Positions 1-40,069 of a DNA stretch of 40,069 nt are shown in pieces; the first letter of the stretch is position 1; every line of letters begins with the position of its first letter. Source of the DNA: Anaerolineae bacterium (GTDB lineage: Bacteria; Chloroflexota; Anaerolineae; Aggregatilineales; Phototrophicaceae); assembly GCA_016789005.1 (NCBI GenBank), contig JAEURA010000328.1, positions 1-40,069 of the forward strand, given 5' to 3'. Below the pieces are notes generated by a model. It searched no databases. It had not been told where the DNA came from and was given only the letters and a program-made list of their open reading frames with translations. Position numbers and translations under genes: made by a program.

Positions 1-10
1 CGGTGGGCGA

Positions 11-370
11 TCAGCTCTGGCTGTTGGGGGTGAAGCTGAGCAGCCCGGTGAAATGGTGCGAAATGCGCCCGTCGCGGAGGACGAAAACGTCGTAGACATG
101 GGCGATGCCGCCGGCAGTCTCGACATGCGCTTCGAACATGATGGAGTCGTTGCCTTCGGCGTACTTATCGGTCGAAATCAGCTTCAGATAACCCAGATGC
201 GCGATGTAACCCTTGAAGTATTCCTTCAGGGCGTCCGCGCCGACGATGTGGGTGGTGTAGCCGAGAAGCTGCGCGTCGGCGGTGTAGTTCTCGTCGATCA
301 GGCGGACGTGATCCTTTTCCGCCAGGATCGCCAGCTGTCTCTCATATAGCGCTTTGAACTTCTCGCTCAT
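11..370 (-). CDS. NTF2-like/SnoaL-like domain protein
   Basis: Predicted protein of 119 residues from the ATG at 370. A TTG at 382 lies in frame four codons upstream, directly after an AAGGA. Neither start has a well-spaced ribosome binding site, so the N-terminus is uncertain. The pattern fits a small cystatin-like alpha/beta fold of the NTF2/SnoaL group: an amphipathic N-terminal helix (KFKALYERQLAIL), a DENYTADAQLLG-type strand entrance, a helix around LKEYFKGYIAHL, then beta strands ending in DGRISHHFTGLL. Such proteins bind or isomerise small hydrophobic ligands, or have no known activity; no catalytic residues can be assigned here. It is the last gene on the minus strand at the window edge, about 120 bases downstream of the anti-sigma gene, and may be independently transcribed. 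Family assignment is by fold pattern only. Confidence 0.6.
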   Translation of the reverse strand: MSEKFKALYERQLAILAEKDHVRLIDENYTADAQLLGYTTHIVGADALKEYFKGYIAHLGYLKLISTDKYAEGNDSIMFEAHVETAGGIAHVYDVFVLRDGRISHHFTGLLSFTPNSQS

Positions 371-505
371 GACCGTGTTCAATCCTTAGTAGGGTACAGG
401 AACCTGACGGATGCGGAGATTACAGCTTTTTAGCGTCGATTGCAAGCGACGCTAACGCCGCCCGCGCCAGCGGGGACGGAGTTTTTAGCGATTTCCTGAG
501 CGCGA

Positions 506-781
506 TCAGGACGAATCGCGCTCTTTAAGCCAGGCGCGATAGACCATCAGCAGCGCCTCACGGCTGATCGCATCCTGAGTCTCGTCGGCGAGCGCGCCAG
601 TCACCGTGACCGTCCGGCGCATCTGATCGAGGTAATGCTGGCAGCCCACACACAGGCGCAGATGCGCCTCGAACCCCAGGCGGTCCGCTTCGGGAAGCGT
701 GCCTTCGAGATAGTCCGTCACGAATTCGACCATCTCCTCGCATGTCGGCATACGAACTTCATCCATGATGCGACCTGTCAT
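506..781 (-). CDS. Zinc-binding anti-sigma factor (zf-HC2 type)
   Basis: A 91-residue protein whose ATG overlaps the stop codon of the ECF sigma gene (ATGA at 778-781), so the two are translationally coupled. It carries the anti-sigma zinc-finger pattern: a Cys near residue 14 (MPTCEEMVEFV), an acidic helix (TDYLEGTLPEADR), then His-x3-Cys-x2-Cys (EAHLRLCVGCQHYLDQM). In this family the domain grips the sigma factor on the cytoplasmic side and releases it on redox or metal stress. No transmembrane segment follows: the tail is short and helical (REALLMVYRAWLKERDSS). It should therefore be a soluble, one-domain anti-sigma factor. Its partner is almost certainly the adjacent sigma factor at 778-1410. 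Confidence rests on the motif plus the overlap. Confidence 0.85.
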   Translation of the reverse strand: MTGRIMDEVRMPTCEEMVEFVTDYLEGTLPEADRLGFEAHLRLCVGCQHYLDQMRRTVTVTGALADETQDAISREALLMVYRAWLKERDSS

Positions 782-1410
782 TCGCCCAGATAGGCTTCCA
801 GCGCCCGCCGCACCTTCGAACGGGCACGGTGCAGCAGAACGCGCTGATTGGACTCGCTCACGCCCAGGATATTACAGGCTTCCTCGGCGCCGACGCCTTC
901 GACATCGCGCAGGGTGATGACCTCCCGCTGCTGCTGCGGAAGCGCGTCAATGGTGCTGTGAATCAGCCGGCGGACCTCGCCGCTCAGGAAAACCTGTTCC
1001 GGCATCTCTTCCCAACTGCGCGGCGGCGTGACCCACCCATGCGCCTCGACTCCGGTGTGCGCCGGATGAAACCGATCGGACGCGACGGTGTGCTGATCAT
1101 CGCCGGACTCGTCCGTTTCCAGCACCAGCCCCACATAACGCCCCTCGCGGCGGGCGGCGGTACGCGCGCGGTTCATCAGGATGGTGAAGATCCACGTTTT
1201 GAGCGAGGAGCGTCCCTCGAAGGTGGGCAGCGCCTTCAGGACGGCGATCCAGGTCTCCTGGACGACCTCCTGCGCCACCTCGGCGTCACCGATGATCATT
1301 GCCGCCACCCGCACCAGCGATCCTTGATAGGACTCGACGAGGCGCATGAAAGCCGCTTCGTCGCCGGCGCGCAGCGCGCTGATGATCTGGGACTCTTCCT
1401 CACGCACCAT
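778..1410 (-). CDS. ECF RNA polymerase sigma factor
   Basis: A 210-residue sigma-70 family extracytoplasmic-function factor. Region 2 spans about residues 20-90: a FMRLVESYQGSLVRVAAMIIGD helix, the AQEVVQETWIAVLKAL core-binding/-10 recognition helix, then SSLKTWIFTILMNRARTAARRE. Region 4 spans about 148-205, with PQQQREVITLRDVEG followed by the helix-turn-helix EEACNILGVSESNQRVLLHRARSKVRRAL. The linker between regions 2 and 4 is longer than usual (about 55 residues). The protein directs RNA polymerase to stress promoters. The downstream overlapping zinc anti-sigma gene is its likely inhibitor. A TATAAT-like element on the minus strand at 1450-1445 may be its -10. It is divergent from hutG with about 200 bases between the genes; a role for this sigma factor in hut expression is possible but not shown. 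Confidence 0.93.
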   Translation of the reverse strand: MVREEESQIISALRAGDEAAFMRLVESYQGSLVRVAAMIIGDAEVAQEVVQETWIAVLKALPTFEGRSSLKTWIFTILMNRARTAARREGRYVGLVLETDESGDDQHTVASDRFHPAHTGVEAHGWVTPPRSWEEMPEQVFLSGEVRRLIHSTIDALPQQQREVITLRDVEGVGAEEACNILGVSESNQRVLLHRARSKVRRALEAYLGE

Positions 1411-1444
1411 GATGGTTCTTGTCCGATTACGAACGCCGACTATG

Positions 1445-1450
1445 ATTATA
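1445..1450 (-). promoter_or_regulatory. Candidate -10 element for the ECF sigma/anti-sigma operon
   Basis: On the minus strand the hexamer reads TATAAT, 35 bases upstream of the ATG at 1410. No convincing -35 hexamer lies 16-18 bases further up, so this is a weak call. It could also be part of an ECF-type promoter whose motif I cannot recognise. Confidence 0.3.
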
Positions 1451-1552
1451 GAGCATCAAGCATGCTATCCCATCATCGAAAATCGGATTGTGGCGTCACC
1501 GCCCGCCGGCAGGAGCAACTGCCGACGCTGGCAGGTGTCTTAGTCCGAGATG

Positions 1553-1561
1553 TGTTATAAT
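1553..1561 (+). promoter_or_regulatory. Extended -10 promoter upstream of hutG
   Basis: TG-T-TATAAT gives a perfect -10 hexamer with the extended TGn motif. No good -35 is present, which is typical of extended -10 promoters. Transcription would start near 1568 and give a leader of about 44 bases that contains the hairpin at 1581-1607. Confidence 0.5.
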
Positions 1562-1580
1562 ACTGGGAAAGGTGTACTCC

Positions 1581-1607
1581 CTATCCTTTGTCCGGGCGAA
1601 AGGATAG
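1581..1607 (+). promoter_or_regulatory. Hairpin covering the hutG ribosome binding site
   Basis: CTATCCTTT (1581-1589) and AAAGGATAG (1599-1607) are perfectly complementary over 9 bases with a 9-base loop. The 3' arm contains the Shine-Dalgarno AAAGGA (1599-1604), seven bases before the GTG at 1612. The arrangement would mask the ribosome binding site. It might act as a thermosensor, a protein-binding site or a simple translation brake. Confidence 0.55.
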
Positions 1608-1611
1608 CCCT

Positions 1612-2544
1612 GTGAACCTGTTTCAGGAGACCACGCGCCCCGATGCCGACCTCTTCTACCGCCGTGGCGACACAAATGATCCGCGTTTAGGTGAAACTGC
1701 GCTTTCGCTTCCCGTCGATTACGGGTTGTCCGAAGTCGTCCTCTTAGGGCTGCCACAGGATGACGGTGTGCGGCGCAATCGCGGTCGTCCGGGTGCGAAG
1801 GATGCGCCTGATGCCATCCGCCGCGCCTTGTACCGCTGCATCGACGTTCCCGGTCTGCGCCTGTTTGACCTGGGCAATACCAAGATTCACGCCACGCTGG
1901 AAGCGACCCACGACAGCCACCGCGAAGTGGTGCGCCAGGTGCTCCGCGATGGCAAAATGCTGATCGTCCTGGGCGGCGGCAACGACACCAGCTATCCGGA
2001 TTGTTCGGCGCTGGCGATGGAGACCCGCGATACCGTGCTGGCATTCAACTTCGACGCCCATTTCGACGTGCGCGCCGACTCGGTGCGCAACAGCGGCACG
2101 CCGTATCGCCAGCTGCTCGTTGAGAAGGTTGTGCACCCCTTCAGCCTGTTTGAGATCGGCTACCAGCCGCAGGCGAATTCCCTTGCCTACCGCCAATGGC
2201 TGATCGACATCGGCGTCAACGTCTTTTCCGCCAGCGAGGCGAGGCGCTTCGGCGTCGAGAACTATCTGACGGCGATCCTGGCGCGGCGGGTGGAAGGGGT
2301 GATCTTCTGGGGGCTGGATATGGACGTGGTGCGCGCCGCCGACGCGCCGGGCGTGAGCGCGCCGAACCCGCTCGGTTTCACCGCTGAAGAATTCTGCGCC
2401 GTCGCTGCCGCCGCCGGCAGGGAGCGACGCACTCGTCTGTTCGAGATCACCGAAGTCAACCCGGCGCATGATCTCGACGACCGTACCAGCCGCCTGGCGG
2501 CGACCGCCCTCTGGACCTTTCTCTGGGAATACAAGAACCGCTAG
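1612..2544 (+). CDS. hutG: Formimidoylglutamase-like arginase-family hydrolase
   Basis: Ureohydrolase-fold protein that should split N-formimino-L-glutamate to glutamate and formamide, the last Hut step. I chose the GTG at 1612 (310 residues) because AAAGGA sits seven bases before it. A TTG at 1588 is in frame but has no spaced ribosome binding site and lies in the leader hairpin. Metal-site motifs are visible: FNFDAHFD (D148, H150, D152) and GLDMD (D236, D238), plus the family-like EITEVNP near 278-284. The first manganese ligand, His of the usual GGxH motif, is replaced: residues 121-125 read GGGND, with Asn124. That could reduce bimetal binding or mark a subfamily. It heads the hut gene set, with hutU 272 bases downstream. 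The substrate is inferred from the hut context; an agmatinase-like role is less likely. Confidence 0.82.
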   Translation: MNLFQETTRPDADLFYRRGDTNDPRLGETALSLPVDYGLSEVVLLGLPQDDGVRRNRGRPGAKDAPDAIRRALYRCIDVPGLRLFDLGNTKIHATLEATHDSHREVVRQVLRDGKMLIVLGGGNDTSYPDCSALAMETRDTVLAFNFDAHFDVRADSVRNSGTPYRQLLVEKVVHPFSLFEIGYQPQANSLAYRQWLIDIGVNVFSASEARRFGVENYLTAILARRVEGVIFWGLDMDVVRAADAPGVSAPNPLGFTAEEFCAVAAAAGRERRTRLFEITEVNPAHDLDDRTSRLAATALWTFLWEYKNR

Positions 2545-2550
2545 AATCAA

Positions 2551-2570
2551 AGTGTGTCTGCAAACGCACT
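2551..2570 (+). repeat. Short inverted repeat with TGTCTGCAAAC core, just after hutG
   Basis: AGTGTG and CGCACT flank the loop (one G-U pair), seven bases past the hutG stop. The core TGTCTGCAAAC (2555-2565) recurs at 36255-36265, and its inverted form minus the last base (TGTCTGCAAA on the minus strand) lies at 36350-36359. It may be a relic end of that element. It could also serve as a weak terminator. Confidence 0.4.
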
Positions 2571-2600
2571 AAAGTGAAGTCTCGAAAGAAATCAAGGCAC

Positions 2601-2664
2601 GGGAGACCCGGCGGGTCTCCCCTACAACCAACGTGCCGTAGGGGCGAGCCGGCGGCTCGTCCGT
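2601..2664 (+). repeat. Pair of GTAG-type REP palindromes (BIME-like)
   Basis: Two hairpins in opposite orientation. The first has a 9-base stem (2601-2609 with 2613-2621, loop GGC) and ends in CTAC at 2622-2625, which is GTAG on the other strand. The second starts with GTAG at 2638 and folds through 2645-2650 with 2654-2659, again with loop GGC. Stem, loop and GTAG foot match the array around the RAYT gene at 39285-39848, so these look like dispersed copies moved by that transposase. Confidence 0.8.
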
Positions 2665-2690
2665 TGAGAAGATGCGAGACATGGCTTAGA

Positions 2691-2758
2691 CCTCACCTCT
2701 CGGTCCCCTCTCCACGCAGTGGAGAGGGGAAGCTAAGCGCAGCGCAGCAGGGGTGAGG
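2691..2758 (+). repeat. Nested palindromic repeat (CCTCACC...GGTGAGG family)
   Basis: An outer inverted repeat (CCTCACC 2691-2697, GGTGAGG 2752-2758) encloses a perfect 11-base stem (2705-2715 with 2719-2729, loop GCA). A related copy in the opposite orientation lies at 36272-36333. With the REP pair just upstream, it fills most of the 272-base spacer between hutG and hutU. Confidence 0.65.
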
Positions 2759-2816
2759 ACAGCGTGCTTCCTTGAAATGCGGCGTAGTTGTTTGAGTCCT
2801 CCTGGAGAAAAGACTT

Positions 2817-4475
2817 ATGGCTGATCACCCCCGCCCGATCAAAGCGCCCACTGGCACGGCGCTCACCTGCAAGAACTGGCTGATCGAAGCCGCCTACAGA
2901 ATGCTGCAAAACAACCTCGATGCCGAAGTGGCGTTCGACCCGGATCACCTGATCGTGTACGGCGGACGCGGGCGGGCGGCGCGCAGTTGGGAAGCGTTTG
3001 ACGCCATCCTCGACGCCCTGCGCCGCCTGAATCCGGACGAGACCCTACTGGTTCAGTCGGGCAAGCCGGTCGCCGTCTTCCGCACCCATGCCGACGCGCC
3101 GCGCGTGCTGATCGCCAACAGCAACATCGTCCCCGCCTGGGCGACGCAGGCGAACTTCGACCGCTGGGAACGCGACGGGCTGATCATGTACGGTCAGATG
3201 ACGGCGGGAAGCTGGATCTACATCGGCACGCAGGGCATTTTGCAGGGCACTTACGAGACCTTCGGCGCGCTGGCGCGCCAGCACGGCTGGGGATCGTTGA
3301 AAGGGAAGTTCGTCGTCACCGCCGGTCTGGGCGAAATGGGCGGCGCGCAGCCGCTTGCCGTGACCATGAACGAGGGCGTCGGCTTGTTCGTCGAGGTGGA
3401 CCGCTGGCGGGCGGAGCGGCGACTGAATCTGAAGCAGATCGACGCCATCACCGACAACCTGGAAGAGGCGATGACCTGGGTCGAAGAGGCGCTCGCCGTG
3501 CCGATGCCGAAGTCCATCGGGCTGGTTGCCAACGCCAGCGAGGTGCTGCCTGAACTGGTGGCGCGCGGCGTCGTGCCGGACGTAGTCACCGATCAGACCA
3601 GCGCGCACGATGTCCTCTACGGGTACATTCCGGCGGGCATGAGCGTCGAAGCCGCCGCCGCGCTGCGCGCCAGCGACCCCGACGCCTACCGGGCGCTGGC
3701 GATGGACTCGATGGCGCGTCACGTTCAGGCGATGCTCGACTGGAAGGCGAAAGGGGCGGTCGTCTTCGACTACGGCAACAATCTGCGTCAGCGGGCGTTC
3801 GATCACGGCGTCGCCGACGCCTTCGCCTATCCGGGCTTTGTGCCGGCGTACATCCGCCCGCTGTTCTGCGAGGGCAAAGGTCCCTTCCGCTGGGTGGCGC
3901 TCTCTGGCGACCCGGAAGACATCTATGCCACCGACCGCGCCATCCTTGAACTCTTCCCGGAGGACGACCACCTGCGCCGCTGGATCACGATGGCGCGCGA
4001 GCAGATCGTCTTCCAGGGGCTGCCGGCGCGCATCTGCTGGCTGGGCTACGGCGAACGGGCGAAAGCCGGGCTGCGCTTCAACGAGATGGTGGCGCGCGGC
4101 GAAGTCAAAGCGCCTATCGTCATCGGGCGCGACCACCTGGACAGCGGATCGGTCGCCAGCCCGAACCGCGAGACCGAAGGCATGAAAGACGGCAGCGACG
4201 CCATCGCCGACTGGCCCCTGCTGAACGCGCTGGTCAACGCCGTCGGCGGGGCGACCTGGGTGAGCATCCATCATGGCGGCGGCGTGGGCATTGGCTACAG
4301 CATCCACGCCGGACAGGTGATCGTCGCCGACGGCACGCCGGAAGCGGCGCGCCGCCTCGAACGGGTGCTGACCAGCGATCCGGGCATGGGCGTCGTCCGC
4401 CATGCCGATGCGGGCTACGATGAGGCGATTACTTTCGCCAAAGCCAACGGCGTCGATATTCCGATGATGAAATGA
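2817..4475 (+). CDS. hutU: Urocanate hydratase (urocanase)
   Basis: Converts urocanate to imidazolone propionate, the second Hut step, in the cytoplasm, with tightly bound NAD+ as electrophile. The 552-residue length matches the usual ~555. Visible family blocks are the N-terminal [38 protein letters not shown], the NAD-binding glycine-rich [37 protein letters not shown], the [12 protein letters not shown] segment and the C-terminal [15 protein letters not shown]. The ATG at 2817 is preceded by GGAG at 2804-2807 (nine-base spacing). It is separated from hutG by REP-type repeats, so it may need its own promoter or depend on read-through; no clear promoter was seen. The stop is only 18 bases from the convergent stop of the TIR/CpaE gene. 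Confidence 0.97.
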
Positions 4476-4493
4476 GTAAGATCAAGAGCCGAT

Positions 4494-6797
4494 CTATGCC
4501 TTTTGGCTGAACGGCACAAACTTGAAATTCAAGTGGCTGAGTTCCTGTGGAGGCGGAGCGGGAATCGGATCAACCCAATAGACGGGGCGAATGAAACTCT
4601 CGCACCCGTCATCGGCGCAGCGATACTTGAGCGCGTAGTCCCATTCGTAGCGGCAGAACTCCGATTCGGCGTAGTTGGGCGACCAGAACAACTGGAAGAT
4701 ATCGGCTGTGTCAATCGCCCTCGCCAGCGCTGCCTGCCAGTTTTCTCCGGCGTGCAAGCCATCTACGTCGATAAACACTTCGTTGCCCATCGCTACTTGT
4801 GCCAGACGATAGGCGCGCGCCACTTCGGTGTCCTTGTGCGAATAGGAGATGAAAATCCTCTGGTATTTCTCCGCATGTTGGCTGGCAAAGCGGGCTGCCG
4901 CTAAGGGATTGTCGTCTTCGGGGGCAACATGAATGGAAGCCGCACTTTCGGCGGCGATATCGATGCCGCACCGGATGAATGCCACTTCGATACCGGCGAT
5001 CCGCACGGAAACGCGCACGATGACGGTTTCGTCAATCGGTTCCTCGGTCGGGTAAAAGTCAAAGTCGAAGCGCGTAAAAGGTCCACGCCAGCGTTTTGTC
5101 AAAGATGCCGGCTCGAACTGGAGTTCCTCACACTCCGGCGTGATAGTGATCAGCGTGCCAAAAGCGACCTGCGCCGTCTGTTTTGCTGATCTCGCTTGGG
5201 GAATCGTCCCGCCAAGTTCCTCTTTGAACTTCCCAATATCCTGCTGCATCTGCGCGGCAGCAGCCTCGACATGGGCATAAACATAAAGCCCGTGTTTGCG
5301 CCCTGCAAAGGCTTGGCGAGGATAGTATGCCGAGAAGAGGGTGCGCTGCATCTCTGGCGGCGCGGCTTGAGGCGCTGGCGATCCTCCACCTGAGTGGTAG
5401 TCGTAGGAGAACAAGCCGCGCGTCGGCAAGTTGCTCATCCTGGCTTCTTCGACCGATGGAAGCTCCAGTGCGGCGTTCTTGTCTGGGGTTAGGCGCAGGT
5501 TCAACCCGCTCGTAGACGCAGACGCATGACGCACGGACTCTTGCAAAGGGGCTGCATCGAAATGGATCGTCGCGCTGTGGGACTGATAGGCAGCACGAAT
5601 GGATTGGTAGAGTTCGTCTGGGGCGATAGGCTTTACGAGATAATGCCGCGCGCCGGACTGCACTGCCTTCTGCAAGACCTCGACCGTGCTGAGAACCCCC
5701 ATCATGATGATGGCGGCTGTTGGAAGTTCGGTCAGCAGGCGTTTGGCAAGCGCAGTGCCGTCGATGTCTGGCAAAGCGGCGTCAAGCAGGATGATGTCCG
5801 GCTGTAGACTGAGCGCTTTCTCGATACCTTCCGCGCCTGACGCGGCGGCTCCGACCACTTTGAAATCACTCTCAAATGCCAGCAGCTTGATGAGATTGGC
5901 TGCAGTTTCTGGGATTTCATCGACTATGAAGACGCTGATCGTCGGACCTGCCTCGCGACCGATGGGTGATTGAGGACGACTGGAACGTCGAGGCGTGCGT
6001 TCAGCGCTGCTTCCCAATTTGACAGCGGGCGGCGGTGTTTCGTCTTCACCGTACACCAGCATCTTGAAGACAAAATCGCTCAAGTGGATGAGTGCTGTAT
6101 CGAGTGACTTGTCGTCAGCGCCGTGCCGGAATACAGATGGTATGCCTTTATTAAGCGCGCCCAAAGCGGAATCGGTGTCGTTTGGCAGTCGAGCATCCAG
6201 CGTCACACGCAGGTATTGCTCGATCCGTTTCGTATCGATGTTGAGTTTCTTTGAGGCTAATGCATCGTCAACGTGGTTGACGACGGTGACGATTTTGTCC
6301 GATGAATACGCCATCTGCTTGAACAGATCAAGCGCCAAGCGCGCATTTTTCACCCCGGTTAACGTCGGCAAGATCACCAGCACAATGACCGATGCCATAT
6401 CGATTACTGTCAAAGCTGTTTTATTCAGGTGATGCCCCACATCGACCACGATGAAATCATAGAGGTCAGCAGCCAAGGTCAGCAGTTTCTCAACCTGCTC
6501 GGAGGTGATTTGATCTGCGTCTGCCGGATGAGACGGAGCAGTGAGGACGCGCAGCCCATTCTCGTAGACCGTCGTACAAGCTTCGAGATGTTCGGGGTCG
6601 GTTGAATCTGCCAGCGCGTCGATCACTGTGGCGCTGCTTCGCAGATTCAGCATCACGCCTACGTCGGCATAGGGCAGGCTCAAATCAATCAACAAGGACC
6701 GCGCCCCATGCATGGGAAATCGCGCTGCGAGATTGACCGCCACCGTCGTGCAGCCCGCGCCGCCGCTTGCGCTGTGTACCGCGATGATATGCCCCAT
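4494..6797 (-). CDS. CpaE-like ATPase / receiver / TIR-domain fusion protein
   Basis: A 767-residue multidomain protein. I chose the ATG at 6797, which follows GGGGAG by nine bases; an upstream in-frame ATG at 6830 lacks one. Residues 1-250 are a MinD/ParA-type P-loop ATPase of the CpaE kind: SGGAGCTT (11-18) is a deviant Walker A lacking both usual lysines, and IVVDVGHH follows at 116-123. Residues 287-405 are a response-regulator receiver with acidic D293/E294, phospho-acceptor D339 and K389; the usual Thr/Ser is Gly367. A linker (about 406-482) and a beta-rich module (about 483-620) follow, of a kind I recall next to TIR domains in Chloroflexi and cyanobacteria. Residues 647-745 are a TIR domain (IFISYSHKD) with the putative NADase glutamate E718 in CRYE. 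No Tad pilus genes are nearby. It interrupts the hut genes on the opposite strand and looks less G+C-rich than its neighbours, which suggests insertion. The function is probably signal-controlled TIR activity. Confidence 0.85.
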   Translation of the reverse strand: MGHIIAVHSASGGAGCTTVAVNLAARFPMHGARSLLIDLSLPYADVGVMLNLRSSATVIDALADSTDPEHLEACTTVYENGLRVLTAPSHPADADQITSEQVEKLLTLAADLYDFIVVDVGHHLNKTALTVIDMASVIVLVILPTLTGVKNARLALDLFKQMAYSSDKIVTVVNHVDDALASKKLNIDTKRIEQYLRVTLDARLPNDTDSALGALNKGIPSVFRHGADDKSLDTALIHLSDFVFKMLVYGEDETPPPAVKLGSSAERTPRRSSRPQSPIGREAGPTISVFIVDEIPETAANLIKLLAFESDFKVVGAAASGAEGIEKALSLQPDIILLDAALPDIDGTALAKRLLTELPTAAIIMMGVLSTVEVLQKAVQSGARHYLVKPIAPDELYQSIRAAYQSHSATIHFDAAPLQESVRHASASTSGLNLRLTPDKNAALELPSVEEARMSNLPTRGLFSYDYHSGGGSPAPQAAPPEMQRTLFSAYYPRQAFAGRKHGLYVYAHVEAAAAQMQQDIGKFKEELGGTIPQARSAKQTAQVAFGTLITITPECEELQFEPASLTKRWRGPFTRFDFDFYPTEEPIDETVIVRVSVRIAGIEVAFIRCGIDIAAESAASIHVAPEDDNPLAAARFASQHAEKYQRIFISYSHKDTEVARAYRLAQVAMGNEVFIDVDGLHAGENWQAALARAIDTADIFQLFWSPNYAESEFCRYEWDYALKYRCADDGCESFIRPVYWVDPIPAPPPQELSHLNFKFVPFSQKA

Positions 6798-6904
6798 ATT
6801 GCTCAACTCCCCAGAGGTAAGATTATGCAATTCGATTGGACATATGTTGAAATATATCGCATCGCGATGATGAAGGGCTAAAATCAGGGCAGGAAAGGTT
6901 GAAA

Positions 6905-8194
6905 GTGTCGCTTATGGAATCAGTCGATTTACTGCTCACCAATATCGCCCAGCTGGTGACCTGCGCCGGCTCAGGCGCGCCGAAGCGCGGCGCAGCGATG
7001 CGCGATCTCGGCATCATCGAGGACGCGGCGGTCGCCGCTCAGGACGGCGTGATCGTCGCCGTCGGCAAGAGCGAGGATCTGCTGCGCGCCTATCGCAGCG
7101 AGAATCATGAGGACTGCCGGCGGCGGGCGGTCGTCCCCGGCTTTGTGGACTGTCACACACACGCTATCTTCGCCGGCGACCGCCTGGACGAGTTCGAAAT
7201 GCGGCTGAGCGGCGCGACCTACATGGAGATCATGGCGGCGGGCGGCGGCATCCGCAAGACCATGCGCGCCACTCGCGCCGCCTCACTGGATGATCTGCGT
7301 GAGACGCTGCTGGAACGCATTGAGCGGATGATGCAGACCGGCACGACCACCGCCGAGATCAAGACCGGCTATGGGCTGGATGTCGAGACCGAGGTTCGCC
7401 TGTTGGAGGTCATCGATTGGGCTGCCGAGCGCTACCCCATGCGCCTGCTGCCGACCTTTCTGGGCGCGCATGCCGTCCCGCCGGAATTTCCGGATGCCGA
7501 GTCCTACACCCGCCATGTGATCGAGGTGATGCTGCCCGCCGTGAATGTCTGGTATGCCGGTTCATGGTTCGCTCGCCAGGTGACACCGCTGTTCGTCGAT
7601 GTCTTCTGCGAGCAGGGGGTCTTTGATGTCGATCAGTCGCGGCGCATCCTGCAAGCCGGGCAGGCGCTCGGCATGGCGGCGAAGGCGCACGTCGATGAAT
7701 TCGTCAACCTGGGCGGCGTGCCGATGGCGGTCGCGCTGGATGCCGTCTCGGTCGATCACCTGGATGTGACGCCCGACCACGAACTGGAGCGTCTGGCGGC
7801 TTCGAATACCGTTGGCGTCATGCTGCCGGCGGTCAACTTCAACCTGGGGAGCCATCACTACGGCAGTGCGCGCCGCCTGATCGACGCCGGCGGCATCCTG
7901 GCGCTGGCGACCGACTACAACCCCGGCAGCGCCCCGACCACCAGCATCCCGATGACGATGGCGATTGCCTGCCGCTACCAGAAGCTGATCCCCGCCGAGG
8001 CGCTGAACGCCGTCACCCTGAACGCCGCTTATGCCATCGGCATGGGCGGGCGGATCGGCTCCATCGAGGTCGGCAAGCAGGCGGACCTGCTCATCCTCAA
8101 CGAACCGGACTACCGCGCCGCCGCCTATGAGTTCGGGGGCAACCCGATCTGGCGCGTCGGCGCCAAAGGAGCGCTGCTATGGCACAGCTGGTGA
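6905..8194 (+). CDS. hutI: Imidazolonepropionase
   Basis: Amidohydrolase-superfamily enzyme opening the imidazolone ring of 4-imidazolone-5-propionate to N-formimino-L-glutamate, the third Hut step. Motifs seen: metal-binding GFVDCHTHAIFAGDR, the HutI-specific KTGYGLD, AHVDEF and VDHLD (metal His residues), and LATDYNPGSAP (metal Asp). About 429 residues, close to family length. Three starts are possible: TTG 6899, GTG 6905 and ATG 6914. GTG 6905 is best placed, six bases after AGGAAAGG (6891-6898). The 3' end overlaps hutH by 16 bases, so the pair is co-translated. It is divergent from the TIR/CpaE gene with about 107 bases between the starts; the -10-like TAAAAT at 6879-6884 has no matching -35. 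Confidence 0.96.
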   Translation: MSLMESVDLLLTNIAQLVTCAGSGAPKRGAAMRDLGIIEDAAVAAQDGVIVAVGKSEDLLRAYRSENHEDCRRRAVVPGFVDCHTHAIFAGDRLDEFEMRLSGATYMEIMAAGGGIRKTMRATRAASLDDLRETLLERIERMMQTGTTTAEIKTGYGLDVETEVRLLEVIDWAAERYPMRLLPTFLGAHAVPPEFPDAESYTRHVIEVMLPAVNVWYAGSWFARQVTPLFVDVFCEQGVFDVDQSRRILQAGQALGMAAKAHVDEFVNLGGVPMAVALDAVSVDHLDVTPDHELERLAASNTVGVMLPAVNFNLGSHHYGSARRLIDAGGILALATDYNPGSAPTTSIPMTMAIACRYQKLIPAEALNAVTLNAAYAIGMGGRIGSIEVGKQADLLILNEPDYRAAAYEFGGNPIWRVGAKGALLWHSW

Positions 8195-9741
8195 TCGATG
8201 GCGGATCGCTGACCTTTGATGACGTGATCGCCGCTGCCCACGCCGAACCGGGGACGCTGGAAGTCGTGCTGAGCGCCGCGGCGAAAGGGGCAGTGCGCCG
8301 CGCCGCCGACGCCGTGCGCCGGCTGATCGACGACGGCGCGGTCGCCTACGGCATCACCACCGGCTTCGGCGCGTTCAAGGACCGGGTGATCCCGCCCGAT
8401 CAGGTCGAACAGCTTCAGTACAACATCCTGGTCAGCCACGCCGTCGGGGTGGGCGCGCCGCTGGATACCGAGACGGTCCGGGCGATCATGCTGATCCGCG
8501 CCAACACGCTGGCGAAAGGGCACAGCGGCATCCGCCTGGAGACGCTGGAACTGCTGCTGGCGATGCTCAACCGGGGAGTGCATCCGGTCATCCCGGAAAA
8601 AGGTTCGCTTGGCGCATCGGGCGACCTCGCTCCGCTGGCGCACATGGCGTTGCCGCTGATCGGCGAGGGAGAGGCGGAGTATCGCGGCGTCGTGCTGAGC
8701 GGCGCGGAGGCGATGCGCCGTGCCGGTCTGTCGCCGGTCACCCTGGTGGCGAAAGAAGGGCTGGCGCTGACCAACGGCACGACCATCATGTGCGCGCTCG
8801 GCGTGCTGGAGACGCACCGCGCCGAAATGCTCTACGCAACCGCCGATCTCGCTGCCTGCCTGTCACTGGAGGCGCTGCACGGCACGCCGATGGCGTTCGA
8901 CGCCCGACTGCACGCGCTGCGTCCCTTCCCCCGCCAGATCGACTGTGCCGCCGACCTGCGCGACATCCTCGAAGGCAGCCAGTTCACGCGCGGCTACGAC
9001 CCGACCAACGTACAGGATGCCTATACGCTGCGCTGCATCCCCCAGGTGCACGGCGCGGTGCGCGACGCCATCGCCTATGCCCGCTGGGTCTTCGAGATCG
9101 AGCTGAACGCCGTCACCGACAACCCGCTGATCTTCATCGACGAGGCGACGGGGCAGATCGACGTGATCAGCGGCGGCAATTTTCACGGTGAGCCGCTGGC
9201 GATCTGCCTGGATTATCTGGGTCTGGCGATGAGCGAGCTGGGCAACATCAGCGAGCGGCGGATCATGCGGCTGATCGACGAAGCGAGCAACGTCGGCACG
9301 CTGCCGGCATTCCTGACCCCGGACGGTGGGCTGAACAGCGGCTTCATGATCGTCCAGTACACGGCGGCGGCGCTGGCGACCGAGAGCAAGATTCTGGCGC
9401 ACCCTGCCAGCGTCGATACCATCCCAACCAGCGCCAACGTCGAGGATCACGTCAGCATGGGGGCGACGGCGGCGATCAAGGCGCGGCGCATCCATGACAA
9501 CGTGGAGCGCATCCTGGCGCTGGAGCTGATGGCGGCGGCGCAGGGCATCGACTTCCGGCGCGAGGTGATGGGGCGGGACACCCGCCTGGGGAAGGGGACC
9601 GCGCCCGTCTACGAGCTGATCCGCCGCAGCGTCCCGTTCATCGCCCGCGACACGGTGATGTACCCGCACATGCGGACGATGGAGAAGCTGGTCAGGGCGG
9701 GGCAGATCGTGGACGCCCACCGGATGGGCGACGCCGGCTGA
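8179..9741 (+). CDS. hutH: Histidine ammonia-lyase (histidase)
   Basis: Removes ammonia from L-histidine to give urocanate, the entry step of histidine use. The 520-residue length fits the family (about 500-520). The self-processing Ala-Ser-Gly that forms the MIO electrophile is intact at residues 146-148 in GSLGASGDLAPL. The conserved catalytic Tyr57 lies in AYGITTGFG. Other family blocks are NPLIF, GGNFHGEPLA, ERRIMRL, and the C-terminal QDHVSMG equivalent, here VEDHVSMG. ATG 8179 is preceded by AAAGGA (8165-8170) inside hutI, and the 16-base overlap indicates coupled translation. The order hutG-hutU-hutI-hutH is not the reaction order. Confidence 0.97.
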   Translation: MAQLVIDGGSLTFDDVIAAAHAEPGTLEVVLSAAAKGAVRRAADAVRRLIDDGAVAYGITTGFGAFKDRVIPPDQVEQLQYNILVSHAVGVGAPLDTETVRAIMLIRANTLAKGHSGIRLETLELLLAMLNRGVHPVIPEKGSLGASGDLAPLAHMALPLIGEGEAEYRGVVLSGAEAMRRAGLSPVTLVAKEGLALTNGTTIMCALGVLETHRAEMLYATADLAACLSLEALHGTPMAFDARLHALRPFPRQIDCAADLRDILEGSQFTRGYDPTNVQDAYTLRCIPQVHGAVRDAIAYARWVFEIELNAVTDNPLIFIDEATGQIDVISGGNFHGEPLAICLDYLGLAMSELGNISERRIMRLIDEASNVGTLPAFLTPDGGLNSGFMIVQYTAAALATESKILAHPASVDTIPTSANVEDHVSMGATAAIKARRIHDNVERILALELMAAAQGIDFRREVMGRDTRLGKGTAPVYELIRRSVPFIARDTVMYPHMRTMEKLVRAGQIVDAHRMGDAG

Positions 9742-9914
9742 GGCGCGGATACGCGGCTAAAGGATTCAGAAAGTCGGCGCTAATACCGGCTATTAAACGA
9801 AAAATATCGAAATTTCCGCCGACCGGAGCGAAAAATCGGTTACCCTAGCGGTAGAGTTCATCGTCGGGATTATCTGCCGCGTCTGCTTCCAGACGCAGCA
9901 ACCTCTGCCGCTCT

Positions 9915-11624
9915 ATGAAAACAGTACGCGAGTCCATAGGCTGGCTGCTGCCAGCCTGTCTTATCGCCCTCATCGCGCTCGCCGCCCGCCTGCCGTACCT
10001 TGCGCTGGATGGTTCGCCGAGCGACTTTGGCACGATCAATCAGTGGGGTGAGGCACTTCACCAGCATCACTTCGCCTTCTACGCGGTTTCCGGCGCAGAT
10101 CATCCGCCGCTGCTGCCGATCTTCGCCGGGCTGACGCAGCCCTGGAGCGATCATCCGGCGCTGGCGCAGGTCGGGCTGACCGATCTGGTCCGCCTCAAAC
10201 TGCCGTCGCTGGCTGCCGATCTGCTGCTGGTTGTGGTCATGGCGTACTGGCTGCGCAATGCCGGGCGGGTGCGTCTGCTCGTCCTGCTGCTGCTGGCGCT
10301 GCACCCCGGTCTGATCGCCGATTCCGCGCTGTGGACGCAGAGCGACTCCGTGTTCACGACCTTCATGGTCCTGGCGATCCTGCTGCTGCGCGGCGGCAAG
10401 CCGAACGCCGCCTGGGCGATCTACGCGCTGGCGCTGCTGACCAAGTTCCAGGCGGTCGCGCTGCTGCCGCTGATGATGATCATGACCTACCGGCGCACTT
10501 CGCTGAAGGCGCTGCTGCGCGCCGCCGCCGTCGGCGGCGGGGTGGGCTTGGCTGTGATGCTGCCGTTCATGATCGGCAGCGGGGTCGGCGCCGCGCTGAC
10601 GCCCTACCTGGGATCGGTCAATTCGTTTCCGTACACGACGGGTAACGCCTATAACATCTGGGTGGCGTTCGAACCAGGCTACTGGACGCGCTCGCTCGGT
10701 CCCATCGGTCCGCCGGACACCGGTCCGTCGCTGATCCCCTTCCTCACACAGCGGCAGCTCGGTTTCCTGCTGCTGGGTGCCTATACCCTGCTGGTCTGCC
10801 TCAGCATGTGGCGCAGGTCGCACGAAGGGCGCGAATTTGTCTGGGGCGCGGCGCTCTATTTCGGTTTCTTCATGCTGCCGACGCAGATTCACGAGCGCTA
10901 TCTGTACCCCGGCGTGGTCATGGCGATCATCGCCATAGCGCAAGACCGCCGGATGATCGTCGTGGCTCTGATGTCGCTGCTGACCTTCACCTTCAACATC
11001 ATCGCCAGCCTGGCGGTCCCCTATATCTGGATCGGTTCGCCCCTGCGCTGGTACATCAGCGGCTTTCCCCCTTATGTCGCCCTGATCAATCTGCTGCTGC
11101 TCTTTGACATCGGCGTCATGACGGCGTTCAGGGTCGAACCGCGCCCGCTGCGGCTGGCGCAGCATGCCGCGCTGGTGGCGCTGCTGGCGGTGGTCCTCTC
11201 CGGGCGGATTACGGCTGTTGAGCTGCCGCCCGACACGCGCCTGCTGCAAGACATTCATGTCGGCGACGGCGCGGAACTGGTGGGCTATCGCTTTGTCCAG
11301 GAAGGGGAGCGGATGATGGTCACGCTCTACTGGAAGGCGGTGCGCCCCATCTTCACCAACTACAGCGCTGTGATCGAAATGCGCCTTAACGGCAAAATCA
11401 TCGCCAGCGATTCCGGCTCGACGGAAGAAATGCGCCCCGGATCGTGGCGCTGGTCGCGCGGGAGGGTGTATCCCGTCACCTACTGGCTCGACCTGGCTGG
11501 GCTGCCCCTGCCCGATGCTCTGCTGGCGCGCTTCTATGTGGCAGGAACGGAACACGCGCTGCCAATCCGCCGAGACGGCGATCTTGTCCCGGAGGGACGC
11601 ATTCAGCTGAGCAAGCTCGGATAA
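9915..11624 (+). CDS. Polytopic membrane glycosyltransferase (GT-C fold)
   Basis: A 569-residue integral membrane protein resembling dolichyl/polyprenyl-phosphate-sugar-dependent mannosyltransferases (GT-C, GT39/GT87-like). An N-terminal membrane helix (LLPACLIALIALAARLPYLAL) leads into a first external loop with acidic Asp-His patterns (SGADHPPLLPIFAGL), where GT-C enzymes keep catalytic acids. About nine to eleven hydrophobic helices follow to residue 425. The last ~140 residues form a soluble beta-rich domain (LLQDIHVGDGAELVGYRF... MVTLYWKAVRPI) that I recognise as common on Chloroflexota membrane glycosyltransferases. It should act at the cell surface on lipid-linked sugars or proteins; donor and acceptor cannot be told. 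The ATG at 9915 has no evident ribosome binding site. The 173-base spacer behind hutH shows no clear signal. Confidence 0.75.
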   Translation: MKTVRESIGWLLPACLIALIALAARLPYLALDGSPSDFGTINQWGEALHQHHFAFYAVSGADHPPLLPIFAGLTQPWSDHPALAQVGLTDLVRLKLPSLAADLLLVVVMAYWLRNAGRVRLLVLLLLALHPGLIADSALWTQSDSVFTTFMVLAILLLRGGKPNAAWAIYALALLTKFQAVALLPLMMIMTYRRTSLKALLRAAAVGGGVGLAVMLPFMIGSGVGAALTPYLGSVNSFPYTTGNAYNIWVAFEPGYWTRSLGPIGPPDTGPSLIPFLTQRQLGFLLLGAYTLLVCLSMWRRSHEGREFVWGAALYFGFFMLPTQIHERYLYPGVVMAIIAIAQDRRMIVVALMSLLTFTFNIIASLAVPYIWIGSPLRWYISGFPPYVALINLLLLFDIGVMTAFRVEPRPLRLAQHAALVALLAVVLSGRITAVELPPDTRLLQDIHVGDGAELVGYRFVQEGERMMVTLYWKAVRPIFTNYSAVIEMRLNGKIIASDSGSTEEMRPGSWRWSRGRVYPVTYWLDLAGLPLPDALLARFYVAGTEHALPIRRDGDLVPEGRIQLSKLG

Positions 11625-11628
11625 TCGC

Positions 11629-11659
11629 GGCAGGCGTATCGACGATAATCACGCCTGCC
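11629..11659 (+). terminator. Hairpin after the glycosyltransferase gene
   Basis: GGCAGGCGT (11629-11637) and ACGCCTGCC (11651-11659) form a perfect 9-base stem with a 13-base loop, five bases after the stop codon. There is no T-tract, so termination may be inefficient or Rho-aided. Confidence 0.35.
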
Positions 11660-11810
11660 ATCTGCTGGTCCTGAGTCGGTCTGGTCAGCATCTCCGGCGA
11701 CTCCTCGAACGTACTCAGCCCATCCCTCGTGCTGCGACCGGGTAACTGCGGCGATGATGATGACATCATGGCAGCTGCTGGTCGCAGATTCAAACCTCCA
11801 CCGTCCTGCC

Positions 11811-11836
11811 CCGATAGATCGGATGTGAGTACTCAC
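11811..11836 (+). promoter_or_regulatory. Two adjacent palindromes before the second sigma gene
   Basis: CCGAT-AG-ATCGG (11811-11822) and the perfect palindrome GTGAGTACTCAC (11825-11836) lie side by side immediately before the GAGGAGG ribosome binding site (11837-11843). They could be an operator for a dimeric regulator, or RNA hairpins limiting translation. A looser inverted repeat (ATGAT-GAC-ATCAT) lies about 50 bases upstream. Confidence 0.45.
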
Positions 11837-11850
11837 GAGGAGGATGGATT

Positions 11851-12411
11851 TTGGAGGATCTCCAGTCCATAAAGCAGCTCAAGAGCGGCGACATCGCCGG
11901 GCTAGAGGCGCTGGTTCACAAGTACCAGGTGCAGGCGGTGCGCACCGCCTACCTGATCACCCACGACCGGGCGCTGGCTGAAGACGTGGTGCAGGCGGCG
12001 TATCTGCGCGTTTACCGCTCCATCGAGCGCTTCGACGTGCGCCGCCCGTTTGCGCCCTATTTTTTGCGCATCGTCATCAACGAGGCGGTGCAGGCTGCCC
12101 GGCGCGCCGGGCGGCAGATGCCGCTGGCGGACGATGCGCCCGACTGGGATATGCTGCTCAACGCCGACTTGCCCGACCCGCAGGACGAGGTAGAGGCATC
12201 GGAACTGCGGGAGACAGTGCGCCGCGCGCTGCTGGCGCTTTCGCCGGAACAGCGCGCCGCCGTCGTCCTGCGCTATTACCTCGATCTGAGCGAGGTGGAG
12301 ATGTCTGATTTGCTGGCAGTTCCGACCGGAACGATCAAGTGGCGTCTGCACGCCGCCCGCAAACAGCTTCGCGGACTGCTTCAGAGTTGGACAGGGGAGG
12401 GCGGAAGATGA
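11851..12411 (+). CDS. ECF RNA polymerase sigma factor (SigW-like)
   Basis: A 186-residue sigma factor. Region 2: about residues 13-80 (LEALVHKYQVQAVRTAYLITHD, ALAEDVVQAAYLRVYRSIERFD, FAPYFLRIVINEAVQAARR). Region 4: about 125-178 (LSPEQRAAVVLRYYLDLSEVEMSDLLAVPTGTIKWRLHAARKQLR). The start is TTG 11851, eight bases after the end of the strong GAGGAGG at 11837-11843; an ATG at 11844 is out of frame. The stop overlaps the ATG of the next gene (12408-12411), so the sigma factor and its membrane partner are made together. The target regulon is not visible. Palindromes just upstream suggest regulation at the leader. Confidence 0.92.
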   Translation: MEDLQSIKQLKSGDIAGLEALVHKYQVQAVRTAYLITHDRALAEDVVQAAYLRVYRSIERFDVRRPFAPYFLRIVINEAVQAARRAGRQMPLADDAPDWDMLLNADLPDPQDEVEASELRETVRRALLALSPEQRAAVVLRYYLDLSEVEMSDLLAVPTGTIKWRLHAARKQLRGLLQSWTGEGGR

Positions 12412-13673
12412 ATGAGCAGCGCATCCGCGAGTGCCTGCACGATATCACAAGACAGGAGATAGCGGACAACATGACTTTGTGGGAAAACGTGAAAGCCGAA
12501 CTGACGCCGCCGCGCCGCGCGCGGACCACGCGCAGCATGTCGTTGGTGCTGGCGGCGCTCTTCATGCTGATGGCGGCTGCAGCGGCGTTTGCCGTAGCGC
12601 ATTTTCAGGCGTTCGATCCAGGCATTGAGGGGGCGATGTCGGCGGACCTGGTCACCGAACTGGGGATCAGACAGACCATCGCCGATGTGACCCTGACGCT
12701 GGACTGGGCATATGCCGATGCCAACCGAATCGCCATCGGCTACAGCCTGACAACGCCGGAACGCCTGCAAGGCGCGCCGTTGGATCAGGGCGTTGTGCTG
12801 ACCGATGACACCGGCAGTTTCACAATGGACGGCATGGGCGGAGGGGGCGGGAGCGGCGACCTGAGCGAGGCGCAGTACACCGCTTCCTATGGAGTGACCT
12901 TCGTCGATGATGTGCCAGAGGTGCTGCACATGCGCCTGGAGATGACACTCGGCTTTCTGCCCGACGTTGAGATGTCGATGGCAGAGGGTGGCGGGATCGT
13001 GACCGGCTCTGGCGGTGGATTTGGGGTCGGCGGGGGCGGCGGCAGCTCGGCTGAAGAAGTGACACCGGCTCCCGGTATCAGGCTGCCGATGGGGTCTGCT
13101 TCCGGCGAACAGGTTGGACCGTTCGTCTTCCAGTTCGATCTGCCGTTCATCCCGGCGCTCGAACTGACTCCGGCGCAGACTGTCGAAGCCAATGGCGTGA
13201 CGATGACCCTGGAGCGGATGTCGGTCACGCCGTCGATGACCACTGCCGAGTTCTGTTTCGATCTGCCGACGCCCGCCGACTGGATGCCCGACGTGACGCT
13301 GACAGCGGGCGAAACCGAGGCGTTCCTCGCCGGTTGGGAGATGCAGAGCCTGCCCGTGACAGGTGAGACATGGCGCTGCGGGACCATGACATTCTATGCC
13401 CCGTATCTGCTCGAGCCGACGACGTTTATCTTTAGCGCCGCAGCGCTGGAGACCTCGATGGACTTCACCACAGACAGAGCGCGGCGCTTTGAGGAGGTTC
13501 TGCGCGCCCAGGGAATCGAGGTAGATGTCACGGACGCCGGCGGCGAGGGCTTCAACTACAGCATCGTCGGCGCGCCCGACGGCGTCGATGTCGGGCGCGC
13601 GGTCGAAGAGGCGTTCGACGTCTTTAAGGAAAAATACGCCGGACCCTGGACGTTCACGGTGGCGATACCGTAA
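12408..13673 (+). CDS. Membrane-anchored anti-sigma-type protein (DUF4179-like)
   Basis: A 421-residue protein starting at the ATG that overlaps the sigma stop (ATGA); GGGAGG lies just upstream. The cytoplasmic N-terminal ~42 residues (MNEQRIRECLHDITRQEIAD...WENVKAEL) are helical and highly charged, as in anti-sigma domains. One membrane helix follows (about 45-66, SLVLAALFMLMAAAAAFAVA). The extracytoplasmic part begins with a DUF4179-like beta region (LGIRQTIADVTLTLDWAYADANRIAIGYSLT) and has two glycine-rich loops (near 145 and 200-212). It lacks a zinc-finger motif, so it differs from the anti-sigma at 506-781. Expected role: hold the sigma factor at the membrane until an envelope signal arrives. 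Assignment rests on operon position and topology. Its stop is 10 bases from the convergent ABC permease. Confidence 0.75.
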   Translation: MNEQRIRECLHDITRQEIADNMTLWENVKAELTPPRRARTTRSMSLVLAALFMLMAAAAAFAVAHFQAFDPGIEGAMSADLVTELGIRQTIADVTLTLDWAYADANRIAIGYSLTTPERLQGAPLDQGVVLTDDTGSFTMDGMGGGGGSGDLSEAQYTASYGVTFVDDVPEVLHMRLEMTLGFLPDVEMSMAEGGGIVTGSGGGFGVGGGGGSSAEEVTPAPGIRLPMGSASGEQVGPFVFQFDLPFIPALELTPAQTVEANGVTMTLERMSVTPSMTTAEFCFDLPTPADWMPDVTLTAGETEAFLAGWEMQSLPVTGETWRCGTMTFYAPYLLEPTTFIFSAAALETSMDFTTDRARRFEEVLRAQGIEVDVTDAGGEGFNYSIVGAPDGVDVGRAVEEAFDVFKEKYAGPWTFTVAIP

Positions 13674-13683
13674 GCGCCCTCCA

Positions 13684-14748
13684 TCAAGCCACCTGCACCT
13701 GAAGGCGGTCAGCGGCGGCGCTCAGTCCGAGGATCAGCGCCGCCGTGATGACCGCCAGCACGAGCAGGTCTACTGCCACATCGCCCAAGCCCGCGCCCCG
13801 CTGGCTGATGTCCAGCACCGGCTGCACGATGTAGTAGGTCGGGAAGAGCCGGGCGATCCACTGCGGGATGGTGTCGGGGAAGAGGGCGATGAACGCCGGC
13901 GCGTAGATGAAGATGCCGATGCTCTTGTTGATGGCGAAGAGCGTCTGAACGTCTTTCACGCGCGAACCGAGCAGGACGCCGAAGGATGCCGCCGCGATCC
14001 CTCCCATCCCCAGCACCAGCAGCAGCAGCAGCGGATTCGGACCCCAGCCGCCGTTGAGCGTGAGGATGATGAACCCCGAAAAGACCGACAGCAGCGCGCC
14101 CATCATGCCCTTGGTCAGGAACACCTCGCGCATCGACATCGGTGTCGTGGTCACGGCGCTCAGCGTGCGCTTCAGCTTCTCCTCGACCATCGAGGTCGCC
14201 GGAACCAGGATGCCGCCGAGCATGACCGACATGAGGACAACCAGCGGCAGGAGGCGCTGCTGCCAGGGCACAGCAGCCTGATCGCCGACCAGCACCGGGC
14301 TGATGGTGACGGGCGTCGCTCGTCCGGTCAGATCGACGATGCGGTCGGTGATGGCGGCGCTGGCGATAGCGCGGTTCTTGACGAGGCTCTGCCCCCACAC
14401 GTAGAACGTCAGCTCGGTGCGCGCGCCGGACTGAAGCTCGGCGTCGAACGCCGCCGGCAGCGACAGCCCAACCTCCACGCCGCCGCCTTCCAGCGCGGTC
14501 ATCAGGTCCGCCTCGTTCGGAAACGTCTGAACGATCAGGAAGTCCAGCGCCAGCAGCGCGTCGGTGAGCTGCGAATTTCCGGCGTCGACGATCCCCAGCT
14601 TCGGCTTTTCCGAAAAGATCGTCCCGAACATCAGACCGAGCAGGAGGGAGACCAGCAGCGGCATGACGATGGCGAAGACGAAAATGTAGTTGCGTGTCCC
14701 AAACTTCAGGTCTTTGGCGAACAGCACGCCGATGCGTCGGATGCTCAT
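13684..14748 (-). CDS. ABC-2 type exporter permease
   Basis: A 354-residue ABC-2 permease, third gene of an ATPase-permease-permease operon. The start is the ATG at 14748 (MSIRRIGVLFAKDLKFGTRN), overlapping the stop of the preceding permease by four bases; a longer frame upstream is antisense noise. Topology: one N-terminal membrane helix (IFVFAIVMPLLVSLLLGLMFG), a large extracytoplasmic domain (about 45-170), then five hydrophobic helices, including VLMSVMLGGILVPATSMVEEKLKRTLSA, the typical ABC-2 motif with a short re-entrant stretch. It would pair with the 14745-15815 permease as a heterodimer. The substrate is unknown. Confidence 0.88.
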   Translation of the reverse strand: MSIRRIGVLFAKDLKFGTRNYIFVFAIVMPLLVSLLLGLMFGTIFSEKPKLGIVDAGNSQLTDALLALDFLIVQTFPNEADLMTALEGGGVEVGLSLPAAFDAELQSGARTELTFYVWGQSLVKNRAIASAAITDRIVDLTGRATPVTISPVLVGDQAAVPWQQRLLPLVVLMSVMLGGILVPATSMVEEKLKRTLSAVTTTPMSMREVFLTKGMMGALLSVFSGFIILTLNGGWGPNPLLLLLVLGMGGIAAASFGVLLGSRVKDVQTLFAINKSIGIFIYAPAFIALFPDTIPQWIARLFPTYYIVQPVLDISQRGAGLGDVAVDLLVLAVITAALILGLSAAADRLQVQVA

Positions 14749-15815
14749 CGCACTTTCCTTTCCATGACCACCACGCCGGCGGTCATCAGGGCGACGCCGG
14801 CAACCAGCAGGATCACCAGATTGCCGCCGACGGCGTTCCAGGATGCGCCGAAATTGACCACCTGATGGATGGTATCGAGCATGTAGTAGGAGGGAAGGAT
14901 TTGCGCCCAGTTGGAGGCGACGCCGGGGAAGACCACGCCATAGGACGGGATCATCATGAGGATGATGACCAGCACGCTCCATGCCATCACGCCCATCATC
15001 CCGCGGCTCGCCGAGGCGATCAGGAACGCCAGCCCGACCACCACCAGCGCGCTGAGCAGCAGGGTGATCAGGACCAGGAGCGGTTCTGTAGCCAGCCCAC
15101 CGGTCAAACCGAGCAGGAGCGCCGCCTGAATGAACGCCTGAAGCAAGCCGAAGATCGCCTTGCCGGTGAACAGCCCCGGCACGGTGACCGGCGTGACGAG
15201 CAGGGCGCGTAGGGTTCCCGTTTCGACCTCATCGGCGATCAGGCTGCCCAATCCCATCGTCTCCATGACCAGCACCATGATCGCCATCAGGGGAAGCAGG
15301 CGATCCCGCAGGGCGAGCTGCTGACCGGTCATATCGGGACCGATGATCTGCTCGCTGAATTCCAGGCGCAGAGGATCGCCGCCGAGGGTGTAGCTCAGCT
15401 CGTTGAACGCCAGACGCAGCACCGTGCGCAGGGCGTCGACGATCTCCTGCGGCGCGTCGGAGGCGAAATAAACCGTGACAGAGGTCGCGTCGCCGCGCAT
15501 GATGCCGCTGATGACGTCTCCGGTCAGGACGACTCCCGCCGCGTATTTGGAATCGGCGACCGCCTGCTGAAGCGCCTCGTCGCTCTCCTGCGGGGCGATG
15601 GTGATGTCGTTTCCGCCCAGAAAACTGATGAAGGCGTCAGGCAGAGTCGGCGCGTAGACCCCCAGCGTGAGCGATTCGTCGACCGTCGAAGGCAGCAGGG
15701 TATACAGCGCGACGTAGACGACCAGCCCGACGATGGTGATGTAGGCGAAGAAGCGGTTGCGGAAGTAGAGCGTCAGGTCCTTGCGGAGCAGCGCTCCCAG
15801 CACGCGCGCGTTCAT
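14745..15815 (-). CDS. ABC-2 type exporter permease
   Basis: A 356-residue ABC-2 permease with the same plan: MNARVLGALLRKDLTLYFRNRFF, one membrane helix (AYITIVGLVVYVALYTLLP), a roughly 150-residue outside domain, then five helices including LMAIMVLVMETMGLGSLIADEVETGTLRALLVTPV, the conserved ABC-2 signature region. It overlaps the genes on both sides by four bases (ATGA), so all three products are made in fixed ratio. It may export a lipid, peptide or drug-like compound. Nothing nearby (no biosynthetic gene) narrows the substrate. Confidence 0.88.
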   Translation of the reverse strand: MNARVLGALLRKDLTLYFRNRFFAYITIVGLVVYVALYTLLPSTVDESLTLGVYAPTLPDAFISFLGGNDITIAPQESDEALQQAVADSKYAAGVVLTGDVISGIMRGDATSVTVYFASDAPQEIVDALRTVLRLAFNELSYTLGGDPLRLEFSEQIIGPDMTGQQLALRDRLLPLMAIMVLVMETMGLGSLIADEVETGTLRALLVTPVTVPGLFTGKAIFGLLQAFIQAALLLGLTGGLATEPLLVLITLLLSALVVVGLAFLIASASRGMMGVMAWSVLVIILMMIPSYGVVFPGVASNWAQILPSYYMLDTIHQVVNFGASWNAVGGNLVILLVAGVALMTAGVVVMERKVR

Positions 15816-16675
15816 CCTGCCAGCCTCCGTCCCGTGATTTGAATGAAGATGTCCTCCAGCGTCGCTTCTTCGCTGTGGACGGTGACGACTTTCTCGCGCT
15901 CGAACAGGCGCTTGACCGTCTCGCCGGTGTCGGAGGCATCCAGCGTGATCTCGCGGGCTGCCAGTCGCCCGCCGCCGTCTTCGACCTCCACCTTGAGCAG
16001 GCGCTTGCCGTACTGCTGTTTGAGGCGGTGCGGCGTGTCGATGGCAGCGATCCTGCCCTGGTTGATGAAGGCGACCCGGTCGCTCAGCTTATCCGCCTCG
16101 ACCATATCGTGGGTGGTGAGGAAAACGGTGGTCCCGCCGGCGCGCGTCTCGCGGATCAGATCGCGGATGGCTTGGGCAGAGACCGGATCAAGCCCTTCGG
16201 TGGGTTCATCCAGGAAGAGGATGCGGGGGTGGTTGACCAGGGCGCGGGCGACCATGAGGCGCTGCTTCATGCCTTTGGAGTAGCCTTCGACGCGCTCCTT
16301 CGCCCGCCCATCCAGCCCGACTTTTTCCAGCAGCGCGTGGACATCCGCCTTGACGCCGTAGAGCCGGGCGAACAGGGTAAGGTTCTCGACGGCGCTCATC
16401 TGCCCATAGAGGTTGGCGGTTTCGAAGGCGACGCCGATGAACGCCTGCACCTTGTTCGTCTCGCGGACGATATCCATGCCGAGCAGCGTCGCCTTGCCCT
16501 GTTTGGGACGGATCTGCCCGGTCAGCATCTTGACGGTGGTCGATTTTCCTGCGCCGTTCGGACCGAGATAGCCGAAGATCTCGCCTTCGCCCACCTCGAA
16601 GCTGATATGGTCGACGGCGGTATTGTCGCCGTAGGCATACGTCAAGTCCTGGGCGACGATGCTGTGAGTCGTCAT
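15812..16675 (-). CDS. ABC exporter ATP-binding protein
   Basis: A 287-residue ATPase powering the two ABC-2 permeases downstream. The start is the ATG at 16675 (MTTHSIVAQDL), six bases after AAGGGGG; an in-frame ATG at 16723 has no such site. Walker A GPNGAGKST is at 38-46, the Q-loop region at VAFETANLYG, the signature is degenerate (YSKGMKQRL), Walker B is RILFLDEPTEGLDP, and the switch His is in LTTHDM. After about residue 215 there is a C-terminal extension of the DrrA/CcmA-like exporter type (KRLLKVEVEDGGGRL... EATLEDIFIQITGR). It is the first gene of the operon. A 200-base gap to the dpp-type genes upstream suggests separate transcription. Confidence 0.93.
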   Translation of the reverse strand: MTTHSIVAQDLTYAYGDNTAVDHISFEVGEGEIFGYLGPNGAGKSTTVKMLTGQIRPKQGKATLLGMDIVRETNKVQAFIGVAFETANLYGQMSAVENLTLFARLYGVKADVHALLEKVGLDGRAKERVEGYSKGMKQRLMVARALVNHPRILFLDEPTEGLDPVSAQAIRDLIRETRAGGTTVFLTTHDMVEADKLSDRVAFINQGRIAAIDTPHRLKQQYGKRLLKVEVEDGGGRLAAREITLDASDTGETVKRLFEREKVVTVHSEEATLEDIFIQITGRRLAG

Positions 16676-16877
16676 CTGCAACCCCCTTGCTGCTTCCAAT
16701 TCAGACCCTCGCAGCGTCCACACTAAGGTGGTAGACGCGCGCAGCCATCCTCATTGTAGACCCATGATTCAGGGGAGGATATGACACTCGACAGGGCAGC
16801 GATGTGTTCTTTATCTCATTACAGGCGGAATTGCGCGGATTACCCCCCAGCGATTCGGGGTTGCGCCTGAAAATCGC

Positions 16878-17750
16878 TCAGCGCATGCGCGGATCGAGCA
16901 GGTCGCGCAGGCTGTCTCCGATGAAATTGAAGGCGATCACCAGCGAAGCGATTGCCATGCCGGGGAAGAGCCAGGTCCACCACTGGTCGAAGTAGTCGAT
17001 ACCGACCGCCACCATGCGTCCCCATTCCGGCGAGGTGGGTTCTGGACCGAGACCGAGGAAGCTCAACCCGGCGAAGGTCAGGATGGCGTTGCCGATGTCC
17101 AGGGTGGTCAGGATGATCGCCGGGGCGATGCAGTTGGGCAGCACCGTCCGCCACAGGATATAGGCGCGCGGTGCGCCCAGGCAGGCTGCCGCCTCGACGT
17201 ATTCCATCTGCTTGACCTTCAGCACCATGCCGCGCACCAGACGGGCGTAGCTGGGCCACCAGACGACGACCAGGGCGATGATGGCGTTGCGGATGTCGGG
17301 TCCGAGCGCGGCGGTGATCGCCATCGCCAGGATGATCGTCGGAAACGCCATGAACAGTTCGGTCAGGCGCATGATCACTTCATCCCAGATGCCGCCGACA
17401 AAGCCGGCGACCGCTCCGATGACCGTGCCGATCAGGCTGCCGATGATGATGACGGAGACGCCCGCCGGGATGGTGATGCGCGCCCCGAAGAGCACCCGGC
17501 TGTAGATGTCGCGCCCCAGTTCGTCGGTCCCCCACAGATGGGCGGCGCTCGGCGGCTGAAGGCGCGAGGCGATGTCCTGCGCCAGGATGTCATGCGTCGC
17601 CAGGGACGGGGCGAGGGGCGCTGCCAGCACCCAGGCGAAAATAACGACCGCGCCAATGACCAGCAGCGGGTTCCGGCGAGCGATGTAGACCGCCCGGTTC
17701 AGCGCCTTACGCCGCGCGGATGCGGGGGTCAAGGAAATAGTAGAGGACAT
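16878..17750 (-). CDS. Peptide-type ABC importer permease (DppC/OppC family)
   Basis: A 290-residue inner-membrane permease with six predicted helices. The N-terminal cytoplasmic stretch is followed by PLLVIGAVVIFAWVLAAPLAP, then the OppC/DppC N-terminal domain signature PSAAHLWGTDELGRDIYSRVLFGARITI. The EAA coupling loop is VEAAACLGAPRAYILWRTVLPN. The C-terminus (FIGDSLRDLLDPRMR) is canonical. The gene begins inside the 3' end of the dppB-like gene (44-base overlap). No DppD/DppF ATPase genes follow: the next gene downstream is an unrelated exporter ATPase, so the importer must borrow ATPases encoded elsewhere. The substrate may be di- or oligopeptides; nickel or other solutes are also handled by this family. 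Confidence 0.9.
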   Translation of the reverse strand: MSSTISLTPASARRKALNRAVYIARRNPLLVIGAVVIFAWVLAAPLAPSLATHDILAQDIASRLQPPSAAHLWGTDELGRDIYSRVLFGARITIPAGVSVIIIGSLIGTVIGAVAGFVGGIWDEVIMRLTELFMAFPTIILAMAITAALGPDIRNAIIALVVVWWPSYARLVRGMVLKVKQMEYVEAAACLGAPRAYILWRTVLPNCIAPAIILTTLDIGNAILTFAGLSFLGLGPEPTSPEWGRMVAVGIDYFDQWWTWLFPGMAIASLVIAFNFIGDSLRDLLDPRMR

Positions 17751-18726
17751 CGACGATCAGATTCACAATCACGTAGATACTGGCGATCAGGATGCTCACC
17801 CCCATGATCGCCGGGAAATCCTGCGAAGTGGAGGCGCGGAACATATAACGCCCGATTCCGGGCCAGGCGAAGATCGATTCCGTCAGCACCGCGCCGGAGA
17901 GCAGCGAGCCATAGGACAAACCGATCACCGTGACAATCGGGACCATCGCGTTCGAGAGACCATGACGTAGCACCACGACTCGTTCGCGCAGCCCTTTGGA
18001 GCGAGCAGTGCGCATGTAGTCGGCGCGCAGCACTTCGAGCATCGACGAGCGGGTGATGCGGCTGATGATGCCGGAGATGTACATGCCCAGCACCAGCGAG
18101 GGCAGCACCAGACGCGACAGAGCATCGCGGAAGACGATCCAGTTCCCCGCCAATGCGCTGTCGATCAGGAACAGTCCGGTGACGTTGGGCGGCGGGGTCA
18201 GCCGTGCGCCGAGCCGACCGGGACCGGCGACCCATCCCAGTTCGGCATGCAGCACCGTCAAGCCGACCAGCGCCAGCACGAAGACCGGCACGCTCACGCC
18301 GATCAAGCCGAAGGCGCGCACCAGATAGTCGATCAGCCGGTTCTGCCACACCGCCGAGATGATGCCGAAGACGACGCCGAGAACGACGCCGGCGACCGTG
18401 CCGGTTGTCGCCAGTTCGATGGTCGCCGGCAGGTAGCGGGCGATGTCCTCGGCGATAGGCTGGCGCGACTTGATCGACCTGCCGAAGTTGCCCTGCAGCA
18501 GGTTGCCCAGGTAGGTGAGATACTGCTCGACCGGCGGCTTATCCAGCCCCCATTCCTTGCGGAACGCCTCGACCAGCTCCGTGTTGTTGAGCTGGCTTTG
18601 CGGCAGGTTGGCGTTGATCGGGTCGGACGGGACCGCGTTGGCGATCACGAAGGCGACCAGCGTGATTCCCAGCAGGATGGGGATGGTGAAGATCACCCGG
18701 CGCAGGACGTAAAGGTGGATCGGCAT
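17707..18726 (-). CDS. Peptide-type ABC importer permease (DppB/OppB family)
   Basis: A 339-residue permease. Canonical N-terminus YVLRRVIFTIPILLGITLVAFVI, then the periplasmic loop DPINANLPQSQLNNTELVEAFRKEWGLDKPPVEQYLTYLGNLLQGNFGRSIKSRQPIAEDI typical of DppB. The EAA loop is DYMRTARSKGLRERVVVLRHGLSNA, and the end is LVDVLYYFLDPRIRAA. Six membrane helices are predicted. The ATG at 18726 has no Shine-Dalgarno, so translation is probably weaker than for the binding protein. The 54-base spacer upstream contains a strong hairpin (18741-18774). It forms the channel with the DppC-like protein. Confidence 0.92.
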   Translation of the reverse strand: MPIHLYVLRRVIFTIPILLGITLVAFVIANAVPSDPINANLPQSQLNNTELVEAFRKEWGLDKPPVEQYLTYLGNLLQGNFGRSIKSRQPIAEDIARYLPATIELATTGTVAGVVLGVVFGIISAVWQNRLIDYLVRAFGLIGVSVPVFVLALVGLTVLHAELGWVAGPGRLGARLTPPPNVTGLFLIDSALAGNWIVFRDALSRLVLPSLVLGMYISGIISRITRSSMLEVLRADYMRTARSKGLRERVVVLRHGLSNAMVPIVTVIGLSYGSLLSGAVLTESIFAWPGIGRYMFRASTSQDFPAIMGVSILIASIYVIVNLIVDVLYYFLDPRIRAA

Positions 18727-18740
18727 GAGGTGGGTGTAAA

Positions 18741-18774
18741 GGGCAGGGGGTGGCGGTCCACCTCCTGCCCCTAC
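18741..18774 (-). repeat. REP-like hairpin between the binding-protein and permease genes
   Basis: A 13-base stem with one mismatch (18741-18753 with 18758-18770, loop CGGT), ending in CTAC at 18771-18774, i.e. GTAG at the foot on the minus strand, like the REPs at the RAYT locus. In the minus-strand transcript it stands between the binding-protein stop and the dppB start. Such hairpins often stabilise the upstream message so that binding protein exceeds permease. Confidence 0.55.
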
Positions 18775-18780
18775 GAACTC

Positions 18781-20346
18781 CTATTCGGCGCTGCTGAGGA
18801 TCGCCAGGTCGATGAGCCACTGCGGGTGCCAGACATAGCCCTGCAGGTCGGCTGCGAAGGCGGTCTGGACGTTCGGCTGCAAGAACGGAGCGAAGGCGCC
18901 GCTCTCCTGCATGTAGGTCTGAATATCGGTGAACAGCTGCTCGCGTTCGGCGGGGTCGGTGGCGACGCGGGCGCGGTCGCGCAGCGCCAGGATGTCGCCG
19001 CTGGCGCGTTCATCCGTCCACAGCGCGCGCTCGTTGGCGACCTTGCCGCCGGGCACGAACGCCAGCATGTCGATCGGGTCGAGCACATCGGGACCCCAGA
19101 ACCAGTAGGCAAAGCCCTGCTGACCGCTGCGGTACTGTTCGAGCGAGACGCCCAGTTCACCCGGTTCGAGCGTCACGTTGACGCCGATTTCAGCGAGATC
19201 CGCCTGAATCTTCTGGGCGTTGGTGTCCATGATGACGCCCTGGAAGGTGAAGGTCGGGTACTGAAGGGTGATGTCGAAGCCATCGGCGAAACCGGCTTCC
19301 GCCAGCAGCGCGCGGGCGGCGTCCAGGTCGCGGGCGAGCGCTTTGTCGGGTCCGAAGGCGTACTGCTGACCGACCGCCATGACCGTGCCGGGGGTGATTC
19401 CGCCCCACAGCGCAGCGTAGCCGTCATAGTCGAGCGCCAGGCGGATCGCTTTTGTCACCAGCGGGTTGGAGACCGGACCACCGATTTCCGGGTCGGCATT
19501 CATCAGGATGAAGTGGACGATGTTGCCAGGGGTGCTGGCGATAGCCACGTCGGCATTGCTCTGCAGGCTGGGAATCTGGTCCGCCGTCAGGTCGAGGGCG
19601 ATGTCGATCTCGCCGGATTCCAGCGCAACCTTCTGAGTCGCCGCTTCGGGGATGTTGGTGATGATGATGCGGTCGAAGTACGGCGCCGTGCCCCAGTAGG
19701 CGGGGTTGCGGACCAGCACGGTCTGCACCAGCGGTTCCCAGGCTTCCAGCATGTAGGGACCTGTGCCGGCGGACGTGCCGTTGAGGTAGGACTCGGCGGC
19801 GTCGGCGGTGGCGGCGTCTTCAGCGGCGCTGCCGCCGTTTTCCGTCACCTGGGCGTCGTTGGTGATGCCGAAAGCGTTGTTCGCCAGCACCGACAGGAAC
19901 GACGGATCGACCGCGCTCAGCGTGAAGGTCACGGTGTCGGCGTCGTCGGCGGTGACGCTGGCGATATTGGCGGTCAGGAACGACGGGCTGCCGCCCACGT
20001 ACTTCAGACGCATGACCGAGAAGACCACATCGTCGGCGGTCAGCGCGTCGCCATTGGTGAAGGTGACGCCAGCCCGCAGGTTGAAGGTGTAGGTCAGACC
20101 GTCTTCAGAGATAGTCCAGTCGGTCGCCAGCAGCGGCAGGATGGCGCTGGCGTCAGCGGAGGGGAAGGTGACCAGCGTCTCGTAGGTGACATGGTTGATG
20201 ATGCCGGTGGTCTGGGTGTAGCCCCGCGCCGGGTCGAGCGAGTCCGTGCTTTCGGCGTGACCGACGACCAGCACCTTTTCGTCTTGGGCGAAGGCTGAGC
20301 CGACGATCAGCAGCAGCAGAGCCATCAGGATTGCAAAACGTTTCAT
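18781..20346 (-). CDS. Peptide-type ABC importer substrate-binding protein (SBP family 5)
   Basis: A 521-residue secreted binding protein. The start is the ATG at 20346, eight bases after AGGAG. The signal peptide MKRFAILMALLLLIVGSAFA is followed by QDE; no lipobox Cys is present, so anchoring is unclear. Family-5 blocks are TDSLDPARGYTQTTGIINHVTYETLV, TYTFNLRAGVTFTNGDALTADDVVFS, GTGPYMLEAW, NPAYWG and VTKAIRLALDYDGYA. It captures peptides (or similar solutes) outside the membrane and delivers them to the two permeases downstream. It is divergent from the M24 peptidase gene, which fits peptide scavenging. The 170-base divergent region has no promoter I can call firmly. Confidence 0.93.
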   Translation of the reverse strand: MKRFAILMALLLLIVGSAFAQDEKVLVVGHAESTDSLDPARGYTQTTGIINHVTYETLVTFPSADASAILPLLATDWTISEDGLTYTFNLRAGVTFTNGDALTADDVVFSVMRLKYVGGSPSFLTANIASVTADDADTVTFTLSAVDPSFLSVLANNAFGITNDAQVTENGGSAAEDAATADAAESYLNGTSAGTGPYMLEAWEPLVQTVLVRNPAYWGTAPYFDRIIITNIPEAATQKVALESGEIDIALDLTADQIPSLQSNADVAIASTPGNIVHFILMNADPEIGGPVSNPLVTKAIRLALDYDGYAALWGGITPGTVMAVGQQYAFGPDKALARDLDAARALLAEAGFADGFDITLQYPTFTFQGVIMDTNAQKIQADLAEIGVNVTLEPGELGVSLEQYRSGQQGFAYWFWGPDVLDPIDMLAFVPGGKVANERALWTDERASGDILALRDRARVATDPAEREQLFTDIQTYMQESGAFAPFLQPNVQTAFAADLQGYVWHPQWLIDLAILSSAE

Positions 20347-20516
20347 AGAGTCAACTCCTAGCGGCGAAAATACATTACGTGTTCTGTCTGGCGATGCAAT
20401 ATATTCTAGCAAGACTCCGCCCGTGCGCCAATAATGCCATGTGACTTGCGCCAAACGCCTGAAGCGGGGGTATCATTGACGGCGGACAAAATCGTTCTGA
20501 CCCTACGGAGACGGAT

Positions 20517-21656
20517 ATGGATTACAGTCAGCGCCTCATACGGTTTCGCCAGCGCCTCGACGCCGATCTGGCGTTCTTCCCGATCTCGTCCGATCTGAAC
20601 TATCTGACCGGCGTCCCCCGCGACGTGCCCAACTTCGGCGCGGTGCTGCACCCAGGGGCATGGCTGGAAGGTGCATGGATCACCCCGCGTCACGATCCTG
20701 TCCTGACTCTGCCCCGGATGACTGCCGAGTTCGGCGGACTGGAACGGCTGCAGGGGGTGCAGATGCGCGTGCTTGGCGACTGGGACGACCCCGCCAGTCT
20801 GGTGCGCGACATCCTCAAGGGTTTCGCCCTGCCGCCCAAGCCGCGCGTGGCGGTGAGCCACTGGACGGAAGGGGAGACGCTCATCCACCTTCAGGCGATT
20901 CTGCCGGACGCGGTGTTCGTCTCGGCGACCGACATCCTGCGAAAGATGCGGGTGATCAAGTCTGAAGAGGAAGCTGCCGTCATGCGCGAGGCGGGGCGCA
21001 TCACTGAAGCGGCATTCGCCGACGTGATCCCCCTGCTGAAGCACGGCATGACGGAGCTGGAGGTGATCGCCGAGGTCGATTACCAGCTCAAGAAGCACGG
21101 TTCGCTGGGTCCGTCATTCACCACCTCGCTCTACAATTCCGGTCCGAACCATGAGCTGATCTTCGGCGACCGCGAGAAGAAATGGCATCGCCCGCTGCAC
21201 CCGCCGGTGTCGGTGCTGTTCGACTTCGGAGCGGTGCACGACGGCTTCTGCTACGACTACGGGCGGACGGTCAGCTTTGGCGCGCCGGACCCGGCATTCC
21301 AGCAGGTGTACGATCTGGTGATGGCGTCGCAGGCTGCCGGGATCGCCGCGATGAAGGCGGGGCAGGTGACGGCAGAGCAGGTGGACGCCGCCGCGCGCCG
21401 GGTGATCGCCGACGCCGGGTTTGGCGCGGAATTCCGCCACCGGCTGGGACACGGGATCGGCATGGACGTACACGAACCACCGTTCCTGACCAAAGGCGAC
21501 ACCACCGTCCTGCAGGAGGGTATGTGGTTCACCGTTGAGCCGAGCATCATGCGCTACGGCGGTTTTTCGTCGCGCGTCGAGGATGTGGTGGTGGTGCGTC
21601 CCGGCGGCGGCGAAAAGCTGACCAACGGCTGGCAGTCGCTGATCGTGATCGATTAG
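20517..21656 (+). CDS. M24 family metallopeptidase (Xaa-Pro aminopeptidase/creatinase fold)
   Basis: A 379-residue pita-bread-fold enzyme. The N-terminal creatinase-like domain (about 1-145) includes FPISSDLNYLTGVPRD. The catalytic domain (about 150-379) keeps all five metal ligands: D236 and D247 (LFDFGAVHDGFCYDYGRT), H312 (LGHGIGMDVHEP), E341 (WFTVEPSI) and E355 (RVEDVVVV). It should therefore be an active dinuclear aminopeptidase, most likely a prolidase or Xaa-Pro peptidase, acting in the cytoplasm because no signal peptide is seen. ATG 20517 follows GGAG by six bases. It is nine bases upstream of the RidA gene and divergent from the peptide importer, suggesting use of imported proline peptides. 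A creatinase-type role cannot be excluded. Confidence 0.92.
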   Translation: MDYSQRLIRFRQRLDADLAFFPISSDLNYLTGVPRDVPNFGAVLHPGAWLEGAWITPRHDPVLTLPRMTAEFGGLERLQGVQMRVLGDWDDPASLVRDILKGFALPPKPRVAVSHWTEGETLIHLQAILPDAVFVSATDILRKMRVIKSEEEAAVMREAGRITEAAFADVIPLLKHGMTELEVIAEVDYQLKKHGSLGPSFTTSLYNSGPNHELIFGDREKKWHRPLHPPVSVLFDFGAVHDGFCYDYGRTVSFGAPDPAFQQVYDLVMASQAAGIAAMKAGQVTAEQVDAAARRVIADAGFGAEFRHRLGHGIGMDVHEPPFLTKGDTTVLQEGMWFTVEPSIMRYGGFSSRVEDVVVVRPGGGEKLTNGWQSLIVID

Positions 21657-21665
21657 GAGCCGGCG

Positions 21666-22061
21666 ATGCCGCGACAGAATATCTCTACCGGGACGCCCTG
21701 GGAAAAGACGGTTGGCTATTCGCGGGCGGTGCGCGTCGGCGACCATGTGGTGGTCAGCGGCACGACCGCCAGCGACGAAAACGGTGTTGTGCAGGGCGTG
21801 GGCGACATTTACGCGCAGGCGAAGTACATCTTCGACAAGATCGAGCGGGCGCTCAATGCGGCGGGGGCGACCCTTGGCGACGTGGTGCGCGTGCGCATGT
21901 TTGTGACCGACATCGACCAGTGGGAGGCGGTGGGCAGGGCGCACGGTGAACGCTTCGCCGACATCCGCCCGGTCACGACGATGGTCGAGGTCAGCCGGCT
22001 GATCGATCCGCAGCACCTCGTCGAAATCGAAGTCGACGCGCTGATCGGCGCTGCGCCGTGA
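21666..22061 (+). CDS. Rid family enamine/imine deaminase-like protein
   Basis: A 131-residue RidA/YjgF-family protein. Members form trimers that hydrolyse reactive enamines/imines such as 2-aminoacrylate. The conserved arginine that holds the substrate carboxylate is present in RPVTTMVEVSRL, and the C-terminal LVEIEVDALIG strand keeps the family glutamate. The N-terminus GTPWEKTVGYSRAVRVGDHVVVSGTTA resembles the Rid subfamilies other than archetypal RidA, so substrate range may differ. The ATG is preceded by AGGAG overlapping the M24 stop. Its place between a peptidase and an LLM oxidoreductase suggests a catabolic operon that clears imine by-products. Confidence 0.9.
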   Translation: MPRQNISTGTPWEKTVGYSRAVRVGDHVVVSGTTASDENGVVQGVGDIYAQAKYIFDKIERALNAAGATLGDVVRVRMFVTDIDQWEAVGRAHGERFADIRPVTTMVEVSRLIDPQHLVEIEVDALIGAAP

Positions 22062-22068
22062 GCCGACC

Positions 22069-23067
22069 ATGAAATTCAGCCTGCGCCTCAACAACGATCT
22101 GCCGGCGGCGCGCTACGTCGAGATGGCGACCGCCGCCGAAGCCGCCGGCTTTGACCAGTTCTGGGTCAGCCACGATCTGTTTCTGCGCAGCGCTCCGGTC
22201 ATCCTGACGGCATGCGCGCTGGCGACGACGCGCCTGGAGATCGGGACGTGCATCCTCAACCCGTATTCGCAGAACCCGGCGGAGATCGCCATGTTCGCCG
22301 CTACCCTGGACGAGGTCAGCGGCGGGCGCTTCAACCTGGGACTCGCCGCCGGCGCGGGTGAATTTATGAAGTGGATCGGGCTGGAACAGCCGAAGCCGGT
22401 GGCGGCGGTGCGCGAAAGCATCACGGCGATCAACCGTTTGCTCAGCGGCGAAACGGCGGCGGTGGATGGCTCCTTCCTGCGCTGGACAAGCGAGGCGTAT
22501 CTGCGTTTTCCGGCGCGGCGGCGCGTGCCGATCTATGTTGGCGCGATGAGTCCGAACATGCTGCGGCTGATCGGCGAAGCCGCCGACGGCGGGCTGCCGC
22601 TGCTATTCCCGCCGGAGCATTACGAGACGGTCATGCCCTACATCCGCGAAGGAGCGGCGGCGGCGGGGCGGTCCGCCGACGATCTGGATATCGCCGCCTG
22701 CGTTTGGTGCTCGGTGGGCGACGACCTCGCCGCCGCTGAGGATGCGCTGCGCGAGAAGATCGCCTACTACGGGTATGCCCTCAGCCCGCTGATCTGGGAG
22801 CGACTCGGCTTGACGCGGGGGGACTTCGACGGCATCGAACGGGCGGCGATGGTCGAGCGTGACATGGCGAAGGCGAAGGCGCTGGTCACTCCCGCCATGC
22901 TGCGCATCGGCATCGTCGGCACGACGCGCGACCTGATCGAACGGTTGGAGGCGCTGGTCGCGATGGGCGTGAAGCATCTGAGCTTCGGTCCACCCCTGGG
23001 CACAGACCCGCTCGAAGCGGTGCGCGCTATCGGACGCGACGTGATCCCGCATTTCAGGAAGGCTTAG
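22069..23067 (+). CDS. LLM-class (luciferase-like) flavin/F420 oxidoreductase
   Basis: A 332-residue TIM-barrel protein of the bacterial luciferase-like family, near the F420-dependent methylene-tetrahydromethanopterin reductase group. Visible blocks are AATAAEAAGFDQFWVSHDLFLRSAPVILTACALATTRLEIGTCILNPYSQNPAEIAMFAATLDEVSGGRFNLGLAAG and VPIYVGAMSPNMLRLIGEAADG. It should use reduced F420 or FMN to reduce or oxidise a small molecule; the cofactor cannot be decided from sequence. The gap to the RidA gene is seven bases, so it shares the operon. The ribosome binding site is weak. A second, different LLM protein is encoded at 25145-26158. Confidence 0.88.
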   Translation: MKFSLRLNNDLPAARYVEMATAAEAAGFDQFWVSHDLFLRSAPVILTACALATTRLEIGTCILNPYSQNPAEIAMFAATLDEVSGGRFNLGLAAGAGEFMKWIGLEQPKPVAAVRESITAINRLLSGETAAVDGSFLRWTSEAYLRFPARRRVPIYVGAMSPNMLRLIGEAADGGLPLLFPPEHYETVMPYIREGAAAAGRSADDLDIAACVWCSVGDDLAAAEDALREKIAYYGYALSPLIWERLGLTRGDFDGIERAAMVERDMAKAKALVTPAMLRIGIVGTTRDLIERLEALVAMGVKHLSFGPPLGTDPLEAVRAIGRDVIPHFRKA

Positions 23068-23086
23068 GCGGATTCAGAGACGCATC

Positions 23087-23401
23087 ATGCCCGACTTTCA
23101 GCTCTTCGATCTGCGGGTGACGGTCGAACGTATTGAGGGACGCTCGGTCTGCGGCTTGCAGGTTGGCGACTATTTCGATCTGACCGACTCCTGCCGGCTG
23201 CGCCTGCCGCCGGGCAAACACTTCTGCATCTACGCGCTCAGCGCCGTGCTGCCGCTGCTGGCGGCGAAACAGCGCGAACTGGCGGCGGGCGACTGGCTGG
23301 AGCGCGACTCGCTGGTCGCCTGCCCGGACCCGGATGAGCGGCTGATCATGCGCGTCGAACGGCTGGCGCGGCGCACATTGGATAGCGACGATCTGACATG
23401 A
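23087..23401 (+). CDS. Small TIGR04076-like protein of unknown function
   Basis: A 104-residue protein with the pattern of the TIGR04076 family: an N-terminal beta strand (LRVTVERIEGRS), then VCGLQVGDYFDLTDSCRLRLPPGKHFCIYALSAVLPLLAAKQREL, with a Gly-Asp turn and a Cys before the AL(S/x)A helix, and a C-terminal CPDPDERLIMRVER. The family is often small and cysteine-bearing and found beside oxidoreductases; the function is unknown. It is 19 bases after the LLM gene and closes the M24-RidA-LLM operon. The family call is from memory of the pattern. Confidence 0.6.
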   Translation: MPDFQLFDLRVTVERIEGRSVCGLQVGDYFDLTDSCRLRLPPGKHFCIYALSAVLPLLAAKQRELAAGDWLERDSLVACPDPDERLIMRVERLARRTLDSDDLT

Positions 23402-23518
23402 ATTTGGATATTGAGCCTCGACCCAAGTAGTAATATTGATGTTATAGTTAACTTTCGTTAGTGGTGGTAGACTCCTCCTTTCGTGTTTTGGGTTCTCAAC
23501 GAATTGGAGCACGCAACA

Positions 23519-25084
23519 ATGAAGAAATACCGGGCTTTTCGAAACCTGTTAGTCATCCTGTTGACGGTTGCCGGTCTTCGAACTGCGCTTGCGGATTGTC
23601 AACCGCAAGGGACTGACGGCGATGATGTTATTCGGTGCATTGGCAACGATACGGATGGCGTCGATGTGGGACGGGGAAATGATCATGTCACTATCGTAAG
23701 TGGACAGACGCGAGGAGTTCTCAGTCATGGCGGTGACCTGACAGTCGAGGTTCTGCCGGGGGCTACGCTGGGAATTCGCGGATATTCCCGGAATGCTATT
23801 CGCATGATTGGTGATGGCAGTATTCGATCAACAGGCAGGCTTGTTGGCGACAATGGCATTCTTCTTGAGGGAAACGGGACAATCTCGCATCAGGGAGACA
23901 TGTCTGTGACGAAATACGCGGTACTCGCCACCGGCAACGTGTCGATAGTATTCATTGGCAACATCACTGTTCATACAAGTGCAGGAATTTTCGTTGACGC
24001 GTCGACCGTCTGGAGTACGATTCGTCACGAAGGGTCCATTGATGGGGAATGGGGCGGAATTCGCCTGGCTGGCAACGGAGCTATTCATAATGTCGGTGAT
24101 ATTTCTGTACGCATAGATAGTGGTACTGGTATACACCTGACCGCAGATGGAATCGTCATCCAAGAAGGTGATATTGTAGGTCATGTCGGTATTGTAAGCG
24201 GTGGGGATGTGATCATGCGTGGCAGTATTCACGCAACCAAGTACGGAATAACGGTTGCCGACGGCGTCGTAGATTTCGCAGGTACTATCGTGGTAACGGA
24301 TCCTGACGGCACTGCCATTTATGGCTGGGATTATGGCGTGCAGGATCTCCCAGAACCTGCCAGTCAAGTTGTGTTCATTGATGGGGAGATAGACGCCCCA
24401 GCGGCTGTTCGCCTGAATCAGGGTCACGACTATGTCCACATCACCGGAGCCAGTGAAATCAGCGGGCTGATCGATCTGGGAGGAGGTGACGATACGATTG
24501 TCGTTGTCCCAGGAGCGATTATCAACGATTCCATCCTCGGAGGCGAAGGTGCGGAGTTGGTTGGTGACACATTTGCTCTCGGTGATGGTCTGTACTGTGG
24601 AGAGGACATCACCGCAAACCTTCTCTCCGAGAGTATTGGCGCAGCCCTCATAGGCGTCGATCCTGACAGTGGAACGGTTTACTATGAGGGTCAGGTCTAT
24701 CAGATTGAGCAGTTCGAGCAAGTTGTCAACGGCTTGAGCTTCTACGTGTGTTTTCCTCGCATGCACGATGGCCGTATAAACGCCTATGATCACGGCGCGC
24801 CAGCCGCACTCTACTGCACTGGCGCAGGCGGAGTATCAGTATGGGATATCGACGGCTATGGAAACGGAACGTTTCGGTACGCGGCGACTGCCGGTCAGAT
24901 TGAGAGCGCATTAGAAGCAGCTCGGACGGGCACCGCCAACCAACTTGTGAGCGGCGATTCGGAGGGCAATAGACTTTATGCCCTGTCTGATGGACAGTCG
25001 CTGCAGTTCATGGGACCAGAACTGCAGGAACCGGAGAAAACCTATCGATTCATTTTTGATCGCGCTGTGTGTCCACAGACCTAG
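23519..25084 (+). CDS. Secreted beta-solenoid protein with RTX-like turns
   Basis: A 521-residue exported protein; ATG 23519 follows a GGAG. The signal peptide MKKYRAFRNLLVILLTVAGLRTALA ends in ALA before Asp26. Near the N-terminus GTDGDDVIRC and GVDVGRGNDHVTI resemble calcium-binding RTX nonapeptides, and IDLGGGDDTIVV near 320-332 repeats the pattern. Between them, short strands recur about every 20-30 residues with Gly-x-Ile (GDMSV, GNITV, GSIDG, GDISV, GDIVG, GSIHA, GTIVV), which suggests a parallel beta-helix. A C-terminal segment (about 410-521) has several Cys residues. The coding sequence and its upstream region are visibly richer in A+T than the neighbours, suggesting recent acquisition. 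It may be a surface or adhesion protein; I do not recognise a named family. Confidence 0.7.
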   Translation: MKKYRAFRNLLVILLTVAGLRTALADCQPQGTDGDDVIRCIGNDTDGVDVGRGNDHVTIVSGQTRGVLSHGGDLTVEVLPGATLGIRGYSRNAIRMIGDGSIRSTGRLVGDNGILLEGNGTISHQGDMSVTKYAVLATGNVSIVFIGNITVHTSAGIFVDASTVWSTIRHEGSIDGEWGGIRLAGNGAIHNVGDISVRIDSGTGIHLTADGIVIQEGDIVGHVGIVSGGDVIMRGSIHATKYGITVADGVVDFAGTIVVTDPDGTAIYGWDYGVQDLPEPASQVVFIDGEIDAPAAVRLNQGHDYVHITGASEISGLIDLGGGDDTIVVVPGAIINDSILGGEGAELVGDTFALGDGLYCGEDITANLLSESIGAALIGVDPDSGTVYYEGQVYQIEQFEQVVNGLSFYVCFPRMHDGRINAYDHGAPAALYCTGAGGVSVWDIDGYGNGTFRYAATAGQIESALEAARTGTANQLVSGDSEGNRLYALSDGQSLQFMGPELQEPEKTYRFIFDRAVCPQT

Positions 25085-25144
25085 TACAAGCGCGGGCATT
25101 GCTGGGGCTGGGTTGTTGGGGGAACTTGAGAGTAGAGAGAAAGC

Positions 25145-26158
25145 ATGTCTAGACGCCAGATCAGCATCGCGCTGCAAACCGACAAGACCGCCGCCGAGTA
25201 CGTCGCGCTCGCCCGACTGATCGACACGTACCCCTTCGATGGTGTGACCGTCTACTGCGATGCGCCGTTTCACCCCGGCTTCGCGCCGCTCCTGCTGATG
25301 GCTCCGCACCTGCGGCGGGCGCGCCTGGGCGTCGCGGCGATCTCGCCGGCGCGGGTGCATCCCATCGACATCGCAGCGCAGGCGGCGCTGCTGGCAGACC
25401 TGGCGGCGGGCGGCGTCTATGTCGGGCTGGCGCGCGGGGCGTGGCTCAGCGATCACGGCATCGCCGAACATGACCAGCCGATCCGGCAGATTCGCGAAGC
25501 TGCCGCTGTGATACGAATGCTGCTCGAAGGTCGGAGCGGCGGCTACGACGGCGCGATCTACCGGATCGCTCCGCACGTGCGCGCGCCCTACCCGCTGCCG
25601 CCGCAGCCGATCCCGCTGCTGATCGGCTCGTGGGGGCGCAGGCTGTGCGCGCTGGCGGGGGAGATCGCCGATGAGGTGAAGGTCGGCGGCAGCGCTAATC
25701 CCGACGTTGTGCCGGTCATTCGGCAGTACGTGGCGGAGGGAGCCGTCGGGGCAGGGCGCGCGCCGGACGCCGTCGGCGTGGTGATCGGCGCGGTGACGGT
25801 GTGCGACGAAGATCGGGCGCTGGCGCGGCAGGCGGCGCGGCGTTCTGTAGCCCTTTACCTGCCGGTGGTCGCCCCGCTCGACCCGACGGTGCAGGTCGAT
25901 CCGGCGCTGGTCGCCCGGCTTCAGGCGGCAGTTGAGGCGGATCGGCTCGACGACGCGGCGGCGCTGATCTCCGACGATCTGCTTGAGAAATTCGCTTTCG
26001 CCGGCGACCCGGATGATCTGATCCGGCAGGCGGAGGCGCTGTTCGCGGCGGGCGCGTCGCGCGTCGAGTTCGGGACGCCGCACGGCATCCCCTCGGCAGC
26101 CGGTATTCGTCTGCTCGGCGAGCGCGTGGTCCCTGTACTTCAGCGAGGAGAGCGATGA
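25145..26158 (+). CDS. LLM-class flavin-dependent oxidoreductase
   Basis: A 337-residue luciferase-like TIM-barrel protein, distinct from the one at 22069. Blocks are FDGVTVYCDAPFHPGFAPLLLMAPHLRRARLGVAAISPARVHPIDIAAQAALLADLAAGGVYVGLARGAWL and PIPLLIGSWGRRLCALAGEIADEVKVGG. It is similar in plan to F420-dependent 5,10-methylene-H4MPT reductase-like proteins. The substrate is unknown. Its stop overlaps the start of the Old Yellow Enzyme gene by four bases (ATGA), so the two flavoenzymes are co-translated and may work on the same compound. A purine-rich GAGAG stretch precedes the ATG. Confidence 0.87.
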   Translation: MSRRQISIALQTDKTAAEYVALARLIDTYPFDGVTVYCDAPFHPGFAPLLLMAPHLRRARLGVAAISPARVHPIDIAAQAALLADLAAGGVYVGLARGAWLSDHGIAEHDQPIRQIREAAAVIRMLLEGRSGGYDGAIYRIAPHVRAPYPLPPQPIPLLIGSWGRRLCALAGEIADEVKVGGSANPDVVPVIRQYVAEGAVGAGRAPDAVGVVIGAVTVCDEDRALARQAARRSVALYLPVVAPLDPTVQVDPALVARLQAAVEADRLDDAAALISDDLLEKFAFAGDPDDLIRQAEALFAAGASRVEFGTPHGIPSAAGIRLLGERVVPVLQRGER

Positions 26159-27210
26159 CCCACCTGTTTTCCCCACTCACCCTGCGCGGGGTGACCTTCC
26201 GCAACCGCATCGGCGTCTCGCCGATGTGCCAGTACAGCAGCGCCGACGGCTTCACCGCCGAATGGCATCTCGTCCATCTGGGGGCGCGCGCCGCCGGCGG
26301 GGCGGGGCTGGTGATCATCGAGGCGACGGCGGTCGAGGCGCGGGGGCGCATTTCGCCGCATGACCTCGGCATCTGGCAGGATGACCATCTTTACGGTCTG
26401 GCGAAGATCGCCCGCTTCGTCCAGTCGCAGGGCGCGGCGGCGGGCATTCAGATCGCCCATGCCGGGCGCAAAGCCGGGACGGCGCGCCCCTGGGAAGGCG
26501 GCAAACCGGTCCCGCTGCATCAGGGCGGCTGGGTCCCGGTCGGACCCGGCGACGTGCCCTTCAGCGACGGCTACTACAAACCGCACGCCCTGACCGCCGA
26601 GGAGGTGCAGCAGGTCTGCAAAGCCTTCGTCGCCGGCGCTCGGCGCGTACAGGCGGCGGGTTTCGACGTCATCGAAGTGCATGCGGCGCACGGCTACCTG
26701 CTGCACAGCTTCCTTTCACCGCTGACCAACCTGCGCACCGACGACTATGGCGGATCGCTGGAGAATCGGGCGCGCCTGCTGCTGGAGATCGTCCGCGCCG
26801 TCCGCGCCTTCTGGGAAAAACCGCTGTTCGTGCGCATCTCGGCGACCGACTGGGTGGAGGGCGGCTGGACGGTCGAGGATTCAGTGCGGCTTGGCGGACT
26901 GCTGAAGGACGCCGGCGTTGATCTGGTCGATTGCAGCAGCGGTGGCGCGATCCCCGGCGTGCAGATACCGACCGCGCCCGGCTATCAGGTCCCGCTGGCG
27001 CAGCGGGTGCGGGAAGATGCGGCGCTCGCCACCGCCGCTGTCGGGTTGATCACCGAACCGGCGCAGGCGGACGCCATCATCAAAGGGCGTCAGGCGGACA
27101 TGGTGCTGATCGGGCGGGCGATGCTGCGCGATCCGCACTGGGCGGTCAACGCGGCGAAAGCCCTCGACCAGCCGATTCCGTTCGCGCAGCCCTATCACCG
27201 CGCTTACTGA
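26155..27210 (+). CDS. NADH:flavin oxidoreductase, Old Yellow Enzyme family (YqjM-like)
   Basis: A 351-residue FMN-binding TIM barrel that reduces activated C=C bonds with NAD(P)H. Signature pieces of the YqjM/thermophilic-like class: SPMCQYSS with the regulatory Cys next to FMN, the active-site stretch QIAHAGRKA, EVHAAHGYLLHSFLSPLTNLRTDDYGGSLENRARLLLEI, and the C-terminal IGRAMLRDPHWAVNAA. AGGAG lies just before the ATG inside the upstream gene. Its stop abuts, tail to tail with no gap, the stop of the TIR-KAP gene on the other strand. It probably detoxifies or reduces an unsaturated carbonyl compound; the physiological substrate is unknown. Confidence 0.94.
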   Translation: MTHLFSPLTLRGVTFRNRIGVSPMCQYSSADGFTAEWHLVHLGARAAGGAGLVIIEATAVEARGRISPHDLGIWQDDHLYGLAKIARFVQSQGAAAGIQIAHAGRKAGTARPWEGGKPVPLHQGGWVPVGPGDVPFSDGYYKPHALTAEEVQQVCKAFVAGARRVQAAGFDVIEVHAAHGYLLHSFLSPLTNLRTDDYGGSLENRARLLLEIVRAVRAFWEKPLFVRISATDWVEGGWTVEDSVRLGGLLKDAGVDLVDCSSGGAIPGVQIPTAPGYQVPLAQRVREDAALATAAVGLITEPAQADAIIKGRQADMVLIGRAMLRDPHWAVNAAKALDQPIPFAQPYHRAY

Positions 27211-29628
27211 TCAGGTCCAGGGCAGGACGCCCGCAGCGCTTCCGCGATCGGCAGCCGGCGGCGTTCGGACGATGGGAGTGCTGGCGGCGATCTGCAGGAC
27301 GAGAAGGAAGATGTGCGCCGCTTCGTCATCACTGAGCGGCGTAGTCGCCGGCAGCAGCGCCACCAGGTCCTCGGCGTCCGGCAGGCGGGCGAAATACTGC
27401 ACGGCGGGGTCGGCGCTCGGCTTCTGAAGCTGCTGCTGAACCTCCTGACGCCGCGCCGGGTCGGTGATCTGCCCCAGAAGCGGCTCGGTGGTCGCCACGA
27501 AGTGCAGGTCGTTGTCCAGCTGCGGCGCATCCAGGACCCGGCGGGCGAATTCGGGCCAGCGGAAGGCGATCTGCAGGCAGGCGCCCAACGCCTTGAGCTG
27601 ATTGGAGGTGTTCAGCGCGCCGCGCCCGACGGCGATGAAGGCTTGCAGACGAAAGACATTGATGAAGCGCTTCACCCGGCGCGGGTTGTATTCCAGGAAG
27701 TCCAGCATATCCATGACGATCTGCTTGACTTCGCCCAGGCTGTCGAAGTTCTCCAGGATGAGCTGTTCGATGACCGCCTTGCGCAGCGCGCCGCCGTCGT
27801 CTTCCAGCCCCTCCAGCGCCTCCAGGTCCAGCTGGCTGACGCGCGTCTCGATATTCTTGGCGGAGGTCAGTTCGCCCGGCGCTTCGGCGATACGCCCTTT
27901 GACTGCATCGACCACCTGCTGTGCCGGGCGCGCCGCCGCCCCTCCGGCGTCCTGCTGCTCCAGATTGCCCGCCACGAAGCGTTCCATCGAGTGCCGGGTC
28001 GGCTGAGGGATAGGGAAGACGATCTGGACGATTTTTTCGAGAAACTGCTGTCCCAGGAGCGAAGCTGAGCCGCCGTTGTCGGCAAGATAAGGGCGCAGTT
28101 TCTCGTAGCGCACCTCGATGCTGGCGGCGACGGTGCGGACATCCATGCCGATGATGAAGACGCAGTGATCCATGTTCAGGATGATGTTGATCGCTTCCAT
28201 CAGGTCGGCGGCTTTGGGGACGGCGCAGCGGTCGAGATCATCGATGAAGATGACCAGCGGATACTTGCCGTTCTGCGTCACGACTTTGACCAGACGGCTG
28301 AAATCCTGCTCGAATTCCGCTAGAAAACCGATCTTCGCCTGGTAGTCGGGCTGCTGGCGGGTATAGCGTTCGATGCGCAGGTTGAGCAGGTCCCTGGACC
28401 CCTGAACGATGCTCCTGCCGAACTGGTAGAGGGCGACGACTCCGCCGCCGAAGAAGACCGGACCGAGGATGTCGCGCAGCAGCGTTTCCGGCGGCGTCCC
28501 CGCCAGGATACCCACCAGCAGCAGGACCAGCAGCGCCAGCGCGGCGACGGCAGCCATCGACAGCAGCGCGCGCAGCAGGTCGATCAGCAGACGCCGCCAG
28601 TCGAACCCGTTCAGCCGCAGCTTGAACCACAGGCGGTCCAGCAGATCGTACTGGTCCGCTACCTGGCGGATGGCTTCCAGCGCCAGCGCCGCCCACAGCG
28701 TCTCCTCTTCGTCGTACTTCCAGGCGTTGAACCAGACCGATGCCAGGGGCGAACGCTTGTCGTTGGCACTGTCGCCGCTCCCCGGCGTCGCCCCTTGAGC
28801 GCGGCGGCGCAGTTCGGCGCGGATCATGTGCATCAGGCTGGACTTGCCGCTGCCCCAGGGGGCGTTGATGGCGATGGTCAGCGGCTTCTCGGTCCGTTCG
28901 TGCAGGATGAAACCGGCAATCGCCCTGGCGTACTCGTCGAAGCCGAGCAGATCGTTTTCGGTCGGCTTGTCGGAAAGCGCGCGGGTGACGATCTCCAGCT
29001 TGCGCGCCTGGGCGGCGGCCACTGCATCCTGCTGCGGCTCCGGGGTCAGATCAGCACTTTGCTCCGCCAGACTCTCTCCGCCCGGTGCGGCTTCCTCGGT
29101 CGGGGCGAATTCGCCCCGACCGTCTTCACCGCCCGTTTCCGCCACTTCCTGCTCTTCCTGGTCAATGGGTGGAGGCTGGGCGGCGCTTTCTCGCTGGTCT
29201 GAATCGGGGCGCGGGGCTTCGCTGACGTAACGCGGGAAGAGCGTGTCTTTCAGCGCCGCCTGCAGCTGCTCGATTCCTTCGTCGGTGACGCCGCCGCGCA
29301 TGTCGATCCACTGCCGCGCCCGGAGTTCAGGCGGCATCTGGGGTGTGTCGCTCACCATGACGGGGATGACGGTCTTTCCGCTCGCCAGGAAGCCCCGGTA
29401 CTCCGACTGAACGTATGCCGACGCCATCGAGTCTGGCGAGACGATGACGATCATCGCCTTGCTGAATTCCAGCTCTTCCTGAATGGCATCCTGCCACGAC
29501 CTGCCCGCCGTGATGTCCTTGTCCCACCAGACGACCAAGCCGGCTTCGCGGAGGAAGCGCACGATCTGTTCGGCGAAGAGCGAATCGCGCCGGGAATAGG
29601 AGATGAAAATCTGTGGACCCAGCCTCAT
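27211..29628 (-). CDS. TIR-domain / KAP-family P-loop NTPase fusion
   Basis: An 805-residue protein from the ATG at 29628 (MRLGPQIFISYS). Residues 5-130 are a TIR domain (IFISYSRRDS, VVWWDKDITAGRSWQ) with a candidate NADase glutamate, E76, in SMASAYVQSEY. An acidic linker (about 135-210) follows. Residues 225-560 are a KAP NTPase: Walker A APWGSGKSS (256-264), the KAP-typical membrane insertion of two helices (about 350-376 and 385-403), and Walker B PLVIFIDDLDRC (457-468). The helical C-terminus includes YNPRRVKRFINVFRLQ. KAP NTPases are membrane-linked and appear in phage-defence and signalling systems; TIR domains often cleave NAD+. The likely role is a membrane-tethered sensor that triggers NAD depletion or signal production. 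It follows the Uma2 gene by 28 bases. A perfect 26-bp palindrome lies in the linker. Confidence 0.88.
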   Translation of the reverse strand: MRLGPQIFISYSRRDSLFAEQIVRFLREAGLVVWWDKDITAGRSWQDAIQEELEFSKAMIVIVSPDSMASAYVQSEYRGFLASGKTVIPVMVSDTPQMPPELRARQWIDMRGGVTDEGIEQLQAALKDTLFPRYVSEAPRPDSDQRESAAQPPPIDQEEQEVAETGGEDGRGEFAPTEEAAPGGESLAEQSADLTPEPQQDAVAAAQARKLEIVTRALSDKPTENDLLGFDEYARAIAGFILHERTEKPLTIAINAPWGSGKSSLMHMIRAELRRRAQGATPGSGDSANDKRSPLASVWFNAWKYDEEETLWAALALEAIRQVADQYDLLDRLWFKLRLNGFDWRRLLIDLLRALLSMAAVAALALLVLLLVGILAGTPPETLLRDILGPVFFGGGVVALYQFGRSIVQGSRDLLNLRIERYTRQQPDYQAKIGFLAEFEQDFSRLVKVVTQNGKYPLVIFIDDLDRCAVPKAADLMEAINIILNMDHCVFIIGMDVRTVAASIEVRYEKLRPYLADNGGSASLLGQQFLEKIVQIVFPIPQPTRHSMERFVAGNLEQQDAGGAAARPAQQVVDAVKGRIAEAPGELTSAKNIETRVSQLDLEALEGLEDDGGALRKAVIEQLILENFDSLGEVKQIVMDMLDFLEYNPRRVKRFINVFRLQAFIAVGRGALNTSNQLKALGACLQIAFRWPEFARRVLDAPQLDNDLHFVATTEPLLGQITDPARRQEVQQQLQKPSADPAVQYFARLPDAEDLVALLPATTPLSDDEAAHIFLLVLQIAASTPIVRTPPAADRGSAAGVLPWT
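29097..29122. repeat. Perfect 26-bp palindrome inside the TIR-KAP coding sequence
   Basis: The 13-base half from 29097 to 29109 is exactly the reverse complement of 29110-29122, with no loop and an EcoRI-like centre (GAATTC). It falls in the acidic linker, residues 169-177 (DGRGEFAPT), keeping the reading frame. It resembles the G+C-rich REP stems elsewhere in the window but lacks the GTAG foot. Confidence 0.85.
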
Positions 29629-29656
29629 GGTGATGGATTCCGCCTTCCACGTTTGC

Positions 29657-30289
29657 CTAAGGGAGGATATCGGCGGCGCGCAGCTGGGCGACTTCGTGCC
29701 CATCCAGCACCAGGGGGAGCGTCGCGTCAGGGGTGAAGATAGTCACCTGACGGTAGAGGGCGTGCGCCTGATCGGGCGACGTGCAGACTTCAATCTGCCG
29801 GTCGGTCAGGTTAACCAGCCAGTAGACGGGGATGCCGGATGCGGCGTAGAGCCGGCGCTTGGTGGTGCGGTCGTTCGCCAGCGTGGCGTCGGAGATCTCG
29901 ATGACCAGGGCGACATCGGCGGCGGTTGGCAGTCGATTGGCGTAATCAGCCAGCGAACCTCTCAAGATCGAGAAATCGGGTTCGGGGATGCTGCTCGACA
30001 AAACGACAGGGGATTCGCTGTGAACCGTCCAGCCGTCGGGCAGCAGCGGGAGCAGCAGGCGGATCAACAGCCCGGATGAGCGAATATGCGGGGGTTTTTT
30101 GGTCATTTTCTCGACAATCCATCCATCAAGCAGTTCCAGCCGGTCGTCCGCTGTGAAGACGCCTCTCTCGTGCATGTCGAGGAATTCCTGCACCGAGACT
30201 CGCCGCACACTGGCAGGGGGCTGAACCTCCTGCGGCGGCTCGGCGGCTTCGACAGGCGTCAGCGCCGGACTGATCTTAGGGATCGCCAT
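29657..30289 (-). CDS. Uma2 family restriction-endonuclease-like protein (DUF820)
   Basis: A 210-residue PD-(D/E)xK-fold protein. The typical order is seen: SVQEFLDMHERGVFTADDRLELLDGWIVEKMTKKPPH (with the conserved ELLDG/E-x-M), SEPVVL-like SESPVVLSSSIPEPDFSILRG (the acidic PDF motif), VALVIEISDATLANDRTTKRRLYAASGIPVYWLVNL (E-x-S with Lys/Arg helix) and the C-terminal LVLDGHEVAQLRAADILP. The fold and active-site acids suggest a nuclease, but the cellular role of Uma2 proteins is not settled. ATG 30289 is preceded by GGAGGTGA, a near-perfect ribosome binding site. It sits 28 bases upstream of the TIR-KAP gene, probably in one transcript, with a TATAAT on the minus strand at 30324-30319. Confidence 0.88.
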   Translation of the reverse strand: MAIPKISPALTPVEAAEPPQEVQPPASVRRVSVQEFLDMHERGVFTADDRLELLDGWIVEKMTKKPPHIRSSGLLIRLLLPLLPDGWTVHSESPVVLSSSIPEPDFSILRGSLADYANRLPTAADVALVIEISDATLANDRTTKRRLYAASGIPVYWLVNLTDRQIEVCTSPDQAHALYRQVTIFTPDATLPLVLDGHEVAQLRAADILP

Positions 30290-30318
30290 CGTTTCACCTC
30301 CTGACTTGCTACACCCCC

Positions 30319-30324
30319 ATTATA
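30319..30324 (-). promoter_or_regulatory. Candidate -10 for the Uma2/TIR-KAP transcript
   Basis: Reads TATAAT on the minus strand, 30 bases before the Uma2 start. No matching -35 was found at 16-18 bases. Confidence 0.35.
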
Positions 30325-30352
30325 GCGAGTTCCTACCAACCGCCGCTGGCAT

Positions 30353-30381
30353 TTGAATAACTCACCGCACCGCGTCATAAT
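30353..30381 (+). promoter_or_regulatory. Sigma-70-type promoter for the TIR-FGE gene
   Basis: TTGAAT (30353-30358), a 17-base spacer, then CATAAT (30376-30381). Transcription would begin near 30388, downstream of an in-frame ATG at 30382. This supports the ATG at 30424 as the real start. Confidence 0.5.
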
Positions 30382-30423
30382 ATGAACATATTTATTATTC
30401 GCGTGAGCACTGGATGCGCACCG

Positions 30424-32694
30424 ATGACTCAGCTCTTCGTGTCATACAGTCGTGTTGACAATGACGTTGTTGGACTCCTGGTTGAGCGGCTGCGGCGCAT
30501 CTACGGTCTTGCCAACGTCTGGTACGATGACGAAATTGTCGGCGGCGCTCACTGGTGGAGCGCAATCCTCGACCAGATCGACCGCTGCGATGTGTTCTTG
30601 TATCTGCTCAGCAACGAATCGGTCACGTCTCCTTACTGCCGCGCCGAATTCACTGAAGCGCAGCGCCTCCAGCGACCGGTTGTGACGGTGCAGGTGCGTG
30701 ATCGAACGCGCCTTTCAGAAGATCTCAACGAAATCCAATACATCGACATGAAGCGGGGCATCGATGATGAGAATCTGGCGCGGCTGATCCGGGCGATCAA
30801 TGAGCAGGCGGCGTTCAACAAGAAGCGTCGCCCTATGTGGACTCCTGCGACGCCGCTCCCCAATATGCCCGCTAATGAAGCAAACAGCGCATTGGCACGT
30901 CCCGAAGTGGAGACGCCAACGCTGCGCGTTCACCTGCCGCCGCACGCAGTAGCCGCGCCTGCGAATCGCCTCGCGCGTGTCTTCCGCTTTGCCGCCCTGT
31001 TGGGGATCATCGCCCTTGCGGCTGTACTCACCGTCTCAATCCTTCCGACGCTGAATCAACCCCCTGCGCAACCCGCCTCAACAGATACGGCGACGGCGAC
31101 ACCCTCGGAGTTGTCTGCCCAGGCGACCGCGTCGGCGGTGATTCACGAGGCGACACTGGTGGCGATGATGAGCGTCCTGCGGGCTGAAGAGACGAGGGTA
31201 CAGGCGGCGATTGCCAGCGCAACAGCCGCTGGCTGGACAGCGACGCCGCGCTCAACGGTCGATGATCGGGCGACGGCTGCTGCACGGCTCACCGCCACCG
31301 CTGAACAGCAGGTGCGCGACGCGGCAGCGTCGGATGCTGACGCGACCTTGATCGCAAACACCCTGGCTGCGCGTCAAACCCATCTTGCGCAGGCGGCGGG
31401 TACGAACACCGCTGCCGCCCAGACCAGCACGACAGCCCCTGCTGCCACTCGCGTGGCGCAGATGAGGGAGACAGTTACCGCTATGTTGCGGGACGCGACC
31501 TATGCAATCTCCACACAGATGGCTGCTGCTCAGACGCAGGACGCAGCGGTGACCGCCACCGCTGTCGCCCAGACCAGCACGGCTGCCTCTGCCGCGACTC
31601 GCGTGGCGCAGATGAGGCTGACAGTTACCGTTCTTTGGCAGAACGCGACTTATGAGCACGCCACACAGGCTGCTGAGACGCAGGATGCAGTCATGACCGC
31701 TACTGCTGTACGGATCGAGACGGCTGGTGCTGCTGCGACACTCCGCGCGCAGGTCGCGGCGACCTTGACCGCTGCCGCTCGAACACGGGACGAAGCCATG
31801 ACGACCGCCACCGCTGCGCGAGTCGAGACGGCTGATGCTGCTGCCACGCGCCGCGCACAGGTCGCGGCGACCCTGACTGCTGCGATGGCGACCGCGACCT
31901 ACGAAGCCTTCCAGGCTGGCGTGGTGCCCGTAACTCGCAACGAGCAGTGGACGCCGGTGACTCAGACCTTCTCAGATGGCATCACGATGGCGCTCGTGCC
32001 GGTCGGATGCTTCACGATGGGCAGCCCATACTACACAGACGACGAAAAGCCGGCACATGAGCAGTGTTTCGACACCCCGTTCTGGATCGACCGGACCGAA
32101 GTGACCCAGGGTGATTTCGCTCGCTTAGGCGGTCAGAAGGAGGCGGCGAACAGCAGCGAGGGAGAACAACGTCCTGTGGATAGGATCGCCTGGTTCGAGG
32201 CGCGCGATTTCTGCGCGCTGCGCGGCGCACGCTTGCCTACGGAAGCTGAATGGGAGTATGCCGCGCGCGGACCGGACTCCTGGAGATTCCCTTGGGGGAA
32301 TCCGTGGCAGCCGGCGAGAACCGTCTGGTCGGGCAATGCCAACGGGGGATCGTCCGCCGTGGGCAGCCGCCCGGAAGGAGCGTCCTGGGTCGGCGCGCTG
32401 GACATGAGCGGCAATGTCTGGGAATGGACAAGCTCCATCTACGGCATTGACTACAACCGCGATTACGATTTCGGGGACATACGGGATCGTCTGCTCCTGT
32501 ATCCGTACAGGAGTGCGGATGGCAGAGAGATTACCGCCGACCTCGTCATGTTGATTCGGTCGATCCGAGGCGGCGGGTGGGACCTGGAAGGCTGGCTCGT
32601 TCAGCGCTCCAGCAATCGCTACTGGAGTCGGTCACAGCGCTCCCCGATTGTGGTCGGGGTTCGCTGCGTGCGCCCTGTTGAGGGCAATTCCTGA
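30424..32694 (+). CDS. TIR / membrane helix / Ala-Thr repeat / FGE-sulfatase-like domain fusion
   Basis: A 756-residue protein; the start at 30424 (MTQLFVSYSR) fits the promoter at 30353-30381. Residues 1-130 are a TIR domain (LFVSYSRVDNDVV, VWYDDEI, GGAHWWSAILDQI) with a candidate catalytic E75 in SPYCRAEF. One membrane helix lies at about 187-207. Residues ~220-500 are Ala/Thr-rich, built of recurring units such as TATAVAQTST and ATRVAQM, probably a long helical or coiled stalk. Residues ~509-756 are an FGE-sulfatase (SUMF1-like) domain: VPVGCFTMGS, WIDRTEVTQGDF, RLPTEAEWEYAARG, DMSGNVWEWT, VGVRCVRP. The RGGGW segment lacks the cysteines needed to make formylglycine, so it is probably a binding domain facing outside. 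I infer a surface sensor coupled to a cytoplasmic TIR effector. Confidence 0.87.
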   Translation: MTQLFVSYSRVDNDVVGLLVERLRRIYGLANVWYDDEIVGGAHWWSAILDQIDRCDVFLYLLSNESVTSPYCRAEFTEAQRLQRPVVTVQVRDRTRLSEDLNEIQYIDMKRGIDDENLARLIRAINEQAAFNKKRRPMWTPATPLPNMPANEANSALARPEVETPTLRVHLPPHAVAAPANRLARVFRFAALLGIIALAAVLTVSILPTLNQPPAQPASTDTATATPSELSAQATASAVIHEATLVAMMSVLRAEETRVQAAIASATAAGWTATPRSTVDDRATAAARLTATAEQQVRDAAASDADATLIANTLAARQTHLAQAAGTNTAAAQTSTTAPAATRVAQMRETVTAMLRDATYAISTQMAAAQTQDAAVTATAVAQTSTAASAATRVAQMRLTVTVLWQNATYEHATQAAETQDAVMTATAVRIETAGAAATLRAQVAATLTAAARTRDEAMTTATAARVETADAAATRRAQVAATLTAAMATATYEAFQAGVVPVTRNEQWTPVTQTFSDGITMALVPVGCFTMGSPYYTDDEKPAHEQCFDTPFWIDRTEVTQGDFARLGGQKEAANSSEGEQRPVDRIAWFEARDFCALRGARLPTEAEWEYAARGPDSWRFPWGNPWQPARTVWSGNANGGSSAVGSRPEGASWVGALDMSGNVWEWTSSIYGIDYNRDYDFGDIRDRLLLYPYRSADGREITADLVMLIRSIRGGGWDLEGWLVQRSSNRYWSRSQRSPIVVGVRCVRPVEGNS
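31411..31883 (+). repeat. Internal coding repeats in the TIR-FGE stalk
   Basis: Two 70-base copies (31411-31480 and 31561-31630, 150 bases apart) and two 59-base copies (31717-31775 and 31825-31883, 108 bases apart) are nearly identical. They encode the ATRVAQM- and AATxRAQVAATLTAA-type stalk units. All spacings are multiples of three, so copy number can change without breaking the frame. Confidence 0.75.
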
Positions 32695-32730
32695 CAGACA
32701 CCTGAGCGCCCGCTACGCTGAACGACGCGA

Positions 32731-33645
32731 TCACCCCTCCCGCCGGTAGGGTTTGAGCAGCGCTGCCGGCACGGAGATGTTGCGCCCCACCAGGGCAATC
32801 GCCGCGATCACCAGCACGTAGGGCAGCGCCAGCAGAAGCTCATAGGGCAGGGCGACGCCCGCCGCCTGCAGCCGCAGCTGAAGCGCCTGCACGCCGCTGA
32901 ACAGCAGCGCCCCCGCCAGCACCCGGCTGGGCTGCCAGTTGCCGAAAATGACGACGGCAATCGCCACCCACCCGCGCCCGTTGATGATGCCGTGCGCGAA
33001 TGCCCCGAGCTGCGCCAGCGAGAGGAACGCCCCGCCGATACCCATCAGCGCGCCGCCCAGGATGAGCGCCTGATAGCGCATGCGGTAGACGTTGATGCCG
33101 GCGGTGTCGGCGGCTTCCGGGTTTTCGCCGACGGCGCGCAGACGCAGCCCGAAGGTGGTGCGGTTGAGCAGCCAGGTCACCAGCGGGACGCTCACCAGCG
33201 CCGCGTAGGTCAGCCAGTGCTGTTCGAAGACCGGGGTGAGGATCGTATCCGGAAAGGGATTGAGCGGCTGGAAGGAGTCCGCCAGCGCCGGCGGGGTGGT
33301 TGCGCCGCCGTAGAGGATGCGGAAGGCGAACAGGGCGATGCCGCTCGCCAGCAGGGTGATCCCCAGCCCGCTGACGTGCTGATTCAGCCCCAGGGTCACG
33401 CTCAGCCCGCCCATCAGCAGGCAGAGCAGCCCGCCGGTCAGCGCGCCCGCCAGCAGCCCGATCCACAGCGAGCCGGTGAGCTGCGCGGCGACGAAGCCGT
33501 TGAACGCCGCCAGCAGCATCGTCCCTTCGATGCCCAGGTTGAGCACCCCCGCCCGCTCGATCAGCGTTTCGCCCATCGCGCCGAACAGGATCGGCGTGGC
33601 GATGCGCAGCATGGCACCCATCAATACCAGGATCGAGTCCATCAT
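32731..33645 (-). CDS. Nucleoside-type ABC importer permease (YufQ/BmpD-linked family)
   Basis: A 304-residue permease of the branched-chain/simple-sugar superfamily (BPD_transp_2). It starts at the ATG 33645 (MMDSILVLMG), overlapping the upstream permease stop by four bases; longer frames upstream are noise. Eight to nine hydrophobic helices are present. Family motifs: LRIATPILFGAMGETLIERAGVLNLGIEGTMLLAAF and the coupling-loop region TTFGLRLRAVGENPEAADTAGINVYRMR. It is the last gene of the transporter operon and should form a heterodimeric channel with the 33642-34697 product. Expected cargo: nucleosides or related bases, given the BMP-type binding protein and the divergent deaminase. Confidence 0.9.
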   Translation of the reverse strand: MMDSILVLMGAMLRIATPILFGAMGETLIERAGVLNLGIEGTMLLAAFNGFVAAQLTGSLWIGLLAGALTGGLLCLLMGGLSVTLGLNQHVSGLGITLLASGIALFAFRILYGGATTPPALADSFQPLNPFPDTILTPVFEQHWLTYAALVSVPLVTWLLNRTTFGLRLRAVGENPEAADTAGINVYRMRYQALILGGALMGIGGAFLSLAQLGAFAHGIINGRGWVAIAVVIFGNWQPSRVLAGALLFSGVQALQLRLQAAGVALPYELLLALPYVLVIAAIALVGRNISVPAALLKPYRREG

Positions 33646-34697
33646 CGCCCCCAACGGATACGGTAGCGGTTGAGCAGCAGGACAGCCAGCGTGACCAGCA
33701 GCAGCGCCGCCTGGATCACGTCGCTCAGATAGACCGGCACGTCCAGCTCGCGGTTGGCGGAGATCGCCCCCCGGTTGATCAGCGCCAGGAACAGCGCCGA
33801 GAGCATCACCCCCGGCATGGTCAAAGCGCCGAGCGTGGCGACGATGATGCCGGTGTAGCCGAAGCCCGGCGACAGCGAGCCGATCAGGTAGTAGTGGATG
33901 CCGCCGACTTCGCCGACTCCCGCCAACCCGGCGATGCCGCCGCTGATCAGAGCCGCCGCCAGCACCCGCCGCCGCACCGGGATGCCGAGGAACTGCGCCG
34001 CCTCGCGGTTCTTGCCGATGGCGCGCAGTTCCAGCCCGAAGCGGGTGCGCGCCAGCATCCACCACACCGCCAGCGCTACGACGACCGCCACGATGAAGCC
34101 GAGATGCACCCGCGACCGAGCGATGATCACCGGGAACTGCGCATTCAGGGCGATGGTTGGCGACTGGGGCCAGCCGCTCACCGGGTCGCGCCAGGGTCCG
34201 TTGAGCAGGGCGCTGACGATGAACAGCATGACCGAATTGAGCAGCAGGGTGGTCACCACTTCATCGACCGACAGCCAGCTTTTGAGCAGCGCCGGCAGCA
34301 GCGCCCAGAGCATGCCGGCGAGGAACCCGGCGATCAGCATCAGCCCGATGGCGACGACCGGGGGCAGCCCCTCGGCGTTGACGCCCACCCAGGCGGCGAA
34401 GATCGCCCCGGCGTAAAGCTGCCCCTCCGCCCCGATGTTGTAGTAGCCGCAGACGAAAGCGACCGCCACCGCCACGCCGGTGAGCAGGATCGGCGTCGCC
34501 ATCATCAGGATGTCGGCGCGGGCGCTGGTGCGCGTGAGCGGGTTGATCAGCAGTTGGTAGACCGCATCGAACGGACTCGCGCCCGCCCACAGGATCAGCA
34601 CGCTGACCAGGGCGAAGGTCACCACGACGGCGATCACCGGGATGAGCGGGCGCAGCCACAGCGGCGCGGGTCCGCGTTCGATCTTCAGGTTAAGCAT
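33642..34697 (-). CDS. Nucleoside-type ABC importer permease (YufP family)
   Basis: A 351-residue permease with an N-terminal helix (PVIAVVVTFALVSVLILWAGASPFDAVYQLL) and family signatures TPILLTGVAVAVAFVCGYYNIGAEGQLYAGAIFAAWVG, KSWLSVDEVVTTLLLNSVML and the coupling loop TRFGLELRAIGKNREAAQFLGIPVRRR. About ten hydrophobic segments. It overlaps the ATPase gene by eight bases (ATG inside the ATPase stop region) and the next permease by four. It is the larger half of the YufP/YufQ-like channel. Confidence 0.92.
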   Translation of the reverse strand: MLNLKIERGPAPLWLRPLIPVIAVVVTFALVSVLILWAGASPFDAVYQLLINPLTRTSARADILMMATPILLTGVAVAVAFVCGYYNIGAEGQLYAGAIFAAWVGVNAEGLPPVVAIGLMLIAGFLAGMLWALLPALLKSWLSVDEVVTTLLLNSVMLFIVSALLNGPWRDPVSGWPQSPTIALNAQFPVIIARSRVHLGFIVAVVVALAVWWMLARTRFGLELRAIGKNREAAQFLGIPVRRRVLAAALISGGIAGLAGVGEVGGIHYYLIGSLSPGFGYTGIIVATLGALTMPGVMLSALFLALINRGAISANRELDVPVYLSDVIQAALLLVTLAVLLLNRYRIRWGR

Positions 34698-36189
34698 GAG
34701 GATGCGCCCCCGTCATCAGCGCGCCGATCTGGTCGATTTGCGCGTCCTGCGCTGCGAATGTGCCGGCGATGCGCCCTTCGTAGATGACCAGGATGCGGTC
34801 GCTCAGCAGCAGAATCTCTTCCAGGTCTTCGGAGATCAGCAGGATCGCCGCGCCCCGCTCCTTCTGTTCCAGCAGCTTCTGATGCACATACTCCGTCGCG
34901 CCGATGTCCAGCCCGCGCGTCGGCTGCGCGGCGATCACCACCTCCGGCGCGTGACCCAGCGAGCGCGCCAGGATGATCTTCTGGATGTTCCCGCCGGAGA
35001 GGGTGCGCGCCAGATCGGTGGGCGCGGCTTTGATCTGAAAGGCGCGGATCAGGGCTTCGGCGTTGGCGCGGATGCGGGCGCGATCCAGGTGTCCCATCCG
35101 GGTGAAATCCTCGACCGACTCCAGCATCAGGTTGTCCTGCACCGACAGATCGCCGATCACCCCTTTGAGGCGGTCCTCCGGGATGCGGGCGACCTTGAGG
35201 CGCGAGACGGCTTTCGGGTCGCGGAAGGGCAGGGGCGCGCCGCCAACCGTCACCGAACCGGAATCCGGCGCTGCCATGCCGGTCAGCACCGAGACCAGCT
35301 CGCTCTGTCCGTTGCCCGCCACGCCGGCGACTCCGACGATTTCGCCGCCGCGCACCTCCAGCGACAAGCCGCGCAGGCGCAGACCGCCGCGCTTGTCGGT
35401 CAAGCGCAGATCGCGCACGTCGAGTTTGACCGCATCCTGGCGGCGGTGATCGGTATTGCGGGCGACGGTGACCGTCTGCCGACCGACCATCATCTGCGCC
35501 AGCGCCGCCGGCGTGCTGTCCTGTGTCCTGACCTCGCCCACGACCTTGCCGAGGCGCAGCACGGTCACGCGCTGGCTGATGGCGAAGACCTCATCGAGCT
35601 TATGGGTGATGATGATGACCGACATGCCGCGCCCTTGCAGCACGCGCAGGATGTCGAACAGGGCGGCGATGTCGCCGGGAGCCAGCACCGCCGTCGGCTC
35701 ATCCATGATCAGGACTTTGCAGTCGCGATACAGGGCTTTGAGGATTTCCACCCGCTGCTGTTCCCCGACCGACAGCCGACCGACGATGGCGTTCACGTCG
35801 ATGAGCAGGCGCAGCGACGCCGCTGTCTCCATCACCGTGGTGCTCATCGCCGTAGGGTGCAGGGTGCGCGAACCTTCGTGACCCAGGACGACGTTTTCGG
35901 CGACGGTGAACTTGGGGACCAGGGCGAAGTGCTGCGAGACGAAACCGATGCCGCTGACGATGGCTTCGGCGGGGGAAGTCAGCCGAACGGGCTGCCCGTT
36001 GATGCGAATTTCGCCGGCGTCGGGCTGGTACAAGCCGTAGAGGATCTTCATCAGCGTCGATTTGCCCGCGCCGTTTTCGCCCAACAGGGCGTGAATCTCG
36101 CCGGGTTCGATGCTGAAGTCGATGCCGTCGTTGGCGGTCAGTGCGCCGAATCGCTTGGTAATCCCGCGCATCTCGATGATCGGTGGCAT
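34690..36189 (-). CDS. Nucleoside-type ABC importer ATPase with two nucleotide-binding domains
   Basis: A 499-residue tandem ATPase of the RbsA/MglA/YufO plan. N-terminal domain: Walker A GENGAGKST (37-45), signature LSVGEQQRVEIL, Walker B VLIMDEPTAVL, and the switch His in IIITHKLDEV. C-terminal domain: the degenerate Walker A VAGVAGNGQSEL (no Lys), signature LSGGNIQKIILARSL and altered Walker B VVIAAQPTRGLD. The degenerate second site is usual for this family. It energises the two permeases encoded just downstream with 8- and 4-base overlaps. The binding-protein gene lies 325 bases upstream, separated by palindromic repeats, so the operon may be split or have uneven expression. Confidence 0.95.
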   Translation of the reverse strand: MPPIIEMRGITKRFGALTANDGIDFSIEPGEIHALLGENGAGKSTLMKILYGLYQPDAGEIRINGQPVRLTSPAEAIVSGIGFVSQHFALVPKFTVAENVVLGHEGSRTLHPTAMSTTVMETAASLRLLIDVNAIVGRLSVGEQQRVEILKALYRDCKVLIMDEPTAVLAPGDIAALFDILRVLQGRGMSVIIITHKLDEVFAISQRVTVLRLGKVVGEVRTQDSTPAALAQMMVGRQTVTVARNTDHRRQDAVKLDVRDLRLTDKRGGLRLRGLSLEVRGGEIVGVAGVAGNGQSELVSVLTGMAAPDSGSVTVGGAPLPFRDPKAVSRLKVARIPEDRLKGVIGDLSVQDNLMLESVEDFTRMGHLDRARIRANAEALIRAFQIKAAPTDLARTLSGGNIQKIILARSLGHAPEVVIAAQPTRGLDIGATEYVHQKLLEQKERGAAILLISEDLEEILLLSDRILVIYEGRIAGTFAAQDAQIDQIGALMTGAHPHA

Positions 36190-36246
36190 GATGGGTCCGC
36201 CGTGCTAGGGGTCGATTGTAGCCCTCATCCCCCGTCCCCTTCTCCC

Positions 36247-36368
36247 TCAGAGGCTGTCTGCAAACGGCTCACCTCACCCCATTTCGCTGCGCTCAACCGC
36301 CCCTCTCCAATTGGAGAAGGGTAGGGGGTGAGGTTGTGTGAAAACCGGCTTTGCAGACACGCTCTCAG
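36247..36368. mobile_element. MITE-like palindromic element
   Basis: About 122 bases bounded by inverted ends around TGTCTGCAAA (36255-36264 and, inverted, 36350-36359). Inside is a nested CCTCACCCC...GGGGTGAGG palindrome (36272-36280 and 36325-36333) holding an imperfect CCCCTCTCCAA/TTGGAGAAGGG hairpin (36300-36321). The core ends match the short repeat at 2555-2565 and the inner part matches 2691-2758. It encodes no protein. It fills the 325-base gap between the BMP-protein gene and the ATPase gene. Confidence 0.55.
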
Positions 36369-36383
36369 ACCGAAGGGGTGAAG

Positions 36384-36406
36384 TCCCTCTCCCTCAGGGA
36401 GAGGGA
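36384..36406. repeat. Strong hairpin in the BMP-ATPase spacer
   Basis: TCCCTCTCCC (36384-36393) pairs perfectly with GGGAGAGGGA (36397-36406) across loop TCA. In the minus-strand transcript it lies about 110 bases after the binding-protein stop. It could end or stabilise the upstream message so that binding protein is made in excess. Confidence 0.55.
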
Positions 36407-36514
36407 AACAGGGTGAGGTGCAGACGCTGAGTCACGAGGAATGAAGAACGAGAAGCACACGCATCACGCGGGCATTCTCATCCCTCATTCCTCATCTCTC
36501 ACGCCTCGTCTGGC

Positions 36515-37537
36515 TCAGCCGCCGATGGTCGTTTCGCCGGGGACGGAAGCGCCCGCCGGCACATCTTCGTCGATGTTGACGCGGAACAGCCCGTCGACGA
36601 TCTCCTGCTCGCGGGCGCTGACCATTTCCACCAGCGCCGGGTCGAGGGTGTCGGCGAACCCGTGAAGGTCAGCGAGGCTGGCTCCGCCATATGCCATCAT
36701 CGAGAAGTCCTTCAGGTCAAGCCCGGTGTAGCTGCCCGCCGCCACCTGATCGATGACGAAGTTGACCGTCGGGCCCATATCCCAGACCGGACCGGTGACG
36801 ACCGATTCCGGCGCGAGTGCGTTCTGGTCGCTCATGTTGCCGAACGCCAGCAGACCCTTTTCTGCCGCCACGTCGATGGGACCGAAGCGTTCGGCGAAGA
36901 GGATATCCGCGCCGGCATCGACCTGCGCCAGCGCCGCTTCCTGAGCGGCGGCGGGGTCGAACCAGCTGTTGATGAAGGTGACCAACACGGTCGCTTCCGG
37001 GTTGGATTCGGCGACGCCCTGGACGAAGGCGTTGACGATGCGGTTGACTTCCGGGACCGGGTAGCCGCCGACCACGCCGACCACGCCGCTTTCAGTCAGC
37101 GCGCCCGCGTACATGCCGCTCAGGTAAGCCGGTTCGTGAATCCAGTTGTCGAAGACCGACAGGTTGGGCTGCGCCGGTCCCAAGCCCGACCCGAAGACGA
37201 AGGCGATTTCCGGGTAGTCGCGGGCGACGCGGCGCACGGCTTCTTCGTTGCCGAAGGCATCGCCGAAGATGATGGCTGGGGCTTCGTCTTCCGCCACTTC
37301 GCGCAGCACGATTTCCATGTCGCCGGAATAGCCGATCTCATCCTGATAGGTGTAGACGATGCGACCTTCGTCGGCAGCCGCTTGCAGCGCCGCGTGGATC
37401 ACACCGTCCCAGGGTTCTTCGATGGGGGTGGCATAGGCGGCGAAGACCGTCAGCGGTTCATCCTGAGCGCTGACGGCGCTCCCCAGGACCAGGCTGCCGA
37501 AAAGCAGCACCAACAAGAACGTGGCGCGCAGTTTCAT
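36515..37537 (-). CDS. BMP family (PnrA/YufN-like) substrate-binding protein
   Basis: A 340-residue secreted binding protein of the Bmp/Med family, which binds purine nucleosides or similar ligands for ABC importers. The signal peptide MKLRATFLLVLLFGSLVLGSAVSA is followed by QDE, with no lipobox Cys, unlike most Gram-positive members. Family pieces: AYATPIEEPWDGVIHAAL, PAIIFGDAFGNEEAVRRVARDYPEIAFVFGSG, EPAYLSGMYAGALTESGVVGVVGGYPVPEVNRIVNAFVQGV and INSWFDPAAAQEAALAQVDAGADILF. GGAGG precedes the ATG. It is divergent from the CodA-like deaminase gene, with a 13-base palindrome in the shared promoter region (37563-37575). Confidence 0.93.
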   Translation of the reverse strand: MKLRATFLLVLLFGSLVLGSAVSAQDEPLTVFAAYATPIEEPWDGVIHAALQAAADEGRIVYTYQDEIGYSGDMEIVLREVAEDEAPAIIFGDAFGNEEAVRRVARDYPEIAFVFGSGLGPAQPNLSVFDNWIHEPAYLSGMYAGALTESGVVGVVGGYPVPEVNRIVNAFVQGVAESNPEATVLVTFINSWFDPAAAQEAALAQVDAGADILFAERFGPIDVAAEKGLLAFGNMSDQNALAPESVVTGPVWDMGPTVNFVIDQVAAGSYTGLDLKDFSMMAYGGASLADLHGFADTLDPALVEMVSAREQEIVDGLFRVNIDEDVPAGASVPGETTIGG

Positions 37538-37562
37538 GCTCTTCCTCCGTGCACAAGGTAAA

Positions 37563-37575
37563 TTGTCCCGGACAA
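37563..37575. promoter_or_regulatory. Candidate operator in the BMP/CodA divergent region
   Basis: TTGTCC-C-GGACAA is a perfect odd-length palindrome 26 bases before the BMP start and 87 bases before the deaminase start. It could let one regulator control both genes. No regulator gene is nearby. Confidence 0.3.
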
Positions 37576-37661
37576 AATACTAATGGGTTGAATTTAGCAC
37601 ATTACGCCAAAATCCGACAAACTTATCCCCAGAACTTCGTGCTTTTTTGCCAGGAGATTCC

Positions 37662-38924
37662 ATGAACACCCGACTCCTCAAGAACTGCCGCCTGCGCGAC
37701 CGGGCGGGACTCGTCGATATCCTGATCGAGCTTGGCAGAATCGTCCGAATCGCGCCGGGCATCGAAGCGCCGGCGTCCATCGAGGTGACGGACTGCGGCG
37801 GCGGGCTGGTCACTCCGCCGTTCGTCGAGTCGCACATCCATCTGGATTCGGTGCTGGCGGCGGGGCAGCCGCGCTTCAACGCCGGCGGCACGCTCTTCGA
37901 GGGCATCCAGATCTGGGGCGAACGCAAGGCATCGCTGACCCGCGAGGATGTGCAGGCGCGGGCGCTGGAGGCGCTCAAGCTGATGGCGGCGAACGGCGTG
38001 CTGGTTGTGCGCACCCACGTCGATGTCACCGAGCCGCGCCTGATCGCCCTGGATGCGCTGCTGGAACTGCGCGAGCAGGTTAAGGGCTGGACGACCCTTC
38101 AGGTGGTCGCTTTCCCCCAGGACGGCATCTATTCGCGACCGGAGAACGACGGGCTGCTGGAAGAGGCGCTGCGGCGCGGCGCGGATGTCGTCGGCGGCAT
38201 CCCCCACTACGAGCTGACCCGCGAGGACGGCGTCCGCTCGATTCACCGCATCTTCGACCTCGCCGAGCAGTACGACCGCCTGATCGACGTGCACTGTGAC
38301 GAGGTGGATGACGATCAATCGCGCTTCCTGGAGGTGATCGTCGCCGAGGCGATCAAGCGGGGCGGGGGAGAGCGCGTTTCCGCCAGCCACACGACGGCGT
38401 TCGGTTCGTACAACGACAGCTATGCCTTCAAGCTCATGGGCTTCCTGCGGCGCACCAACATCAATTTCATCGCCAACCCGTTGATCAACATCACCCTGCA
38501 GGGGCGGCAGGATACGTATCCCAAGCGGCGCGGGCTGACACGCATCAAGGAGCTGGTCGCCAACGGCGTGAACGTCAGCCTGGGGCAGGACTGCATCTAT
38601 GACCCCTGGTACATCTTCGGCACGGGCAGCATGATCGGCGTGGCGCACATGACGGTGCACGTCGCGCAGATGACCGGGCTGAGCGAGATCGACGCCTGTT
38701 TCGCCATGATCGCCGAAAACGGGGCGCGCTCGCTGGGCATCGCCGATTACGGGATTCGCGTCGGCGGGTCAGCGGACCTGGTGGTGCTGCCTGCCGCCAC
38801 GCCGTTTGACGCGCTGCGCTACCAGGTCATCCCGACGCACGTCGTCTCGCGCGGGCGGATGATCGCCCGCAACGCGCCGGCGGCGCTCGGCTTCGACAGC
38901 GGGGCGCTGCCCGACTGGATGTGA
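37662..38924 (+). CDS. CodA-type cytosine deaminase homologue; Cys at the Asp314 position
   Basis: A 420-residue amidohydrolase closely matching E. coli CodA along its length (for example GTLFEGIQIWGERKA, VRTHVDV, VVAFPQDGI, DRLIDVHCDE, TYPKRRGLTRIKE). The ATG 37662 follows AGGAG. Metal and catalytic residues are kept: H58 and H60 (SHIHLD), Q153, H211 and E214 (VHCDEVDD), H243 (SHTTAFGSYN), D310. CodA's next residue, Asp314, which discriminates against substituents at cytosine C5, is Cys311 here (GQDCIYDPWY, versus GHDD in CodA). Published work on bacterial 5-methylcytosine deaminases used loss of exactly this Asp to find them, so 5-methylcytosine deamination to thymine is a fair prediction. 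The divergent BMP transporter may supply substrate. Plain cytosine or isoguanine deamination remains possible. Confidence 0.9.
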   Translation: MNTRLLKNCRLRDRAGLVDILIELGRIVRIAPGIEAPASIEVTDCGGGLVTPPFVESHIHLDSVLAAGQPRFNAGGTLFEGIQIWGERKASLTREDVQARALEALKLMAANGVLVVRTHVDVTEPRLIALDALLELREQVKGWTTLQVVAFPQDGIYSRPENDGLLEEALRRGADVVGGIPHYELTREDGVRSIHRIFDLAEQYDRLIDVHCDEVDDDQSRFLEVIVAEAIKRGGGERVSASHTTAFGSYNDSYAFKLMGFLRRTNINFIANPLINITLQGRQDTYPKRRGLTRIKELVANGVNVSLGQDCIYDPWYIFGTGSMIGVAHMTVHVAQMTGLSEIDACFAMIAENGARSLGIADYGIRVGGSADLVVLPAATPFDALRYQVIPTHVVSRGRMIARNAPAALGFDSGALPDWM

Positions 38925-38939
38925 GGGGATGCGTGCATC

Positions 38940-39237
38940 CGACCTACCGGGTCGCCCCTACGGGGGTCTTCGCGAACGGGGATCGTAGGGGAGAGCCGCC
39001 GGCTCTCCCGCTTGGTTGTGCCGCCGGCTCGGCTCCTCCGCGTGGATCGTGCGGTGGATTCTGGTTGCGGAGGTGGGCGACCCACCGGGTCGCCCCTACG
39101 GCGGTCTTCGCGAACGGGGATCGTAGGGGAGAGCCGGCGGCTCTCCCGCTTGGTTGTGCCGCCGGCTCGGCTCCTCCGCGTGGATCGTGCGGTGGATTCT
39201 GGTTGCGGAGGCGGGCGACCCACCGGGTCGCCCCTAC
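38940..39237 (+). repeat. Tandem 138-bp units carrying GTAG-type REP pairs
   Basis: The 360-base space between the deaminase and the RAYT gene holds two 138-base units and the start of a third (the CCGGGTCGCCCCTACGG core starts at 38947, 39085 and 39223). Each full unit carries two REP hairpins in opposite orientation. CTAC-footed ones are at 38940-38961, 39075-39099 (9-base stem, loop ACC) and 39213-39237. GTAG-footed ones are at 38985-39010 (loop GCC) and 39123-39148 (loop GGC). GTAG at the palindrome foot is the known recognition mark of RAYT transposases. No gene is present in this stretch. Confidence 0.9.
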
Positions 39238-39284
39238 GGTGGTTGCGGCGAAAACGGACTGGAAACTATCACTGGGTACGAACA

Positions 39285-39848
39285 ATGCAACGACAATACC
39301 CTCAACGAAAGCCGCTGCGTCTCAAAGACTATGATTACCGGCATTCTGGGTTGTATTTTGTCACAGTTTGCACTTACCTGCGTGCCAGTTTGTTTGGTGT
39401 AGTACAGAACGAAGCTGTCGCCCTGAATTGGTGGGGGAGGATCGTTGAACAGGAGTGGCTGCGGTCAGGAGATGTGCGGACCGGCGTCTATTTGGATGCT
39501 TATGTCGTCATGCCAAACCACTTCCATGGGATCATCGGGATTGCCGATGGCGCGCGGGATGGGAGTGCTGAGCCGAGTCAAACGAAAGATACAGGGGAGG
39601 ATGGGAACAAGTTCTCTGCGAAGGGCGGCGCAAAAAGCGGTTCCCTGGGTGCGGTAGTCGGGCAGTTCAAATCGATGGCGACGAGACGTATTTGGCAGAC
39701 CGCCGGCGCTGAAGCTCGTCCACTGATCTGGCAGCGCGGTTTTCACGATCACATCATCCGCAATGAGGAAGACCTCAGTCGCATACGTCAGTACGTGACG
39801 GCGAATCCAGCCCGATGGCGGGAAGATTCCTTATTCTCGGACGGATGA
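39285..39848 (+). CDS. REP-associated tyrosine transposase (RAYT, Y1/IS200-like)
   Basis: A 187-residue Y1-type HUH nuclease. It starts at the ATG 39285 (MQRQYPQRKP); the frame continues upstream only through REP DNA. Motifs: the RAYT N-terminus LRLKDYDYRHSGLYFVTVCT, HUH motif MPNHFHGII (H79, H81), the middle helix LGAVVGQFKSMATRRI, WQRGFHDHIIRNEEDLSRIRQY with nucleophile Y170, and the usual ending VTANPARWRED. Family enzymes cut single-stranded REP DNA near a GTAG and are thought to spread REPs as small non-autonomous elements. The active site looks intact. REP pairs lie on both sides of the gene (38940-39237, 39865-39938). The insertion of about 25 residues after the HUH motif (DGSAEPSQTKDTGEDGNKF) is low-complexity. 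Confidence 0.93.
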   Translation: MQRQYPQRKPLRLKDYDYRHSGLYFVTVCTYLRASLFGVVQNEAVALNWWGRIVEQEWLRSGDVRTGVYLDAYVVMPNHFHGIIGIADGARDGSAEPSQTKDTGEDGNKFSAKGGAKSGSLGAVVGQFKSMATRRIWQTAGAEARPLIWQRGFHDHIIRNEEDLSRIRQYVTANPARWREDSLFSDG

Positions 39849-40001
39849 TACAGGTTGGGTGATCGGGCGACCCGCCGGGTCGCCCCTACGGTGGTCTTCG
39901 CGCATGAGGGTCGTAGGGGAGAGCCGATGGCTCTCCCGCCAACCGATGGCTCTCCCGGCAACCATTGACGCACCCGTGCGGATGATACAGGTTGGGTGAT
40001 C
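39842..40001 (+). repeat. Direct repeat at the RAYT 3' end
   Basis: The 23 bases starting CGGATGATACAGG occur at 39842-39864, across the RAYT stop codon, and again at 39979-40001, an offset of 137. That is nearly the 138-base period seen upstream of the gene, so the same kind of unit duplication happened on this side. Confidence 0.8.
39865..39938 (+). repeat. GTAG-type REP pair downstream of the RAYT gene
   Basis: A CTAC-footed hairpin at 39865-39889 (9-base stem 39865-39873 with 39877-39885, loop GCC) and a GTAG-footed hairpin at 39913-39938 (loop GAT), with an extra half-copy (CCGATGGCTCTCCCG) near 39943-39957. Together with the upstream array they flank the transposase gene on both sides. 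Confidence 0.88.
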
Positions 40002-40069
40002 AGGAGACACGGCGGCGCGCCGCGTCGCACGTAGAGGGGCAGAGGGGGGGGTGGGGAGAGCGGGGGGGT
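40002..40069. other. Degenerate, G-run-rich window end
   Basis: After the second direct repeat the sequence looks like a scrambled REP (a GTAG at 40031) and then becomes runs of G with scattered A and T. It may be low-quality contig-end sequence and not biology. No feature is called here. Confidence 0.5.

Follow-up and report, generated by a model that had tools for sequence, protein, structure and literature searches.

Does a RAYT gene set among GTAG-footed REPs account for the many copies of those REPs found elsewhere in the same genome? In E. coli, TnpAREP binds the foot and stem of its REP on single-stranded DNA and cuts or rejoins beside the REP. Mechanisms of REP dissemination were called poorly understood in a 2021 TnpAREP study (PMC8266576). 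Here, we describe a RAYT locus near the right end of a 40,069-nucleotide window, which is contig C90 of a draft genome of 5.45 Mb and 352 contigs (the host genome, G000), and the REPs dispersed through that genome, through a close relative (G025) and through the wider family. The host belongs to the Chloroflexota, as the original prediction from the sequence had supposed. With a probability of about 0.72, the locus at 38.9-40.0 kb is a REPtron, and most dispersed REPs have spread as the core of a CTAG-inserting, TA-duplicating DDE-type MITE.

The RAYT gene and its hairpin array

The hairpins of the RAYT locus, the gene itself and one further hairpin are as follows.

18741..18774, minus strand: single-copy GTAG-footed hairpin with a 13-bp stem, outside the dispersed family
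38940..39215, unstranded: 138-bp tandem duplication (38940-39077 and 39078-39215, 97% identical), with one tail-to-tail heterodimer of 23-bp spacer per unit
About 38940..38961, minus strand: degenerate REP (CGACC..GGGTCGCCC CTAC), left partner in the first 23-bp-spacer dimer
38985..39009, plus strand: REP GTAG-GGGAGAGCC-gcc-GGCTCTCCC
39075..39099, minus strand: REP GTAG-GGGCGACCC-ggt-GGGTCGCCC
39123..39147, plus strand: REP GTAG-GGGAGAGCC-ggc-GGCTCTCCC
39213..39237, minus strand: REP GTAG-GGGCGACCC-ggt-GGGTCGCCC, 47 bp upstream of the RAYT start
39285..39848, plus strand: RAYT / TnpAREP gene, 187 aa, with HUH motif H79/H81, catalytic Y170 and a disordered loop at residues 87-118
39865..39937, unstranded: downstream tail-to-tail heterodimer, spacer 39890-39912
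39865..39889, minus strand: REP GTAG-GGGCGACCC-ggc-GGGTCGCCC, 16 bp after the RAYT stop
39913..39937, plus strand: REP GTAG-GGGAGAGCC-gat-GGCTCTCCC

GTAG-footed hairpins had been reported on both sides of the gene, with loop triplets that vary, and both observations hold: there are seven hairpins in total, six perfect and one degenerate. Each of the six has a perfect 9-bp stem, a 3-nt loop and the GTAG foot on one side only; a pattern with the foot at both hairpin ends was discarded after 0 matches in the host genome. Pairs at the locus are tail-to-tail, with GTAG inside and a 23-bp spacer, and the hairpin closest to the start codon stands alone. Chance is excluded by two counts: GTAGG-footed hairpins in the window number 9 against 0-1 for permuted feet, and the 5.45-Mb genome contains 157 matches to the strict REP pattern (GTAGGGG-N4-CC-N3-GG-N4-CCC) against 0 to its reversed control. 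The hairpin at 18741, previously grouped with these REPs, was rejected as a family member, being present once in the whole genome. Two further dimers with the spacer family of the RAYT array lie at the end of contig C220. The right ends of G000:C90 and G000:C220 (L164) both break inside a RAYT-type REP array, and C90 may lie next to C220 in the chromosome.

The gene had been taken for an apparently intact Y1 HUH transposase, and it is one: the open reading frame at 39285-39848 is intact and H79, H81 and Y170 are present, the two histidines invariant and the tyrosine nearly invariant in an alignment with 43 relatives. The HUH-to-Y distance is 89 aa; the median in subclass 2.4 is 88 aa (PMC6006769). 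Profile scores fall below the curated cut-offs (NF047646, 70.7 bits, E 1.2e-19, cut-off 80 bits; PF01797, 21 bits, cut-off 23 bits), which are annotation thresholds and not defining biological features, and PF01797 covers class 2 only partially (PMC6006769). An AlphaFold model (pLDDT 84.8) was compared with the PDB using Foldseek, for which the best match was 4er8, the E. coli TnpAREP-REP complex (E 7.7e-7, TM 0.62), followed by IS200/IS605 TnpA. Of the E. coli residues that contact GTAG (W94, Q95, H101, R104 and E100; PMC6006769), the first four are conserved in the window protein as W149, Q150, H156 and R159, and E100 is replaced by D155. By sequence and predicted fold the protein is a RAYT/TnpAREP that groups with subclass 2.4. 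In the tree it falls on a long branch within a clade of 48 flank-type RAYTs (support 100/98), almost all other members of which come from another genus of the same family, so that horizontal acquisition of the gene is possible.

We interpret the locus as a REPtron, in which a subclass 2.4 TnpAREP within an array of GTAG-footed tail-to-tail heterodimer REPs would most likely bind the GTAG foot and folded stem on single-stranded DNA and cut or rejoin beside the REPs. It resembles published subclass 2.4 REPtrons (Quentin et al., 2018; PMC6006769) in its HUH-Y1 protein with an HUH-to-Y distance of about 88 aa, in REPs that flank the gene, in its patchy distribution, and in the GTAG foot and a stem with three basal G-C pairs. 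Those systems also contain in-frame REPs between HUH and Y, as do many relatives here; the window gene, in contrast, has no internal REP, and most dispersed REPs of its genome lie inside a MITE. In-frame REPs inside RAYT genes were accordingly set aside as a novelty, having been published for subclass 2.4 (PMC6006769). Within our own sample, GTAG hairpins occur inside the gene in 90 of 167 RAYT homologues from many phyla (L047, L056, L060-L062, L072, L074, L088-L163), for the most part in the stretch from the HUH motif to the SLGxIIxxFK helix; the reading frame of forward copies is never the one in which TAG would be a stop. Three other PF01797 matches in the host genome (G000:C138:3853-4206, G000:C92:5950-6300 and G000:C77:13936-14265; two of them strong, at 128-138 bits) are presumably IS200-like transposases unrelated to the REP array.

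A genome-wide search for further REPs, suggested in the original prediction, returned the 157 strict copies, mostly intergenic. Among 97 sampled REPs, 91 are intergenic, though 83% of the sampled DNA is coding; the 70 that could be placed lie between tandem (38), convergent (30) or divergent (2) genes, a placement that is approximate since genes were called by a simple codon model. Variation at stem positions is accompanied by compensating changes. Many genomes of the family have their own stem version (TTTGCC, CGAACC, CGATCC etc.), again with compensating changes and with a constant GTAGGGG foot, and most family RAYT homologues have such hairpins beside or inside the gene. A homologue of the window RAYT is present in 59 of 98 family genomes, as are GTAGGGG REPs (59 of 98), and REP counts are associated with RAYT presence (odds ratio 11, Fisher p=4e-7, 98 family genomes, uncorrected for phylogeny). 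The possibility, raised beforehand as one that would count against a RAYT-driven system, that REPs are equally common in relatives lacking the gene is not what was found, but seven genomes without a detected RAYT (G045, G061, G065, G070, G073, G078 and G096) do carry at least five REPs each.

The element carrying most dispersed REPs

The two hairpins at 2601-2664 had been described as being of the same design as those beside the RAYT. They are indeed a GTAG-footed REP pair, but one that lacks the features of the RAYT dimers and forms part of a larger element, here called M1, at 2570-2688.

2570..2688, plus strand: window copy of M1, consisting of TA, a 112-bp core with tip bases, and TA, with imperfect inverted repeats CTAAAGTG..TCTCG / CGAGACATGGCTTAG
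2601..2625, minus strand: left REP of the M1 core, GTAG-GGGAGACCC-gcc-GGGTCTCCC
2638..2662, plus strand: right REP of the M1 core, GTAG-GGGCGAGCC-ggc-GGCTCGTCC, separated from the left REP by a 12-bp spacer
Ends of the M1 element: AAGYGGAATCTYG/CATGGCTT

Tail-to-tail dimers with an exact 12-bp spacer number 72 in the host genome, 10 in G025 and 0 in 96 other genomes. Alignment of 61 dimers revealed conserved arms flanking the hairpin pair, with conservation breaking off sharply at about -32 and +88. The mobile unit of these dimers is not the REP pair, as a core that is 112 bp long in nearly all of 56 copies extends past both hairpins. Its tips read CTAAG..CTTAG or CTAAAG..CTTTAG, and TA stands on both sides in 35 of the 56 copies, 21 of these in a C..G context. 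M1 is thus small and non-coding, with imperfect terminal inverted repeats (CTAAG(N)..TCTCG / CGAGACATGGCTTAG), and near-identical 120-bp copies lie at unrelated places. Copies differ in how many A/T bases stand at the tips, an unusual feature in a precise DDE element. Both arms accompany 53 of 110 sampled REPs and one arm a further 20 (at least one arm in 73), leaving 37 with none. All REPs flanking the RAYT are without arms, dimers of their type (about 23-bp spacer, no arms) are rare in the host genome, and some armless copies may be RAYT products.

Some M1 elements abut directly (L026, L239 and L262), sharing a CTTAAG or CTTTAG junction. The window also has, at 36249-36365, a third short element with inverted repeats, which has ends AGAGCGTGTCTGCAAA and contains no REP; further copies are at L024, L026, L064, L240, L260 and L275, and the element often lies directly beside M1 copies.

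Insertion junctions could be read by comparison with G025, whose flanks are 83-97% identical at most tested loci and which carries M1 but no RAYT of the window clade. Five sites are cleanly empty (L254, L252, L234, L033 and L251), with C-TA-G in G025 against C-TA-[element]-TA-G in the host, and at L226 the element is absent with a small scar. The C301 insertion is common to both genomes, as is L245 with an internal deletion; unrelated sequence occupies L225 in G025, and at L231, L264 and L257 the alignment is partial or the sequence rearranged. Five or six of roughly nine informative sites are therefore empty in G025. The alignments and these comparisons together establish the boundaries of M1, its constant length, the TA on both sides and its polymorphic empty sites.

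The empty-site junctions are the signature of an IS630-type MITE and not of Y1 transposition. TA duplication at CTAG is an IS630 hallmark (Tenzen and Ohtsubo, 1991, as cited in PMC2170065), and known IS200/IS605 elements are without terminal inverted repeats and larger duplications (PMC2817692). As a formal alternative, an element bearing its own terminal TA and inserting next to TA is indistinguishable from one that duplicates TA, and a site in G025 from which the element had been precisely excised could look as if it had never been occupied. On the reading we favour, most dispersed REPs have spread as the core of a non-autonomous DDE-type MITE, whose core measures 112 bp and which inserts at CTAG with duplication of TA. 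An IS630-type transposase acting in trans most likely moves this element, which probably arose when a MITE captured a REP dimer. The extra left ends of M1 that were inspected held REP or REP-like sequence, besides nested and truncated copies, and no transposase gene; no autonomous transposon sharing M1 ends was recovered from these ends or from a further 0.4 Mb, and no IS630 transposase or autonomous element with M1 ends in about 0.7 Mb of the genome read directly.

Two alternatives give the RAYT a larger part. In one, which we consider improbable, the RAYT copies bare REPs or REPINs by way of single-stranded intermediates, and all dispersed copies derive mainly from this activity. This would suit a RAYT that sits among REPs of the same foot and stem frame, the correlation of REP abundance with RAYT presence over 98 genomes, and the inverted REP pair, the unit proposed for REPINs (PMC3116915). 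The dispersed unit, however, is a 112-bp element that includes arms beyond the hairpins and is bordered by TA at each end, the 23-bp-spacer dimer is rare, and G025 has 12-bp-spacer dimers and no RAYT of this clade. The same facts support the original prediction of a live or recently live REP-spreading system only in part: a RAYT in a GTAG array, with abundant intergenic REPs whose counts track its presence, agrees with it, but most dispersed copies sit in a TA-duplicating MITE, the dimer type of the RAYT itself is rare, and the relative has the element in the absence of this RAYT clade.

The other alternative, to which we give an equally low probability, treats M1 as an extended REPIN that the RAYT cuts outside the arms, with single-strand joining at CTAG and a terminal TA borne by the element. 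In its favour, almost every inspected copy keeps REP dimer and arms together, the arms plus tips make up a long imperfect inverted repeat, and TnpAREP cuts at CT dinucleotides on either the 5' or the 3' side of the REP (PMC8266576). Cuts after CT at both ends would nevertheless miss the observed ..CTT-TAG junctions by one or two bases, symmetric tips at a palindromic CTAG target suit a DDE dimer, and neither RAYT gene of the host genome is flanked by M1 arms. M1 does share with Pseudomonas REPINs (PMC3116915) a repeated unit of two inverted REPs with a short spacer, but it reaches about 28-32 bp past each of the two hairpins and is bordered by TA at either end. A third alternative, in which the REPs are kept as terminators or mRNA stabilisers, move little and are inherited mainly vertically, would fit their strong gene-end bias (68 of 70 between tandem or convergent genes) but is very improbable given the near-identical 120-bp copies in unrelated places and the five or six of roughly nine informative sites that are empty in G025 between flanks 83-97% identical, which contradict it unless the G025 sites are precise excisions.

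A second MITE and complete heterotypy

The host genome has a second RAYT with a REP family of its own.

G000:C285:12526-13017 (L064): second RAYT, from the internal-REP clade, with GTAGGGAC-type dimers on its flanks, one of which has a 12-bp spacer

This gene was considered as the driver of the GTAGGGG REPs and rejected, its flanking GTAGGGAC REPs having 2-nt loops. The REP family at its flanks (GGACGAYGC / GGACAACGC) recurs as heterodimers within a second MITE of 115-123 bp, which has ends GGGTGCATTTCA/TGAAATGCACCC and 7-9-bp target duplications. Copies of this MITE were found at L014, L029, L256 and L319 in the host genome and at L308 in G025. The flanking duplications are legible in three of four copies (TCAGGCG, GACCGAA and GAACTGC, the last in G025) and were seen in another copy too. 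As this second MITE carries the REP family of the other RAYT, REP dimers have entered MITEs at least twice, and the REP-in-MITE architecture arose at least twice.

All 67 dimers examined pair two different stems, one with a CCC apex (or near) and one with a GCC apex (or near). This complete heterotypy spans spacers of 11, 12, 22 and 23 bp in both spacer orientations, and is partly due to shared descent. When folded with ViennaRNA, 38 of the 67 real dimers form two separate hairpins and simulated homodimers always form one long hairpin, a result that is no more than suggestive for simple folding as a cause of heterotypy, the DNA parameters possibly not having been in force in the fold. The GTAG families described by Di Nocera et al. 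(2013; PMC3733652), among whose listed hosts are Chloroflexi, likewise have a GTAG foot, a 9-bp stem, a short loop and a heterodimer preference for which there was no obvious explanation; here, in contrast, heterotypy is complete (67/67 dimers), making this a clear case of the preference noted in 2013.

Relation to known systems and implications

Subclass 2.4 REPtrons, including those with in-frame REPs (PMC6006769), and a GTAG REP inside a MITE (PMC5896051) are already published. For a REP within a MITE, one precedent was found in the open-access literature, QMITE2 of Coxiella burnetii (PMC5896051), a MITE with terminal inverted repeats containing a GTAG REP, with 7-11-bp duplications and truncated copies that resemble bare REPs. 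The present genome differs in having two unrelated MITEs, each carrying a tail-to-tail heterodimer from the REP family that belongs to a resident RAYT, and in the empty sites for the first of them, M1, in a close relative. MITEs derived from IS630/Tc1-mariner elements (such as Correia and RUP; PMC2817692) are, like M1, small, with inverted ends, TA duplication and a CTAG preference, but the core of M1 is a REP heterodimer and no parent IS was found in the stretches read. New here are the resolution of the junctions, the finding that each of the two REP families has a MITE shell of independent origin, and the fact that the dimers beside the RAYT genes are, in contrast, bare.

In the host, a TA-flanked MITE whose insertion junctions are directly readable carries, as its cargo, the majority of copies of a RAYT-type REP, and the other REP family has a MITE of its own; consequently, REP abundance beside a RAYT does not by itself indicate that the RAYT moves them. 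A close pair of genomes with filled and empty sites makes the question of REP spread testable. One further, rather unlikely, possibility is a partnership between the RAYT-REP system and a DDE-type MITE, in which heterodimers would have been repeatedly captured since RAYT cutting at internal REPs aids the copying of the MITE. Were this true, REP populations would grow through MITE transposition with the RAYT array as the source of REP sequence, and complete heterotypy would be selected, preventing the two hairpins from folding into one.
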